A stretch of 59,717 bases of DNA from Roseibacillus sp. (lineage in GTDB: Bacteria; Verrucomicrobiota; Verrucomicrobiia; Verrucomicrobiales; Akkermansiaceae), in assembly GCA_002709915.1 (NCBI GenBank), contig PARF01000054.1, positions 8,312-68,028 on the forward strand. The letters are read 5' to 3'. The translations under genes were made by a program, and so were the position numbers. The notes beneath the pieces were generated by a model, which worked only from the letters and a program-made list of their open reading frames with translations, had not been told where the DNA came from and searched no databases. This document shows, in pieces, positions 1 to 59,717 of the stretch (within the stretch, counting starts at the first letter, position 1; each line of letters begins with the position of its first letter).

Positions 1-68
1 GACGGTTGCAACGCATACAGAAACTGTACCACTGCCTCCCGCATGCGGCGACGTGAGGAATCAGGCAT
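1..68 (-). CDS. nusB: Transcription antitermination factor NusB, N-terminal fragment (runs off the window)
   Basis: Only the first 22 codons lie in the window. The reading frame starts at ATG (68-66) and begins MPDSSRRRMREAVVQFLYAL. The run of Arg residues followed by a helix ending FLYAL is how NusB proteins usually start (RRxARExALQxLY). The start overlaps the last codons of ribH, so the two are translationally coupled. A ribH-nusB order is common in bacteria because NusB often sits in the riboflavin cluster. NusB pairs with NusE (S10) on boxA RNA to promote antitermination of rRNA operons. The identity rests on this short stretch and on context. Confidence 0.7.
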   Translation of the reverse strand, partial: MPDSSRRRMREAVVQFLYALQP

Positions 69-570
69 TCTGAGTTTTGAATCGAAGACTGCCCTTGCTG
101 TCGAGTTCTGAGAAGACGTCCACCATCGCTACTGCAGTACGAGCAGCCTCTGTTCCGCGGTTAATCTTATCTCCAATGCAGCGCATGTGGGCCTGAGCCT
201 CGTCTTCGACAAGAAGAACCTCGTGGATAACGGGGGTTCGGTATTCAAGCGCTAGCCGTTGAAGTGCTTCGGTCACGTTGCGGGCAACGAGATCTGCATG
301 TGAGGTCTCGCCCTTGATGATCACGCCGAGGGCAATCACGCAGATCGGCTTTTCGAGCTCCAGAAGCGCCTTGATTGTGACCGGGATTTCGAAGGCGCCC
401 GGGACTCGAACAAGGTCTACTCGTGTTTCTGGAAGATATTCGCCGAGTTCACTAATGACATTTTCAACCAAGCTGTCGCTGTATGTTTCGTTGTATTTCG
501 AGGCTACAATGGCGAGTTTTCCCGTCTTGGTCTGAAGGATGCGGGGCTTTCGTGGAAGCGCTTGGGACAT
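61..570 (-). CDS. ribH: 6,7-dimethyl-8-ribityllumazine synthase
   Basis: Catalyses condensation of 5-amino-6-ribitylaminouracil with 3,4-dihydroxy-2-butanone 4-phosphate, the penultimate step of riboflavin synthesis, in the cytoplasm. The 169-residue product has the family's usual length and landmarks: the substrate-binding stretch VPGAFEIPVTIKALL, then ALGVIIKGETSHADLVARNVTEAL containing the phosphate-binding loop and the catalytic His of SHAD. It lies 58 bases downstream of ribBA on the same strand, which makes the butanone phosphate substrate, and it overlaps the start of the probable nusB. The three form one minus-strand unit. Confidence 0.96.
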   Translation of the reverse strand: MSQALPRKPRILQTKTGKLAIVASKYNETYSDSLVENVISELGEYLPETRVDLVRVPGAFEIPVTIKALLELEKPICVIALGVIIKGETSHADLVARNVTEALQRLALEYRTPVIHEVLLVEDEAQAHMRCIGDKINRGTEAARTAVAMVDVFSELDSKGSLRFKTQNA

Positions 571-628
571 GGTGGTAGATGGGAGAGGCTTTCGACTGAG
601 GGATTCTTAAGCCCAACGAGCACCTTTT

Positions 629-1828
629 CTAAAGGTCATGTCCAAGCTTGTCACGCTTGGTGTCCAGATAGCGCTTATTATGGGGATTTGCCTCGGACCG
701 GATAGGGATTTGATCAACAATCTCAAGGCCGTATCCATCAAGTCCCACGACTTTTTTGGGGTTGTTGGTGAGCAGGCGGATCTTGCGGACCCCAAGGTGA
801 TGGAGGATTTGTGCGCCCACGCCATAGTGGCGGAGATCCGAAGCAAAGCCCAGCTTTTCGTTTGCCTCGACGGTATCGAAACCTTGCTCCTGGAGCTTGT
901 AGGCGTGGATTTTTGCGGCAAGCCCTATCCCTCGCCCCTCCTGGCGCAGGTAAAGCAAGACGCCTCCCTCTTTTGCGATATGAGCCAGAGCAGTATGAAG
1001 TTGGCTGCCACAGTCACAGCGACGCGAAGTGAAAACATCGCCAGTGAGACACTCAGAGTGCACTCGTACTAACAGCGATTTGCTGGGGTCAATCCCTCCG
1101 CGGGTAAGTGCCACATGATGAGATCCGTCGGTGAGAACACGATAGAGGTGACAGGAAAAATCGCCGTAATCGGTCGGGAGGTCGATCGTTTCCTCAAACT
1201 CAACAAGGCGCTCGGTGCGGCGGCGATACTCGATGATCTGGGCGATGGTGCACGCTTTGAGGTTGTGCTTTTCCTGATATGCTCCAAGGTCGCCGACCCG
1301 GGCCATGGTGCCATCCTCATGCATTATCTCGCAGAGGACTCCGGCAGGTGGAAGACCTGCCATCCGCGCAAGATCAACGGCGGCCTCGGTGTGGCCGGCC
1401 CGCCGAAGAACACCGTCATCTGCCGCCTGCAGCGGGAAGACGTGACCAGGCTGAACGAGGGTCTCTGAGGATGCTCCTTCGTCCGCAAGAAGTGATATGG
1501 TCCTCGATCTGTCGGCGGCGGATATTCCAGTGGTGATTCCTTTTGCAGCGTCTACCGATACCGTGAAAGCAGTCCGGTGCTCTTCACGGTTCCTTCGCGA
1601 CATCGGGGGGAGCGTGAGATTTTCTACTCGCTCACGAGTGAGAGGAGCGCAGATTAGCCCCCGCCCATGTGTTGCCATGAAGGCAATGGTTTCAGGTGTA
1701 GAGAGGGAGGCAGCGCTAATCAGGTCAGCCTCATTTTCCCGCCCCGGATCATCGGAGACAATCACGAGACGGCCGAGGGCGATATCGGCCACAATTTCCT
1801 CGACGGTGCTAAATTTGAGTGCGGACAT
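629..1828 (-). CDS. ribBA: Bifunctional 3,4-dihydroxy-2-butanone-4-phosphate synthase / GTP cyclohydrolase II
   Basis: 399 residues with two domains. Residues about 1-205 are the RibB domain (Mg-binding RENEADLI near 30-37, HGRGLICAPL, and DRSRTI), which turns ribulose 5-phosphate into 3,4-dihydroxy-2-butanone 4-phosphate. Residues about 206-399 are the RibA domain (zinc cysteines in SECLTGDVFTSRRCDCGSQL, then EGRGIGLAAKIHAYKLQEQG), which opens the GTP ring. Both entry points of riboflavin synthesis are thus on one chain, as in many bacteria. It heads the ribBA-ribH(-nusB) unit. I looked for an FMN riboswitch in the 257-base upstream gap and saw none of its conserved blocks. Confidence 0.96.
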   Translation of the reverse strand: MSALKFSTVEEIVADIALGRLVIVSDDPGRENEADLISAASLSTPETIAFMATHGRGLICAPLTRERVENLTLPPMSRRNREEHRTAFTVSVDAAKGITTGISAADRSRTISLLADEGASSETLVQPGHVFPLQAADDGVLRRAGHTEAAVDLARMAGLPPAGVLCEIMHEDGTMARVGDLGAYQEKHNLKACTIAQIIEYRRRTERLVEFEETIDLPTDYGDFSCHLYRVLTDGSHHVALTRGGIDPSKSLLVRVHSECLTGDVFTSRRCDCGSQLHTALAHIAKEGGVLLYLRQEGRGIGLAAKIHAYKLQEQGFDTVEANEKLGFASDLRHYGVGAQILHHLGVRKIRLLTNNPKKVVGLDGYGLEIVDQIPIRSEANPHNKRYLDTKRDKLGHDL

Positions 1829-2027
1829 GGAATGTTACCTCTTACCAAGGATTCGATCGAATACCTTGTCCTTGTGGGTCTACTTCAGATTAGCGGAAAG
1901 AAAAGGTATAGAAGCAAATGAGCTGATATTCTTCTTCCGGGTGATCACTTGCCGCCCGCCAGAGAACCGACACTGGCGTCAGGAAATCCGAGTCCCTTAT
2001 GCCAATACTTAGTCTTTAATATAAATG

Positions 2028-2041
2028 TTAGCCAAGGCTAA
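2028..2041. promoter_or_regulatory. Palindromic operator candidate (DtxR/MntR type) upstream of the metal ABC operon
   Basis: TTAGCC-AA-GGCTAA is a perfect 6+2+6 inverted repeat ending 44 bases before the ytgA start. Flanking A/T pairs extend the symmetry (AT at 2025-2026 against AT at 2043-2044). TTAG...CTAA half-sites are typical of DtxR/IdeR/MntR-family boxes. The downstream operon encodes a DtxR-like domain fused to its permease, so autoregulation is a natural inference. The same gap (1829-2085) must also carry the divergent ribBA promoter. No other structure stands out there. Confidence 0.5.
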
Positions 2042-2085
2042 TATCGCGTTGCCTTTGGTGGTGCCTTGGTGCATATTCTTTGGAG

Positions 2086-3072
2086 ATGAGACGCTGGATC
2101 TGGAGATCTTTAGCCTGTCTGCTGAGCCTCCTGCTTTGCGATTGCAGAGGGACAGAGGGTCATGGGTCCGTGAAGCCACCTGATTCAGGTGCATACTCGA
2201 TCACGGTCACCACGGGGATGGTAGCCGACTTGGTCCGGCAGGTCGCTGGTGAGCGGGGCCGGGTTCATGGCATCATAGCGGAGGGGGTGGATCCTCACCT
2301 CTACGCCGCCACGACCAGTGACGTAAAAACCCTTCGAAATAGCGATGTGATTTTCTACAATGGGTTGAATCTTGAGGGGAGGTTAGCCGGAGTTCTGGAG
2401 AAAATGGCAGGCGTTAAACAAGTCTGTGCGGTCGCCGAGGCATTCGAGGGTGCTGAAGACTACACGATCAAGGATTCGAGCGATGAGATGGATCCCCACA
2501 TATGGATGGATGTAGCCGTCTGGATGAGAGCAGTGGGCGCGGTTTCCCAGACTCTAAGTAGCTATGATCCGCTATTCCAATCCCATTACCAGAAAAGGGC
2601 TGACGCCTACCTTGCGACCTTGGATAAGCTTGACGACTATGTAAGAGAGGTGGTGCAGACTATTCCTCCAGAACACCGGGTGCTCGTGACGGCTCATGAC
2701 GCCTTCGGGTATATGGCACGCGCATATGGAATAGAGGTCCGCGGTGTTCAGGGGTTAAGCACGGAGGCAAAGCCCGGACTGAGAGATATTGAGTTGCTGG
2801 TCGATTTCCTTGTCGAACGTGGAATTCCCGCGGTTTTTGTTGAAAGCTCGGTCTCTCGGAAGAGCGTAGAAGCTTTGGTTGAAGGAGCGAAAGCTCAGGG
2901 GCACGAGGTGGAGGTCGGAGGGCAACTGTTCTCAGATTCCATGGGGCCGGCGGGAAGCTATGAGGGGACTTACGTGGGTATGATTGACCATAACGTGAAT
3001 ACAATTGCCCGAGCACTTGGAGGAGTGGTCCCGAATGGGGGATTTCGCGAGTGGAGGGAGACAAGGCAGTGA
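2086..3072 (+). CDS. ytgA: Mn/Fe ABC transporter substrate-binding protein (YtgA/TroA/PsaA type)
   Basis: Cluster A-I solute-binding protein that captures a divalent metal outside the membrane for the importer encoded next to it. From the ATG at 2086 it has 328 residues. A Cys-rich hydrophobic leader (MRRWIWRSLACLLSLLLCDC) suggests a lipoprotein, though the lipobox is imperfect. The four expected ligands are visible: His71 in DPHLY, His138 in DPHIW, Glu253 in VFVESSV and Asp284 in LFSDSMG. The His-His-Glu-Asp set is that of Mn-type PsaA/MntC rather than the three-His Zn-type ZnuA. A TTG two codons upstream (2080) is an alternative start. It overlaps ytgB by 22 bases. Confidence 0.9.
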   Translation: MRRWIWRSLACLLSLLLCDCRGTEGHGSVKPPDSGAYSITVTTGMVADLVRQVAGERGRVHGIIAEGVDPHLYAATTSDVKTLRNSDVIFYNGLNLEGRLAGVLEKMAGVKQVCAVAEAFEGAEDYTIKDSSDEMDPHIWMDVAVWMRAVGAVSQTLSSYDPLFQSHYQKRADAYLATLDKLDDYVREVVQTIPPEHRVLVTAHDAFGYMARAYGIEVRGVQGLSTEAKPGLRDIELLVDFLVERGIPAVFVESSVSRKSVEALVEGAKAQGHEVEVGGQLFSDSMGPAGSYEGTYVGMIDHNVNTIARALGGVVPNGGFREWRETRQ

Positions 3073-3884
3073 AATCGTTTGTCGACGATCGAGACGTTCC
3101 CGCCTACGGGCGCCCAGAGCATCCGGGGAACATTCCACTATCGGTCCATGACCTCACCGTGGCCTACGGTCGTAAACCAGTAATCTGGGATGTGGAGTTG
3201 AACATCCCGGAGGGTAAGCTCGTAGGAATAATTGGGCCGAACGGTGCCGGAAAAAGTACGCTGCTCAAGGCCTGCCAGGACTTGGTGCCTAAAACTTCCG
3301 GGGAGGTGAAGATCTATGGTAAGCGCTACAGGAAGCGCCGGAAGATGGTAGGTTATGTCCCTCAGCGGGAGAGCGTTGACTGGGATTTTCCCGTGAGCGC
3401 GATGGATGTCGTGGCGATGGGGACTTATGGGACGCTGGGATGGTTTCGGAGGGTGGGAAAATTGCAGCGTGAAATCGCAAAGAAATGTCTAGAGCGAGTT
3501 GGAATTCTTCATTTGGCTGATCGTCAGATCAGTCAGCTTTCAGGAGGTCAGCAACAAAGGGTATTTCTGGCGCGTGCCCTGGCACAGGATGCGAGACTCT
3601 ACTTCATGGATGAGCCTTTTGCGGCGGTTGACGCCGCGACAGAGCAGGCAATCGTCAGCCTTCTCAGGGAGTTAAGCGATACGGGGAAAACCTGTCTGGT
3701 AGTGCATCATGATCTGGCCTCGGTGACTCAGTATTTTGACTGGTTGGTGCTTTTGAACATGCGGGTAGTGGCGTCGGGTCCGGCCGACGAGGTATTTACG
3801 CGAGAAAACCTGCAAAAGACCTATGGAGGAAAGCTGAGTCTACTTGATGACGTAGCGGACCGGTTGCGTAATGTTGGCACCTAA
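3051..3884 (+). CDS. ytgB: Metal ABC transporter ATP-binding protein (YtgB type)
   Basis: Cytoplasmic ATPase of the Mn/Fe importer. The 277-residue product has a single ABC domain with Walker A GPNGAGKST, Q-loop in GYVPQRESVDWDFP, signature LSGGQQQR, Walker B LYFMDEP and the switch His in VVHHDL. The GTG start at 3051 lies inside the end of ytgA, and the stop overlaps the ytgCR start by 14 bases, so the operon is tightly coupled. The first 30 residues are a non-conserved extension, so a start further downstream is possible. Confidence 0.92.
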   Translation: MEGDKAVKSFVDDRDVPAYGRPEHPGNIPLSVHDLTVAYGRKPVIWDVELNIPEGKLVGIIGPNGAGKSTLLKACQDLVPKTSGEVKIYGKRYRKRRKMVGYVPQRESVDWDFPVSAMDVVAMGTYGTLGWFRRVGKLQREIAKKCLERVGILHLADRQISQLSGGQQQRVFLARALAQDARLYFMDEPFAAVDAATEQAIVSLLRELSDTGKTCLVVHHDLASVTQYFDWLVLLNMRVVASGPADEVFTRENLQKTYGGKLSLLDDVADRLRNVGT

Positions 3885-5319
3885 GAGATCGAAGGGGATT
3901 TTCCTTCTGTTGCTTCTCGCGATCTTAACTCTCCTCGGAGGTGTCGCAGAAGCCACTTTGCCGACGGATGAAGGCAAAGCGGATGTGTGGAGAATCATTA
4001 CCCTCCAATCTTACAATTCCCGCCTCGTCACTCTATCAACAGCCCTCCTTGGAGTGACCTCTGGCTTAGTCGGTGTATTTTTGCTTTTGCGAAAACGCTC
4101 CCTGATGGGTGATGCGCTCTCCCATGCCACTTACCCCGGGATCGGGCTCGCATTTCTTATAATGACCTTTCTGGGGGGGGAGGGGAAATGGCTGCCAGGC
4201 CTCCTTTTGGGCGCATCCATAACCGGAGTGGTGGGCGTGATTCTGGTTTCAGCAATCAGGCACACTACCTTGCTCAAGGACGATGCAGCCATGGGTATCA
4301 TTCTGGGAGTTTTTTTTGGTGCGGGGGCAGCCATCATGAAAATGGTCAGCAATATTCCCGGGGCTGATGCGGCCGGAATGGACGGCTTTGTCTATGGAAC
4401 AGCCGCATCCCTGATATTTGGCGACTTCGTCCTTATTCTTGCTGTTACAGCATTCGTCTGCGGAGCTGCGATTCTTCTTATCAAGGAATTCACTCTGGTC
4501 TGCTTTGATGAGTCATTTGCAATTAGTCAGGGCTGGCCCGCGCTGCGCTTGGACCTGGTCATGCTTGCTCTGGTAACAGCGGTGACAGTGGTAGGGCTCC
4601 AGGCTGTCGGGTTGGTGTTAATCATCGCGTTCCTGATCATACCAGCAGCGGCAGCACGATTCTGGACTCATAAGCTGCATGTCATGCTTTGGCTCGCAGC
4701 CTCGATAGGTGGAGCTAGTGGATGGCTGGGATCGAGCCTCAGCTCTCTCCTCGTTGACCTTCCCACGGGGGCAGTCATCGTTCTGGTTGCAGCAACAATA
4801 TTCGTGTTAAGTATGCTGTTTGGTTTCGCGCGTGGAATTCTTCCGCGAGCTGTTCGTCAAACACGCCTTCGGCGTAAAGTTGGAAGGCAGCACCTGTTAC
4901 GAGCAATTTATGAAATTCTGGAAAGCGATCAGCCTGATACCGCTGAACCGGTTAGCAATCTTCCAATAGACCTCGAACTACTTGCTCTTCACCGGTCGTG
5001 GTCATCTGCGGAGCTTCAGCGTCTCCTGCGAAGGGCCCGGGGAGAGGATCACCTCGAGGATGAATTACCGGGAAAGGTGCGCCTATCAGAGTCAGGATTT
5101 GGAGAGGCAGCGCGCGTCACCAGAAATCACCGCCTCTGGGAGCTCTATCTTATCCGCTATGCAGACATAGCTCCTTCTCATGTCGATCGAGATGCCGATC
5201 TGGTTGAGCATGTTCTTGATGCTGACATTGTGCGTCAGCTTGAATTGGAGCTGCGCGGACAGCCCGTCAGGGTGTTCGTGCCGCCTAGCCCTCATCTGAT
5301 CAATCAGCCATCCGGGTAA
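3871..5319 (+). CDS. ytgC: Metal ABC transporter permease fused to a C-terminal DtxR-like repressor domain (YtgCR type)
   Basis: 482 residues, against about 280-310 for an ordinary permease of this family. Residues about 1-310 are a ZnuB/MntB-type permease with many hydrophobic segments and the family motif RSLMGDALSHATYPGIGLAFL. Residues about 345-482 resemble a DtxR/MntR repressor: a helix-wing region ending VRLSESGFGEAARV, then the metal/dimer domain NHRLWELYL (His near 419, Glu near 423) and DADLVEHVL (Glu-His near 445-446), the ligand pattern of that family. In Chlamydia trachomatis the equivalent YtgCR is cleaved to free an iron-dependent repressor, and the gene order matches. A run of eight G lies at 4173-4180. 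It ends 3 bases before ytgD. Confidence 0.9.
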   Translation: MLAPKRSKGIFLLLLLAILTLLGGVAEATLPTDEGKADVWRIITLQSYNSRLVTLSTALLGVTSGLVGVFLLLRKRSLMGDALSHATYPGIGLAFLIMTFLGGEGKWLPGLLLGASITGVVGVILVSAIRHTTLLKDDAAMGIILGVFFGAGAAIMKMVSNIPGADAAGMDGFVYGTAASLIFGDFVLILAVTAFVCGAAILLIKEFTLVCFDESFAISQGWPALRLDLVMLALVTAVTVVGLQAVGLVLIIAFLIIPAAAARFWTHKLHVMLWLAASIGGASGWLGSSLSSLLVDLPTGAVIVLVAATIFVLSMLFGFARGILPRAVRQTRLRRKVGRQHLLRAIYEILESDQPDTAEPVSNLPIDLELLALHRSWSSAELQRLLRRARGEDHLEDELPGKVRLSESGFGEAARVTRNHRLWELYLIRYADIAPSHVDRDADLVEHVLDADIVRQLELELRGQPVRVFVPPSPHLINQPSG

Positions 5320-5322
5320 ACA

Positions 5323-6255
5323 ATGGGATTCAACTGGGATAGCTTGGATACGTGGACGGTTGTGATTGCCGGGCTCAGTGCGGTGGCCGCCGCCTTGCCC
5401 GGATGCTTTCTGGTCCTTCGCCGGATGAGTATGATGGGCGACGCCATCAGTCATGCGATTCTTCCGGGGATCGCGATGGGTTTTCTGCTGACCCACACCC
5501 GTATCACGGTGGTGATGTTCATCGGGGCTGCATGTGCAGGACTGCTGACTGCTGCATTTACACAGTGCGTTAGTAAATATGGCAAAGTCGACCGGGGAGC
5601 TGCGATGGGCATTGTCTTCACTACCCTTTTCGCCATCGGCCTGATTCTTATCCGTCAGTCCGCGCAGCATGTGGAGCTGGATCCAGCCTGTGTTCTCTAC
5701 GGGGCGTTGGAGTATAGTGTGATTGACACGTGGCAGATTGGAGGGTCCGAAATCCCACGTGCAGTGGTAAGCATAGGGTCTGTAATGTGTATCAATATTA
5801 TCCTTATAATTTTTCTGTATAAAGAGTTGGCCGTTTCTTCCTTTGACCCTGCTCTGGCCGATACTCTCGGAATCAGCTCCGGGCTCATGCACTATGTTCT
5901 CATGATCATGGTGGCGGTCACCACTGTGGCCGCTTTCGAGGCCTTGGGTAGTATTATTGTGATCGCGATGCTGATCGTGCCACCGGCTACAGCACTCCTG
6001 CTCACTAGGAGACTCTCTTTTATGCTTATTTTAAGCGCAGGAATTGGGATGCTTTCGGCTTTCCTTGGGCATTTGGGGGCTGTGGCGATGCCGCCCGTAT
6101 TGGGGTTTCAACCAACGGTAAGCTCCGGAATGATGGCGGTCGCCGCTGGTGTTCTATTCGTGTGCGCTTGGTTCTTCTCGCCTTCCCAGGGGTTGTTGAT
6201 TCGTCTGGGAGAGAACAGAAGGCAATTATCCTCGCTTTCCGGTGGGGGCTCCTAA
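5323..6255 (+). CDS. ytgD: Metal ABC transporter permease (YtgD type)
   Basis: Second membrane subunit of the Mn/Fe importer, 310 residues, almost wholly hydrophobic with roughly eight or nine membrane segments. It carries the same RRMSMMGDAISHAILPGIAMGFL motif as ytgCR and a central AFEALGSIIVIAMLIVPPATALLL segment typical of ABC-3 permeases. It lacks the repressor domain, so only one of the two permeases carries the sensor. It starts 3 bases after ytgCR and ends the four-gene operon; no clear terminator follows. Confidence 0.93.
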   Translation: MGFNWDSLDTWTVVIAGLSAVAAALPGCFLVLRRMSMMGDAISHAILPGIAMGFLLTHTRITVVMFIGAACAGLLTAAFTQCVSKYGKVDRGAAMGIVFTTLFAIGLILIRQSAQHVELDPACVLYGALEYSVIDTWQIGGSEIPRAVVSIGSVMCINIILIIFLYKELAVSSFDPALADTLGISSGLMHYVLMIMVAVTTVAAFEALGSIIVIAMLIVPPATALLLTRRLSFMLILSAGIGMLSAFLGHLGAVAMPPVLGFQPTVSSGMMAVAAGVLFVCAWFFSPSQGLLIRLGENRRQLSSLSGGGS

Positions 6256-6401
6256 CAGCTTGCGGGTTCGGATGTAGGTGTCTCTGGCGAGCTCCAATAC
6301 TTTGCAACAATAGTTGCACGAAGTCCGGAGGGTGTGGTATCATGGCATTCTGCTGGGTGCTTTGTAGAGAGTCGAACCCGCGGCGCCAGCTACCATACGT
6401 C

Positions 6402-9400
6402 ATGACAGAATCAACGATGTCCGCGCTCAATCCGGACCGAGCGACCTTAAACTTTCTAAACGGGTTTCCCGAGAAGGTCCGGAAAAGAGGTGAAAAGGCG
6501 CAGCAGGATGGTGCTGTAACCCAGATCTTCGGAAACCACCTGTTTATTCAGGGAAGAGTTGAGGATAAGGATGGAGTTCATCGCACCACCCTGCGGCTGC
6601 AGGGCAACAGGTGGTTCGGTAATTGTACCGAAGAAAAAGAGGAGGTCGCGGGTGCTGCGATGTATGCCACGATGCTCGAAAGGATGCACCGGGGAGAGGA
6701 TTTGCCGGAGTCGCCGAACGAGTTCGATGACACTCCGGTTATCGACCTGATTGAAGACAAACTTGATCGAGAGGTAGACGACCAGGAAGCTGACTTCGTC
6801 AGCAAGGTGGAAAAGCGTTACCGCCGTTATGTGATCGAGGGTGAAATTCACGACCACGATATGGTCCGACTGAGTCCCAGATGGGAAATCAGCAGTTACG
6901 AGCCGCTCGAGCTGTGGCCTGTGCCCCCAGGTGACATTATCGAGTTCTGGAACTATATCGCCTACGCTTTCTACAAGCGGAAGCTGAATTACCCGGAGTT
7001 CATGAACGCAATCACTGATCTTGGCGCAGTGCAGCGCAAGATGAGCGACTGGGAGCAGGAACGAGAAATCGCAGCTTGGTACGACCGCATCGAGAGGGTA
7101 AATGACCGGCCGCCTCAGATGACTCCGGTAGAGGCAGAGTTCCGGTTGGTTTCGACAATCAATGAAGCTCGTGTAGAGGCCCGGGAGGAAGATGGAGAGT
7201 GGTATGCGTTGCGGGAGAAACAAGAAATTGAGCGTCTTCTGGATCTGTATCGGGACTCCGCCTTGAGGATCGATGCGGCGAGCCAGATCTTGTGGGAGCA
7301 TTTCCTCAGTTTCTACAGCCTGAATGGAGAAACCGGACTGGATCTTGATGATGAGGAATCCTGCCGGTTCCTCAACAGGATGTTCTGTCAGGAAGCGGTC
7401 AGTGGTCGTTTGGTCAATCTGGATGCCCGAGAGTTCAAGGTCGTTAAGGAGCCTCTGAAGTGGGTATGCGATGATGATCCGGCCAATCCTACCTGTTTCG
7501 CGCTCCAGCTGGTAACCAAAGGAGGAGAGGATGTCTCCCACTCGGTGCGTCTTCTCCCAGGCCGTGAGGAACTCTACCAGTCCGATGAGACTGTCTTCCC
7601 GGGGCCTCCGCGTTGGCTTGAAGAGACGGAAGTAATGCCGAGGTATTTGATTCCCAAGACTGTGATCGATAGTCTTGAAGGTGTTGAGTTTCTCAGGAAA
7701 ATTGGAGCGAGGCTTCCTGAGTCGATGCGTCGACGGGTGGTGGATCTTGATCTCTACCCCAGGTTTGAAATGAAGATCGTCCAAGGTCTGACGGCAGCCG
7801 AGACGGAGCACCTTGTTATCGATGTGGCAGCCTTGGAAAAGAAAGAGCGGCGGAGCGAAAAACTGATCAAGGGAGGTTGGGAGCTTGTCGAGCAGAAGCC
7901 CGTCAGAGGGAAACAGCTTCTGCGTTTTGCCAGAGAAAAGCTTTATCCAGTACCTGGGATTCTAGCAGAACTTGGCCTGTCCTACGATGAGAAGCTCGAT
8001 GCCTTCAAAACCAGAATCACAAAGCAGTTTCCTGAAAAATTCGCTGAGTGGAATGAGAGAATGCCTGATTCCGTTGAGATTGAGATGGATGGTAAATTGC
8101 GTACTATTCTTGCTGATCCGGTTTCCGCTGCAGTCAGGTTTGAGGTTGTCAATCAGGAGATTGATTGGTTCGACCTCAGGGTCGTAATCGATGTGCAGGG
8201 GGTAAACTTGAGCAAGGCGCAGATTCGCCAGCTGGTCGCTGCCCGCGGTGGTTACGTCCGGATGGATGATGGATCGTGGATGCGCCTCGAGATAAAGCTC
8301 GATCCGGACCAGCGCGATGCGGTAACGCGGCTGGGACTGGATCCCTTCGATCTGTCCGGAGATACCCATCGAATGCATGCAATGCAGCTGGCTGACCCAA
8401 AGGCAGCCGAGGTATTCGATCCCAAAGCATGGAAGCGTATTAAGGATAGCGCCAAGGAGATTAATATCGAGGTTGAGCCTGAGCTTCCTGCTGAGTTGAA
8501 CGCCGAGTTGCGTCCTTATCAGGTGGATGGTTTTAACTTTCTGGCATACCTAGCAACGAATCGTTTTGGAGGGATTTTGGCTGATGACATGGGCCTCGGG
8601 AAGACGGTTCAGAGTCTGGCTTATATCCTCTGGTTGAGGCAGCTTGCCAAAGGTCAGGGGAAGCACATGCCGGCTCTTGTTGTGTGTCCAAAATCCGTTC
8701 TCGATGTCTGGGCGATGGAGGCTGAGCGCTTCGCTCCAGATCTGAAGGTTCAGGTCCTGAGGAGTCGAGATCAGCTGGACGTAAAGGCATTAGAGAATGA
8801 GCTTGATGTTCTCGTCCTCAACTATGCTCAATTGAGGGTAGGGGGTGATGAACTCAACAAGGTCAGGTGGCTGGTAGTCATTCTGGATGAAGGGCAGCAG
8901 ATCAAGAATCCAGACTCCAAAGCAGCGAAATCGGCGAGGGAGCTGAACGCAGAAAACCGGCTGGTTCTTACGGGAACTCCGATCGAGAACCGCCTGATGG
9001 ACATGTGGTCGTTGATGGCCTTTGCGATGCCTGGTGTTCTTGGTTCGCGTGCATATTTCAAGAAGCGTTTCGATAAGAGAAAAGATCCTAATTCCCAGAA
9101 CAGGCTAGCTGCAAGATTGCGTCCGTTTCTGCTGCGACGAACAAAGGGTCAGGTCGCGAAAGACCTGCCGCCTCGCACCGAGGAAGAGGTCTATGCCAAC
9201 ATGGACGGAATCCAGATGGAGCTTTACAAGGCGGAGTTAAAAAGAATCCAGAAGGCTTTGCTGGGTCTCGATTCTGACGAGGCAGTCAAAAAGAACAGTT
9301 TTGCGATTCTACAGGGGTTGATGCGGCTCCGGCAGATATGCTGCCATCCCGGTCTTATTGACCCCAAATATCTCAAGGAAGAAAGCTCCAAGTTAACCGC

Positions 9401-9938
9401 GCTTTTTTATCTTCTCGATCAGCTTCGCGAGGAGGGGCACAAGGTTCTAGTATTCTCTCAATTCGTGTCCATGCTTGAGATTATACGCACTCAACTGGAA
9501 GTGGACAGCCGCCCCTTCAATTACCTGACCGGTCAGACCAAGGACCGGAAGGGAGAGATTGAAAAATTTCAGACGAGTAAAGACCCCTCCGTCTTTCTTC
9601 TCTCGCTGAAAGCAGGTGGCTCAGGTCTTAACCTTACCTCAGCCTCTTATGTGATCCTATACGATCCATGGTGGAACCCGGCGGTGGAAAATCAGGCTAT
9701 TGATCGGACTCACCGGATCGGACAGAAAAACAAGGTCATTGCCTATCGACTCCTCACCAAGGATTCGGTGGAGGAAAAAATCCGGGTGCTGCAGCACCAG
9801 AAAACCGCCTTGGTGACGAATGTGCTTGGGGATGAGGGTTTTGCCAGCAATTTGGCGCTCGAGGACCTCCAGTTTATCCTGAGTCATGGGGGAGAACTTG
9901 GCGGGGAGGCTGAGGCTGGATCCTCAACGAATTCCTAA
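6402..9938 (+). CDS. SNF2/RapA-family helicase-like ATPase
   Basis: 1178 residues from the ATG at 6402. The frame is open for another 240 bases into ytgD, but that part reads as non-conserved sequence. The C-terminal half is a SNF2 ATPase: ELRPYQVDGFNFL (Q-like motif), DDMGLGKT (I), LDEGQ (II, DEGQ instead of DEAH/DEAQ), LTGTPIENR (III), then the second RecA lobe with LKAGGSGLNLT (V) and QAIDRTHRIGQ (VI). The N-terminal ~680 residues are acidic and I do not recognise them. A region near residue 35-80 sits where other bacterial SNF2 proteins have a SWIM finger but has no cysteine cluster. Such proteins translocate on DNA and remodel nucleoprotein complexes; the substrate here is unknown. No restriction-modification genes flank it. 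Confidence 0.9.
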   Translation: MTESTMSALNPDRATLNFLNGFPEKVRKRGEKAQQDGAVTQIFGNHLFIQGRVEDKDGVHRTTLRLQGNRWFGNCTEEKEEVAGAAMYATMLERMHRGEDLPESPNEFDDTPVIDLIEDKLDREVDDQEADFVSKVEKRYRRYVIEGEIHDHDMVRLSPRWEISSYEPLELWPVPPGDIIEFWNYIAYAFYKRKLNYPEFMNAITDLGAVQRKMSDWEQEREIAAWYDRIERVNDRPPQMTPVEAEFRLVSTINEARVEAREEDGEWYALREKQEIERLLDLYRDSALRIDAASQILWEHFLSFYSLNGETGLDLDDEESCRFLNRMFCQEAVSGRLVNLDAREFKVVKEPLKWVCDDDPANPTCFALQLVTKGGEDVSHSVRLLPGREELYQSDETVFPGPPRWLEETEVMPRYLIPKTVIDSLEGVEFLRKIGARLPESMRRRVVDLDLYPRFEMKIVQGLTAAETEHLVIDVAALEKKERRSEKLIKGGWELVEQKPVRGKQLLRFAREKLYPVPGILAELGLSYDEKLDAFKTRITKQFPEKFAEWNERMPDSVEIEMDGKLRTILADPVSAAVRFEVVNQEIDWFDLRVVIDVQGVNLSKAQIRQLVAARGGYVRMDDGSWMRLEIKLDPDQRDAVTRLGLDPFDLSGDTHRMHAMQLADPKAAEVFDPKAWKRIKDSAKEINIEVEPELPAELNAELRPYQVDGFNFLAYLATNRFGGILADDMGLGKTVQSLAYILWLRQLAKGQGKHMPALVVCPKSVLDVWAMEAERFAPDLKVQVLRSRDQLDVKALENELDVLVLNYAQLRVGGDELNKVRWLVVILDEGQQIKNPDSKAAKSARELNAENRLVLTGTPIENRLMDMWSLMAFAMPGVLGSRAYFKKRFDKRKDPNSQNRLAARLRPFLLRRTKGQVAKDLPPRTEEEVYANMDGIQMELYKAELKRIQKALLGLDSDEAVKKNSFAILQGLMRLRQICCHPGLIDPKYLKEESSKLTALFYLLDQLREEGHKVLVFSQFVSMLEIIRTQLEVDSRPFNYLTGQTKDRKGEIEKFQTSKDPSVFLLSLKAGGSGLNLTSASYVILYDPWWNPAVENQAIDRTHRIGQKNKVIAYRLLTKDSVEEKIRVLQHQKTALVTNVLGDEGFASNLALEDLQFILSHGGELGGEAEAGSSTNS

Positions 9939-9952
9939 CGGAGTGCAGAATG

Positions 9953-9982
9953 CCATTTAGGGGTTAATTACTCCATTTAGGG
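9953..9982. repeat. Direct repeat CCATTTAGGG, two copies 20 bases apart
   Basis: CCATTTAGGG occurs at 9953-9962 and again at 9973-9982, a start-to-start spacing of two helical turns. It lies between the SNF2 gene and the cytochrome/LRR gene, about 185 bases before the chosen start of the latter. In-phase repeats of this kind can be activator or response-regulator sites. Nothing else supports that here. The rest of the 227-base gap shows no other feature. Confidence 0.3.
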
Positions 9983-10165
9983 CCTTCGATTGGAGTGATC
10001 AGGCTGTGAAAGTTTTGTCGCGGATTTGGGCCTCCTTTGAAGAGGCGATGTAGGCTTTTAAGTTTTCCGTTGTTTGATGGCGGAAGAAGTGCTCCGTTTA
10101 GCGGGTGGCCGGAGGCATTTCAAATTGCCACCTGCCCACGGGCACGAGCTCCCATCAAAATCGTC

Positions 10166-11200
10166 ATGAGTCATAACAGTCGTTTCCGTTTTGTTTTAGC
10201 CGCCTTGGCGGTGTGTCTTTTTATTCCAGATAAAGCAACAGCCAAGTCCGCTGCCGAACGAGATGTTTACAAAGGGGTGGTTGTCCCAATCCTCCGGGCT
10301 AAATGCTACCAATGCCACGCCGATATTGCTGACAATCCGAGTGGGAAGAAGAAGATCAAGGGGAGCCTGGAGCTCACTTCTCTCGAGCTGATGAAAAAAG
10401 GTGGAGACGAAGCGCCTGCCATCGTAGCAGGTGATCTGGAAGAGAGTATTCTTCTCATGCGGATCAATCTGCCTCACGACGATGCGGAGCACATGCCGCC
10501 AGAAGGGAAGCCCCAGATTGAGGAGGGTGAGCTGAAGGTGCTTGAGTGGTGGATCAAGGCGGAGTTGCCGGTGGGCAAGTCCATGAAGGATGCCGGTGCG
10601 CCTGCCGATGTTCTTGCAGCAGTAGAAGGTCTTCCCACCGATGAGGAAGTCAAAGAAGCACTGGCCAAGATGTATGCCGAAGCTGGCGCAAGCGCGGCCC
10701 GGCTTGCTGCTGCGCGGGAGGCGATGAAGGACCCGATCGCAGAGGTGTCCGGTCACTTTCCGAACTCGATTGGCTTTATCTCCCAGCAGGACAGTGACCT
10801 CACATTCACCGCTGTCAGTATGAGGAAGGACTTCAACGATGAGCACCTCGCCAAGCTTAGCCCCGTAAGTTCGGGTCTGGTCGATGTGAACCTGAGTGCG
10901 ACATCAATTACGGATGCAGGAGCTGCGAGCTTGGGTAAAATGTCCCGGCTCCGCAAGCTGTGGTTGAACGGAACAGGAATCACGGACTCCGGACTGGATG
11001 CTCTGCAGTCGTTGAAGGACCTCGAATATCTGAACCTCTACGGAACGGAGATCACGGATGCGGGCCTGAAGAAGCTTGCGGGATTAAAAAACCTTAAAAA
11101 GCTGTATCTCTGGCAAACGAAAGTAACCGCAGGGGCAGTCGAAGAATTCAAGAAATCCGTCACGGATTGTGACGTGAATATGGGCATAAAGGTCGAATAG
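10166..11200 (+). CDS. Secreted planctomycete-type cytochrome C protein with leucine-rich repeats
   Basis: 344 residues from the ATG at 10166 (a longer frame exists upstream but lacks a signal peptide). Residues 1-25 form a signal peptide ending near DKATAKS. A planctomycete cytochrome C (PSC1-type) region follows: PILRAKCYQCHADI contains the CxxCH haem motif, then EESILLMRINLPHDDAEHMPPEGKP with the MPP motif and WWIKAELP. The last ~120 residues are leucine-rich repeats of the ITDAGAASL / ITDSGLDAL / ITDAGLKKL type. This domain pairing is common in Verrucomicrobiota and Planctomycetota and is thought to act at the cell surface. The electron partner and ligand are unknown. Confidence 0.85.
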   Translation: MSHNSRFRFVLAALAVCLFIPDKATAKSAAERDVYKGVVVPILRAKCYQCHADIADNPSGKKKIKGSLELTSLELMKKGGDEAPAIVAGDLEESILLMRINLPHDDAEHMPPEGKPQIEEGELKVLEWWIKAELPVGKSMKDAGAPADVLAAVEGLPTDEEVKEALAKMYAEAGASAARLAAAREAMKDPIAEVSGHFPNSIGFISQQDSDLTFTAVSMRKDFNDEHLAKLSPVSSGLVDVNLSATSITDAGAASLGKMSRLRKLWLNGTGITDSGLDALQSLKDLEYLNLYGTEITDAGLKKLAGLKNLKKLYLWQTKVTAGAVEEFKKSVTDCDVNMGIKVE

Positions 11201-11214
11201 AGCCGGACCTAGTC

Positions 11215-12588
11215 CTACCTGTCGCCTTGGCTGTCACGAAAGCGATCGCGGAACTGCTGTCGGCGGTCTGCGTCTCTAAGAATCCTCTCCTGCTGGTCCC
11301 CCGAGAGCCCGCTTCCTGGTAGCCAGGCACGAGCTCCTTCTGGATCTCTTCGGATCCAGGAGCGGGCAACTCCATTCAGCGTTTCAGAGCGCATCTGGTC
11401 ATCAGCAATTGACCCAGCCCACTCTGCAGCCATTTGAGGATCGGACCCGTCAAGTTCATTGGCATAGCTCTTTACGGCAGCATCACGCGATTCAGAGGGA
11501 GCCATATCCTGAAGGAAGTTCCCGGCGGCTACAGGGTCCTCTCGGGTCCAGCGTTCCATAGACTGGCTTATGGCGCGGGACTGGTTGGCGTCGGGCAGAT
11601 CGGCGACCCACCGTACAGCCTGCTCCGGATCCTCCCGTCCCAATTCTTCTGCCACCTCGCGGACTGCGCGTTCCGCATAGTCCTGATCGGCATGACTCCG
11701 GACCCACTCAGCCGCTGCGGCGGGGTCCTCACTTGCAAATCGGTCCGCGATTCGGTCGAACGCGGATGCCTTGATGGTTCCCTCGGGCAGGTTCTCTGCC
11801 CATGCTGTTGCGGTGGTCATGCCAAGAGCTATCTGAGCAGTGGCAATTGTATCAAGCTGCCTGTCAAACGCGTAGGCTCGTCCACGGTCGAGCCATTGTC
11901 TGCGCTCGTCCCGGGTGTCTGCATCCGCCACCTGATCTCGCTGTATCTGGTCGAGTTCCAACACGTAATCTGTAGCTCTATCCGGGTCCGTGCTGGCCAT
12001 TCCGCTGACGATTCCTTGGGTGAGGACGCCTCTCACCATTTCGCTGTCAACAGTAGTCAGATGCGCTTTGGCTCCTTCGGGATCCTTGCTGGCCCACCCT
12101 GATATAGCGGCAATTCCGGCTTGTGCCTGCCGCCGGGGATCACCTTCGATCGTGGCAACTGCCTCCATAGCCGCGGTGCCATCGAGTTGTCCCCAAGCCC
12201 GAAGAAACAGCGCCATTTGTTCATCGGAGCCCTGAGCTCTTCTGGCCTTGAGGTCCTCAAAAATTCCTCCTGCAGAAGAGGCATCCATAGACAAGATGAG
12301 TTCTGCAAATATACGGTTTGCGAGCAGGGGGTCTCGCTCGTTGAGGAACTGGCCGACAGTCACCCTTGTCCCCTCTTGTCCGAGGGTACGGTTGATTCGA
12401 TTGGAGCTCCCAGCGTTGCCCTTCGTATTCCCTGAGGACCCACTCCGGGAAATTGATCCTTTGCTTTTGCTTTTCCGGATGAGGGTTTCGTCCGATCCTC
12501 CTGCATCTCCGGTGGTAGAGCGGCCAATGAGGAACGCGCCCAGCGCCAAAGTAAGCCAGACGGAGTTTAGAAGGAGATACTTTTTCAT
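11215..12588 (-). CDS. Secreted or anchored protein of unknown function with seven DPxxAxxW helical repeats
   Basis: 457 residues, not assigned to a named family. A hydrophobic N-terminus (MKKYLLLNSVWLTLALGAFLIG) is a signal peptide or anchor, followed by a low-complexity Ser/Gly/Arg linker. The rest is built from units of about 31-45 residues with a core xDPxxAxxWx: KDPEGAKAHL, TDPDRATDYV, EDPAAAAEWV, EDPEQAVRWV, EDPVAAGNFL, SDPQMAAEWA, RDPEGARAWL. Such repeats probably stack as alpha-helical pairs, like TPR/HEAT folds, and may bind protein. It lies 73 bases downstream of the ECF sigma gene on the same strand, so it is a likely sigma target or partner. Confidence 0.75.
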   Translation of the reverse strand: MKKYLLLNSVWLTLALGAFLIGRSTTGDAGGSDETLIRKSKSKGSISRSGSSGNTKGNAGSSNRINRTLGQEGTRVTVGQFLNERDPLLANRIFAELILSMDASSAGGIFEDLKARRAQGSDEQMALFLRAWGQLDGTAAMEAVATIEGDPRRQAQAGIAAISGWASKDPEGAKAHLTTVDSEMVRGVLTQGIVSGMASTDPDRATDYVLELDQIQRDQVADADTRDERRQWLDRGRAYAFDRQLDTIATAQIALGMTTATAWAENLPEGTIKASAFDRIADRFASEDPAAAAEWVRSHADQDYAERAVREVAEELGREDPEQAVRWVADLPDANQSRAISQSMERWTREDPVAAGNFLQDMAPSESRDAAVKSYANELDGSDPQMAAEWAGSIADDQMRSETLNGVARSWIRRDPEGARAWLPGSGLSGDQQERILRDADRRQQFRDRFRDSQGDR

Positions 12589-12661
12589 GGGAACTGTGCT
12601 CTTAATTATACCAGCGTGCTCGGAATGGCAAATCCGCGTGAATTTCGCAAATTAGCGATAA

Positions 12662-13222
12662 CTAGGGATATTTTTTGATTTCTCTGTGAAGCCAGGCTTT
12701 TCCGTAAGTCCAGAGAGCTTCGGCAGCTCGCTTTTTGAGATCCATGGCTTGAGCAGCCTCAGCCATAGTCATCCCGACAAAGTAACGGAGCTTTACGAGC
12801 TGGGAAACCTGTGGGTCTTCTTTCTCCAGTTTGTCGAGTGCTTCATGGATCGCAATAAGCTCTTCTCGTGGAGCTTTCACAATAATGGAAGACACGGCGG
12901 AATCCAACTCGACTTTCTGTGCTCCGGATCCGCGTTTCTGACTGAGATGTTTCCGTGCGTGATCCACCAGGATACGGCGCATTGCCTCAGCAGCGGCTCC
13001 AAAGAAGTGATTCCTGTTCTGCCAAGAGCCAGAGGCGGATTTCTCGAGTCGTATCCAGACCTCATGGACAAGTGCAGTTGCCTGAAGGGTATGGTCTGAC
13101 CGCTCACTCGCCATTTTACTTCTAGCTAGCCGGCGCAGCTCCTCGTAGACGGCAGGAAGGAGATCTTCTGCTGTACACGTTCCTTCCTCCAGACGGCAAA
13201 GGATACGAGTAACTTCTTCCAA
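12662..13222 (-). CDS. RNA polymerase sigma factor, ECF_sigma family
   Basis: 186 residues starting at TTG (13222), which gives the usual family N-terminus (EEVTRILCRLEEG...LLPAVYEELRRLARSKM). Region 2 includes TLQATALVHEVWIRLE and NHFFGAAAEAMRRILVDHARKH, the signature of the PF07638-type ECF factors abundant in PVC bacteria. Region 4 (LVKLRYFVGMTMAEAAQAMDLKKRAAEALWTYGKAWL) is the -35-binding helix-turn-helix. It is divergent from the kinase/WD40 gene with 106 bases between, a pairing seen repeatedly in this phylum. No anti-sigma gene is adjacent, so the kinase may be the control element. Confidence 0.9.
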   Translation of the reverse strand: MEEVTRILCRLEEGTCTAEDLLPAVYEELRRLARSKMASERSDHTLQATALVHEVWIRLEKSASGSWQNRNHFFGAAAEAMRRILVDHARKHLSQKRGSGAQKVELDSAVSSIIVKAPREELIAIHEALDKLEKEDPQVSQLVKLRYFVGMTMAEAAQAMDLKKRAAEALWTYGKAWLHREIKKYP

Positions 13223-13253
13223 GGTTCTTGCAGGTTCCGAAATCGGATGAACT

Positions 13254-13268
13254 CTGTCAATTAGACAG
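13254..13268. promoter_or_regulatory. Inverted repeat between the divergent sigma factor and kinase genes
   Basis: CTGTC-AATTA-GACAG is a perfect 5+5+5 inverted repeat in the 106-base divergent promoter region. A nearby tandem AGGTTC (13222-13227 and 13232-13237, one helical turn apart) overlaps the sigma gene start. The repeat could be an operator or a promoter element serving both directions. The evidence is position and symmetry only. Confidence 0.35.
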
Positions 13269-13328
13269 CTGGCGAACGTTTTTCGGCAGAAATTTGGGAG
13301 AATTGACGCATTTATAAGAAGTGAGAAA

Positions 13329-16300
13329 GTGGTAGACTTATTATCCCGGGACGCTGGAATTCAGGCGTGGACCAGCTTCTGTGGTCGCAATTCATCGTTT
13401 TTTAAAGTGATTCAGCCCAAAGGTGAGGAGACGTTCCCCGTCAACAGGGTGCGGGAGATATTCACCGCAGCGATGTCTTGTGAGAATGCCAGTGCGCGGA
13501 AGGATCTTCTGAGACGTGAGTGTGATGGCGATCAGGCTCTGCTGGAAGCCGTAGAATCGTTGCTTTTTGAATCCACTCAGGCAGGAAGCTTTCTGGAGCG
13601 CCCGGCGGTTGAGGATCCAACAAGAGGACTGAAAAGTAATGAAGATCTTGGTGCTGGTGAGGGGCCGGGCGATTACATCGGACCCTACTTACTTCAGGAG
13701 TTGGTTGGTGAGGGTGGAGGCGGCAGGGTGTACAAGGCTGAGCAGCAGCAGCCTGTAAAAAGGACAGTTGCTCTCAAAATCCTTAAGCTGGGGATGGACA
13801 CTCGAAGCGTCATTCGCCGCTTCGAAGTCGAGAGACAGGCTCTGGCGGTGATGGATCATCCTCATATTGCGAGAGTTCTGGATGCGGGCGCGAGTCCCGA
13901 TGGCCGACCCTACTTTGTTATGGATTTCGTCGAGGGGAAAAATATCAAAGCCTACTGCAACGGGGAGAGGATTTCCTTGAGAGAGCGTATTGTGATCATG
14001 CTGAAGGTGTGTCGAGCAATTGAGCATGCTCATCAGAAAGGGGTTATCCACAGGGACCTGAAACCGTCAAATATTCTCATTGTAAAGTCCGATGGTGGGC
14101 CAGTTCCGAAGGTCATCGATTTCGGGGTGGCGAAAGCCATTGATCCGTTAGGCGCAGATATCGGTGTGACCATTCATGATACCGTCGTAGGAACCCCCAT
14201 CTACATGAGTCCTGAGCAGGCTTTCCGGGACAAGGTCGATGTTGATACGCGGAGTGACGTCTATTCGCTCGGTGTTTTGTTGTATGAGTTGCTGACGGGT
14301 TACACGCCGCTCGATGCTGATCGAGTGAGAAATCTCGGTATTGACGAAATTCGCCAGGCGTTGAAGGAGTCAGAGGCATGTCGTCCGTCTCTCCGCTTGC
14401 GTCATTCGCGTGTCGAAGATCGAGAGCGAATCGGCAGTGATCGTTCGTCGACTACGGCGAGATTGGAAGCGGAGATTCGGGGGGACCTCGATTGGATCGT
14501 GATGAAGGCTCTGGAGCGAGATAGAGAGAAGCGCTATGGCGGCGCGAGTGAGTTTGCGTCCGATCTTGATCGCTACCTACGGCAATTGCCTGTCCTCGCA
14601 AGTCCACCCCGCGCTGGCGATCGGATTGGCAAGTTCATCAAAAGGCACCGGACGCCAGTAGTGGCATCGGTAGCGTTGCTCGTTGTTCTCATAGGAGGAG
14701 TCATCGTGAGTATGCGGCAGGCCTTGAGGGCGACCCTTGCTGAACAAGAGGCACGAGAAGCTCAGAGGGAGACATCATATGCTTACGAAAGGGCTCTTCG
14801 TGACAGGGAAGAGGCTATCCGGAGTGAATCCATGGCAAGGCTTCATGAATACGTAGCTGATATCAATGTGGGGTATCACGCAGTGGAGGATGGGCATATC
14901 GCAAAGGCTCTGAGCCTTCTCGAGAGGCAGCTGAAATCTGATCCTTCGGGAGAATTACGCGGATTTGAGTGGCGTTACCTTGCATCTCTTTGTCTCGGTT
15001 CTCCGCACCGAACCCTTTCGCGTCAGGTAGCCCCGGTTCAGTCTCTTTCCTTCTCTGGAGACGGAAGCTTGCTTGCTATTGGAACCAGAGAATCCGTTCA
15101 AGTCTGGGACCTTGAAGATGACGAGCCCCTGATCTCTGTGGCAGGCCCGGCCTCAGCCGTCGTCTTTCTCGAGGGAGATAAGGAATTTGTCGTCGCCAAC
15201 CGCAGTGGAGTCGCCGTTCACGATCTTGAGAGTGGCGAAGTGAGCCGGGAGTTGATTGGACAGTTTGGAGGCGGTTCGGTCAGTCTTTCCCCAAGTCGTC
15301 GGCTTCTCGCGACAAGCGGTGGGGGAGGTGTTACATTATGGGATGCCGAAAGCTGGCAGTCAGTTCGGCAGTTTCCGAATGTGAGTGGCCCACTCGCATT
15401 TTCCGAGGATGAACAGGTTCTGGCCACCGGATCGCCAGAGGGAATCGTATTGTGGGGAGTGGACGAAGGGGAGCGGACAGTTCTTGAGGATTCGGCTGCT
15501 CCTCTGCGAGGGTTATTCCCGGGGGGGAGCAGAATTCTTTTTTCGCCGGATGGTCAATTTGTCGTGGCTCCTCACGTGGAGAAATCAGAGCTCGGAATTT
15601 TCTATCTGGGAATTTGGGAAGTTGATACCGGACAGGAACTAGGATTTCTACCCAGTAGTCCAGCGGATGAGGGACACTCGGGAATGATAACTTCCCTTGC
15701 TGCAGATTGGGGTGCCCAAGTGATTGCCTCAAGCAGCTGGGATCATTCCATACGGCTTTGGGATCTACAGGATAGGCGGCTTCTTCGCTCTCTTCATGGC
15801 CATCGAGGTGAAGTGTGGGCCACCGCACTATCACCGGAGGGAAACCTGATTGCGAGCGGGAGTAAGGATGGTGAGGTAAAGGTATGGCCAGTAACAGGGC
15901 CTGCTGAGGCGGAAGCTCTGGAGGGTCAATGGAGGCCTCTAAGCTTCTCCCGGGATAGTCGGTATGTTGGTGCGCTTAATCGAAAAGGTTTAGTAGCCAT
16001 TATCAATCTAGATACCCGGGAAGTTGTCCATGAGGTCAAGGTTGATTCGTCAAACGAGCGTTACTCTCGTTTTGTTTCGGCAATGACTGACGACCTGGTC
16101 TTTCTTGCGGAGGCCTTGCCTCAAGGGAAGGTGAGAATCAGGAACTTGGACAAGAGTCAGGTCGTAGCAGAATTTGAGAGTGGGAGTTCACGTATTGATC
16201 AAATCGTTATGGCTCCAGATGGCCTCACGATGGTGACAGTGGGTTGGCGGGACGACCTTGCGTGGTGGGACATGAAAGATCTTTCTGCGCCAATCGCTCG

Positions 16301-16838
16301 CATTGTTGGTCGGCAGGCAATCTTTTCAGCCGACGGAAAGACCCTTGCTACCGTTGAAAGAGGAGGAAGTAGTGTGATCTGGGATACGAGCACAAGAGAA
16401 GAGCGCCTGCGAATCGAACACGGTGATCAGTCCTTTGGATCAAGTGTTGCTATATCACCGAGCGGGACCGTGCTGGCGCTTACCTTTGGTATTGATGACT
16501 TCGAAAATGCGGTAAGCCTCTGGGATACGGCTACTGGAAGGCATCTGGGAGTCTTGCAGGGGCACAAGCAGGCAATCTGGTCGGTGGCATTCTCTCCTGA
16601 TGGGCGAACTCTCGCTTCCTCCAGTGCCGATGGAAGCCTCAGATTGTGGAATGTGAAATCAAGGCGAGAGTTGATGTCGCTCGAAGAGGGCGGTGCTGGT
16701 CTTGCTCATCTGACGTTTTCTCCTGATGGCTCTTCCCTTGTAGCAGGCACTCCTCCGTTTGCGGGGTCGGGGCAGATTCGTATCATTTATGCTCCGTCCA
16801 TCGGTCCGGAAGAATCCGAGAGACAGATCATTCCCTGA
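13329..16838 (+). CDS. Membrane-anchored Ser/Thr protein kinase with C-terminal WD40 propeller(s)
   Basis: 1169 residues. An N-terminal helical region (VREIFTAAMSCENASARKDLLRREC) is typical of verrucomicrobial kinases. The Hanks-type kinase follows (about 118-425): glycine loop VGEGGGGRVYKA, Lys150 in VALKILK, HRDLKPSN with catalytic Asp243, DFG Asp264, and GTPIYMSPEQ. One membrane segment (PVVASVALLVVLIGGVIVSM, near 440-460) precedes a coiled stretch rich in Arg and Glu. From about 535 to 1155 there are WD40-like units ending VWDLE, LWDLQD, VWPVTG, LWDTAT, LWNVKS. The GTG start at 13329 is uncertain. The kinase probably faces the cytoplasm and the propeller the outside, transmitting a signal linked to the divergent ECF sigma. 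Its last 11 bases overlap the convergent peptidase-like gene. Confidence 0.9.
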   Translation: MVDLLSRDAGIQAWTSFCGRNSSFFKVIQPKGEETFPVNRVREIFTAAMSCENASARKDLLRRECDGDQALLEAVESLLFESTQAGSFLERPAVEDPTRGLKSNEDLGAGEGPGDYIGPYLLQELVGEGGGGRVYKAEQQQPVKRTVALKILKLGMDTRSVIRRFEVERQALAVMDHPHIARVLDAGASPDGRPYFVMDFVEGKNIKAYCNGERISLRERIVIMLKVCRAIEHAHQKGVIHRDLKPSNILIVKSDGGPVPKVIDFGVAKAIDPLGADIGVTIHDTVVGTPIYMSPEQAFRDKVDVDTRSDVYSLGVLLYELLTGYTPLDADRVRNLGIDEIRQALKESEACRPSLRLRHSRVEDRERIGSDRSSTTARLEAEIRGDLDWIVMKALERDREKRYGGASEFASDLDRYLRQLPVLASPPRAGDRIGKFIKRHRTPVVASVALLVVLIGGVIVSMRQALRATLAEQEAREAQRETSYAYERALRDREEAIRSESMARLHEYVADINVGYHAVEDGHIAKALSLLERQLKSDPSGELRGFEWRYLASLCLGSPHRTLSRQVAPVQSLSFSGDGSLLAIGTRESVQVWDLEDDEPLISVAGPASAVVFLEGDKEFVVANRSGVAVHDLESGEVSRELIGQFGGGSVSLSPSRRLLATSGGGGVTLWDAESWQSVRQFPNVSGPLAFSEDEQVLATGSPEGIVLWGVDEGERTVLEDSAAPLRGLFPGGSRILFSPDGQFVVAPHVEKSELGIFYLGIWEVDTGQELGFLPSSPADEGHSGMITSLAADWGAQVIASSSWDHSIRLWDLQDRRLLRSLHGHRGEVWATALSPEGNLIASGSKDGEVKVWPVTGPAEAEALEGQWRPLSFSRDSRYVGALNRKGLVAIINLDTREVVHEVKVDSSNERYSRFVSAMTDDLVFLAEALPQGKVRIRNLDKSQVVAEFESGSSRIDQIVMAPDGLTMVTVGWRDDLAWWDMKDLSAPIARIVGRQAIFSADGKTLATVERGGSSVIWDTSTREERLRIEHGDQSFGSSVAISPSGTVLALTFGIDDFENAVSLWDTATGRHLGVLQGHKQAIWSVAFSPDGRTLASSSADGSLRLWNVKSRRELMSLEEGGAGLAHLTFSPDGSSLVAGTPPFAGSGQIRIIYAPSIGPEESERQIIP

Positions 16839-17673
16839 CCTCGGGTAGATCGGGCAAGGAAATGCCAAAAAGAGAAGCAATGGACTCAACGAAGTCGGTA
16901 TGTTTTCCCGGTACAGCATAGAACCACTTTGTCAGATACTGACGAAAGGTTTCCCCTTCGGGAGAGGGCGAAGAGTTTAACCACCGGATGGCATTCCAAT
17001 GCTCCGGATTTCGCTCAAGGAGGTTCAAGAGGACAAGAGCGATAGCACCGTTTTTTTTTCGATCAGTAGGATTTTTACAAAGATGGGATGCATGTTTTCG
17101 GTAGTACCCCGGTAATCCTGTTCGAAGAATCTCGAGATAGTCCTCCCGCCCTTTTTGGATGTTGTCGGCGTAGTCCAAGAGAGCCGGTGAATAGCTTCTC
17201 CAGTTGCCATAAGGGGGTGTGGTCCTCCAATCCCGTGACATTGCCCGCAGGCAGTAGAGTGAGGCTGTCTCGCAAAGAGACTCTTCGAACCACAAATTCC
17301 CTCGATAATCATTCTCGTATCCGCAGAGCACGTGGCAAATTTCGTGAGAAAACTGGTAGGCGTATTGTGCCCAGAAGGTTTTTTCCGTGGCCAATCTCAC
17401 CTGATATTCACCATCCTCGCCCCGCTTAAATAGTGCGATAGGTCCCTGCGGGCTCCTGCTGACCTGCACTGTCAGCGCCGGCACTCCTTCCATGTGCTTA
17501 AGCAGCTGATTTCCCGCTGATTGGCAGACCGCTGCAATATCTCTCCTCGACGCATTAAAGTTCTCAGGGTTGATCTTAATCTTGAGAGCCTTTGTTGAGT
17601 CAGCATGGCAAATGCCCGCGGTGCAGCTAAGGAGGAAAGTGAAAGCTGCTGAAGCAGTCGTTATGATTTTCAT
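16828..17673 (-). CDS. Secreted gluzincin-like (HExxH) putative peptidase
   Basis: 281 residues from the ATG at 17673, chosen because it opens a clean signal peptide (MKIITTASAAFTFLLSCTAGICHA). A GTG eight codons upstream is possible. QFSHEICHVLCGYEND carries an HExxH zinc motif, and WFEESLCETASLYCL some 20 residues later supplies the Glu expected as third ligand, so the pattern is gluzincin-like. I cannot name the family. An A9 tract on the coding strand (17051-17059) codes for the Lys-Lys of DRKKNGA and is a possible slippage site. It is convergent with the kinase gene, overlapping it by 11 bases. The aldo/keto reductase lies just upstream on the same strand. Confidence 0.75.
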   Translation of the reverse strand: MKIITTASAAFTFLLSCTAGICHADSTKALKIKINPENFNASRRDIAAVCQSAGNQLLKHMEGVPALTVQVSRSPQGPIALFKRGEDGEYQVRLATEKTFWAQYAYQFSHEICHVLCGYENDYRGNLWFEESLCETASLYCLRAMSRDWRTTPPYGNWRSYSPALLDYADNIQKGREDYLEILRTGLPGYYRKHASHLCKNPTDRKKNGAIALVLLNLLERNPEHWNAIRWLNSSPSPEGETFRQYLTKWFYAVPGKHTDFVESIASLFGISLPDLPEVRE

Positions 17674-17720
17674 TTTGGATTCGGGTGACAGCAGCACGTG
17701 TACGACTCGTGTTCTGAATC

Positions 17721-18698
17721 TCAGTAGGCTCCCCGGATGTGTTGATGAACTTCTTCTTTATAGAACTGGCGGAGGGCGAGGTGAAGGTCTGATGAGAGGG
17801 GAGGTATATTGGTAACATCCGCGTTCTCGCATGCCTGAGCGGGAGAGCTTGCCCCGGGAATGATGACGGAAACCGCGCTGAAGTCTAATATCCATCGTTG
17901 GCTCATTTGAGCCATTGTCATTCCCTCTGGCACGAGGCTGCGAAGATGATCAGCTAACTCAAGTCCCTTTGTGAACGGAATTCCTGCAAATGTCTCTCCG
18001 ACATTAAAATGTGCCCCGTCGCGATTGAAGTTTCGGTGATCATCTTCCCCGAAGACAGTCTGTGCAGTGAACTTTCCGCTGAGTAGGCCGCTCGCTAGCG
18101 GGAGCCGGACAATGATTCCTACCCCCAGTTCCTCCGCGCGGGGGAATAGTTCATCGATAAGCTTCTGCCTGAAGGGATTAAAAATAACCTGAAGGGAGAC
18201 CAGATCATCGTGCTGGAGGCAGGTCAGTCCTTCCTCGACACTTTCCACGCTCGCACCAAATTCTTGTATCAGTCCCTCGTCTTTCAGCTCTCGTAGCCAG
18301 TCGAAGATTGCTCCGTCGAGAAGAACTGAATGAGGAACGCAGTGTAGTTGGAGGAGGTCAAGTTGCTGTATTCCCAGTCTGCCTATACTTTCCAGAGTGG
18401 ATTTCCTGAGGTTCTCCCGGCTGTAGCCATTGGGATAAACTTCTCTACCGGTTTTGGACACGACCGTAATGCCCTCGCCATGCTTCTTCAGAAATGCGCC
18501 GATGAGGGACTCGCTCCTTCCGGCACCATAAACGTTTGCTGTATCGAAAAAGTTCGTCCCACTTTCTTTGGCCGCATAGAGGATCTCGTGCGCCGTTGCT
18601 TCATCCAGTGGTCCAAATTCGGTTCCGCCGAGCTGCCAGCATCCGAGTCCAATCTCGCCGATGTTGCGTCCATTCCTTCCGAGAGTGCGTGTGTTCAT
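17721..18698 (-). CDS. Aldo/keto reductase
   Basis: 325-residue cytoplasmic NAD(P)H-dependent oxidoreductase with a TIM-barrel fold. The whole catalytic tetrad can be seen: Asp and Tyr in FFDTANVYGAG, Lys in VVSKTGRE, His in LLQLHCVPH. The C-terminal SQRWILDFSAVSVIIPGASSPAQACENA is the cofactor-binding part typical of AKR-family YhdN/IolS-like enzymes. The substrate cannot be inferred. It lies 47 bases upstream of the peptidase-like gene on the same strand. Confidence 0.93.
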   Translation of the reverse strand: MNTRTLGRNGRNIGEIGLGCWQLGGTEFGPLDEATAHEILYAAKESGTNFFDTANVYGAGRSESLIGAFLKKHGEGITVVSKTGREVYPNGYSRENLRKSTLESIGRLGIQQLDLLQLHCVPHSVLLDGAIFDWLRELKDEGLIQEFGASVESVEEGLTCLQHDDLVSLQVIFNPFRQKLIDELFPRAEELGVGIIVRLPLASGLLSGKFTAQTVFGEDDHRNFNRDGAHFNVGETFAGIPFTKGLELADHLRSLVPEGMTMAQMSQRWILDFSAVSVIIPGASSPAQACENADVTNIPPLSSDLHLALRQFYKEEVHQHIRGAY

Positions 18699-18783
18699 GT
18701 TTGTGGTGACGATGAGCTTGGGGAGGTAATGCGCAAGGAGGTAGTGCTAAGAAATAAATCGGAGGTCTGTCTTCTAACGTAAA

Positions 18784-18808
18784 CGGGCCGCAGAAAAACT
18801 GCGGCCCG
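18784..18808 (-). terminator. Hairpin terminator after the ThuA-like gene
   Basis: CGGGCCGCAG-AAAAA-CTGCGGCCCG is a perfect 10-bp stem with a 5-base loop, lying 30 bases past the stop of the ThuA-like gene. Read on the minus strand the hairpin is followed by TTTA rather than a long U-tract, so it is a stable but not classic terminator. Confidence 0.7.
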
Positions 18809-18838
18809 CATGAAAATCGAGTTACAAGGAAGTTTAGT

Positions 18839-19846
18839 TTACTTATAGTCAGCGGGCTTCACTCCCTTCTTAAACCCGTTAAAACTGTAGAATGTGGGGT
18901 TGTATTCACCGATCGGAGTAACATTCGCCTTGCCGTCGATTTTATCTTCCATACCGAGGCCCCAGAAGACACCGTTTACTATCATGCGTCGTAAGCCCTC
19001 GCTGTTAAAGTCGGTTGCGGCTCCCATGGTCGTGCAAAAGATTCTGTTGGTTTTTCCCTTAGGATTCTTCAATTCGCGAGTCCAAGCCACGGGCATAGCG
19101 GGCTCGTTGACGTCTTGAACCTTTCCTGTGGCGCGGTTTTTTTTCTGCTTTCCGGTCACGGGATTTGAGTCAGGCTTGAGAGAATCGGTAACCAAGCCGC
19201 GCATTAAAATTGTGGCGTCAGCGGGTGGGGCTGCTTCATAAGTGTCACTGTCGGCAAAGATATCAGTCGCACCCTTGAGAATGGGATGGCTTTTGTTGCT
19301 TTCCTCCACGACCCCCCGGCAGCCTTCGCGCTTGTGATGGCCCCAGTGGCTGACCCAGCCTTCTCCGAGGACTTTCTTTCCAAAGCTATTGAAGTCCCGG
19401 TAGGAGCCTTGACGTAGCTGAAATGCATGAGTGCTCGTTCTTAGTCCGATGATTGGTATGCCACGGTGATAGGCGTCTACAAAGTGCTTCATGTCCTCGT
19501 CAGGCCAATTGCGAAACCGAAGTGCAATGATAATAAGGTCGGCTGAGGCCATGGCCTCGGAGTTGGTGACGCTCTTCTGGTTGTTCGGGTCGATTTCACC
19601 CTTCTCGTTTACCGAGAACAGAACCGTGCAGTCGAATCCATGATGATCGGCCAGGATACGGCCAAGCATGGGCAGGCACTCTTCCGACCGGTATTCCTCA
19701 TCGCCACTTACAAGGACGACATGCTTACCCTTTCCCGGTCCGTCTTTTCCCTTGTAATGAACGGAGAGGTGATGATCAGCCTGAGCTGAGGAAAGGCCGA
19801 GCGCCGAGGCGGTTCCAAGGAGGATAATTCGTTTGAGGAAGTTCAT
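18839..19846 (-). CDS. Secreted ThuA-like domain protein
   Basis: 335 residues from the ATG at 19846. The frame is open for 74 more codons, but this start opens a signal peptide (MNFLKRIILLGTASALGLSSAQA). The mature part is a ThuA-like fold related to class I glutamine amidotransferases: KHVVLVSGDEEYRSEECLPML, ADLIIIALRFRNWPDEDMKHF, GIPIIGLRTSTHAF and, late, GRIFCTTMGAATDF-like NRIFCTTMGAATDFNSEGLRRM. ThuA proteins were named from trehalose use in rhizobia, but most homologues have no known activity. It ends in the hairpin at 18784-18808 and lies 110 bases downstream of the ZnuA-like gene. Confidence 0.85.
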   Translation of the reverse strand: MNFLKRIILLGTASALGLSSAQADHHLSVHYKGKDGPGKGKHVVLVSGDEEYRSEECLPMLGRILADHHGFDCTVLFSVNEKGEIDPNNQKSVTNSEAMASADLIIIALRFRNWPDEDMKHFVDAYHRGIPIIGLRTSTHAFQLRQGSYRDFNSFGKKVLGEGWVSHWGHHKREGCRGVVEESNKSHPILKGATDIFADSDTYEAAPPADATILMRGLVTDSLKPDSNPVTGKQKKNRATGKVQDVNEPAMPVAWTRELKNPKGKTNRIFCTTMGAATDFNSEGLRRMIVNGVFWGLGMEDKIDGKANVTPIGEYNPTFYSFNGFKKGVKPADYK

Positions 19847-19956
19847 GGATAGAAGGTGGTTCAACTTGCAACAGGCTGCACACCCGCCGACAGGTAGCAA
19901 GATTTCAATGAAAGGATTCGGTCTGCCATCGGGTAAAGAGTCCTGGTCTAAAGGAG

Positions 19957-20919
19957 CTATGGACTTACAGTGTTCGTAGAGGAGCCTTGCCCAACAGCTT
20001 CGGAAAGGGAGGAAATGTTTTCCCGCATGACGCTCAGGAAATCCCCTTTCGCAGGTCGTGCTCCACACGGGTTCACCACGATATTGATTAATCCGGTCAT
20101 TTTGATCTTGGTAATGTTCTCCTCAGTGGGCGGCCCTTCCCAGATGAAATATTTCACCGCAGATTTTTCACTCTGAATCGCCGCGATCTCGCCTATTTCA
20201 AGGGTGCCAAGTTTCTGCGCGGGTTCCCAATGCAGGGCCTGGCCTGAGAGGTCATAAGCGCGTGTCCAATACTGGTATACAGGATGAGATAATACCAGAG
20301 TAGTGCCCCTAAGAGGAGCGGTCACGCTTTTCATCTGGCGGTCGAGGTCCCTTATGTCTTTGAGAAGGGTTACAAGTTTTCCGGAGATGGACTCCGCGTG
20401 CTCCGGGAATTGTTCGCGAAGAGCGTCCGCAGTCGAAGAAGCTTGTTTGCTGGCCAGTTCAAGATCAAGCCAGGTCGTTGATGCAAATCCGCCGTGCGTA
20501 TGACTCGTGGTTCCACCCTTGTGCGTGTGGCTGGTTCCTTCCTGTTGCTTGATAAAGCTGCCCTCGAAAGATGACGATGTTATGACGGTCGCTTCGTATG
20601 GAATGGTGCGACTCGAAGTCCACTTTGCGTAGTTGGCTCCGTTCAGAAGAATAAGGTCTGCTGCCTGAATGGCGCGTATTTGGTCGTCGGTTGGATTCCA
20701 GTAAGCTGGATCTACGTTTGGAGGAGTCTCAAACAGAATGTCTGCGAATTCCCCGGCTAGCCTTTTGGCAAAATAGGAAAGTGGGTAGTTGACGGCTGCG
20801 ATGGTAGGCCTGCGTTTCTCCGAGAAGGCCAGGTTCTCTCTCTTAGTAGAGGTCTCGCATGAGCTAATGAAAGCCGCGGCGACAAGGACGAAAAGGGCAG
20901 GAGAGGAGGTAAATTTCAT
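19957..20919 (-). CDS. ZnuA-like lipoprotein with a His-rich loop but missing canonical metal ligands
   Basis: 320 residues from the ATG at 20919, which gives a lipoprotein signal with lipobox ISSC (Cys21). The fold is the ZnuA/TroA type: PTIAAVNYPLSYFAKRLAG, ADLILLNGANYAKW, and a His-rich loop THKGGTTSHTHGG (His131, 133, 140, 142) as in ZnuA. The usual ligand sites are altered. DPHxY is DPAYW (Ala72), PHIW is TTW (148-150), and the late Asp site is NPCGARP. Only His212 (VLSHPVYQYW) remains of the classic set, with Glu261 nearby. It is the last gene of an operon with an FtsX-type ABC pair and lies 17 bases after the permease. It may sense or chaperone zinc rather than feed a ZnuB channel. Confidence 0.8.
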   Translation of the reverse strand: MKFTSSPALFVLVAAAFISSCETSTKRENLAFSEKRRPTIAAVNYPLSYFAKRLAGEFADILFETPPNVDPAYWNPTDDQIRAIQAADLILLNGANYAKWTSSRTIPYEATVITSSSFEGSFIKQQEGTSHTHKGGTTSHTHGGFASTTWLDLELASKQASSTADALREQFPEHAESISGKLVTLLKDIRDLDRQMKSVTAPLRGTTLVLSHPVYQYWTRAYDLSGQALHWEPAQKLGTLEIGEIAAIQSEKSAVKYFIWEGPPTEENITKIKMTGLINIVVNPCGARPAKGDFLSVMRENISSLSEAVGQGSSTNTVSP

Positions 20920-20936
20920 GGGCGGAATTCTCAAGG

Positions 20937-22121
20937 CTAACTAATCAACAGGGTGAGCAGGTCTGGCGCTGCTGCTTTGGTAAGGATGATGCCAATCTGG
21001 GCAATAGTGGTAGCCACAACGGCGATTATGATTACCTCGGACCCCTGCAAGCAAAGGATTGTCAGTTTCGTTGCGCCGATCTTTGCGTAAGTGCGCATTT
21101 CTCGCTCTCGAAGTCGAAAGGAGAGGAGAAAAACCATCAGGGCCAGAGTCAATGCAGCGATTCCGAGAAGGCTGAAGGCGACCAAAGCAAGACGCTGGGT
21201 TGCAAAAAGGGTATTGGCGAGGTGCTCGACCGCGGTGGCAGGGATGACGATTTGCTGAGGTTTTGCCGGATCTTGGTAGGCGGCAAGAGCGAGTGCTCGA
21301 TGCTTCTTATCAAACGGAGCAAGAATCACCGAGGAAAGTGGATATTTTCCGTAGTCTCCATGAAAGTGGAAATCTCCCAGATTGGCATCAGTGACCTCGT
21401 TGAATTCAACAACAGAGGCATTTGCGCGCAGGATGCGCCCTGCGGAGTTCCGGCGCGAGTCCACGATTTCAGATTGAGATAGTTTCTGGTGGCCGTGGGC
21501 GAGGCCCTCAATAATCCAAGCAGTTTTCAGGTCGACAAAGATCGCGTTATCATCAGGGGTTCTGTTTGGTGTGAGTATCCCAGTGATGCGCATTCGGAGA
21601 GGGTAGACCCCTGCTAGATCGAAAATGTTCTCAGGAGATGATGTTATAGTATCACCCGGTTTGAGGTCTTTGCTTCTGGCGAGGCGCGCTCCGATTACGC
21701 AATCCCCAAGGCGTGTCATCGACTGGCCGGTATCTATCGAGAGTGCGCGGAGTTTAAAATATTCTAATGAAGTGCCGACGATTGGAGAACTCCCCGACCG
21801 GAAGCGCGAATGAATTGGGATCGTTTTTCCCAGGTCCATTCGATTGAGGGCTTCATAAGAGGAATAGTTAAGAGGGGGTAGTTCCTGGGGTGTGAAATAG
21901 AGGGCGTTGAGCGTAAGATCTATCGAGCTTCCACGGGGGCCTATGAGAAGAGGGGTAGCCCTTGCTCTCGCGCTGAGAACTTCCTCGCTCCGGCTGATGA
22001 ACTCCTGCAGGGCGCGGGGAAAGTAGACTGTCAATGCAATGGTTCCGATTAGAAGCAGCGATCGAAAGGGACGATGCCGAAGTGCCCTCCAACTTAGATA
22101 TGCGATGCTTGTAATTCGCAT
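20937..22121 (-). CDS. FtsX/MacB-type ABC transporter permease
   Basis: 394 residues, four membrane segments in the MacB/LolC arrangement. One is near the N-terminus (SLLLIGTIALTVYFP) with a large extracytoplasmic domain after it. Three are at the C-terminus (LALVAFSLLGIAALTLALMVFLL, ILCLQGSEVIIIAVVATTIAQIGIIL, and a short last one). The stretch ARATPLLIGPRGSSIDLTLNALYF is a recognisable family motif of a subgroup of these permeases. Such proteins do not form a substrate channel. They move periplasmic domains by mechanotransmission. It begins 5 bases after the ATPase gene. Confidence 0.88.
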   Translation of the reverse strand: MRITSIAYLSWRALRHRPFRSLLLIGTIALTVYFPRALQEFISRSEEVLSARARATPLLIGPRGSSIDLTLNALYFTPQELPPLNYSSYEALNRMDLGKTIPIHSRFRSGSSPIVGTSLEYFKLRALSIDTGQSMTRLGDCVIGARLARSKDLKPGDTITSSPENIFDLAGVYPLRMRITGILTPNRTPDDNAIFVDLKTAWIIEGLAHGHQKLSQSEIVDSRRNSAGRILRANASVVEFNEVTDANLGDFHFHGDYGKYPLSSVILAPFDKKHRALALAAYQDPAKPQQIVIPATAVEHLANTLFATQRLALVAFSLLGIAALTLALMVFLLSFRLREREMRTYAKIGATKLTILCLQGSEVIIIAVVATTIAQIGIILTKAAAPDLLTLLIS

Positions 22122-22126
22122 GCTGT

Positions 22127-22801
22127 CTATTTCTGGCCGTGTTGGTTGAGTTCCTCGAACTGAATGACAGCATCGAAGGCATGTACGAGTTCGAGGTCAT
22201 GTGTAACCACTAGCAGTCCCTGTCTGTGCTCTTTCGCACTAGAATGCATCAAATCAAGGGTTTTCTTCTTATTCACGGGGTCGAGATTTCCCGTGGGCTC
22301 ATCGGCCAACAGTAGTCTCGGGCGCGCGCTGAGTGCTCTGCAGATGGCTGCTCGCTGTCTTTCGCCATGAGAAAGGCTTTCAGGGAGCGTGTTCCAGTAA
22401 TTGAGAATGCCAAAATCGCGGGCAAGACCTTTGGCCCGATCTTCTACGATCGCGTGGTCTTTTCGTATGCCGAGATAGGACGGAAGAAGAACGTTTTCGC
22501 CAACGGACAGGTGCTCAACCAATTCGAATTCCTGGAAGATGAGCCCAATTTCCGAAAGCCTGAATTCAGCCGAAGCCGCCCGACTAAGTGAAGTAATCTC
22601 GGTTGTATCGATGCAGATGCTCCCTGCAGAGGGATGGAGGATTCCCGCGACCAGATTGAGAAAGGTTGATTTGCCGCAACCACTTGGTCCTACCAGAGCG
22701 ATAGTCTGGCCTTCTGCGCACTCAAATTTAGGGATGAGCATCTGATAGCCATTTCTGGAATATGAAAACTCGAGAGAGTGTATGCTGAGCAGGGTATTCA
22801 C
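22127..22801 (-). CDS. ABC transporter ATP-binding protein (LolD/MacB type)
   Basis: 224 residues, one ABC domain: Walker A GPSGCGKST, Q-loop LIFQEFELVEHLSVGENVLLP, signature LSHGERQRAAICRALSARP (LSHGE rather than LSGGE), Walker B LLLADEPTGNLDPVNKK, and switch His in VVTHDLELV. The QEFxLxxxLxVxEN and EPTGNLD motifs place it with LolD/MacB ATPases, matching the FtsX-like permease next to it. The GTG start (22801) overlaps the stop of the upstream 424-residue gene as GTGA. Confidence 0.93.
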   Translation of the reverse strand: MNTLLSIHSLEFSYSRNGYQMLIPKFECAEGQTIALVGPSGCGKSTFLNLVAGILHPSAGSICIDTTEITSLSRAASAEFRLSEIGLIFQEFELVEHLSVGENVLLPSYLGIRKDHAIVEDRAKGLARDFGILNYWNTLPESLSHGERQRAAICRALSARPRLLLADEPTGNLDPVNKKKTLDLMHSSAKEHRQGLLVVTHDLELVHAFDAVIQFEELNQHGQK

Positions 22802-24072
22802 TCTGAAGGGCGCAGTGCTGATTTCTGGGAAGCAGGATTTCTCTCTCGTCCATGGAGATCAAGTCTGGTTATTTTCCATTTTCCTTCTGAAGGTTCGATG
22901 ACGAAGGTGGCATTGTAGTTGTTGGTGCGGTCATGAAAATGACCCCAGTGCCCAACTCTCCCTGACGCCTGCCATTCGCAGAGCGCTTCGAATCCAGGGC
23001 GCTCCTGCAGAGTGCTCACGGAGCATGCCGATATCTCTACGTTATGAACTCTCACCCGAGATCCATCTCTTTCTCGACTGCGAAGGGTGCGTTGTAATTC
23101 GAGAAATATCGGAGTGAGAGCCTCGCCGGAAGCCGCGAGACTCAACTCTTCGTATTGCTGTTCTTGATTCGTGTAGTTGAAGGAGTGATAAATTCGTCGA
23201 AGAAGAGGGTCGAGAATCTCAATTGCCTCGGTGTCGCTGACACCGTTCCTCGTATCTTTGAGAGGAACTGTAATCGAAATTCCCCTGGCAGGAATCGCAC
23301 CCAACGCGACCAGTATGACAGCAGTCGCTTTCAGGAGGTTCTTTTTGCGTTCGCGGAGCAGGCGAAGTCCTCCGAGAATGGCAGCGACAAGAAAAAGGAT
23401 GCTCATCCAGGGAAGAGCGAAGAAGCGAGGTGGAGTATCAACGATCGATGGCGCGAGAGGTGGAGGGGTGCGAGCGTTAGGTTGAAAGCGACCGCGGACG
23501 TTTAAGGCAGGATTGAGCTGACTGAGTTCAAACTTCCGGGTTCCTTCTGGGTCTGCGACTTTGATGATTACCGAGTCAGAAGACTGCGGCATGAGATCCC
23601 ACATCATCTGGAGCGCCTGTCTATGGTCTGATTGCGGAGCAGAAAAAACCACGCTAATCCATGTTTCGTCTGCGGTGATGGTTTGATCGGGAGAGATCGG
23701 CATAAACTCCAATGAGTCTGGTTGGATAAAGTTAATCCGTTCGAGAGTGAAAGGAACAGGCTCGTCCCGCATCGAAACGGGGCATCTAGAAGAAAGAAAC
23801 TTACCGATGACAGGTTTTAGGGAGTTCCTCTGCTCCGGAGAGAGGCTTGAGCCAGGTTGAAGTTCGAGATCCAGCCACGGCTGAAGCGCGAGAGGTGTTA
23901 GCAGGAATTCCTTCTCGATTAGCCATGGATCGAGGTAGAGGGATCCTGAGACCTTCGTGGGATCAGGAGCGAATTCAGCCTCAGGTTCGATCCTCTGGTT
24001 TGTTTCTCCTGCTACAATGCCTGCCAATTGAGCGAAGAGAGCCAGGGTGGCGAGTTGTTTGTTGATCACCAT
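22798..24072 (-). CDS. Unrecognised membrane-anchored protein, first gene of the FtsX-type ABC operon
   Basis: 424 residues from the ATG at 24072 (a TTG at 24081 is an alternative). I do not recognise a named family. It has a signal peptide (MVINKQLATLALFAQLAGIVAGE), an extracytoplasmic part of about 200 residues, a Pro-rich linker, two hydrophobic segments (MSILFLVAAILGGLRLL and LLKATAVILVALGAIPA) and a C-terminal domain of about 150 residues. The last part, GHWGHFHDRTNNYNATFVIEP..GKWKITRLDL, reads like an NTF2/Tim44-type beta-sheet with a His cluster. It overlaps the ATPase gene by 4 bases, so it is surely part of the transporter system. The His cluster fits a metal role, which is only an inference. 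Confidence 0.75.
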   Translation of the reverse strand: MVINKQLATLALFAQLAGIVAGETNQRIEPEAEFAPDPTKVSGSLYLDPWLIEKEFLLTPLALQPWLDLELQPGSSLSPEQRNSLKPVIGKFLSSRCPVSMRDEPVPFTLERINFIQPDSLEFMPISPDQTITADETWISVVFSAPQSDHRQALQMMWDLMPQSSDSVIIKVADPEGTRKFELSQLNPALNVRGRFQPNARTPPPLAPSIVDTPPRFFALPWMSILFLVAAILGGLRLLRERKKNLLKATAVILVALGAIPARGISITVPLKDTRNGVSDTEAIEILDPLLRRIYHSFNYTNQEQQYEELSLAASGEALTPIFLELQRTLRSRERDGSRVRVHNVEISACSVSTLQERPGFEALCEWQASGRVGHWGHFHDRTNNYNATFVIEPSEGKWKITRLDLHGRERNPASQKSALRPSE

Positions 24073-24357
24073 TCTCTCCAAGGAACCATAAATCTCTGCC
24101 GAGGCTAAGCGTTGGTATCATGAGTATCAAGATCGAGAGTCTCTCCCCTAATTGCCTTGGATGAGTCCTTATTTAGCTCTTATGTTACTGATAACCAGAC
24201 GATTGGGACTCTTTAGGTGGTGGCGATTTTGAGATGTTCACAATGAGACTGGCGGGAGAACGGCCTGATGAGGTTCGGTGGTCGCCTGAAGAGAGTAATT
24301 CAGGACGGTTGTCTTGTCAGTCCACCCCCGGAGTGTCACATTTTTGACTTCTAGGTT
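24073..24357. other. Divergent non-coding region between the ABC operon and the PSD1 gene
   Basis: These 285 bases hold the promoters of two divergent units. I see a short inverted repeat GTTA-CTGA-TAAC at 24184-24195, about 110 bases before the ABC operon start, which weakly resembles a Zur-type half-site pair but has the wrong spacing. There is also a tandem GTATCA at 24115-24129. No hairpin, RNA gene or small reading frame stands out. Confidence 0.3.
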
Positions 24358-27300
24358 ATGTTCATGAGACTGATTTGCGGGCTTTCCCGGTCAAAGGTTC
24401 TGGCAATCGGCCTGATCTTGCAGGGCGCCTACATCCATGGCGAAGAAAGTGGTGAGGAGTCGGGTGCTCGTCCAGTCAGCTACTGGAATGATATCCGGCC
24501 TCTGATGCAGGCGAGTTGCCAAGGCTGTCACCAGCCGGCGAAGGCGAAAGGCGATTACATTCTTACAGACGTAAAGCGGTTGATCCTTGGTGGAGAGAGT
24601 GGCGACCCGGCGGTGACCCCCGGAGACCCCGGGCAGAGTTATCTTCTGGAGCAGATAATCCCGGATTCGGACGGGAAAGCAGAGATGCCTCCGAGGGACA
24701 AGGCGCTTCACGAAACAGAGATTGCCATTATTCGACGCTGGATTGCGGAGGGAGCCGTCGATGATACTCCGGAGAATGCTTTCCAGAAATACGACATGGA
24801 GAATCCTCCAGTTTATGCTGATGCCCCGATTGTTACTTCCATGGACTATTCACCAGATGGTTCCTTGTTAGCTATCGCAGGGTTTCATGAGGTGATTCTT
24901 CGGAACTCTATAAACGGTGCCATGGTTGCTCGTCTCGTGGGACTGTCCGAGAGGATTGAGAGTGTCGCATTTTCGCCGGACGGCAGAATGTTGGCAGTTA
25001 CAGGTGGTTTGCCCGGCAGGATGGGAGAGGTGCAGGTCTGGGATGTTGCGAAGCGCGCTTTGAAAATTTCGGTCCCGGTAACCTACGATACGGTTTATGG
25101 CGCTGCGTGGTCTCCGGACAATACGCTCATTTCGTTCGGTTGCAGCGACAATACCCTGAGGGCTATCCGGGTCACCGACGGTAAGCAGGTTCTTTTCATG
25201 GGTGGGCACAACGACTGGGTTCTTGATTCCGTATTCTCACGGGATGGCAAGCAGGTGATCAGTGTCGGGCGGGATATGACCGCGAAGCACACCGAGGTGG
25301 AAACTGAGAGGCTTATTGATAACCTAACCTCGATCACTCCGGGCGCATTGAAAGGGGGAATAGCCGCGGTAGCTGGTCATCCGTTAAAGGACGAGGTTCT
25401 GGTTGGAGGATCTGATGGGCAACCCCAGGTGTTCCGTCTTAAGCGACAGACAGCCCGGAAGATTGGCGATAACGCCAACGTCGTTAGAAAATTCCCCCAA
25501 ATGCCAGGTCGGATCTGGGATGTCTCTTTCGATTCAGCGGGTAAGCATGCTGCTGCAGTCAGTAGCCTTGATGGAGATGGGATGGTCACGATTTTTAATG
25601 CGGATTACGACAGCTCTATCCCCGAAGATATTAAGAAGATCTTCAATAAGACCCCAAACGGAGGGGAGAAGCAAAAGCTGGAGGCTTACTGGTCTAGAGA
25701 GGTATCGATACTCCATTCCATCAGTGTCCCCGGAGTCGAAATGTTCTGTCTGGCGTTCTCGCCCGATGGAAAGACTCTCGCGGTGGCAGGAGCAGATGGA
25801 ACAGTGCGTTTCATTGAGGTGGAAAGCGGAAAAGTTATCCGTGAGGTAGACGCCGTTGAGGTTGGAGGAGGCGAGATTGCAGCCTCGGTGAAGAAGTCAG
25901 AGCGAAGAAGATTGAATCGAAAGCGAGGTAAGCGTGCAGAGCTCAGCGAGCGCACTATTTCACCTGAGGAGATATCGGCGCTCATTATGGACCCTGCAGA
26001 GATTGTGCTCTCCAAGCCCAATCAATACTCCCAGATTCTGGTGACGGCGAGACTCAAGGCCGGGGGCCGGGTTGATGTCACCCGCCAAGCTGTCACAGAG
26101 GTATCGGACGGCCTTCTAGCAGTGAGTGATCGCGGACAGGTCAAACCGCTCAGGAATGGAAAAGGGGTTCTCTCGGTAAGAATCGGGAGTAGCGAGATTG
26201 AGGTCCCGGTGAGGGTGAGCAATGTTCAGGCCGCACACGTCCCGGATTACGTCCGCGACGTGAAGCCAGTGATCAGCAGGATGGGTTGCGATGCGGGGAC
26301 GTGTCACGGGGCCAAGGATGGTAGAAATGGATTCAAATTATCACTCCGGGGATACGATCCTCTCTTCGATGTAAGGGGTTTCAGCGATGACATATCAGGA
26401 CGGCGGGTCAATTATGCTTCTCCGGACGATAGCCTGATGCTGTTGAAGGCGACTGGAGCCGTTCCTCATGAGGGGCAGCAATTGACCGAGCCAGGTTCAG
26501 AATACTACCAGATCATCAGGAACTGGATAGCCAATGGATCAAATCTTGGAGACCCCGCGCCGGTCGTGAAATCGATTGTGGTGGCACCAAAAAACCCGGT
26601 CATCAAAGAGGTGGGCGGTCAGCAGCAGATCAGAGTGGTTGCAACTTACACCGACGGGTCGCAGCGCGACGTGACCCGGGAGGCATTTCTTGAGAGCGCT
26701 AATCAGGACGTGGCGGTTCATGACGATTATGGGTTGATGACAACGTTGCGCAGGGGAGAAGCTCCTGTTCTCGCTCGTTATGAGGGGGCCTATGCGGCCA
26801 CTACCCTTACAGTTATGGGAGATCGCAGCGGTTTCGAATGGGTAGAACCTCCTGTTTGGGGTGAAATCGACCAGCTGGTGGCGCAGAAGTGGCAGCGCAT
26901 GAAGATTCTACCTAGTGACGTGTGCACCGATGAGGAGTTTTTCCGCCGGGTTTATCTGGATCTGACCGGTCTTCCACCCATGCCCCTGCAGTTGAAGTTG
27001 TTCCTGGCCGATCCCACTGATTCAAGGACAAAGCGGGAGGAGGTCATCGATGATCTGATAGGCTCACCGAATTTTGTGCAGCATTGGACTAACAAGTGGG
27101 CGGACATGCTGATGGTTAACAGCAAGTTTCTAGGTGGAGAAGGTGCCAAGATATATCGGGAGTGGATCAGGAAAGAGGTGGAAGCCAACACCCCATACGA
27201 CGTTTTTGTTCGTAAAATTCTTACGGCAACGGGATCTAACAAGGAGAACCCTCCGGCATCGTATTTTAAGATTCATCGAAGTCCGGATATGCTCATGGAG

Positions 27301-29505
27301 AATACGACCCATCTATTCCTGGCAACGCGCTTTAATTGTAACAAGTGTCACGATCATCCCTTTGAGAGATGGACCCAGGACCAGTATTATGAAATTGCAG
27401 CATTTTTCTCTCAGGTAAAATTAGAAAGAGACGGTAAAAACGCCCCTAAACAGAATATTGGAGGGACCGCGGTTGAGGGCGCGAAGCCGCTTTACGAGAT
27501 CGCGATGGATTCCGGGGAAGGGGAGATGATGCACGAGCGAACGGGGCAGATCACCAAGCCTGGATTCCCTTACCTAGCGAAACATGAGAATCCAGAGGTG
27601 CCATCGGGAAGAAGTCCGACAAGAAGGCAGGAGTTAGCAGCGTGGCTTACTGCAGGAGATAACCAGTTCTTTGCGAGGAGTTACGCAAATCGCATCTGGG
27701 GATACCTTCTTGGAACCGGAGTGATCGAACCACTTGATGATATTCGTGCTGGTAATCCTCCCTCCAATCCGGAGCTGCTTGACTACCTCACGGAGCGTTT
27801 TGTTCAAGAGGGATTTGATGTCCGCAAGCTCATCGCGGAAGTCTGTAAATCTCGCACTTATCAATTGTCCTTGAGTGTCAATAAGTGGAACGAAGACGAC
27901 GAGATCAACTTCTCTCACGCGAAAGCGCGCCGACTCCCTGCGGAGGTCCTTTACGATGCGGTTTATGCAGTAACAGGTGCCGCACCCAAGTTGCAGGCAA
28001 AAGAGATCGATGCGAAACAGGATACAAAGAGCGGGCTTCTGGCGACTCTTGGCAGGCCAACAAGAGAAAGTGCGTGTGAGTGTGATCGAGCCAATGATGT
28101 TCAACTCAGTGGAGTTATGGCTCTCCTGAGCGGACCTGATATCGCAGATGCGATCGCCGATCCCAAGAATGCCATTGCCAAATTAGTCGCCGAGAAGCAG
28201 GACGACAAGAAGCTCATTACTGAAATTTTCCTCAGGGTGATTAACCGTGCGCCGAGCGAGGCGGAGATCGCGGCTGTGAGGAAAAACTGGAACGAAATCA
28301 ATAATGATCACGAAGCGATGCTTGCGGAATTAGCGCAGCGTGAGAAGGAGTGGGAGCCGACGCGAAAGGCGCGTGAGGCCAAGAGAATGGAAGGTATAAG
28401 GAAGGCTTCAGAAGCCATTCAGGAATATCAAACCCAGCATGAAGCGGAGCGCAAGCGGTTGGAGGCTGAGCGGGAGGCAAAGATTGCGCTCTCGAAGAAA
28501 GCAGTCGCTGATTATGAGGCCCTTCTTCCGGAGAAGGCGAAAGATTTCGCGACTCGAATGAAAGGCAAGGTAGGAACGAGGTGGCATCTTCTCAGGCCGA
28601 ATTCTGTTTCCACATCGGATAAGTCCAAGATCGAAATACTTGAGGATGGATCAATCCGGGGTAGCGGCGGCGAGCGGCCCTTGGATTACAGGTTGTCGCT
28701 GGAAACAAAAATCACCAATATTACCGGTCTCATAGTTGAGGCTGTTCCGGATCTGAGTTTCAAAGGTGGCCCCGGTCTGAGTAAGGACGGGAATTTTGTG
28801 GTTACCGAAGTGGAAGCAAGATGGCAGGAGTTGAAAGCGGAATCCAAAGAGATACCGGTTGTTTTTGGGGACGCCAGAGCCACATTCACTCAGAATGATT
28901 TTGACGTGAAGCGAACCTTTGACGGCAACCTCGATGGAGGAAACAAGGGTTGGGCGATTGGTGGAGGGAACTACAAGATTCCTCAGCGCGCAGTCTTCAA
29001 GATGAGAGATGTTATTCCTGGAAACGCCGACAAGGGAGTGAAACTGAATGTCGGGATTTTTTGCAGGTTCAAGAGTCACCCATTAGGCAAATTCCGTATC
29101 TATATAACAACGGCCCCTGAGCCTCTGAAGCATGCGGGGATTGCGGTCGAGGAAGCAGGGCTGCCTGCCCGGATCGCAGAGGTTGTCGAGAAAGACGCAG
29201 CCAGCCGAAGCGAGGTGGACCGGAGCCTCCTCATAAGCAGGTTCGCGGAGGCAGATGCAGAGTACCAACAGAGACTCTGGGCTGCAAAGGGACCTTTTCC
29301 CGCGATTCCGGCTGACAAAAAAATGGAGGAGCTCAAAAAAGCCCTAGAATATGCTAAAATTCCAATTGAAGAGGACCCTCGGCTGGTTCGTTTTCGCAGA
29401 GATGTGGAGATGAGCGCAGGGCAACTCAAAAATCTCCGCCTCACCGCTGCCCAAGATCTCACTTGGGCATTGATTAATAACCCGGCTTTCCTGTTTAATC
29501 ATTGA
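24358..29505 (+). CDS. Giant secreted PSD1-type protein: cytochrome C, WD40, Ig-like, DUF1549 and DUF1553 domains
   Basis: 1715 residues. The signal peptide (MFMRLICGLSRSKVLAIGLILQGAYIHG) is followed by a planctomycete cytochrome C domain with CQGCH (54-58) and EMPPRDKAL. WD40-like repeats follow (about 150-510, e.g. VAFSPDGRMLAVTGG, LAFSPDGKTLAVAGADG). Next come a bacterial Ig-like stretch near 555-630, a second CxxxxCH segment (GCDAGTCHG near 642-650), another Ig-like unit, DUF1549 (about 830-1045, with CNKCHDHPFERW near 994) and DUF1553 (about 1095-1290, SYANRIWGYLLGTG). A charged coiled coil (about 1310-1400) separates this from a C-terminal lectin-like part. PSD1 proteins pair with DUF1501 proteins in this phylum, as here. 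Function is unproven; surface polymer degradation or electron transfer has been suggested. Confidence 0.9.
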   Translation: MFMRLICGLSRSKVLAIGLILQGAYIHGEESGEESGARPVSYWNDIRPLMQASCQGCHQPAKAKGDYILTDVKRLILGGESGDPAVTPGDPGQSYLLEQIIPDSDGKAEMPPRDKALHETEIAIIRRWIAEGAVDDTPENAFQKYDMENPPVYADAPIVTSMDYSPDGSLLAIAGFHEVILRNSINGAMVARLVGLSERIESVAFSPDGRMLAVTGGLPGRMGEVQVWDVAKRALKISVPVTYDTVYGAAWSPDNTLISFGCSDNTLRAIRVTDGKQVLFMGGHNDWVLDSVFSRDGKQVISVGRDMTAKHTEVETERLIDNLTSITPGALKGGIAAVAGHPLKDEVLVGGSDGQPQVFRLKRQTARKIGDNANVVRKFPQMPGRIWDVSFDSAGKHAAAVSSLDGDGMVTIFNADYDSSIPEDIKKIFNKTPNGGEKQKLEAYWSREVSILHSISVPGVEMFCLAFSPDGKTLAVAGADGTVRFIEVESGKVIREVDAVEVGGGEIAASVKKSERRRLNRKRGKRAELSERTISPEEISALIMDPAEIVLSKPNQYSQILVTARLKAGGRVDVTRQAVTEVSDGLLAVSDRGQVKPLRNGKGVLSVRIGSSEIEVPVRVSNVQAAHVPDYVRDVKPVISRMGCDAGTCHGAKDGRNGFKLSLRGYDPLFDVRGFSDDISGRRVNYASPDDSLMLLKATGAVPHEGQQLTEPGSEYYQIIRNWIANGSNLGDPAPVVKSIVVAPKNPVIKEVGGQQQIRVVATYTDGSQRDVTREAFLESANQDVAVHDDYGLMTTLRRGEAPVLARYEGAYAATTLTVMGDRSGFEWVEPPVWGEIDQLVAQKWQRMKILPSDVCTDEEFFRRVYLDLTGLPPMPLQLKLFLADPTDSRTKREEVIDDLIGSPNFVQHWTNKWADMLMVNSKFLGGEGAKIYREWIRKEVEANTPYDVFVRKILTATGSNKENPPASYFKIHRSPDMLMENTTHLFLATRFNCNKCHDHPFERWTQDQYYEIAAFFSQVKLERDGKNAPKQNIGGTAVEGAKPLYEIAMDSGEGEMMHERTGQITKPGFPYLAKHENPEVPSGRSPTRRQELAAWLTAGDNQFFARSYANRIWGYLLGTGVIEPLDDIRAGNPPSNPELLDYLTERFVQEGFDVRKLIAEVCKSRTYQLSLSVNKWNEDDEINFSHAKARRLPAEVLYDAVYAVTGAAPKLQAKEIDAKQDTKSGLLATLGRPTRESACECDRANDVQLSGVMALLSGPDIADAIADPKNAIAKLVAEKQDDKKLITEIFLRVINRAPSEAEIAAVRKNWNEINNDHEAMLAELAQREKEWEPTRKAREAKRMEGIRKASEAIQEYQTQHEAERKRLEAEREAKIALSKKAVADYEALLPEKAKDFATRMKGKVGTRWHLLRPNSVSTSDKSKIEILEDGSIRGSGGERPLDYRLSLETKITNITGLIVEAVPDLSFKGGPGLSKDGNFVVTEVEARWQELKAESKEIPVVFGDARATFTQNDFDVKRTFDGNLDGGNKGWAIGGGNYKIPQRAVFKMRDVIPGNADKGVKLNVGIFCRFKSHPLGKFRIYITTAPEPLKHAGIAVEEAGLPARIAEVVEKDAASRSEVDRSLLISRFAEADAEYQQRLWAAKGPFPAIPADKKMEELKKALEYAKIPIEEDPRLVRFRRDVEMSAGQLKNLRLTAAQDLTWALINNPAFLFNH

Positions 29506-29554
29506 GATAGCCTAATTTGCGGGGATTGATTCCTTCGCCCTACCCAACAGAATT

Positions 29555-31024
29555 ATGTTTCGTATTAAAGGACCAAAAGGCCGTGATCTATGTGATTCCC
29601 ATTTAGGGTCAACCCGTCGTGATTTCCTCCGGGTGGGAGGAGCAGGCATGATGGGGATGAGCCTGAATAACATTCTTGCTGCTCAGGACCAGTCAGCTGG
29701 AAGTCCGCATGCAGGCAAAGATGGATGGGGAAAGGCGAAGAGCGTGATTCTCATTTATCTTCAGGGCGGGCCGAGTCATCTCGACCTCTGGGATCCAAAG
29801 GAAAATGTTCCGGATAAGATCCGATCTTCGTTTAATACGATTCCCACTCAGATCCCGGGAGTTCATTTCACTGAAATTTTGCCAAAGCTGGCCAAGGTGA
29901 ACGACAAGTTTACCACAATTCGTTCGATGAGTTATACGCCAAACGGCTTATTTAACCACACCGCGGCGATTTACCAGATCATGACAGGTTATACGACGGA
30001 CAAGGTCAGTCCATCGGGGCAACTTGAGCCACCATCGCCTAAGGATTTCCCAAATTTCGGTTCGAATATCATTCGGATTAAACCGACGGATGAGCCGATG
30101 CTTCCCTTCGTCATGCTTCCACGACCTCTGCAGGAGAGCAACGTCGTGGGGAAGGGGGGGACAGCTGGTTTCCTAGGAAAAGCCTACGACCCTTATTATC
30201 TCTATCCGCCAGGGGATGATATGAAGATGGACAAGATGGATGGGCTGAATGTTGAAGATCTTCAGCTTCGCCCTGATGTCTTTTCAACCCGTTTAAGGAG
30301 GAGGGCAAAATTGCGGAAGACTATCGAAGATCAAATGCCAGCCCTCGATAAGGCGGTAGAAAAATTCAATCTCGATAATTACTACGATCAGGCTTTGAAT
30401 CTGATCGTTTCAGGGAAAGCGCGTGAGGCCTTTGACCTAGATATGGAGAAGGATTCCCTCCGTGATCGTTACGGTCGAAACACTTTTGGACAAAGCTGTC
30501 TGCTAGCTCGGCGCCTGGTGGAGGCGGGGACGCGAGTCGTTGAGGTAGTATGGCCCAAGGTTGCGAATTCGGATAATCATTCCTGGGATCATCACAAGGA
30601 CCTCAGTAAGCGTATGAAGAATCAGTCCGGCCCAATGCTGGATGGAGGCCTTGCCACTCTTTTTGATGATCTGGATGAGCGGGGGATGCTCGACGAAACT
30701 CTGGTTGTTGCGATTGGAGAATTCGGGAGAGCGCCGGAGAAAGGAGTTAGTACCTCTGGCAATGGGAATAGTGCAGATGGTCGGGACCACTGGCCTTACT
30801 GCTATACTTCGGTGATCGGAGGAGCGGGTATTAAACGGGGTTATGTGCATGGAAAGTCGGATAAGACTGGGTCTGCTCCGGTGGAGTTGCCGGTTCATCC
30901 GAGTGAAATACTGGCCACGATTTACCACAGCGTAGGTATTGAGCCTGAGACGATCGTGTATAACCACTTGAACCAGCCGCGTGAGTTGGTCAAAGCTCAA
31001 GCAGTTGAGAAGCTTTTCGCGTAA
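29555..31024 (+). CDS. DUF1501 protein with a Tat signal
   Basis: 489 residues. [24 protein letters not shown] near residue 21 is a twin-arginine export signal, so the protein is exported folded. The body has the DUF1501 landmarks: [65 protein letters not shown], and [28 protein letters not shown]. The fold is related to the alkaline phosphatase/sulfatase group, though catalysis is not shown. It starts 49 bases after the PSD1 gene and is presumably its functional partner. Confidence 0.92.
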
Positions 31025-31034
31025 AATACCTGTT

Positions 31035-31085
31035 CGCTCGAAGCTCCCGTTCGCGCTCTAAGAGCGGGCTCGTTTAAGCCGAGCG
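31035..31085. terminator. Candidate bidirectional hairpin between DUF1501 and mrp
   Basis: CGCTCG (31035-31040) pairs with CGAGCG (31080-31085), and inside them CGCTC-TAA-GAGCG (31054-31066) forms a second stem. The element fills most of the 74-base gap between two convergent genes, the position expected for a shared terminator. There is no strong T-tract on either side. Confidence 0.45.
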
Positions 31086-31098
31086 GACCTTGGGATTG

Positions 31099-32160
31099 TC
31101 AGAGTTCCATTTGCTTCATCTGGACCATAAGGGACCGGGTCGCCTCGCAGAATGCCTCTGCGACATGTGACTCGGAAGGTCCTTTAAGAGCGATAGGTTG
31201 CCCCTGATCACAGCGCAGTCGAGTTTCGGGATCAATCGGGATCTCAGCAAGGAGGGGTACCCCCATGCGCTCTGCTTCACGGCGCCCGCCATTCTTGCCG
31301 AAAAGGTGATATCGTTTCCCCTGATCGCACTCGAACCATGACATGTTTTCTATAATGCCGAGAATCTGGACATTAACCTTGGCGAACATGCTGATTGCCT
31401 TACGTGCATCGATCAGAGCGACCTCTTGAGGAGTCGTAACGATAATGGCTCCATCCAAGGCCAGAGTCTGAACGATGGTCAATTGGATGTCTCCTGTCCC
31501 TGGCGGCAGATCAAGGACCAGGACATCGAGTTCGCCCCAAGCCACCTCTTTCAGAAACTGCTGAGTGTAACGAGTTGCAAGAGGGCCACGTACAATTACC
31601 GGAGAATTGTCTCCAAGAATGAAGCCCATGGACATCAGCTTGATACCGTGCGCTTCAATAGGAATGATGCGTTCCTGGGAGTCTGCCAATGGTTGTTGAT
31701 CGGCTGCCCCAAACATCAGGGCGATGGAAGGGCCGTATAAGTCGCAATCACAGAGACCGACCTTCAAACCTTGCTTGGCGAGAGTGATTGCGAGGTTTGA
31801 CGAGACGGTTGATTTCCCTACACCCCCTTTCCCAGATGCTACTGCGATAATTTTTCGCACACCCGGAATCGACTGTTTGCCCGCCACTCCTCCGGGGGTA
31901 TTGGCGCCGCCCGGAGGGTCCTGAACGTCAATGGATATATGCACATTTTCCGATCCGCCCGCGAGTTGATCGAGTGCAGCATGGCAGTCTTTAAAGATTT
32001 TTTCTGGAATTTTAGGGTCTCGAGTCTGCACCTGAATCTCGATAGTGACCGAGCCTTCTTGAATTGATACGGATTTTACCAGTCCAAAAGAGATGATGTC
32101 TCGGGAAAATCCCGGATAGCTGACAGAGGAGAGTGCAGTGCGGATTGCGTCTTCGGTCAT
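31099..32160 (-). CDS. mrp: Mrp/ApbC-type iron-sulfur cluster carrier ATPase
   Basis: 353 residues. The N-terminal ~95 residues are an MIP18/DUF59 domain. The rest is a deviant Walker P-loop ATPase with VASGKGGVGKSTVSSNLA, DCDLYGPSI, VLDLPPGTGD and TPQEVALIDARKA. This family binds and hands over Fe-S clusters in the cytoplasm. The usual C-terminal CxxC is only half present (FECDQGKRYHLFG, first Cys kept). That variant is shared by other bacterial Mrp proteins. It lies 191 bases downstream of rpoN on the same strand but is probably separate. Confidence 0.93.
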   Translation of the reverse strand: MTEDAIRTALSSVSYPGFSRDIISFGLVKSVSIQEGSVTIEIQVQTRDPKIPEKIFKDCHAALDQLAGGSENVHISIDVQDPPGGANTPGGVAGKQSIPGVRKIIAVASGKGGVGKSTVSSNLAITLAKQGLKVGLCDCDLYGPSIALMFGAADQQPLADSQERIIPIEAHGIKLMSMGFILGDNSPVIVRGPLATRYTQQFLKEVAWGELDVLVLDLPPGTGDIQLTIVQTLALDGAIIVTTPQEVALIDARKAISMFAKVNVQILGIIENMSWFECDQGKRYHLFGKNGGRREAERMGVPLLAEIPIDPETRLRCDQGQPIALKGPSESHVAEAFCEATRSLMVQMKQMEL

Positions 32161-32185
32161 GCGCGGGAGGACAGATTTGTGGTCA

Positions 32186-32216
32186 GTCCTGGCGGCGTTG
32201 TCAAATGTTCCAGGAC
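32186..32216. other. Short hairpin between rpoN and mrp
   Basis: GTCCTGG (32186-32192) and CCAGGAC (32210-32216) are perfect 7-base inverted arms with a 17-base loop, located 26 bases upstream of the mrp start on the minus strand. It could form in the mrp leader or serve as a protein site. No T-tract follows, so it is not a good terminator. The rest of the 191-base gap shows nothing else. Confidence 0.3.
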
Positions 32217-32351
32217 GCCAAATTGTAAATTGTTTGCTGTCGTAAGGCGTGGCTCAAAGACGCAATGCCAGTTGCCGAGTGATGATTTAGCCCCGGCAGG
32301 AGAGGGATGCTCTCCTCGTCGTGCAAATGCAGGCTTGGCGGGTTCGAGAAG

Positions 32352-33743
32352 CTAAAAGCTGCGTCTGAGGTGACTTGGCAGGATGTTGAGTTGCTCTCGA
32401 TATTTGGCGACCGTTCTTCTGGCTAATTTGATTCCCTGTTCAGCGAGAATTTTCTGAATAGCCGAATCCGACAAAGGTTTCTGCCGGTTTTCCTTGTCGA
32501 TGATTCTCTGTAGAGCTTCCCGGACGCCTTGATTGGAAATGGCATCGCCAGCTGTGGTGGTGTAACCAGATGCAAAGAAGCGACGCATTTCTATTACACC
32601 ATGAGGAGTGCGAGCATGCTTTCCGGCCACTGCCCGAGATATCGTAGCTGGGTGAACTTGAATGGACTCAGCGATTTCATTCATTGTCAGGGGCTTCAAA
32701 AAACGGGTGCCACGAGTTAGAAACTCTTTCTGACGGCTTATAATTTCTTCGGATATGGCAAGGATGGTTGCTTGCCGCTGATCGAGAGCCTTGATGAGAG
32801 TGCGGCCATCGCGCAATTGATTCCTGAGATAACTTCTGAGCTTACGGTCGGGACTGGTGGCAACAAGATCCTTATAAGTCGTGCTCAGCCTCAGCCGGGG
32901 CAGATACTCATTTGTGAGTATGGCAGACCACTCTCCATCCTGATTCCGTTCGAATGAAACGTCAGGAACAATGTAGGGATTTCCCGAGGGGTCGAAAGAG
33001 GTTCCCGGCGAGGGGTCTAGTTGTGCGATATGGGATGCCGCTTCAGCCACCTCCTCGACCTCAACACCCAGTGCGCTGGCGATCTTGGGATAATGTTTGC
33101 TCGCCAGATCACCTAGGTGACTTTCGACGATGCGAAACTCCAAGGTGTTCAGACGATTCGACCGGTGCAGTTGAACAAGAAGAGATTCTCTAAGATTTTC
33201 CACGGCGATCCCGGCAGGATCAAAGCTTTGCAAGCTCGTTTTGGCGCGTTCCAGATCCTCCAGAGATATACCAAGCCGCCGGCCAACCTCGCTGAGAGGC
33301 TCGTCAAAGAAACCGCGCTCATCCATATTGCCTATAAGGGCCATTGCAGCCCGGCGCACTTCCGGAGATGGTGCGGATAGGTTCAGCTGGCTCAGCAGGT
33401 GCTGCTGGAGTGTTTCGGGTGCGACAATGGAGCTGTAGAGGTGCTCCCTGCGTTCCTCGTCTTCCTTGCTCGATCCGCTGGTCCGGCGTTCCATTATTGC
33501 GAGTTCGCGCAGGTCATCATCAGGAATCTCGATTGATTGTTCCTCTTCACTGTTACCGGGGTCGAGTTCCTCCAGAGAGAGGGAAGTCAGATCGTGTTCG
33601 AGGACCGGATTAGTTTCGATGAATTGCCTCAAAAGGTGCTGCAATTCCAAGGCGTTTGCCTGTAAAACCTCTAAGCTCTGACGCATCTGAGGCGCCAAGG
33701 TCTGCGATTGATTGAGGTTTTGATTTAAGGACGTTTCAGCCAT
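32352..33743 (-). CDS. rpoN: RNA polymerase sigma-54 factor
   Basis: 463 residues. Region I is the Gln/Leu-rich activator-response element (SLNQNLNQSQTLAPQMRQSLEVLQANALEL), followed by an acidic region II. The core-binding domain comes next, then the helix-turn-helix (MNEIAESIQVHPATISRAVAGKHARTPHGV) and the RpoN box near the C-terminus (ARRTVAKYRE) that reads the -24 element. No sigma-54 activator gene lies nearby. The 261-base gap to guaB on the other side holds the divergent promoters and shows no distinct element. Confidence 0.96.
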   Translation of the reverse strand: MAETSLNQNLNQSQTLAPQMRQSLEVLQANALELQHLLRQFIETNPVLEHDLTSLSLEELDPGNSEEEQSIEIPDDDLRELAIMERRTSGSSKEDEERREHLYSSIVAPETLQQHLLSQLNLSAPSPEVRRAAMALIGNMDERGFFDEPLSEVGRRLGISLEDLERAKTSLQSFDPAGIAVENLRESLLVQLHRSNRLNTLEFRIVESHLGDLASKHYPKIASALGVEVEEVAEAASHIAQLDPSPGTSFDPSGNPYIVPDVSFERNQDGEWSAILTNEYLPRLRLSTTYKDLVATSPDRKLRSYLRNQLRDGRTLIKALDQRQATILAISEEIISRQKEFLTRGTRFLKPLTMNEIAESIQVHPATISRAVAGKHARTPHGVIEMRRFFASGYTTTAGDAISNQGVREALQRIIDKENRQKPLSDSAIQKILAEQGIKLARRTVAKYREQLNILPSHLRRSF

Positions 33744-34004
33744 TTCCCCTCCGGGTTACTACCAGTATTACAGGGATTGGATTACAGGCGAGAAGTTATT
33801 AGCAGAAATCGTGCCATGCTTATAACTTTCTTTCTTTGACTGCTTTCCGACTAGCTGTTGAGCGCGCCCTTTGATTCTTTGAATTTGAGTGCCGGAAAGG
33901 TCATTGGAATCAATAGCTGGATGGTTTTAGTGCTTGGAGGTTGGATGACGAAGGTTCGAGTTGATTAGGCTTGATAAGCTCCGTCGCTCTCCTTTGAATC
34001 TTCT

Positions 34005-35459
34005 ATGGCGGATTTAACTCTGGGACTGTCCTTCGATGACGTTCTTCTTGTTCCTCAGAGAAGTGAGGTTTTACCAACCAGCGCGGTCCTCGACACTGCG
34101 TTGACCTCAGAAATCTCTCTGAAAATTCCAGTGATATCCGCGGCGATGGATACGGTTTCGGAGACAGATCTTGCTGTTGCGCTGGCGCGTGAAGGTGGGA
34201 TCGCGGTTATTCATCGCGCCTGTTCGGTGGAAGAGGAGTTCGCGATGGTGGACCGCGTTAAGAGATCTGAAAGTGCTGTCATCCAGCGACCCATGACCGT
34301 CAGGGAAGGGACGACGATTGCGGATCTTAAAGGTATTATGGAGGAACAGGGGTTCTCTGGCTTTCCGGTTGTCGATGAGGAAGAACTACTGGTTGGCATG
34401 GTCACAGGACGAGATATCCGGCACTTTGCGGATGATGCCGCCAGAGTAGAGGATGTAATGACTGGGAGGGATAAGTTGGTTACCGGGGACCCCGATACGA
34501 CTCCGGAGGCGGCGAGAAGGATTCTTTATGAGCATCGAATAGAAAAACTACCACTAGTAGATGGTGAGGGGAGGCTCGTCGGCCTGATTACAGGTGGAGA
34601 CATTGAAAAGCAAATCACCTTTGTCGATGCGGCTAAGGATCCAAACGGACAGCTGCGCTGTGGCGCAGCTATCGGTGTAGGAGCGGATTGGAAGGACAGG
34701 GCAGAGGCGGTTATCGAGGCCGGTGCGGATGCTCTTTTTATAGATGCCGCGACCGGGCATACGGCCCGGGTTCTTGAGGTTGTAGAGGCGCTAGCAAGTC
34801 TCTCTAATCGTCCAGTGGTGGCCGGGAATGTGGTTACAGAGCAAGGTGCCCGGGATCTTGTATCGGCAGGTGCGCGCGCGATCAAAGTAGGAGTCGGGCC
34901 AGGATCAATCTGCACGACCCGCGTGATCGCAGGAGTAGGAATGCCCCAGTTCACGGCGATACAAAATGTCGCGCCGTGGTGCCGTGAGAATGGTGTTTGC
35001 GTTATTGCAGATGGTGGAATTCGCTACTCGGGTGATGTAGTCAAGGCTCTCGCGGCGGGTGCTGACATCGTAATGTTGGGCTCACTCTTGGCCGGGACGC
35101 GTGAGAGTCCCGGGCAGACCGTTCACTTTCAGGGTCGCCGCTTCAAAACCTACCGGGGCATGGGGTCTCTGGGAGCGATGATGAAGGGGGCTGGTGATCG
35201 TTACGGGCAGGGTGCGAGTGGGAAGCTGGTGGCAGAGGGGGTAGAGGGTCGAGTGCCATACAAGGGGCCTCTGGCCGATGTGATTTATCAGTTGATGGGA
35301 GGGGTGCGATCAGGAATGGGCTACGTTGGCGCAAATAATCTTGAGTCCCTACGATCACAGAGCGAGTTCGTGAGGATTACCCCAGGCGGTTTGCGTGAGA
35401 GTCATACACACGACATCGTGATAACTCAGGAGCCTACTAACTATCAGCCGATCAGTTGA
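34005..35459 (+). CDS. guaB: Inosine-5'-monophosphate dehydrogenase
   Basis: 484 residues. Oxidises IMP to XMP with NAD+, the committed step of GMP synthesis. Visible are the N-terminal LSFDDVLLVPQRSEVLP, a pair of CBS domains inserted at about 95-205, the phosphate-binding DGGIRYSGDVVKALAAGADIVMLGS, and the catalytic loop GPGSICTTRV with Cys303. The mobile-flap Arg-Tyr region FKTYRGMGSLGAM is also present. It is followed 32 bases later by guaA, making a guaBA operon. Confidence 0.97.
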   Translation: MADLTLGLSFDDVLLVPQRSEVLPTSAVLDTALTSEISLKIPVISAAMDTVSETDLAVALAREGGIAVIHRACSVEEEFAMVDRVKRSESAVIQRPMTVREGTTIADLKGIMEEQGFSGFPVVDEEELLVGMVTGRDIRHFADDAARVEDVMTGRDKLVTGDPDTTPEAARRILYEHRIEKLPLVDGEGRLVGLITGGDIEKQITFVDAAKDPNGQLRCGAAIGVGADWKDRAEAVIEAGADALFIDAATGHTARVLEVVEALASLSNRPVVAGNVVTEQGARDLVSAGARAIKVGVGPGSICTTRVIAGVGMPQFTAIQNVAPWCRENGVCVIADGGIRYSGDVVKALAAGADIVMLGSLLAGTRESPGQTVHFQGRRFKTYRGMGSLGAMMKGAGDRYGQGASGKLVAEGVEGRVPYKGPLADVIYQLMGGVRSGMGYVGANNLESLRSQSEFVRITPGGLRESHTHDIVITQEPTNYQPIS

Positions 35460-35491
35460 GGCAAGAATGCGTATCCAATTGTCTTAAAAAC

Positions 35492-37015
35492 ATGGAAGAA
35501 CACAGGCATGTAGCCGTCGTTGATTTTGGCTCTCAATATACCCAGCTCATTGTCAGGAGGGTCAGAGAGCTGGGCTTTTTTGCGAAACTCCACACGGTTG
35601 AAGATTTTGAAATCCTGGGCAGTCCTGGTGCGATCATTCTGTCAGGCGGACCAAGTAGTACACGTGACGAAGGTGCTCCTGATGTGGATTTTGATTGTTT
35701 GCAAAAATACGAGGTTCCGGTTCTTGGAATTTGCTATGGAATGCAACTCCTTAATGTCAAGTTTGGGGGTCAGGTTGAGGCTAGTGACCGGCGTGAATAT
35801 GGACCGGCGGACTTGATTCCAGAGGAAAGCGGAGGTCTGTTCAAAGATCTCTCAGGGAGATCGCAGGTGTGGATGAGTCACTCGGACACGGTCAGTGACC
35901 TGGTTGAGGATTGCCGTGTAATAGCTCGTAATGAGCATGGAACTCCTGTCGCCCTGCAATGGGGTTCTAACTGTTTTGGCATACAGTTTCATCCGGAGGT
36001 TACTCATAGCCACGAAGGGCTGAAGGTCCTGCAAAACTTTCTTGAAATGGCTCAAGATCTACAGGAGTTCCGAATCGAGGATTTCAAAAAGACGCTCCTT
36101 GAGGAGATCAAAGCGAAGGTTGGCGACAAGCAAGTGGTTTGCGGAGTCAGTGGAGGCGTAGACAGCACTGTGCTGGCTGTCCTCCTGAAGGAAGCCGGTA
36201 TTCATATGAGGGCAATCTTTGTTGATCATGGGTTACTGCGCAAAGACGAGGGCGATGAGGTTCGTAAGAACTTCCAGCGTATGGGCGTGGACATTGAAAC
36301 GGTTGAAGCCTCGGAGACCTTTCTCAGTCAATTAGCTGGTGTCAGCGATCCTGAGAAAAAACGTGAGATTATAGGAAACCTCTTCATCAAAGTTTTCTGG
36401 GACTCGGTGGGAGACGCAGATATGCTCGCGCAGGGAACTCTTTATCCAGATGTGATTGAGAGTGCGTCAAACGCAAAAACAAAGGCGTCGAAAATCAAGA
36501 CTCATCATAATCGTGTTGATAAAATCCTGGAGCTCCAGAAGCAGGGAAAAGTTCTCGAGCCTCTAGCTGAGCTATTCAAGGATGAAGTGAGAGAGCTAGG
36601 TCTGTCGCTGGGGATCCAACCTGACATTGTTAACAGGCACCCATTTCCTGGTCCGGGTCTCGCTGTCCGCTGCCCCGGGGAAGTCACTCCGGATCGTCTG
36701 CGTATCATTCAGGAGTGTGATTCGATCTTTATTTCATTGCTCAAGCAGTATGACTGGTATGACAGGGTTTGGCAGGCATATGCAGCTCTCGTTCCGGTGA
36801 AGACCGTCGGAGTGAAAGGGGACGAACGGAGTTATGAGTTCGCTGTAAGCCTGCGTGCGGTAGTGAGCGAGGACGCCATGACCGCGGACTGGGTTGAATT
36901 GCCCTACCAGATCCTCAGGGATTCAAGCAACCAGATCCTGAACACTGTTCTTGGTGTGAACCGGGTTCTCTACGACGTGTCTACCAAGCCCCCTGCAAGT
37001 ATCGAGTGGGAGTAG
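35492..37015 (+). CDS. guaA: GMP synthase (glutamine-hydrolysing)
   Basis: 507 residues from the ATG at 35492. A TTG at 35456 would add 12 non-conserved residues and overlap guaB, so the ATG is preferred. The class I glutamine amidotransferase domain has Cys81 in GICYGMQLL and His/Glu in FHPEVTHS. The ATP pyrophosphatase domain has the P-loop GVSGGVDSTVLA, and the C-terminal dimerisation domain ends VLYDVSTKPPASIEWE, the family's standard end. Converts XMP to GMP. Convergent with mscS. Confidence 0.97.
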   Translation: MEEHRHVAVVDFGSQYTQLIVRRVRELGFFAKLHTVEDFEILGSPGAIILSGGPSSTRDEGAPDVDFDCLQKYEVPVLGICYGMQLLNVKFGGQVEASDRREYGPADLIPEESGGLFKDLSGRSQVWMSHSDTVSDLVEDCRVIARNEHGTPVALQWGSNCFGIQFHPEVTHSHEGLKVLQNFLEMAQDLQEFRIEDFKKTLLEEIKAKVGDKQVVCGVSGGVDSTVLAVLLKEAGIHMRAIFVDHGLLRKDEGDEVRKNFQRMGVDIETVEASETFLSQLAGVSDPEKKREIIGNLFIKVFWDSVGDADMLAQGTLYPDVIESASNAKTKASKIKTHHNRVDKILELQKQGKVLEPLAELFKDEVRELGLSLGIQPDIVNRHPFPGPGLAVRCPGEVTPDRLRIIQECDSIFISLLKQYDWYDRVWQAYAALVPVKTVGVKGDERSYEFAVSLRAVVSEDAMTADWVELPYQILRDSSNQILNTVLGVNRVLYDVSTKPPASIEWE

Positions 37016-37076
37016 TGCGCAGCGGAAGGCAAACAGGACGGGAGAGAATGTGAGAAGACCTGCGTTCTGGGACAAA

Positions 37077-37949
37077 CTAGCCCGTTCGGTCCACAGAATC
37101 GTTGGTAACCTCCACAGGAATGGGGCCCAGAGCTTTTCCGGCGGCAAGCGTCATGTGGGGGAAGGGGATCTCGATGTTTTCCATGTCGAACCGCTCCTTG
37201 AGCTCCCTGGGGAGTGTATTGCGGAGAGTCCCGTAGTCGTCCTGAAGGCACCAAGCCCCTAGCAGGAAATTGAGGGAGGAATCCCCAAATCCAGTAAACA
37301 CAATAAGCGGGTCGGGTTCATTCAGGCACTGAAGATTTTTTTCTGCGACCTCATGCATCACCCTGAGGACATGTCCGATATTTTCGTCATAGGCGACTCC
37401 AACATCGAGATTGAATCTGCGTATGGGGTGTCGGGTAACATTGGTGAGTTTGGTCTTAACCAGAGTCTCGTTAGGAATACGTACGGAGCGGTTGTCGAAG
37501 GTGCGAAGGGTGAGCGCGAGGAGACCGATCGTATCGACGGTCCCGGCAATCCCGTCTACCTCGATGACGTCGCCAAGCTCGAATGGTCTCTCCCCGATCA
37601 TGAAAAACCCACTGATGATATTCGACAGTGAAGTTTGTGCGGCAAAGCCGACCGCAATCCCAGCAACGCCAGCGGCTCCGAGGACTGCGCCAAGGTTTAG
37701 CCCCATGTGGTTGAGGGCGAGAATGAAGGCAAAAGCATATCCGATGTAGCGGATCAGCTTTTTAACCACCATTGTGCCCTGGGGGCCTAGCTTTTCCCCG
37801 AAGATGGCGAGGGCCGTCTTCGAGAGAATGGCTACCGCAATAATTCCACCGATCAGGATGGTTGCAGCGCCAAGGATTTTCAACGGGTACTCAGTCGCGA
37901 GAAATTCCTGAAGCCACGGGGGCGGTGCAGCAAGGTAGAGCGCGGTCAC
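37077..37949 (-). CDS. Small-conductance mechanosensitive channel (MscS family)
   Basis: 290 residues. Three membrane segments precede the pore helix, which has the Gly/Ala pattern GAAGVAGIAVGFAAQTSLSNIISGFFM of TM3. The soluble beta domain follows (PFELGDVIEVDGIAGTVDTIGLLALTLRTFDNRSVRIPNE), then the C-terminal cage with FPHMTLA. MscS proteins release solutes on hypo-osmotic shock. It lies 9 bases after the DUF432-like gene, so the two are probably co-transcribed. Confidence 0.95.
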   Translation of the reverse strand: MTALYLAAPPPWLQEFLATEYPLKILGAATILIGGIIAVAILSKTALAIFGEKLGPQGTMVVKKLIRYIGYAFAFILALNHMGLNLGAVLGAAGVAGIAVGFAAQTSLSNIISGFFMIGERPFELGDVIEVDGIAGTVDTIGLLALTLRTFDNRSVRIPNETLVKTKLTNVTRHPIRRFNLDVGVAYDENIGHVLRVMHEVAEKNLQCLNEPDPLIVFTGFGDSSLNFLLGAWCLQDDYGTLRNTLPRELKERFDMENIEIPFPHMTLAAGKALGPIPVEVTNDSVDRTG

Positions 37950-37958
37950 GGGAAAGCT

Positions 37959-38750
37959 TTAGTGAATGACATCAATGACGGAAGCGAAAGCGCGTCGGAG
38001 GGTGGAGCGACTGGTTTTTCCTGCACGGGCCGGGGCTATTTCCCGTCCGCTATCAGCCGGAGCGATTGGACCCGCATCATAGGTAATGTCGTTCCCTTCC
38101 TCATCGTTTTCGTTTATGCGAATGCGACAGGCGTTTGCCCAGAGACGATTTTCATAACTGAAAATCGAGAAGTGCCCTAAGTCGAGAAACAGTCGTTCGA
38201 ATTCGAAAGCGTCCCGACTGGCGTTGTGCAGGTCGACACTGACTATGATGTCATGATCGAGCCAGTCGCCAGGATCAAAATATCGACGAGCACGTGTCTT
38301 GAGAGCGTAGCAGACTTCGCCAGCTGAACGGTCTCCATGCCAAGTCTTGCTAAGAGTTTCGGAGGGAATGCTGATGAGCTTTCGAAGGCTGCCCCCGCAT
38401 TCTCCATGGATAACGAGATTCAACGGGATTCCGATGTAAAACAGAGCGCTGCCACCGGGAGCGATAGAGAGTGAGGAATTTGGCTTTGCTATCACCGGGA
38501 GACTAGGAAGGGCCGGAGTGAGACGGACGCGTGTGTCATCATCATGGCAATCCCAGCGTTGCCACTCCAGGCCCTCGGGGAGGTCTTCCAAGCTTCCCTC
38601 CTCGCGTTGAATATCTTGCTCTCCGTTGGAGTAGGAGGTGCTCACGCGCCATTCGTCGTAGCGCCTCAGCATGGTCATGGACAAAGGGCCTATCCTTGAG
38701 TGGAACCATCGGCTGCTTGCCAAGGTCCGTTCGTCCCACGCGATGTTCAC
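37959..38750 (-). CDS. DUF432-like protein, partner of the MscS channel
   Basis: 263 residues, GTG start (38750). No signal peptide or membrane segment. The core (SSLSIAPGGSALFYIGIPLNLVIHG, SETLSKTWHGDRSAGEVCYALKTRARRYFDPGDWLDHDIIVSVDLHNAS) reads as beta-rich. It resembles DUF432 proteins, which are known mainly from archaea and often sit beside MscS genes. The assignment comes from memory of that pattern, not a search. A soluble protein translated with a mechanosensitive channel may modulate its gating or respond to the same stress. Confidence 0.6.
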   Translation of the reverse strand: MNIAWDERTLASSRWFHSRIGPLSMTMLRRYDEWRVSTSYSNGEQDIQREEGSLEDLPEGLEWQRWDCHDDDTRVRLTPALPSLPVIAKPNSSLSIAPGGSALFYIGIPLNLVIHGECGGSLRKLISIPSETLSKTWHGDRSAGEVCYALKTRARRYFDPGDWLDHDIIVSVDLHNASRDAFEFERLFLDLGHFSIFSYENRLWANACRIRINENDEEGNDITYDAGPIAPADSGREIAPARAGKTSRSTLRRAFASVIDVIH

Positions 38751-38969
38751 TTCGGCACGATGAAAAGAGCGGAAGACATGTCAAGCGGGGGCGCGATGTG
38801 ATCACGCAGAGATTGTGAATAAATTGGGAATAAAAGTAATCTAGGTCCTACCGACCTCTAATTCACTGAAAGGCCGGATGGTAGAAAGATTGTGGAGGAT
38901 CAGTGGTTGAATTCTGACCGTGGGATGTGAGCGCTTAGCGTTGACGGTTTGACTCGCTATCTTTAGGTG

Positions 38970-40097
38970 ATGGCTGAACAGATGGACCTGACGAGAACTG
39001 CCTATGGAACATGGAGCGGAGGACGCTACATGCATTTTGGAGAAGCCCTTGAGGAAGATCGTTACATTCAATGTATTCAACTTGCCTATGCCCGCGGCGT
39101 CCGAACTTTCGTCACGGCAGATGTCTACGGGCAGGGTGAAGCAGACATCGTTCTCGGCAAGGCTCTCGCAGATTATCCGCGTGAATCCTACTGCCTCGTC
39201 GGCACCATTGGTCACGATTTCTACAAAGGTGTCCGTGCTGGATCGGGAGGTTTTCCGCGCTTCACCGACCCTGAGCTTCGCGGTCCTGATGAGTATGCAG
39301 ATTTTTTACGAATGGCGTGTAGTAAGTCGCTCTCGAATTGTGGAACTGATCATTTTGACCTCTTGATGCTTCATAACCCTGATGAAACGGGATATACAAG
39401 CGAGGAAGTCTGGAAGGGAATGGTGGTTCTGAAGGAAGAAGGGATGGTTACGAGGTTGGGAATAGCCCCGGGGCCAGCGAATGGTTTTACTCTCGATCTG
39501 ATCCATTGTTTTGAGCACTTCGGGGAGGTGATCGACTGGGCGATGATTATCCTCAACCCCCTGGAGCCTTGGCCGGGGCGCTTCGTTCTTCCTGCCGCTC
39601 AGGAGCACGGGGTGGAGGTGCTGACTCGAGTGGTTGACTATGGTGGCCTTTTCCATGGTGATATGAAGAGAGGGCATGAGTTCAAGCCTGGGGATCACCG
39701 GGCATATCGCCCGAAGGGCTGGGTTGAAGCAGGGCACGATAGAATTGAAAAGATGAAGGCAGTGATTGACCGGCATGAAATGGATCTTCTGCACTTTGCG
39801 TGTCTGTGGAATCTGTCTCAGGCTCCGGTAAAGAGCGTTGTGCCAACCTTTATACAGGAGGCTGGCGAATCAGCCCGAAGCATAGAATCGAAGATTGAGG
39901 AGTTTGGAGGGCTGCCTGATTTTGAGTTTACCCCAGATGAGGTGGAGGAAGTCATGGCCGCAGGTGATAATACCGGGTGTATGAAGTTAAAGGGGGCCAG
40001 TCGCCGCCATGAAAAGAGCGAGCGCCCGGATGAATGGCCAATGCGTCCGGAGTTATTGGAGCTTGCGGGGCGTTATGGATTGGGAACAGAATGGTAA
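38970..40097 (+). CDS. Aldo/keto reductase-related protein with altered catalytic tetrad
   Basis: 375 residues, ATG at 38970 (a GTG sits immediately before it). The TIM-barrel pattern of the AKR family is clear (YIQCIQLAYARGVRTFVTADVYGQGEADIVLGKAL, FDLLMLHNPDETGYTSEEVWKGMVVLKEEG). The Tyr of the tetrad (Tyr53) and the His in LMLHNP are present. The Asp expected in FDTAxxYG is Val48, and the Lys strand reads CLVGTIGHDF with no Lys. Normal reduction chemistry is therefore doubtful. It stands alone, 217 bases from the divergent DUF432 gene. Confidence 0.85.
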   Translation: MAEQMDLTRTAYGTWSGGRYMHFGEALEEDRYIQCIQLAYARGVRTFVTADVYGQGEADIVLGKALADYPRESYCLVGTIGHDFYKGVRAGSGGFPRFTDPELRGPDEYADFLRMACSKSLSNCGTDHFDLLMLHNPDETGYTSEEVWKGMVVLKEEGMVTRLGIAPGPANGFTLDLIHCFEHFGEVIDWAMIILNPLEPWPGRFVLPAAQEHGVEVLTRVVDYGGLFHGDMKRGHEFKPGDHRAYRPKGWVEAGHDRIEKMKAVIDRHEMDLLHFACLWNLSQAPVKSVVPTFIQEAGESARSIESKIEEFGGLPDFEFTPDEVEEVMAAGDNTGCMKLKGASRRHEKSERPDEWPMRPELLELAGRYGLGTEW

Positions 40098-40133
40098 CTC
40101 TTTGTTATATAATGACAGAAAGAGTATAAGCTC

Positions 40134-40778
40134 ATGAAGTGCCCCCGATGTGTCCAGAGAGTTCACAGTATGGCCCGGGAGTGTCCTCATTGTGCTTTCA
40201 GTATCGCCAATGTAGACCGGATCTTCGGTCAAGATGATGTAAGACTGCGAACGTTGACAGACGCTGCAGGGGTTTTGCGTCGAAGGGAGAGAATCGCTCT
40301 CCGAGGGCGCCTCGATCAATTCCAGCAGAATTTTCCACAGCTCTTTTTCGGGATCTATTTTGGTAGTTTCAGGGAGACTCCCAGTCTCAGGCAGTTTGGT
40401 TTCTGGTTGCTGAATCGTGGCGCTTTCGAAGACGTCGAGGTGTCCCGGCCGAATGCGGGAGGAATACTCCTCAGTGTTGATGTCGGAGGAAAGTCCGCGG
40501 GTCTCACCTCTGGTTATGCGGTGGCACCTTTTCTCTCGCAGGAGGCAACATTCGGGGCGCTATCGAGCGCGCACCCATACTTTTTGGAAGGGCAGTGGTT
40601 GAAGGCAAGTGAGTCGGTCTTAGGCAGGATTACGAGGGTATTGGCAAGGCAGTCACGCCTTAGTGAGAGAGACGCGAAGGAGCTGGGAGCACAACACGAT
40701 CATACGGGAAGTTCTGAGGTGGGTTTGCGTGGACTGAGGGAGCGTCACAGGGGAGGGCGGACGAAAAGTAAGGCATGA
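40134..40778 (+). CDS. Zinc-ribbon and TPM domain protein
   Basis: 214 residues. The N-terminus has a four-Cys zinc ribbon (CPRC...CPHC, residues 3-20). The middle (RLDQFQQNFPQLFFGIYFGSF ... SAGLTSGYAVAPFLSQEATFGALSSAHPYFLEGQWLKASESVL) matches TPM domains (the TPM_phosphatase fold seen in YgcG and plant TLP18.3). A charged, probably disordered tail follows. There is no signal peptide, so unlike most TPM proteins it appears cytoplasmic. It overlaps the next gene by 4 bases (ATGA), so the two are translationally coupled. Confidence 0.75.
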   Translation: MKCPRCVQRVHSMARECPHCAFSIANVDRIFGQDDVRLRTLTDAAGVLRRRERIALRGRLDQFQQNFPQLFFGIYFGSFRETPSLRQFGFWLLNRGAFEDVEVSRPNAGGILLSVDVGGKSAGLTSGYAVAPFLSQEATFGALSSAHPYFLEGQWLKASESVLGRITRVLARQSRLSERDAKELGAQHDHTGSSEVGLRGLRERHRGGRTKSKA

Positions 40779-41905
40779 GATTGGGATTCTGTCTTTGTCT
40801 GCTTCCACTCCTAGTGCAGTCGCCTCTAGGAGGCCAGAGTGCGGGGACTTCGGACACCGCGGAGTCCGATAGTGGTAAAACTGGTGCATCTGGAGAGAAG
40901 CTGAGCTCAAGGTTACCGGAACTTCCCGCCTGGAGTCCCAGTGATTACGAGGGGGTAAAAAGGGGAGAGATTGTGGCAGGTGAAAATTTCTTCGGGGAGG
41001 TAACTGTTGATCCAGAGGCTACCATTGATCCCCCGGGTTTAGATCTGCCGGAAGACCTTGAGCCGCTGCCCGAGCCGCTGGATGAGGGTGATCTGGTGCT
41101 GTCAACTGACGAGATGGCAGCCTATTTTGGCTCGGCGATAGGGCATCTTCAGGGAGAGTCCGCTTTCCTCCGAGACCCACAGGATTTACTCTCACAGCAG
41201 GAATTCCGCGACTGTGCGAGTTTCCTGAACTACCACTCCGATGAGTCCGCAATAAACATCGTTCTAAATCTCTTTGATGAACGACAGGAAGTCGCTGAGG
41301 GTTACAAAATAGAAAAGGTCGTTCAGCTGCACGGCGATCTCTTCAAGGACTCCGGACCAGTCGTTCTGGTGTATTTCTACCTCGGAGCTCCCAACCGGGC
41401 CCAGCTGATGATGAGCCCCGAAATACGTGCCGTTATCCCCCAGGATGAGCAGGAGAGGGCACTTCGAGCCGCGATCATTGAGGCGTTTGAAAAAACCGAT
41501 GAAGCTCTTCAGCTGGACAGTTTTCTGGGTGAGCTTTCGACACGGCTGTATTGGATCGAAAGAGAACTGGAAATTGCAGGGCTTCACGAAGAGGTTACAG
41601 GGGTTCAGCCTGTTGAAGCTTTGCTTGTTCCTGAAAGGAGCTTTGGGGGGAGTAGCTTGCGGGGTTCGATGCGCGCTGGACTTTTTATTCTGAGTGCCCT
41701 CGTGGTACTTGTTGTAGGGATCCTGGCATGGCGCTGGAAATTAAGACAAAGAAAATACTATTTTCCTGAAGTTGATGATGAGCGCGTTTTTGGGGCCCCT
41801 CATGCGGCGGGCGCGGGAGCAGTGGTATCGTTTGCGGATCCACATTTGCCTCCTTCCAGGCAGCGCCATCAAGAACCTGAAGTGGATCGCTGGGTTGATT
41901 CGTGA
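40775..41905 (+). CDS. Exported membrane-anchored protein of unknown function, partner of the TPM protein
   Basis: 376 residues. A signal peptide (MRLGFCLCLLPLLVQSPLGGQSA) and an acidic Pro/Glu-rich linker precede a folded domain (about 115-280; e.g. GPVVLVYFYLGAPNRAQLMMSPEI). A membrane helix follows (GLFILSALVVLVVGILAWRW) and then a short cytoplasmic tail. The domain arrangement (exported domain, one helix, tail) recalls TPM-family membrane proteins, but I could not match the sequence to a family. Coupling to the zinc-ribbon/TPM gene suggests the tail and that protein act together at the membrane. Confidence 0.7.
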   Translation: MRLGFCLCLLPLLVQSPLGGQSAGTSDTAESDSGKTGASGEKLSSRLPELPAWSPSDYEGVKRGEIVAGENFFGEVTVDPEATIDPPGLDLPEDLEPLPEPLDEGDLVLSTDEMAAYFGSAIGHLQGESAFLRDPQDLLSQQEFRDCASFLNYHSDESAINIVLNLFDERQEVAEGYKIEKVVQLHGDLFKDSGPVVLVYFYLGAPNRAQLMMSPEIRAVIPQDEQERALRAAIIEAFEKTDEALQLDSFLGELSTRLYWIERELEIAGLHEEVTGVQPVEALLVPERSFGGSSLRGSMRAGLFILSALVVLVVGILAWRWKLRQRKYYFPEVDDERVFGAPHAAGAGAVVSFADPHLPPSRQRHQEPEVDRWVDS

Positions 41906-41930
41906 TTGAGATCTTGAAAACCGACCGGAG

Positions 41931-42524
41931 GTGAACTGGGAGCAATCATACCAGGAGCAGGATACACCATGGGATCTTGGAGAAGCCTCTCCACCCTTGA
42001 TCGCAGTTCTTAATAATGAGGAAATTAAGCTCTCGGTGGGTCAAACTGCCCTGGTTCCCGGTTGTGGCTACGGGCACGACGCAGAGGCGTTACGGAGAGT
42101 TGGCCTGGAGGTCACGGGGCTGGACCTCGCGCCCACTGCACTGAAGTCTGCCGAGAAACTTTATGGTGAATCGGTTAGATGGATAGAAGGAGATTTTTTA
42201 GATACTTCGATGGTGCAGGAGCACTCCGTCGATATGATTTTCGAACATACATGCTTTTGTGCAATCGAGCCCGAGCAGCGGCGTAATTATGTGGAATCGG
42301 CCAAGCAATGGCTTGTTCCTGGAGGCTTTTTACTGGGTGTCTTTTTCACGGATCCTCCTCCACGCGTGGACGGAGCCCTCGGTCCTCCATTTGGCGTAAG
42401 TCTGGAAGAGTTGCGTGGTTTGTTCGGGGAGAGCTTCACGATCACGAGAGCGCGATCACCTGATCGTAGTCATCCTGATCGATTAGGGCGCGAGGTAATA
42501 GTCGAGATGGTCAGAAACACCTGA
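41931..42524 (+). CDS. SAM-dependent methyltransferase, TPMT (thiopurine methyltransferase-like) family
   Basis: 197 residues. The N-terminal NWEQSYQEQDTPWDLGEASPPLI is the hallmark of TPMT-family enzymes. The SAM site is ALVPGCGYGHDAEALRRVG followed by the acidic strand end VTGLDLAP, and motif IV-like DMIFEHTCFCAIEP. The GTG at 41931 is the only usable start in frame, with GGAG directly in front of it. Substrates in this family include thiols, selenium and tellurium compounds; none can be assigned here. A strong hairpin follows 86 bases later. Confidence 0.87.
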   Translation: MNWEQSYQEQDTPWDLGEASPPLIAVLNNEEIKLSVGQTALVPGCGYGHDAEALRRVGLEVTGLDLAPTALKSAEKLYGESVRWIEGDFLDTSMVQEHSVDMIFEHTCFCAIEPEQRRNYVESAKQWLVPGGFLLGVFFTDPPPRVDGALGPPFGVSLEELRGLFGESFTITRARSPDRSHPDRLGREVIVEMVRNT

Positions 42525-42610
42525 TCTTCAGTGAATCAGGTCGATTGGGAATATGCTTGCCAAGGAAGGGCCGATCATAAATCACCTTAGGATCCTCCTT
42601 GTGGGGATTG

Positions 42611-42684
42611 GACAGCCCAACAGGCGTTGGCTACAGGTTAGGGGGTTTCCTGGGCCAGTTTTACGCCGTTGGGTTGTCTTTTTT
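42611..42684 (+). ncRNA. Long structured hairpin ending in a T-tract (terminator or small RNA)
   Basis: The plus-strand transcript can fold into one long hairpin: GACAGCCCAAC (42611-42621) with GTTGGGTTGTC (42668-42678); GGCGT (42623-42627) with ACGCC (42663-42667); TGGC (42628-42631) with GCCA (42654-42657); CAGG (42634-42637) with CCTG (42649-42652). That is 24 base pairs, one a G-U, broken by a bulged A and a 5-base internal loop. TTTTTT (42679-42684) follows directly. It may be the terminator of the methyltransferase gene, but the stem is much longer than needed, so a small RNA or a leader of the protease gene (start at 42736) is also possible. Confidence 0.6.
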
Positions 42685-42735
42685 CGGCTTGGTCGTTGAA
42701 GTGCCAAAGCCTCAGGCTTAGATTGCGCCAGCGGT

Positions 42736-43731
42736 ATGAAAAAACGTTTTCTCACAGATCCTTGTTTCGCGTTATGGTCGCTTACCTGTTGTTTGGTTGC
42801 TGCTGCGGAAGAGCCCAAAGAGAGTCGACAGTATTTTAATGAGAAAGAAGTGCCGGAGAATCTCCGTGACCTCCGTAGCATTCAGAGAGCATTGCAGGAA
42901 ACTCTGCCTCAGGCACGGGCTGCTACAGTGTCCATTGATCTCGGAGGGGGATCGGGTAGTGGAGTGATTGTATCTGAAAAAGGGTTAGTGCTTACAGCTG
43001 CTCATGTGAGTGCGGGCGTGGGGAAGGACATGACGGTGATCATGGAAGACGGAACGAAGCATAAAGCGACTTCTCTTGGGCTGGTAGCCTCAACGGATGC
43101 GGCCATGGTTCAAATTAGCGAGGAAGGGGTTTTTCCCTTTGTGGAACTTGATCGTGGGGATTCAGCTTCACTTGGTGACTGGGTCTACGCTCTCGGGCAT
43201 TCAGGGGGCTTTGAAAAAGAGAGAGGGGTAGGAGTTCGGATTGGCCGGCTTGTAAGAATGGCGGAGCAAACCATCAACTCAGACTGCAATTTAATCGGTG
43301 GCGATTCAGGAGGACCTCTTTTCAATATGAAGGGGAGACTGATCGGAATTCATAGTCGGGTGGGGGCGAGCCTTGAGCAGAATATGCATGTGCCTTTGCG
43401 CGAATTTCTTAAGAATTGGGATGCGATGCTGGATAAAAAATTTGTGGGGAAGGGGCCGTTTGCTCAGGAAGCAGTAGCGTTTCTGGGAGTGGCCACGGAG
43501 GACCGAAAGGAAGGTGGTGTTGTGATTAAAGAGGTTGGAGACAAAACTCCTGCCGCTGACGCCGGCTTGCAGAAGGGCGATGTCATTCTAAGTTTGAACG
43601 GGGACGAATTGGACGGAGCGAAGCAGTTCTCAGCTTCGCTCGAAGGCTTTAAGCCTGGTCAGAAAGTGAAACTTAAGATCCTTAGAGATGATGAAGAAAA
43701 GGAAATTGAAGTTGAGTTGGGTAAAAAATAG
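42736..43731 (+). CDS. HtrA-like serine protease with C-terminal PDZ domain
   Basis: 331 residues, exported (MKKRFLTDPCFALWSLTCCLVAAAEE). The trypsin-like domain has a complete triad: His90 in LTAAHV, Asp121 in STDAAMVQ, Ser191 in GGDSGGPLF. One PDZ domain occupies about 245-331 (GVVIKEVGDKTPAADAGLQKGDVILSLNGDEL). HtrA proteases degrade or refold damaged envelope proteins. It has one PDZ rather than the two of DegP, like DegS. The downstream pseudoprotease overlaps it by 44 bases, so the two are made together. Confidence 0.92.
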   Translation: MKKRFLTDPCFALWSLTCCLVAAAEEPKESRQYFNEKEVPENLRDLRSIQRALQETLPQARAATVSIDLGGGSGSGVIVSEKGLVLTAAHVSAGVGKDMTVIMEDGTKHKATSLGLVASTDAAMVQISEEGVFPFVELDRGDSASLGDWVYALGHSGGFEKERGVGVRIGRLVRMAEQTINSDCNLIGGDSGGPLFNMKGRLIGIHSRVGASLEQNMHVPLREFLKNWDAMLDKKFVGKGPFAQEAVAFLGVATEDRKEGGVVIKEVGDKTPAADAGLQKGDVILSLNGDELDGAKQFSASLEGFKPGQKVKLKILRDDEEKEIEVELGKK

Positions 43732-44749
43732 GGCTGTTTCGATTCTCCTTTCACTGGTTGTCTCTACAGCGTCCGCCCAGCAGCAGGTTGGGCAGCTCGA
43801 GGGAGAATTCCGTCTCAACGGTAAGGAAACATGGAAGGCGTTCGATCCTGTTCGAGAAGTGCTGCAAGAAAGCAGTGCGGTGGTCTACGATGGATGGAAG
43901 TCAATCGCTTATGGAGTAATCGTCAGCTCTGACGGGTACATGGTTACAAAGGCCAGCGAGATTGAAGGGGTAGAAGAACTCAGTGTCAGGGTTAACCGAG
44001 AGCATTTCAAGCAGGTGACGGTGGTATCCTCAATCGTCGAATGGGATGTGGCACTCCTCAAGGTAGAGGCGCAGGGGCTACCAGTTATCGACTGGGCGGA
44101 GTCTGAGCCTTCTCATGGCACGTGGGTCATTAGCAACGGATCAACAACTCGCCGTGACCGCAGGCTCCGGGTTGGGATCATCAGTGCGAATGCTCGGATG
44201 GTTGGTGAGGGAAGAGCTCCAGTGGTGCTCGGTGTAACGCTGGACACTAGTGGAGAAGAGAAAGGTCTTTCGGTAAAGGAAGTGCAGGAGGATTCCGGTG
44301 CTGGTAAGGCCGGCATAAAAAGTGGCGATGTGATTCTGGAAATGGAGGGTCGCGCAGTAAGCAGCATGGAGGACCTGAAGGAGCTGCTTGGCAGTAAGGA
44401 GCCGGGTGACAGGATCCAACTGAAGTTAAAACGAAAGGGAGAAGATTTAGAGTTGGAAGTAGAATTAAAGAGAAGGGAGAGCGTTTTCGAGGAGAAGAAG
44501 ACCAGGAATGATGCGATGAGTGGGCGGTTTTCTAAAAGGAGGAGTGATTTCCCGAGGGTCCTACAAACAGATCTGCCGCTTTCGGTTCGCAGCGTAGGTG
44601 GTCCTCTCCTCAATTTGGAAGGGCAATGCGTGGGAATGAATATCGCGCGTGCGAATCGTTGTGAGACTTATGCGATTCCAGCCAAGGAACTTCGAGAAAT
44701 CGTCGCGGCTCTTACTGATGAAGAGAAGCTTGGGGGAGCTGCGCAGTAG
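43688..44749 (+). CDS. Pseudoprotease of the HtrA type with the PDZ domain inserted inside the protease fold
   Basis: 353 residues, exported (signal peptide near 12-30, cleaved after ASA). Aligned by eye with the upstream protease, the catalytic His is Ser90 (VTKAS for LTAAH), the Asp is kept (Asp120 in EWDVALLK) and the Ser is Val303 (SVGGPL for DSGGPL). It is therefore predicted inactive. The PDZ (about 175-262, VKEVQEDSGAGKAGIKSGDVILEMEG) comes before the SVGGPLLNLEGQCVGMNIARA loop, whereas in the upstream gene it comes after. The PDZ therefore sits within the second barrel. A regulator or chaperone subunit of the upstream protease is a reasonable inference. Confidence 0.85.
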   Translation: MMKKRKLKLSWVKNRAVSILLSLVVSTASAQQQVGQLEGEFRLNGKETWKAFDPVREVLQESSAVVYDGWKSIAYGVIVSSDGYMVTKASEIEGVEELSVRVNREHFKQVTVVSSIVEWDVALLKVEAQGLPVIDWAESEPSHGTWVISNGSTTRRDRRLRVGIISANARMVGEGRAPVVLGVTLDTSGEEKGLSVKEVQEDSGAGKAGIKSGDVILEMEGRAVSSMEDLKELLGSKEPGDRIQLKLKRKGEDLELEVELKRRESVFEEKKTRNDAMSGRFSKRRSDFPRVLQTDLPLSVRSVGGPLLNLEGQCVGMNIARANRCETYAIPAKELREIVAALTDEEKLGGAAQ

Positions 44750-44753
44750 ACTG

Positions 44754-44787
44754 GCATCGGTCGCAGCCTGAAACCTCGGGCCGATGC
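44754..44787. terminator. Hairpin after the HtrA-like pair
   Basis: GCATCGG (44754-44760) pairs perfectly with CCGATGC (44781-44787), and CCTG (44767-44770) can pair inside with CGGG (44777-44780). It lies just past the pseudoprotease stop and before the convergent small gene, so it could terminate both. No T-tract follows. Confidence 0.5.
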
Positions 44788-44829
44788 TCGGGAAGCTGAC
44801 TACTTGTCTTCGAAGCTCTGGTTCGGAAT

Positions 44830-45090
44830 TCAGAATTTGGCAAGAAGCTTCCGGGCCTTGCGCACCGTGGCCTGGCTGAGCTTGTTGTCTACCCGCCGGG
44901 AATTGTCAACAAGTTGCACCAGCTCTGCGAGACTGGCTTCAGCTGCTGCCAGCGACTTCTTGGAGCTTCCGTATTTTTTGTCGCTGTAATATTTTGTGAA
45001 GGTAGTGCCAGCTCTACTCAGGCAGAGGCGCCAGCCTTGGAAAGCGGTAGTCTCATAAGTGAAGCGGGTGAGGTTGCGTTTCGATTTCAT
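44830..45090 (-). CDS. Small basic AP2-like domain protein
   Basis: 86 residues, pI clearly basic, no signal peptide. The central segment FQGWRLCLSRAGTTFTKYYSDKKYGSSKKSLAAAEASLAELV has the pattern of AP2-like DNA-binding modules: three strands with the aromatic/basic GWRxxxxRxGxxFxKYxSDxKYG, then an amphipathic helix. The C-terminal tail SQATVRKARKLLAKF is basic. In bacteria such modules occur in phage and mobile-element proteins and as stand-alone small proteins. The assignment is by pattern only. It is divergent from rpoA. Confidence 0.65.
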   Translation of the reverse strand: MKSKRNLTRFTYETTAFQGWRLCLSRAGTTFTKYYSDKKYGSSKKSLAAAEASLAELVQLVDNSRRVDNKLSQATVRKARKLLAKF

Positions 45091-45217
45091 GTCGCTGGCA
45101 GGCGGTACGATATGCCTTTATGCAAGGGACAATCCAATACAAAAGTAACTGGATTTGTTAGATGGAGGCCAAGAGGTTTTCGAATGAGAAGGCGCTGTAA
45201 TTTAAGGTTGCATTAGC

Positions 45218-45310
45218 AGGGGAGATCCCCTTTAGTCCCCGGCCGCGAGAGTTCATAATCGCCGTAGGTCCTCTGGGCAGTCAAAAGTTTGGCTGGCCTC
45301 TCGTCAGAGG
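45218..45310 (+). promoter_or_regulatory. rpoA leader hairpins
   Basis: Two small hairpins lie in the 244-base gap before rpoA: AGGGG-AGAT-CCCCT (45218-45231) and CCTCT-CGTC-AGAGG (45297-45310). The second ends 24 bases before the rpoA start, where it could affect ribosome access. In many bacteria this operon is regulated by S4. The S4 gene is not adjacent here and the hairpins are too simple to identify. Confidence 0.3.
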
Positions 45311-45334
45311 GAAACCCGGCAACCCCATATTACA

Positions 45335-46453
45335 ATGTCTGACGCATCCATTGCTGAAAACGAAAGTGTGAGTGAGCCAATTAGGCTCGATCGGTTTGAA
45401 GTTCCAAACCGACTGATTAAGAACGAGGAGACTGCCACCGAGTCCTACGCGCAGTTTGTAGCCGAGCCCTTCGAGCGTGGGTTTGGACATACCGTGGGAA
45501 ATTCAATAAGGCGCGTGCTTCTGTCCTCTCTGGAAGGAGCGGCAATTACCTCGGTTCGAATTGCCGGTGTTCAGCATGAGTTTTCAACTCTGCCTGGAGT
45601 CGTTGAAGATGTCACAGACATCGTGCTGAATCTAAAGAAGGTCAAGTTTCGTCACCACGACAAGGAGCCCCGAGTTCTTTCCATTAAGATTGAGAAAGCT
45701 GGGGTGGTCACGGCAGGAGATATTGACGACGATAACATCTATGAAGTGATCAACAAAGACCAGGTGATTTGTACCTTGGATCGCTCAGTGAAGTTCGACT
45801 GCGAGTTTGAAGTTCAGGTGGGAAGGGGATTCCGAACAGGAGACGAAAATAAAAGGGAGGAAATGCCGATCGGAGTTATTGCGATTGATTCGATTTTCTC
45901 CCCGGTCACTCGCGTCAAGTATGCGGTGGAAGATACTAGGGTTGGGCAGATGACGGACTTCGACAAAATCATCTTTGATGTGTGGACTGACGGGCGCATC
46001 GAGCCCCACGAAGCACTGCTTCACGCCTCGGCAATCCTGCGCCACCACCTTGATGTGTTCGTCAACTACGATGATGACGCAGTCGAGTTCGAGGAAGCCC
46101 CGGCCGAGCAGAGCGAAGAGAATGCCGCGCTGAAGAAGCTTCTAAACATGAGTGTCAATGAGATTGAACTCTCAGTGAGGGCTGCAAACTGCCTCAACAA
46201 CGCCAACATTACCTCCGTCGGACAGCTTGCAATGAAAACGGAGGCCGAAATGCTCAAGTATCGCAACTTTGGTAAGAAGTCTCTGAACGAGATTAAAGAT
46301 AAGTTGTCAGAGCTTGGGCTCAGCCTCGGCATGACATTTGATCCATCGCTTCTCAGCGGGCCAATGCCATCAGTTGCAGCACCGCGTCTCGGTGCCGAGG
46401 ATGAGGCTCCTGTCGGACTGGCAGATCTCATCGCGCAGAACATCGACGAATAA
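45335..46453 (+). CDS. rpoA: DNA-directed RNA polymerase alpha subunit
   Basis: 372 residues. The N-terminal dimerisation domain has [59 protein letters not shown], near-universal in alpha. The C-terminal domain has the helix-hairpin-helix sequence [46 protein letters not shown], which contacts UP elements and activators. A C-terminal tail of about 35 residues rich in Ala/Pro follows. It forms a pair with rplQ, without the rpsM-rpsK-rpsD genes that usually precede it. Confidence 0.98.
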
Positions 46454-46472
46454 CTACCAGACTAAACCAGTC

Positions 46473-46898
46473 ATGAGGCATCGAAAGAAAACCGGAAAAC
46501 TCCAGCGCGACGCGAGCCAAAGAAAAGCTCTCCTCTCGGGGTTGGCATGTGCTTTGATCCGAGAGCGAAAAATTCGAACAACTCTTGCGAGGGCAAAAGC
46601 TCTTCGTCCCGTTGCGGAGAAACTTGTTACCCTCGGTAAGCGCGGGGATGTTCATGCGCGTAGACAGGCAGTAGCTTTTTTGCGGCATAAAGACATCGTG
46701 AGAACTCTTTTTGATGTTGTTGCGCATGCATGTGCCGAGCGTCAGGGAGGTTATTGCCGAATCACCAAGCTAGGGCCTCGATTTTCGGATGCCGCTCCTA
46801 TGGCCATCATAGAGTGGGTAGATCTGGCTGTTGAGGCTGGCTCGGAAGAAGACGAAGAGCTAGAGGAAGTGGCTGAGACCACAGCCTCTGATTCATAG
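46473..46898 (+). CDS. rplQ: 50S ribosomal protein L17
   Basis: 141 residues from the ATG at 46473, 19 bases after rpoA. The frame is open upstream but this start gives the canonical [21 protein letters not shown]. The basic core ([32 protein letters not shown]) and [23 protein letters not shown] are diagnostic of L17. An acidic C-terminal tail ([17 protein letters not shown]) is longer than in most homologues. A terminator follows. Confidence 0.98.
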
Positions 46899-46925
46899 AT
46901 CGTCTGGTTGCACAAAAATTCTAGG

Positions 46926-46956
46926 AAACGCTCTCCCTGAAAAAGGAGGGCGTTTT
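46926..46956 (+). terminator. Intrinsic terminator after rplQ
   Basis: AAACGCTCTCCCT (46926-46938) and AAGGAGGGCGTTT (46943-46955) form a stem of about 12 pairs with one mismatch and one G-U, followed by TTTTC overlapping the stem foot. It lies 28 bases past the rplQ stop. Because the stem starts with AAA, it also ends in TTT on the other strand and may serve the convergent transpeptidase gene. Confidence 0.8.
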
Positions 46957-46999
46957 CTGTATCCAGTTTCACGCCTTTCCCCGACCGAAAGCACTAGCT

Positions 47000-47506
47000 T
47001 TAATCTGGTGCCGACTTCGAGCCTAGCGTGCCAGACGATGGGCGGGTGGGGCTAATATAAACTCGAGTGCCTGTCGGCACGATTTCGTAGAGCGAGGCAA
47101 TATCCTCCATCCTCATGCGGATGCACCCGTGAGAGGTTGCCGTTCCGATCGTGTTCTCATGGTTCGTGCCGTGGATATAAATAAAGCGTTCGAAGGTATT
47201 TGCATTATCCGGCTCGAGGCCGCTGAGCCGAAGAATGCGTCCGAGAATCAAATCATCTTCTTCTGGACACAATTCGTCAGTCCAATGACCAACAGGTTTA
47301 CGGCCCTTGAAAATAGTATTCAGAGGTCTCCCGTCCCCATGTTTTTCAGAGATCTCAAAGGTTCCCAAGGGGGTTCTGAGGCTGCCCTCCTCACTCCCAG
47401 TGCCAAACATTGATGTCGACACCGGATAAGAGTTGATCAGTTGGTCACTTCGCCAAACCTCCAACTCTTGATCCGCGATGATGACCCTAAGAACGTGCGG
47501 CACCAT
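47000..47506 (-). CDS. L,D-transpeptidase (YkuD domain)
   Basis: About 168 residues (ATG at 47506; a GTG two codons earlier is possible). The YkuD motif is complete: IYIHGTNHENTIGTATSHGCIRM, with the His of HGT and the catalytic Cys of SHGC. Earlier motifs (VSTSMFGTGSEEGSLRTPLGTFEI) also fit. These enzymes form 3-3 peptidoglycan crosslinks or anchor proteins to the wall, which requires export, yet no signal peptide is visible and the start overlaps the end of bioB by about 20 bases. Family members without a recognisable signal are known, so this is odd but not disqualifying. Confidence 0.9.
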   Translation of the reverse strand: MVPHVLRVIIADQELEVWRSDQLINSYPVSTSMFGTGSEEGSLRTPLGTFEISEKHGDGRPLNTIFKGRKPVGHWTDELCPEEDDLILGRILRLSGLEPDNANTFERFIYIHGTNHENTIGTATSHGCIRMRMEDIASLYEIVPTGTRVYISPTRPSSGTLGSKSAPD

Positions 47507-48515
47507 GGGCACATTGATCTTGTTCGACCGCAGGAGAGAGCGGGCGCTCCGGGCTGGAGCAAGGAGCTGGGGCGGTACGGTCAGAAGCCTTGGCCTCCAA
47601 TCCCAGTCTTCCGAGGAGGGCTAGATCATTTTCTACGGCAGGGTTGGCAGCGGTGAGAAGCTTGTCTCCGTAGAATATCGAATTTGCACCAGCGAAGAAG
47701 CAGAGCGCCTGTGCTTCATCGGAGAGCCGGGTGCGCCCTGCTGACAATCTAACTCGCGCGGCGGGGACCGAGATACGTGCTAATGCGATGAGTCGAGCTA
47801 CGTCGAAAGCATCTACTGTCTTGTTGTCTGAAAGAGGCGTGCCTGGCATCGGCATGAGCGAGTTGATGGGTATGCTCTCGGGTGGAGGATTGAATTCAGA
47901 TATGACTTCCAGCATTTTGAGCCGATCCTTGACGGTCTCTCCCAGCCCCAGAATACCTCCACAGCATACTGACATTCCAGCATCCTGCACGTTTCGGATC
48001 GTCTTGAGCCTGTCCTGAAAAGTATGTGTGCTGACAATGTTAGGATAATGCTCGGGAGAGGTATCGATATTATGGTTGTAGGCGGTTACTCCCGCCTCTT
48101 TCAGCGCAGCAGCCTCCTCTGCACCCAATTCTCCGAGAGTCACACATACTTCCATATTGAGGGCAGCGACTTCACGAACAATCTCCAAGACGGATTCAAA
48201 GCGCTTAGTGCCACTACGAACTCCGCGCCAGGCTGCGCCCATGCAAAATCGGGTAGAGCCGTGAGATTTAGCAGCACGGGCCCGATCAATTACCTCATTC
48301 TTCTCCATAAGCCGCTCCGCGGCTACACCGGAGCTGTAGCGTGCTGATTGCGCACAGTAAGAGCAGTCTTCAGAACATCCCCCTGTCTTAATAGAGAGAA
48401 GCGTGCACAGCTGCACGCTGGAGTCGGTCCAGTGCTCTTCGTGGATTCTCCTTGCTTTCTGGAGGAGTTCGAAAAAAGGCAGATTATAGATTTTTTCTAG
48501 GTCAGAGTAGAGCAT
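47487..48515 (-). CDS. bioB: Biotin synthase
   Basis: 342-residue radical SAM enzyme converting dethiobiotin to biotin. The radical SAM cluster ligands are Cys47, Cys51 and Cys54 in GGCSEDCSYCAQS. Later motifs include TRFCMGAAWRGVRSGTKRFE, YNHNIDTSPEHY, GGILGLGETVKDRLKML, and VRLSAGRTRLSDEAQALCFFAGANSIFYGDKLLTA with the Arg that binds the 2Fe-2S cluster. No other biotin genes lie in the window. It sits between a secreted caspase-like gene (18-base gap) and the transpeptidase gene it overlaps. Confidence 0.97.
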   Translation of the reverse strand: MLYSDLEKIYNLPFFELLQKARRIHEEHWTDSSVQLCTLLSIKTGGCSEDCSYCAQSARYSSGVAAERLMEKNEVIDRARAAKSHGSTRFCMGAAWRGVRSGTKRFESVLEIVREVAALNMEVCVTLGELGAEEAAALKEAGVTAYNHNIDTSPEHYPNIVSTHTFQDRLKTIRNVQDAGMSVCCGGILGLGETVKDRLKMLEVISEFNPPPESIPINSLMPMPGTPLSDNKTVDAFDVARLIALARISVPAARVRLSAGRTRLSDEAQALCFFAGANSIFYGDKLLTAANPAVENDLALLGRLGLEAKASDRTAPAPCSSPERPLSPAVEQDQCAHGAARS

Positions 48516-48533
48516 TTGAATCTCAATAGTCGT

Positions 48534-49217
48534 TCAACGAATCCATGATCCAGTGACTGTTGGCATGATGCCACGGCCAATCCCACTGTAGTCGGTTTTT
48601 CCGATTGCCCCGATCAAGCTGTTTCCAATGTGAAGGCGCCATAAGCGGCTCATGCTTTCTCCAGTGTGACATCCGTAGCTCTGGCACCGCGCTTCTCGGT
48701 GAAACACTTTTCTCTTTATTTTGGAAAGGTCGTTCTCGTGAATCCACGCTTTTGAGATGGCCATGATATCACTGCCGTAATCGAGAAGGAAAGCATGGCG
48801 AGTAGAGTGCCCGAAGAAATCAAATGTCCGAATGGAGCGCGTTGATCGCGCGTTGATCGCCTCGATTGCCTGCTCTCCTCTTTCAATCCAGATTAACTCA
48901 CAACTCCTTTTTGTCGCGAGGGCCTCAATCCAATCCAAGTAAGGTTTATTGTCGGCATTAGCGCGGTTCAGGTAGCCTCGGCGATAGACAATCCATACCA
49001 AGTTGGCGTCTTCTCCATGCTCGAGGCGGATCTGGGACATGCGTAGTGTTGAGGCTCGGATGAAATTAGCCCACCAGCGGTCGTGCTGCTCATTTTCCCT
49101 CCGCAGATCCTCCCATTGACGGAGCGCGGGTCCGCCACACAGGATCACATGGTCATCAGCCCTCGCAAAAAAGGGAGTGACATGAATAAGACAAGCGAAG
49201 AGGAAAGCGAACCTCAC
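48534..49217 (-). CDS. Secreted caspase-like (clan CD) putative peptidase
   Basis: 227 residues, GTG start, signal peptide about 1-20 (MRFAFLFACLIHVTPFFARA). The central region looks like a caspase-like fold: a strand ending TFDFFGHS (His137) and, about 45 residues later, ARCQSYGCHTGESMSRLWRLHIGNSLIGA (Cys183 in the place of the catalytic Cys, followed by the family's usual Gly and helix and then a GA strand). The His-Cys order and spacing fit clan CD. Overall identity to a named family is not visible. It lies 18 bases upstream of bioB. Confidence 0.6.
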   Translation of the reverse strand: MRFAFLFACLIHVTPFFARADDHVILCGGPALRQWEDLRRENEQHDRWWANFIRASTLRMSQIRLEHGEDANLVWIVYRRGYLNRANADNKPYLDWIEALATKRSCELIWIERGEQAIEAINARSTRSIRTFDFFGHSTRHAFLLDYGSDIMAISKAWIHENDLSKIKRKVFHREARCQSYGCHTGESMSRLWRLHIGNSLIGAIGKTDYSGIGRGIMPTVTGSWIR

Positions 49218-49341
49218 GGACTCAGAATGAGTCAGGCGCAGGCACGGGGCAAGAAGGGAGTGCCCACAAGTTCACTGCAGGAGAGTGAAAATAGCCAGTC
49301 ATCGATTGACGAGCACCAGTTCCAACGCGAGGCTGCGTGCC

Positions 49342-49776
49342 ATGGAGGTGAGCCTCGTAGATTTTGTTGAAGAGGAGGCCGGAATACGTGCAGTTCGGGA
49401 TCGGGTTTTTGGCGAGGAGCAGGGGGTTCCAAACAGTATCAACTGGGATGGAAATGATGGGCTGTGTCAGCACGTGATAGTTCGGGACAAAGATGACAAG
49501 GTGGTTGGAACCGGACGACTCGCGCCTTGTGGGAAAATCGGACGATTGTCGGTGCTAAAAAAGTTTCGCGGCCAGGGAGTGGGTCTTAAGTTACTCAGGC
49601 GACTGCTGTCCGTCGCTCGAGAGTCTCAGCTTTCGGAGGTGTATTTGCACGCTCAGGCTAAAGCGGTAGGGTTTTACGAAGGGGAGGGGTTTGAGATTGC
49701 AGGGACTCCATTTTTTGAGGCCGGTATGGAGCATTTACAAATGTCGAAAAGTCTTGAGAAAAATGAGGATGAGTAA
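49342..49776 (+). CDS. GNAT-family N-acetyltransferase
   Basis: 144 residues from the ATG at 49342; a GTG at 49285 preceded by GGAGA would add 19 residues. The acetyl-CoA site is visible as GRLSVLKKFRGQGVGLKLLRRLL (RGQGVG for R/QxxGxG/A), and the end HAQAKAVGFYEGEGFEIAGTPFFEAGMEHLQM matches the ElaA-like group, where VFxxEQxV near the N-terminus (VFGEEQGVPNSINWDG) is also typical. The acceptor is unknown. Convergent with the PatB-type gene with 4 bases between. Confidence 0.9.
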   Translation: MEVSLVDFVEEEAGIRAVRDRVFGEEQGVPNSINWDGNDGLCQHVIVRDKDDKVVGTGRLAPCGKIGRLSVLKKFRGQGVGLKLLRRLLSVARESQLSEVYLHAQAKAVGFYEGEGFEIAGTPFFEAGMEHLQMSKSLEKNEDE

Positions 49777-49780
49777 TGAC

Positions 49781-50926
49781 CTAGTTTCCGGTCTCCATTG
49801 CTTTTCTGATTCCTGAGATTGCCACTTCCAAGTGGGATCGACTACAACCAAAATTGAGTCTAGCGTGCGCTTCCCCGCCGAAATAACGGCCGTCTGAAAG
49901 AAATATCTGTGCTTCTTTTTCTAAGAAAGAGGCCGGATTAGGAATGCTTGTTCGTTCGAAATTCAGCCATGCCAAGTAGGTCGCCTCAATATCAGGGATT
50001 GTAATAGTTCCCATTTCTTCACGACAAAATTCGGTGACGAGGTCGCGATTTTCTTTAAGATAGGAAATGAGGTCTAGTCGCCACGGCTCCCCGTAGCGGT
50101 AGGCAGCCTCCGCTGAGTAGTAACCAAGGCAGTTAATCTCAGCCAAGGTGTGACCCTGTGCTGCCATAAAGCGATTCTTGAGTTTTTGATCCGGAATGAC
50201 CGCATAGGCGTATCCCATCCCTGCAATATTGAAGGTTTTGCTGGGGGATAGAAGGGTGATGGTCCGCGCCGCATAGGATTCAGGCAGGCGCAATGCGGTG
50301 AAGTGGGGTGTAACTATCTCGTCCAGAATGAGGTCGCAGTGGATTTCATCTGAAACAAGGATCATGTTATGTCGCTCACAAAATTCTGCCAGTTGTCGGA
50401 TTTCTCCTTCGGAAAACACCCGGCCCAGCGGGTTCTGAGGATTGCTGAGAAGGAAGAGTCTGGTGCTCGATGTGACAGCTTCTTCGAGAGCCTCCCAGTC
50501 GAAGGTCCATTTTCCTTCTGAGACGATGTATGGAACAGTAGTCAGGTTAAGATTCGCGTCTTTGTGAACATGTAGAAATGGTGGGTAGATGGGAGTGCAC
50601 GTGAGAACGGACTCGTTTTTTTCAGCAAATGCTCTGCATGCTAGCGACAATGCAGGAACGAGGCCTCCGAGATGTACTAGCTCGTCAGGTGAGCTGAATA
50701 CTTCATGACGCTCTCGGAGGTAATCAAGAATCGACTCGATAAGTCCATCATGAGGCACCGCATAACCAAACACCCCGTGTTCGACGCGCCTCTTCAGTGC
50801 TTCAATCACCTCTGGAGGTGATTGAAAATCCATGTCAGCCACCCAAAAGGGACGAAGTTCCGGTTTCTGGTCCCACTTCAGGGATCCGCTGCCCCTTCGC
50901 GTGGGCATGACGTCAAAACAAGACAT
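49781..50926 (-). CDS. PatB/MalY-type PLP enzyme (putative cystathionine beta-lyase)
   Basis: 381 residues, fold-type I aminotransferase family. PLP-binding features: ILVSDEIHCDLIL (Asp and the region around the pyridine ring), LLSPSKTFNIAGMGYAYAVIP (Schiff-base Lys in SKTFN) and the C-terminal ARLNFGCSRSHLE (Arg binding the carboxylate). LKWDQKPELRPFWVADMDFQSPPEVIEAL is the MalY/PatB N-terminal signature. These enzymes cleave C-S bonds of cystathionine or cysteine conjugates, releasing pyruvate and ammonia. Last gene of a three-gene minus-strand unit with hslO and a DNA methyltransferase. Confidence 0.92.
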   Translation of the reverse strand: MSCFDVMPTRRGSGSLKWDQKPELRPFWVADMDFQSPPEVIEALKRRVEHGVFGYAVPHDGLIESILDYLRERHEVFSSPDELVHLGGLVPALSLACRAFAEKNESVLTCTPIYPPFLHVHKDANLNLTTVPYIVSEGKWTFDWEALEEAVTSSTRLFLLSNPQNPLGRVFSEGEIRQLAEFCERHNMILVSDEIHCDLILDEIVTPHFTALRLPESYAARTITLLSPSKTFNIAGMGYAYAVIPDQKLKNRFMAAQGHTLAEINCLGYYSAEAAYRYGEPWRLDLISYLKENRDLVTEFCREEMGTITIPDIEATYLAWLNFERTSIPNPASFLEKEAQIFLSDGRYFGGEAHARLNFGCSRSHLEVAISGIRKAMETGN

Positions 50927-50957
50927 TAGGGCATCGAAAGGTCAGGAGAGAAAGAAG

Positions 50958-51722
50958 TCAAATCATGTCCCTTGTGACCGAAAATTTTGCACCACATCGC
51001 GGGCATTGAATTGAAATCGCGGATTCGCCCTTGAATAGATCTTCTGGCTTGTCCCGCCAACCTCCGAGGATCGGTAGAATCCGATCAAGGTTACATCCGC
51101 AGTGCCAACGGAACCTTCTTGTTTCAAGGGTCTTTGTCTCCTCTTTCTGCTGGATGCTTGCTACATCCTTATCGTTGACGGAGTGAAACCAGTTTTCGTC
51201 GAAATCAGGTTGGGCGGCTAGGAGAACGTAGTTTTCATCAGGTAGTCGGAAGATTCTTCCGGGCCTTTGCTCCGAGCGTTCATAGAGCTTTTCGACCCAC
51301 TCGAGTGGGTCAGCGGTGTCTACTTCGAGGGAGCTCATGCGAGGCTCTTTGTCTGCTACGGTTGTCTGTGAGTAGAAAAGATTGTGAGGCGGTTCTCGCA
51401 CATCTTCGGTGAAGCACCTTCCTGTGATTTGCTCGTTAATGGATGACCCTGTAACAAAAAAGTTTACGCGAGGGGCGCGTATGCTCGCGGTCCAGGCGAT
51501 CGTTTCCGCCCAAGGACGGGCTACGAGATGAAGGACGAGCATCGCCATGGCATCCTTCAGGTTGCTGTCGAGCTCCTCAGGATACCGTAAAGCATGCTGC
51601 ATCAGGTGCAGGTAATAGTCTGTGTAAATAGAGGTGAAGCAGCCCTTGATCATCAGTGTATTCCGATGTCGCACGAAAACTGACTCAACCTTGACGAATT
51701 CCTCTGTAATATTCTGCTGCAT
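50958..51722 (-). CDS. hslO: Hsp33-family redox-regulated chaperone
   Basis: 254 residues. The C-terminal redox switch is CxC-X29-CxxC (Cys208, Cys210, Cys240, Cys243), the zinc-binding arrangement of Hsp33 that opens on oxidative stress. The N-terminal domain is divergent from E. coli Hsp33 and a little shorter than the usual ~290 residues, but has the family's VRHRNTLMIKG start and LVARPWAETIAWTASI. Cytoplasmic holdase. It lies 17 bases after the DNA methyltransferase and 31 before the PatB-type gene. Confidence 0.85.
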   Translation of the reverse strand: MQQNITEEFVKVESVFVRHRNTLMIKGCFTSIYTDYYLHLMQHALRYPEELDSNLKDAMAMLVLHLVARPWAETIAWTASIRAPRVNFFVTGSSINEQITGRCFTEDVREPPHNLFYSQTTVADKEPRMSSLEVDTADPLEWVEKLYERSEQRPGRIFRLPDENYVLLAAQPDFDENWFHSVNDKDVASIQQKEETKTLETRRFRWHCGCNLDRILPILGGWRDKPEDLFKGESAISIQCPRCGAKFSVTRDMI

Positions 51723-51739
51723 GCGACTTGATTAGAAAT

Positions 51740-52651
51740 TCAGAGAGGGAGTTCGGGGTCCCCAGGTGATGTGCTGCTTTCACTCTTATTGGCAGACCCT
51801 TTCGGCTCAGAAGTGTTAATTCGCTCCTTCGCAATTTGGAGGTATTCTTTATCGATTTCAAAACCTAAAAAGGTCCGGATCTGCATACTTTTCGCGGCAA
51901 CAGCTGAGGATCCAATACCGAGGAATGGGTCTAGCAGGACTGTGCTTTCACCTTGTCCGTGAAGTCTGATGCATTGCTCGACGAGAGCAGGTGGATAGGA
52001 AGCAGGGTGTGGACGCTGATCCTTTCGTGAATGAATCGTCTCGTATGGAATAAACCATGTGTTTCCGCGACACCTTCTATCGTAACCCCCGGTGTGCTTC
52101 CAACGCTTGATATTCGATTTGTCGGCGTAGGGAACTCCTGCTGACCGCCGATCGATCGGGACCGATCCACTCTTCGTCAGGTGGAAGACGAATTCATGAC
52201 AGTCATTAACATACCGCCGCGAATTAATGGGCTTAAAGTGTCCCGCACTGATGGTTTCTTTGTCACGGGTTTCAAGCGAGATCGATTTGATCCAGTGGAA
52301 AGTGTTCTGTAGCTTGAACAGGTCGGGAGACGTTAAAGTAAGAAGTAGTTGATGGGGTAAGAGTGGATTACTGGGAGATCCTCCAAGGTTGAGGAAAAAT
52401 GATCCGTTTGTGCGGAGGATCCTCAACACTTCAACAGACCAGCTAGTGCACCATTTGAGGAAGGCTTCACGTGGGATATCATCGGCATAGCTGCTGTAAT
52501 CAAGACCAAGATTGTAAGGTGGAGAAGTGACTACGAGATCCACACTTTCGCTCTCAAGTTCCCGCATCCCTGCCAGGCAGTCACCGTGATGAAGTTGGAA
52601 AGAGGTGGCGATTTTTCTAAAGGGACGAGTGTTCTCGGAGCCTGTGGGCAG
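51740..52651 (-). CDS. Site-specific DNA methyltransferase (N4/N6, beta-type order) with apparent non-ATG start
   Basis: The ATG at 52567 gives 275 residues, but the frame continues upstream with TSFQLHHGDCLAGMRELESESVDLVV, and the GDCLAGM block is a conserved part of this family. No ATG, GTG or TTG exists upstream before the in-frame TAG at 52688-52690. A CTG at 52651 would give 303 residues; that start is assumed here. Motif IV is TSPPY. Motif I (LDPFLGIGSSAVAAKSM) is at the C-terminus, so the order is beta-like, and N4-cytosine or N6-adenine is the target. No restriction gene is adjacent, so it appears to be an orphan. First gene of a unit with hslO and patB-like. Confidence 0.75.
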   Translation of the reverse strand: MPTGSENTRPFRKIATSFQLHHGDCLAGMRELESESVDLVVTSPPYNLGLDYSSYADDIPREAFLKWCTSWSVEVLRILRTNGSFFLNLGGSPSNPLLPHQLLLTLTSPDLFKLQNTFHWIKSISLETRDKETISAGHFKPINSRRYVNDCHEFVFHLTKSGSVPIDRRSAGVPYADKSNIKRWKHTGGYDRRCRGNTWFIPYETIHSRKDQRPHPASYPPALVEQCIRLHGQGESTVLLDPFLGIGSSAVAAKSMQIRTFLGFEIDKEYLQIAKERINTSEPKGSANKSESSTSPGDPELPL

Positions 52652-52745
52652 TAGTTGAAGTCGGCAAGTCCGGGTTTCTTCATTATTCTAAAGGTCACAT
52701 CCGCAGTGGGTGGTGCCTTACGAAAATTTCCCGAATAAATTTAGG

Positions 52746-52780
52746 TTGACCAGTAAAACTTCCGTTTTAAGCATATGCTT
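52746..52780 (+). promoter_or_regulatory. Promoter and operator palindromes of the TetR-RND operon
   Basis: TTGACC (52746-52751) is a good -35 element; 17 bases later lies AAGCAT as a possible -10. The spacer holds TAAAAC-TTCC-GTTTTA (52754-52769), a perfect 6+4+6 inverted repeat placed exactly where a repressor blocks polymerase. Directly after it is a second perfect palindrome, AAGCATATGCTT (52769-52780), which covers the -10 and the first ATG. Both are natural TetR-family operator candidates. If the second is an operator, translation may start at the ATG at 52787. Confidence 0.6.
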
Positions 52781-53443
52781 GAATTGATGAAGATCCTTGC
52801 TGAGGAAACACGGACGACACGCGCGAGAATTCTGTACGCAGCGGAAGCCCTTTTTGCGGAGCGGGGATTTGAGGTTGTTTCGCTTCGAGAAATCACCGGG
52901 GCTGCGGGGGTGAACGTAGCAGCGGTGAATTATCATTTTGGATCGAAGGATAAGCTTATAGATGCCGTTGTCATACGGCATCTCAGCCCGGTCAATGAGG
53001 AGCGCTTGAGGCAATTGGATAAGTTGGAGAAGAAATTTTCTGAGGCGCCGATTCCGGTCGAAGAAATTCTCAAGGCGTTCTTGTCTCCCGTGGTGGAACA
53101 CATCGCGAGTGGAGAAATGTCGGAAGATCTTTTCAAGAAATTCATGGGGCGGTTGATAGGAGAGCGTGGCTATTCGCTTCCCGCCGATGCCTGCTCACTT
53201 TTTGCGTTAATGGCAGGTCGGTTTGCGGCAGCTTTCCAAAGGTCGGTTCCACAGCTTGACGAGGAGTCCGCCCTTTGGAGGATGCATTTTTCCTTTGGTG
53301 TGATGGCGCATACACTCACCAACGGAGAAACCCTTCGCCAGTTATCTGAAGGAAGGTCCGGAAATCCTTCAACAAAAACTCTTTTGGCTAACATTATTGA
53401 TTTCTGCAGAGCGGGAATAGAATTCGAAGGTCGAGAACTATGA
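52775..53443 (+). CDS. TetR-family repressor of the RND efflux operon
   Basis: 222 residues from 52775, or 218 from the ATG at 52787. The N-terminal helix-turn-helix is standard (RARILYAAEALFAERGFEVVSLREITGAAGVNVAAVNYHFGSKDKLIDAV). The C-terminal ligand domain resembles the CerR/DUF1956 group, often linked to efflux systems. It overlaps the outer-membrane factor gene by 4 bases and so shares its transcript, which with the palindromes in the promoter implies autoregulation released by an efflux substrate. Confidence 0.92.
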   Translation: MLELMKILAEETRTTRARILYAAEALFAERGFEVVSLREITGAAGVNVAAVNYHFGSKDKLIDAVVIRHLSPVNEERLRQLDKLEKKFSEAPIPVEEILKAFLSPVVEHIASGEMSEDLFKKFMGRLIGERGYSLPADACSLFALMAGRFAAAFQRSVPQLDEESALWRMHFSFGVMAHTLTNGETLRQLSEGRSGNPSTKTLLANIIDFCRAGIEFEGREL

Positions 53444-54867
53444 GGGTCGCGATTATCAGAGGTTTTGGGTTTTTGGTTGGTGGGGTCTTCACCTTAAGCG
53501 GGTGCTCCACCAGAACTGCAGATCGCTTCCCAGACTCGGTATCCGATGGACTTCCTTCTGAGTGGTCGGCATCTACGGGCAAGGCCAGAGGACTTGGTGT
53601 AGATCAGGGGTGGATTGCCAGATTTCAGGACCCCCAGCTGATCCTGCTTGTAGAGGAAGCCATGAACGCGAATCCTGATTTGAAAGCTACAGCAGAGCGG
53701 GTGCATAGGGCCGAAGCGGTAGCCAGACTCTCGGGGGCAGGAAGAGCGCCGCAGGTTTCTGGTCAAATCAATACTCTCCAGCAAAAGCAAAGATTTCCAG
53801 GGTTTCCAATAAAACTTGGTAGTAACACGGCTGGGTCTTACGGGGCGTCTCTGGATGTCACCTGGGAGCCTGATTTGTGGGGAAGAGTGCGGAATTCACA
53901 ACGTGCTGCGGTCGCGGAGAGTCTGGCACAGTTTCAGGATTACATGGCAGCACGAGCGTCCCTCGCGGGGCAGTTGGCAAAGGCATGGTTCGCTTTAGGA
54001 GAGGCCGGTGAGCAAATCAGGCTCGCAGCGGCCGCGATTCAGGTCCGAGTAAAAACCGTGGCTTCGATTCGGGAGCGTTTTGCGGCAGCATTGGAGGGGG
54101 GGCTGGCATCCCAGCTGCGCCTCGCCGAAACCGATCTTGCCAGTTCTCGTGCATCGCTGGCCCGCTGGCAGGCAGAAAGAGCTCGTGCTCGGAGGCAGAT
54201 AGAGCTTCTCGTTGGTCGTTTTCCGGAGGGTATCGAGGGTCAACCTGAACGGCTTCCTGCTGCGCCGCCTGTTCCTCCGGCTGGGTTGCCTTCTGAGCTT
54301 CTTCAGCGGAGGCCTGATATCATTGCGGCTGAGCGAAGGTATGCTGCCGCGGGGAATCGGAGAAGCGCGGCTCGGGCTGCGCGATTTCCGAGTTTCTCAC
54401 TAACGGGGCGGGCGGGAACGAGTACTGGGGATCTGGAGGATGTGCTTGATGTGGGGCTCGGGATCTGGTCTGTTGCAGGTCAAGTGGTTCAACCTCTGAT
54501 AGCCGGTGGGCGACTGCGAGAGGAGGAAAGAATTGCGGGCTACGATGAAACGATCGCTCTCCGGGAGTTGCAAGGAGCCGTTCTGAAGGCATTTGCAGAG
54601 GTGGAACAAGCGCTGGTGGCTGAGCAGTTTTATGCAAAAAGAGAGAGTGCGGTCGCTGATTCGGCCCGATCAGCGCGGGAGGCAGCTGAAGCATCCATCC
54701 TTGATTTTGCGGATGGGGCTGTTGATGCCCTGACCTTGCTCGCGGCACAGGATAGACAGGTGCAAACAGCTTTTCAGCTGGTGACTCTACGGAGATTAAG
54801 ACTGGAAAATCGAGTTAACCTTCACCTCGCTCTCGGAGGTGATTTTCGGGTGCGAGCCTCCCCATAA
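53440..54867 (+). CDS. Outer-membrane efflux lipoprotein (TolC/OprM-NodT family)
   Basis: 475 residues. Lipoprotein signal with lipobox LSGC (residues 19-22: TLSGC). Two repeated OEP domains rich in Ala, Glu, Gln helices form the periplasmic tunnel and beta-barrel (LLVEEAMNANPDLKATAERVHRAEAVARLSGAG; GLPSELLQRRPDIIAAERRYAAAGNRRSAARAARFPSFSLTG). The LPSELLQRRPDI motif is typical of NodT/OprM proteins. It provides the outer-membrane exit for the pump encoded downstream, 4 bases before the adaptor gene. Confidence 0.94.
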   Translation: MRVAIIRGFGFLVGGVFTLSGCSTRTADRFPDSVSDGLPSEWSASTGKARGLGVDQGWIARFQDPQLILLVEEAMNANPDLKATAERVHRAEAVARLSGAGRAPQVSGQINTLQQKQRFPGFPIKLGSNTAGSYGASLDVTWEPDLWGRVRNSQRAAVAESLAQFQDYMAARASLAGQLAKAWFALGEAGEQIRLAAAAIQVRVKTVASIRERFAAALEGGLASQLRLAETDLASSRASLARWQAERARARRQIELLVGRFPEGIEGQPERLPAAPPVPPAGLPSELLQRRPDIIAAERRYAAAGNRRSAARAARFPSFSLTGRAGTSTGDLEDVLDVGLGIWSVAGQVVQPLIAGGRLREEERIAGYDETIALRELQGAVLKAFAEVEQALVAEQFYAKRESAVADSARSAREAAEASILDFADGAVDALTLLAAQDRQVQTAFQLVTLRRLRLENRVNLHLALGGDFRVRASP

Positions 54868-54871
54868 AAGA

Positions 54872-56107
54872 ATGAAGAAAATCGTTACGTCAAATTCGCG
54901 GATGCTCCGCAGTTGTGTCTGGGGAATGCTCTCTATCGCTATTCTTGCAAGCGGTGTGGGGGTAATGCGGTTTCTGATCATGAATGGGCCAAAGGCGTCT
55001 ACAGCGGAACCAGAAGAGAAGATAGTCACCGTGGTAACAGAGTCTGCAGTAGTTTCGAATATCCAGATTCAGTTGAAATCGCAGGGAGAGGTTAAGCCGC
55101 GCCACCGGACTCAGCTCGTGGCCGAGGTCGGGGGGAAACTGTCCCTTGTGAGCGAACGGTTTCGTAACGGTAGCACTTTCGAAGGTCCAAGTGGCGACGA
55201 GGAAGGGGAGCTCCTCCTGCAGATAGAGAAAGGGGACTACGAGGCTGCAGTGGCGGCCGCACAGGCTACTCTGGCGGAGGCGCAGCTTGCACTGACAATG
55301 GAAGAGGTAAGGCGAGCTCAGGCGTTGCGAGACTGGGAAAAGATCCGGAAGGGGCAGGAGCCTACCGAGCTTGTAAGACGGGTTCCTCAGATCAGAAGTG
55401 CGGAAGCGAAAATCAGGGCTGCTGAGGCAGGGGTTAAGACTGCTCTTCAGGATCTGAAAAGAACGGAGATCAGAGCGCCTTATGACTGCCGGATTGAAAG
55501 GGCTTATGTTGATGTTGGGGCTTCGGTGATCCCGGGAGCGCCGCTTGTTGAACTGGTGTCGCTTGGCCCGGTTGAAGTCCGACTTCCACTATCTCTTACG
55601 GATTATGGGTATCTGGAGAAAGAGAAAGGAGCCCTGGTAGGTGATGTGGTGGTCAGTGGTGAGATTGGGGGTGAGTCAGTTGAGTGGGCCGGTAAGATTA
55701 TACGGTCTGAAGAGATCGTAGAGAGATCGACTCGCTCCATAAATGTGGTTGCGGAGTTCGGTGCGGACGGTACGGAGGTTCCTCCAGTCGGAATGTTCGT
55801 CCAAGCTTCCATTCTAGGTAAAACTATTCCTAAGGCAGTGAGGATTCCTCGATCTGGGGTGGTTGATGGAGGCAAGGTGCTACTGGTAAAAAATGGTCGT
55901 CTGAATATTCGTCCGGCGAAGATTTTGTGGACCGAAATTTCTCATGTCGTTGTTCGTGGTGGAGATGGGGAACGAGAAATTCCAGAGGGTTCGGTAGTCG
56001 TAACCACTCCGCCCAGCCCTCTTATTCAAAACACCCGTGTTCGTGCACAGTCCGCGAAGATTAGAAGAGAAGGTAATCCATCTCCAAGAGGAGAATATGT
56101 TGAATGA
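54872..56107 (+). CDS. RND efflux periplasmic adaptor (membrane fusion protein)
   Basis: 411 residues from the ATG at 54872 (the frame is open 11 codons into the previous gene). An N-terminal membrane anchor (MLSIAILASGVGVMRFLIM) precedes the biotinyl-lipoyl-like half (VVSNIQIQLKSQGEVKPRHRTQLVAEVGGKL), an alpha-helical hairpin (about 120-185) with AAEAGVKTALQDLKRTEIRAPYDCRIERAYVDVGASV, then beta-barrel and membrane-proximal domains. It links the outer-membrane factor to the pump. The stop overlaps the pump start (ATGA). Confidence 0.93.
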   Translation: MKKIVTSNSRMLRSCVWGMLSIAILASGVGVMRFLIMNGPKASTAEPEEKIVTVVTESAVVSNIQIQLKSQGEVKPRHRTQLVAEVGGKLSLVSERFRNGSTFEGPSGDEEGELLLQIEKGDYEAAVAAAQATLAEAQLALTMEEVRRAQALRDWEKIRKGQEPTELVRRVPQIRSAEAKIRAAEAGVKTALQDLKRTEIRAPYDCRIERAYVDVGASVIPGAPLVELVSLGPVEVRLPLSLTDYGYLEKEKGALVGDVVVSGEIGGESVEWAGKIIRSEEIVERSTRSINVVAEFGADGTEVPPVGMFVQASILGKTIPKAVRIPRSGVVDGGKVLLVKNGRLNIRPAKILWTEISHVVVRGGDGEREIPEGSVVVTTPPSPLIQNTRVRAQSAKIRREGNPSPRGEYVE

Positions 56108-59100
56108 AAGGTGTAATCAAGTGGTTCAGCCGTAATCATGTAGCGGCAAACTCGCTGATGCTTGCGGTTCTTCTTGCGGGCTTCTACACATGGTTCCAGC
56201 TTCGAAAAGAGATGTTCCCGGAAGTGTCTGTGGATGCAATCTCGATTGGGATACCATATCCGAATGCCAGTCCTGAGGATGTCGAGGAAGGTGTTGTCAT
56301 TCCGGTAGAAGAGGCGATTGCCGATACGGATGGAATCCGTGAAATCAACTCGCTAGCCGCAGAGAACATGGGAGTGGTTACTGTAATGGTGGAGAATGAG
56401 TATGAATTGAGGGAGGTTATGGATGAAATCAGGGCGCGGGTTGACGCCATTGATAATTTTGCGGAAGAGGCGGAGCGACCGGTTCTTGAAGAGCTGCTTC
56501 TGAGCTCTCAGGTTTTGAGTATCGCGGTTTCTGGAGATGTTGATGAACGCAGCTTACGAACAATTGCTGACAGGGTAAGAAGAGGCCTGCTGGATTTCAG
56601 CCCCGCCGAGCCGAAATTTGATATCTTGGATCCAGTTCCTTGGTTTTTGTCCAAAATCAGGAAGGAAAGTAGAATCACGAAGGTCGAGCTGGCAGGAGCC
56701 TTGCCGTATGAGATTTCAATTGAAGTATCAGAGGAAAAACTACGCCAGTACACACTGACTATTGGTGATGTTGCAGATGCGGTCAGGAGAGCGTCACAGG
56801 ATCTCCCAGGAGGCTCAGTGCAGACCGCGGCGGGAGAAGTCGTGATACGCGCTCTGGGTAAGCCCGACGACACGTGGGAGTTTGGGGAAGTTGCGGTGGT
56901 TACGAGAGAGGATGGTTCAGTAGTCAAGCTGAGGCAGATCGCGACCATTAATGATGGATTTGAGGATCTAGAGATGACGAACTCCTTTGATGGGAGGAAG
57001 GCGATTCTGGTAAACGTCTACCGAACCGGGCAGCAGGATACTCTGCGGATCAGAGAAGCGATCACTGAGTTTCTCCATAACAGCAAGGCTGAAATACCAG
57101 AGGGAATCCAGCTTGAAGTCTGGAATGACACCAGCGTTTTTCTGGAGGGACGACTGTCCCTGTTGAAGCGAAACGGAATGTGGGGTCTCTTACTGGTTTT
57201 TCTGGTGCTCGCACTCTTTCTCCGTCCGAGCCTTGCCCTCCTTGTGGCGCTTGGCATCCCGGTCTCGTTTGCTGGAGGAATATGGCTCATGCCGCAGATG
57301 GAAATCTCAATCAATATGATCTCGCTGTTTGCCTTTATCCTGGTGCTTGGGATTGTGGTGGATGATGCGATTATCGTCGGCGAAAATGTCTACCGGCGGA
57401 TGCGCAATGGAGAAGAGCCCCGGGAGGCCGCATGGAGGGGTACCCATGAGGTAGGAATGGTGGTTATATTCGGTATCCTTACGACCATGGTGGCCTTTAC
57501 GCCCATGCTGGGATTGAGCGGCGTAAGTGGTAAGATTTGGCCAAATATTCCGTTAGTCGTCATTCCGACTCTGTTTTTTTCCCTGGTTCAGTCAAAGCTG
57601 GTTCTCCCTGCTCATCTCGCGCTTCTTCGCCGGAGTGACCCTGATCATCGGCCGTGGTTTCTTGGGAGAATCCAGCGTTCTATTGCGCTCGGGTTGGAGC
57701 GGTTTGTTAGTAGGATCTACAGTCCCTTTCTGAAGTTATGTCTGCGAAGGCGATACGTGGTTCTTTCCATCTTTCTGGCAGTGCTGTGCACGACCTTTGG
57801 TCTCGTCAAGGGCAAGTGGATCAGGAGCATGTTTTTTCCGGAGGTCGAGGCAGACATCGTTATCGCACGATATGAATTGCCAAGGGGAGTTGCATTTGCT
57901 GCCGCTCGGGCAGCTACAGAGAAGATCGAGCAAGAGGCTTTGAAGATTTCAGAGTCTCCCGAGTTTGTCACAAGAGATGGGAGACCGGTCGTGCGGCATA
58001 TCCTAGCCAGCGCGGGAGTTCAGCCTTTCATCACAGATTTCTCAGCGGGGGGTGCGAAATCAGGTGTGCATCTCGGAGAAGTGACCATGGAGCTTGCACC
58101 CTCAGCAGAAAGAGACATCTCTTCGGATGACATTGTGCGACAATGGCGGGAGCAGGTTGGTAACATTCCCAGTGCGGTTGAACTTTCATTCGTGGCGCAG
58201 GCTGCTGGCGGAGGAAATGCGATAGATCTTCTTTTAACGGGCCCGAAGCAGGAGGACCTCAGATCTGCTGCGGATTACCTTCGGAACAAGCTTGAGGGTT
58301 ATTCTGGAGTCATCGATATCGCAGATACGGATCGCCCCGGTAAGAGAGAACTTGTTTTTGAGGAGCTTACGCCGGAGGGAAGGGCGGCAGGTCTACGACT
58401 GGGGGGAGTTGCTTCTCAGGTACGGAGAGCGTTTTATGGGGATGAGGTTCAGCGACTGCAGAGAGGGGATAATGAGGTCAAGGTAATGGTGCGTTACCCC
58501 GAAGCGGAGAGGGAATCTGTGGAAAACTTCGAGCGGATGAAGCTGAGGACAACTCAGGGGACTATTCCACTGACTCAGGTGGTAAAGGTGAAAGAGCGCA
58601 GGGGGCCGGATACAATCCGCAGAGCTGATCGAAACCGCGCGATTCGGATCACTGCAGATGTGGATTACACGAGAGGTAATGCGAACGAAGTCGTAAAGCG
58701 TTTCAAAGAAGAGGCCCTGTCCCAGTTGGAGTTTGCTTTTCCCACCGTGAACTATCGTTTCGAGGGCGAGCAGTCTGACCAAGCCGAGAGCGTGCGTGAA
58801 ATTGGCCTTGGATTTATTTTTGCTCTGATAGTGATGTATGTATTGATGGCTATTCCGCTGAAATCCTACCTCCAGCCATTGATTATCATGTCAGTGATTC
58901 CTTTTGGGATCGTAGGTGCGGTGCTTGGACATGTCTTAATGCGAACGGAACTGAGTATCATGTCTATGTGTGGTTTTGTTGCTTTGGCTGGTGTTGTGGT
59001 TAATGACAGTCTTCTGATGGTGGATTATGTTAACAGGGAGAGAAAATCTTCATCGAATATCCTCGAGGCCGCAGTAAGTGCCGGGGCGGTTCGTTTTCGT

Positions 59101-59388
59101 GCGATCCTGTTGACTTCCCTGACGACCTTTGTCGGTCTCACACCGATGCTGATGGAGACGGACATGCAGGCCCGCTTCATCATTCCAATGGCGATCTCTC
59201 TCGGGTTCGGTATTCTTTTTGCCACTACCATCACGTTATTGCTGGTTCCTTCTGCATACGTAATCCTTGAGGATCTACGGATAGGGGGACGCTGGCTGCT
59301 TGGAAAACGGCAAGATCCTATGATGCAGAGTGTAGAGGATATTGCTATTTCTACTGTATCCCCTGAGGACACTGTAAACCGTCTCTAA
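56104..59388 (+). CDS. RND-family efflux pump, inner-membrane transporter
   Basis: 1094 residues, slightly longer than AcrB. Twelve membrane segments in two halves, each followed by a large periplasmic loop. Landmarks are the N-terminal FPEVSVDAISIGIPYPNASPEDVEEGVVIPVEEAI, FILVLGIVVDDAIIVGENVYRRM in TM4 (with the Asp-Asp of the proton relay), FTPMLGLSGVSGKIWPNIPLVV, and GFVALAGVVVNDSLLMVDYVNRERK in TM10. The sequence is nearer to uncharacterised AcrB/CzcA relatives than to AcrB itself, so drugs, lipids or other amphiphiles are all possible substrates. Last gene of the operon; the hairpin at 59420-59454 follows. Confidence 0.95.
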   Translation: MKGVIKWFSRNHVAANSLMLAVLLAGFYTWFQLRKEMFPEVSVDAISIGIPYPNASPEDVEEGVVIPVEEAIADTDGIREINSLAAENMGVVTVMVENEYELREVMDEIRARVDAIDNFAEEAERPVLEELLLSSQVLSIAVSGDVDERSLRTIADRVRRGLLDFSPAEPKFDILDPVPWFLSKIRKESRITKVELAGALPYEISIEVSEEKLRQYTLTIGDVADAVRRASQDLPGGSVQTAAGEVVIRALGKPDDTWEFGEVAVVTREDGSVVKLRQIATINDGFEDLEMTNSFDGRKAILVNVYRTGQQDTLRIREAITEFLHNSKAEIPEGIQLEVWNDTSVFLEGRLSLLKRNGMWGLLLVFLVLALFLRPSLALLVALGIPVSFAGGIWLMPQMEISINMISLFAFILVLGIVVDDAIIVGENVYRRMRNGEEPREAAWRGTHEVGMVVIFGILTTMVAFTPMLGLSGVSGKIWPNIPLVVIPTLFFSLVQSKLVLPAHLALLRRSDPDHRPWFLGRIQRSIALGLERFVSRIYSPFLKLCLRRRYVVLSIFLAVLCTTFGLVKGKWIRSMFFPEVEADIVIARYELPRGVAFAAARAATEKIEQEALKISESPEFVTRDGRPVVRHILASAGVQPFITDFSAGGAKSGVHLGEVTMELAPSAERDISSDDIVRQWREQVGNIPSAVELSFVAQAAGGGNAIDLLLTGPKQEDLRSAADYLRNKLEGYSGVIDIADTDRPGKRELVFEELTPEGRAAGLRLGGVASQVRRAFYGDEVQRLQRGDNEVKVMVRYPEAERESVENFERMKLRTTQGTIPLTQVVKVKERRGPDTIRRADRNRAIRITADVDYTRGNANEVVKRFKEEALSQLEFAFPTVNYRFEGEQSDQAESVREIGLGFIFALIVMYVLMAIPLKSYLQPLIIMSVIPFGIVGAVLGHVLMRTELSIMSMCGFVALAGVVVNDSLLMVDYVNRERKSSSNILEAAVSAGAVRFRAILLTSLTTFVGLTPMLMETDMQARFIIPMAISLGFGILFATTITLLLVPSAYVILEDLRIGGRWLLGKRQDPMMQSVEDIAISTVSPEDTVNRL

Positions 59389-59419
59389 ACATCAGCTGTG
59401 GCTGGTGTCCGGAAGAAAT

Positions 59420-59454
59420 GACGCCCGGCAGAACCGGAGCTCCTACCGGGCGTC
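59420..59454. terminator. Bidirectional hairpin between the RND pump and the LysM gene
   Basis: GACGCCCGG (59420-59428) pairs perfectly with CCGGGCGTC (59446-59454) around a 17-base loop. It lies 32 bases past the pump stop and 59 bases past the stop of the convergent LysM gene, so it probably ends both transcripts. On the minus strand it is followed by ATTTCTT; there is no clear T-tract on the plus strand. Confidence 0.6.
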
Positions 59455-59513
59455 GCCCTGCCTTGCCGTTGAGATTCGAGAAGGGGCTAAAAGGAATACT
59501 GGAGCCCAGATCA

Positions 59514-59717
59514 TTAGCTTCCAGGAACATAAATTTCAGAGCCTTTAGCCAGCAGAAGACTACCTCTGAAATCCCAACCGTTGAGAGCATTGAGCTCCTC
59601 CGGCGTGGTTCCATGGCGTCTAGCAAAATCAGCAAAAGTGACTTCTTCCGAGACGAAGATAGAAGAAATTCTCGTAGGAGCCTCCACGGACTTCGTCTTG
59701 GACGAATTCAGCTCAAC
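59514..59717 (-). CDS. LysM-domain protein, C-terminal fragment (runs off the window)
   Basis: The last 67 codons of a minus-strand gene. The stop is TAA at 59516-59514, and the frame stays open to the window edge. The residues FVSEEVTFADFARRHGTTPEELNALNGWDF, then LLLAKGSEIYVPGS, form one complete LysM module (the V-x-GDTF-x-A-x-xHG-x-T-x-x-x-L-x-x-LN pattern with a Tyr-Val-Pro end). LysM binds N-acetylglucosamine-containing glycans such as peptidoglycan. The N-terminal part, with any signal or catalytic domain, lies outside the window. A different frame covering the same bases has no such pattern. Confidence 0.85.
   Translation of the reverse strand, partial: VELNSSKTKSVEAPTRISSIFVSEEVTFADFARRHGTTPEELNALNGWDFRGSLLLAKGSEIYVPGS

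Follow-up and report, generated by a model that had tools for sequence, protein, structure and literature searches.

Background

HtrA proteases are homo-oligomers in which every subunit carries out sensing (through the PDZ domain), signalling (through loop L3) and catalysis, and in the canonical enzymes activation spreads from one subunit to the next through loop L3. A PDZ within the catalytic chain occurs in the S41 C-terminal processing peptidases and in the RseP-type site-2 proteases. These share with the protein described here the placement of the PDZ within the chain, but their folds are unrelated, they have no trypsin barrel and they are not dead. In the accessible portions of two surveys of prokaryotic S1-PDZ proteins, the PDZ is C-terminal (PMC2605481) and classification follows the Pfam order (PMC6411480).

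By analogy, the nearest precedent for our protein is MamO, an HtrA pseudoprotease that is required non-catalytically for MamE proteolysis. According to the accessible part of the report on this system (PMC4794232), no physical interaction between MamO and MamE was detected, and the activation of MamE required the TauE-like domain of MamO. The likeness to the locus presented here is that an HtrA-like pseudoprotease is encoded with an active HtrA. MamO differs in retaining His and Asp, in having Thr for Ser, in its two-His metal binding and in its C-terminal TauE-like domain, as given in that part of the report; an inserted PDZ, present in our protein, is absent from the same description. A mechanistic analogy only, the fold and the reaction being unrelated, is offered by the prozyme of trypanosomes, an inactive paralogue of AdoMetDC that switches on the active enzyme by forming a heterodimer with it (PMC5201418, in the portion accessible). 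In the open-licence literature searched we found no description of the pair reported here, nor of any trypsin fold that is interrupted by a PDZ.

The gene pair and its relation to the HtrA family

The window, by which we mean the whole stretch of 59,717 nucleotides of Roseibacillus sp. DNA that was analysed, contains an active protease gene and a pseudoprotease gene that lie head to tail, protease first (Table 1). The first product has the characters of an HtrA/Deg protease, namely a trypsin-like domain, the triad and a C-terminal PDZ, and in the Pfam search its whole Trypsin_2 domain precedes PDZ_2. The second product resembles the HtrA/Deg proteins (DegP, DegQ, DegS, AlgW, HTRA1) in having a trypsin-like barrel (seen by Pfam, phmmer, model and superposition), a PDZ and the L3 Arg, and the N termini of both proteins look exported when read by eye. 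Unlike them, it carries its PDZ inside L3, between the two parts of the barrel and not C-terminal to the protease domain, has lost the catalytic His and Ser so that Asp alone of the His-Asp-Ser triad is retained, and is paired with a second, active HtrA. Against the NCBIfam Do/HtrA model TIGR02037 (cut-off 416.2) the pseudoprotease scored 134.4 bits and the active partner 156.7 bits, both below the cut-off, and the score of the pseudoprotease against the MamO model NF040961 was 41.8 bits with a cut-off of 800.

Table 1 Features of the gene pair, with nucleotide positions in the window
Feature	Position	Strand	Basis or description
Active HtrA-like serine protease, 331 aa	42736-43731	+	Signal-like N-terminal segment, trypsin-like domain, one C-terminal PDZ
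Trypsin_2 of active partner, aa 74-205	42955-43350	+	Pfam
Triad of active partner	His90 43003-43005; Asp121 43096-43098; Ser191 43306-43308	+	Invariant alignment columns
PDZ_2 of active partner, C-terminal, aa 249-328	43480-43719	+	Pfam
Gene overlap, 44 bases	43688-43731	+	ORF coordinates
PDZ-inserted HtrA-like pseudoprotease, 353 aa	43688-44749	+	Pfam, phmmer, alignment, model
Trypsin barrel, first part, about aa 50-172	43835-44203	+	Pfam, alignment, structure superposition
Pseudoprotease Ser90 at the His place; Asp120 retained	Ser90 43955-43957; Asp120 44045-44047	+	
Pseudoprotease Arg170, loop L3	44195-44197	+	
Inserted PDZ, aa 181-260	44228-44467	+	PDZ_2 E 2.6e-17; pLDDT blocks mostly 90-98
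PDZ-to-barrel linker, aa 261-287	44468-44548	+	Contains RNDxMSG and SxRR
Trypsin barrel, last part, about aa 288-347	44549-44728	+	Ser-loop equivalent
Pseudoprotease Val303 at the Ser place	44594-44596	+	

A PDZ inserted in the trypsin fold

The Pfam order of the pseudoprotease is the first part of Trypsin_2 at residues 76-170 (profile positions 3-108 of 144) followed by PDZ_2, and the segment after the PDZ (about 283-349) matched the Ser-loop strands of HtrA proteases in a phmmer search against solved structures. We modelled the protein with AlphaFold, using as input an alignment of 69 homologues (A4), and obtained a mean pLDDT of 90.1 and a pTM of 0.81. Residues 50..347 of the model superposed (VIA) on residues 53..276 of AlgW over 185 residues (Z 24.7, 2.1 A), and residues 36..345 on PDZ-deleted DegS over 187 residues (Z 24.3, 3.5 A). 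The unpaired residues of the model, about 113, correspond to the PDZ plus the linker, while the barrel is continuous in both the AlgW and DegS templates. Among the structure matches listed are HtrA chains with a continuous barrel, and the whole-protein Foldseek TM-score was at most 0.43 among the best 50 matches listed, a low value that is expected if the barrel and the PDZ sit unlike those of a canonical HtrA. The predicted structure thus confirms that the PDZ interrupts the trypsin fold.

The insertion point follows Arg170, which in the phmmer alignments pairs with the last residue, Arg, of the strand GI(V/I)SAxxR in DegP-like and DegQ chains. We take this residue to be the equivalent of DegP R187, DegS R178 and HTRA1 R302, an assignment that places the PDZ in loop L3. 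The L3 Arg column of the alignment holds Arg in 68 of the 69 pseudoproteases and in 97 of 102 active partners. A complementary loss of this residue in the active partners was considered and ruled out by the latter count; both partners retain it, and neither is made dependent on the other by lacking it.

Loss of the catalytic residues and selection

The alignment assigns Ser90 of the pseudoprotease to the place of the catalytic His and Val303 to that of the Ser, with Asp120 retained. Over the 69 homologues, the His place is occupied by S (66), V (1), E (1) and T (1), the Asp place by D (68) and N (1), and the Ser place by V (19), C (18), M (15), I (6), T (5), A (4), S (1) and L (1). The single homologue with Ser at the Ser place (L086) has no His and is without the next Gly-Gly. 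A lysine two residues before Ser90, Lys88, is present in 64 of 69 sequences. In the active neighbour, His90, Asp121 and Ser191 (in GGDSGGPL) are invariant among the 4 aligned partners.

Nei-Gojobori estimates were made on close orthologues with the gene overlap excluded, and several dS values above 1 make them rough. The dN/dS of the pseudoprotease was 0.045-0.083 (8 of the 11 listed ortholog pairs computable, 3 saturated) and that of the active partner 0.063-0.117 (8 of 11 listed pairs computable). A dN/dS as low as the partner's, together with the conserved substitutions, indicates that the loss is itself conserved under a constraint like that on the partner, and low dN/dS combined with the same architecture across many genomes takes the observation beyond chance. 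These comparisons support the view that the pseudoprotease is probably inactive by conserved substitution and held under purifying selection.

An earlier note, made from the letters of the window, had described a protein with Ser for His, Asp retained and Val for Ser, in which a PDZ lies between the Asp strand and the Ser-loop equivalent, overlapping by 44 bases an active HtrA-like neighbour with a C-terminal PDZ. The residue assignments agree with the alignment of 69 homologues, the position of the PDZ is borne out by Pfam, phmmer and the superposed AlphaFold model, the overlap is seen in the bases shared by the two reading frames, and the description of the neighbour holds in its Pfam order and invariant triad. 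The note had named two outcomes that would speak against it, a PDZ outside the predicted protease fold and an intact set of catalytic residues, and neither was observed, the PDZ lying inside a predicted fold that matches AlgW (with the Z score given above) and the aligned triad not being intact.

Distribution of the pair

The genome from which the window comes (3.63 Mb) has three pairs of an active protease and a pseudoprotease. In the pair on contig C18 (L003) a full-length relative of the pseudoprotease is the second of two adjacent genes, and on contig C48 (L002) the pair is fused as a single 807-aa protein, an active HtrA forming its first half and the pseudoprotease its second. Four other HtrA-like genes that we read in this genome have GNSGG, and we saw no pseudoprotease partner for any of them. 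A scan of named contigs recovered six close orthologues from Roseibacillus and Akkermansiaceae metagenome assemblies and seven further matches, four of which were read (L015, L017, L020, L021) and resemble ordinary HtrAs.

The larger genome searches scored the best 7-15 candidates per genome, and the resulting counts are lower bounds. Matches were present in at least 56 of 60 genomes of the family (profile search, E<=1e-15), at least 100 of the 141 genomes sampled from the order and at least 51 of 286 genomes of the class (both 1e-30), at least 31 of 288 genomes of the phylum (narrower profile, 1e-25) and at least 3 of 148 genomes of another class. In one genus, the profile searches gave no match in nine or ten genomes of small size (2.2-2.7 Mb). 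Some carriers are complete genomes of 2.7-3.5 Mb that belong to a single genus within the same family; this genus is plausibly Akkermansia of the gut, where envelope proteases matter.

Pairing, fusion and partner architecture

The pairing count comprised 105 distinct pseudoprotease genes (L001-L003, L009-L014, L022-L112, L125-L142 and L144-L146); it leaves out the fetched loci L113-L124 and L147, as well as L004-L008 and L015-L021, which are other PDZ or ordinary HtrA matches. In 73 cases an ORF for a GDSGG-type HtrA lies directly upstream on the same strand, and 29 pseudoproteases are fused, 27 behind the active half and 2 in front of it; because the fused loci were partly chosen for their length, 29/105 is not to be read as a frequency. 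Altogether 102 of the 105 genes are linked or fused to an active HtrA and 3 have no active partner upstream. The pair that the earlier note suggested seeking in other Verrucomicrobiota does recur there. Of the three exceptions, one is an orphan, L081 (the same gene as L141), with no active HtrA ORF nearby, and the other two, L090 and L092, are two-module genes that lie immediately before a fused gene. Of the 73 separate pairs, 43 overlap, 12 of them by exactly 44 bases, and the largest gap is 107; the ORF starts were set mechanically, so that a few large overlaps are start-codon artefacts.

Twelve of the 73 separate active partners have no PDZ match (a Pfam search of two of them found none), and the active half of the fused protein L084 also has no PDZ. 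In such pairs the pseudoprotease carries the sole PDZ. These separate partners (L061-L071, L073) are 246-254 aa long and have the triad. In the active partner encoded by the minus-strand ORF 1-1740 of L146, the protease domain is followed by two PDZ-like matches.

The fused proteins at L002:106-2529, L083 and L102-L112 have a low-complexity charged linker and an invariant Cys at the Ser place of the pseudoprotease half (13 of 13), and many have a C-terminal helical tail. Reversed fusions, with the pseudoprotease first and the active protease after it, occur at L078/L086 and L125. At L090:1669-5480 and L092:1412-5332, a two-module gene of 557 or 574 aa without GDSGG is followed by a fused gene for the active protease and the pseudoprotease. 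A model of the natural fusion L002 had a pLDDT of 69.4 and a pTM of 0.55, values too weak to reveal an interface.

Shared history of the two partners

In a tree of the protease domains with the PDZ removed (28 pseudoproteases, 28 active partners and 5 ordinary HtrAs; a quick tree with some long branches), the pseudoproteases and the active partners formed two separate groups with SH-aLRT values of 99 and 100, and the mean identity between the two kinds is about 20%. Both results imply that the pairing is old, and they rule out a recent duplication of the neighbour. The description of the second gene in the earlier note as a domain-inserted dead copy is accordingly supported in so far as the protein is probably dead and carries an insertion, and not supported in making it a copy of its neighbour. 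Since each group lies on one side of a branch, the simplest reading of the tree is that the dead, PDZ-inserted form arose once.

The distance matrices of the two partners are correlated (r 0.855 over 61 pairs; mean 0.002 and maximum 0.233 in 2000 shuffles), a correlation that is partly expected from the common species history. For the paralogous pairs of the window, C18 and C48, both partners are nearest to the same loci, each within its own type. A quick tree of 61 pairs requires at least 7 changes in fusion state.

Proposed function and alternatives

The recurrence of the pair in many relatives, sometimes as a fusion, suggests that the pseudoprotease is a subunit dedicated to its partner and not the product of a broken gene. 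Our best reading is the one already suggested by the earlier note, a mixed HtrA complex in which this subunit has a regulatory role or delivers substrate, and it gains from the fusions, the correlated distances and the active partners without a PDZ. In its specific form, towards which we lean by a little, the two genes encode a two-component HtrA in which an obligate dead subunit with its PDZ in L3 detects ligand or substrate and modulates the active one. The first gene product would be the protease and the second a subunit without catalytic function that has retained the HtrA barrel and the L3 Arg. Both proteins, judging from their signal-like N termini, would be exported and may assemble as a mixed oligomer, in which the embedded PDZ would bind the C-termini of misfolded or signal proteins. 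Ligand binding might then shift L3 and so change, most likely raise, the activity of the active subunit next to it; alternatively, the PDZ may hold the substrate for that subunit. With a working L3 Arg and a PDZ set into L3, a dead subunit could transmit a signal with no cleavage of its own.

A two-component HtrA of this kind would be the second case of a dead-plus-live HtrA after MamO, far more widespread and with the PDZ in the allosteric loop. If the reading is true, a conserved pair that splits sensing from catalysis lets each step be tested separately, and the natural fusions are ready single-chain constructs. A broader generalisation, which we offer tentatively and would not yet bet on, is that heteromeric HtrAs are class-wide in the Verrucomicrobiota, with catalysis and ligand sensing divided, the active subunit deprived of its PDZ in some lineages, the PDZ of the dead subunit wired into L3 and the two repeatedly joined as a single two-headed chain; such a system would amount to a natural modular allosteric switch.

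The same division of labour could be had without allostery if the dead subunit were a substrate adaptor or tether whose PDZ holds unfolded or tagged C-termini near the active subunit. The PDZ is retained, Gly182 in its LGV segment being invariant in 69 of 69 pseudoproteases, and some active partners lack a PDZ. A simple tether, however, needs neither a PDZ placed inside the barrel nor the retained barrel core and L3 Arg, and we consider this explanation unlikely. Less likely again is a brake, in which mixed oligomers with the dead subunit are inactive, or the dead subunit fills the active site, until a ligand frees the protease. Adjacent or fused genes also fit such a brake, and co-translation through overlap or fusion suits stoichiometric inhibition, but the permanent 1:1 ratio that a fusion imposes suits a working unit at least equally.

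That the pseudoprotease has an unrelated function of its own, for example as a chaperone or as a MamO-like metal-binding protein, seems very improbable. MamO provides a known example of an HtrA domain put to independent, non-catalytic use, in the accessible part of the report (PMC4794232); the linkage or fusion of nearly all of the genes counted (102/105) to an active HtrA speaks against it here, and the 69 sequences have no His in any invariant or nearly invariant column and thus no conserved di-His site of the MamO type. It is scarcely credible that the protein has kept enzymatic activity through a reorganised active site built on Ser90, Lys88 and sometimes Cys, for although Ser90 and Lys88 are common (66/69 and 64/69) and Cys stands at the Ser place in 18/69 sequences and in 13/13 of one fused group, that group too is without His and the nucleophile is inconstant across the family (V, C, M, I, T or A), again with no His. 

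Genomic surroundings

Read by eye, the pair is preceded by a gene for a SAM-dependent methyltransferase and followed by rpoA and rplQ (window 44800-46900). The methyltransferase and rpoA are also present at the close orthologous loci that were read, and other genera have different neighbours. A conserved third gene of the pair was considered and rejected, the downstream neighbours varying among genera at the loci read. A scan for promoters and terminators gave signals that were not above those of shuffled sequences. Elsewhere in the window, positions 2080-6255 and 19957-22801 hold two putative metal ABC transport clusters, recognised by eye, that comprise a substrate-binding protein, an ATPase and permeases.
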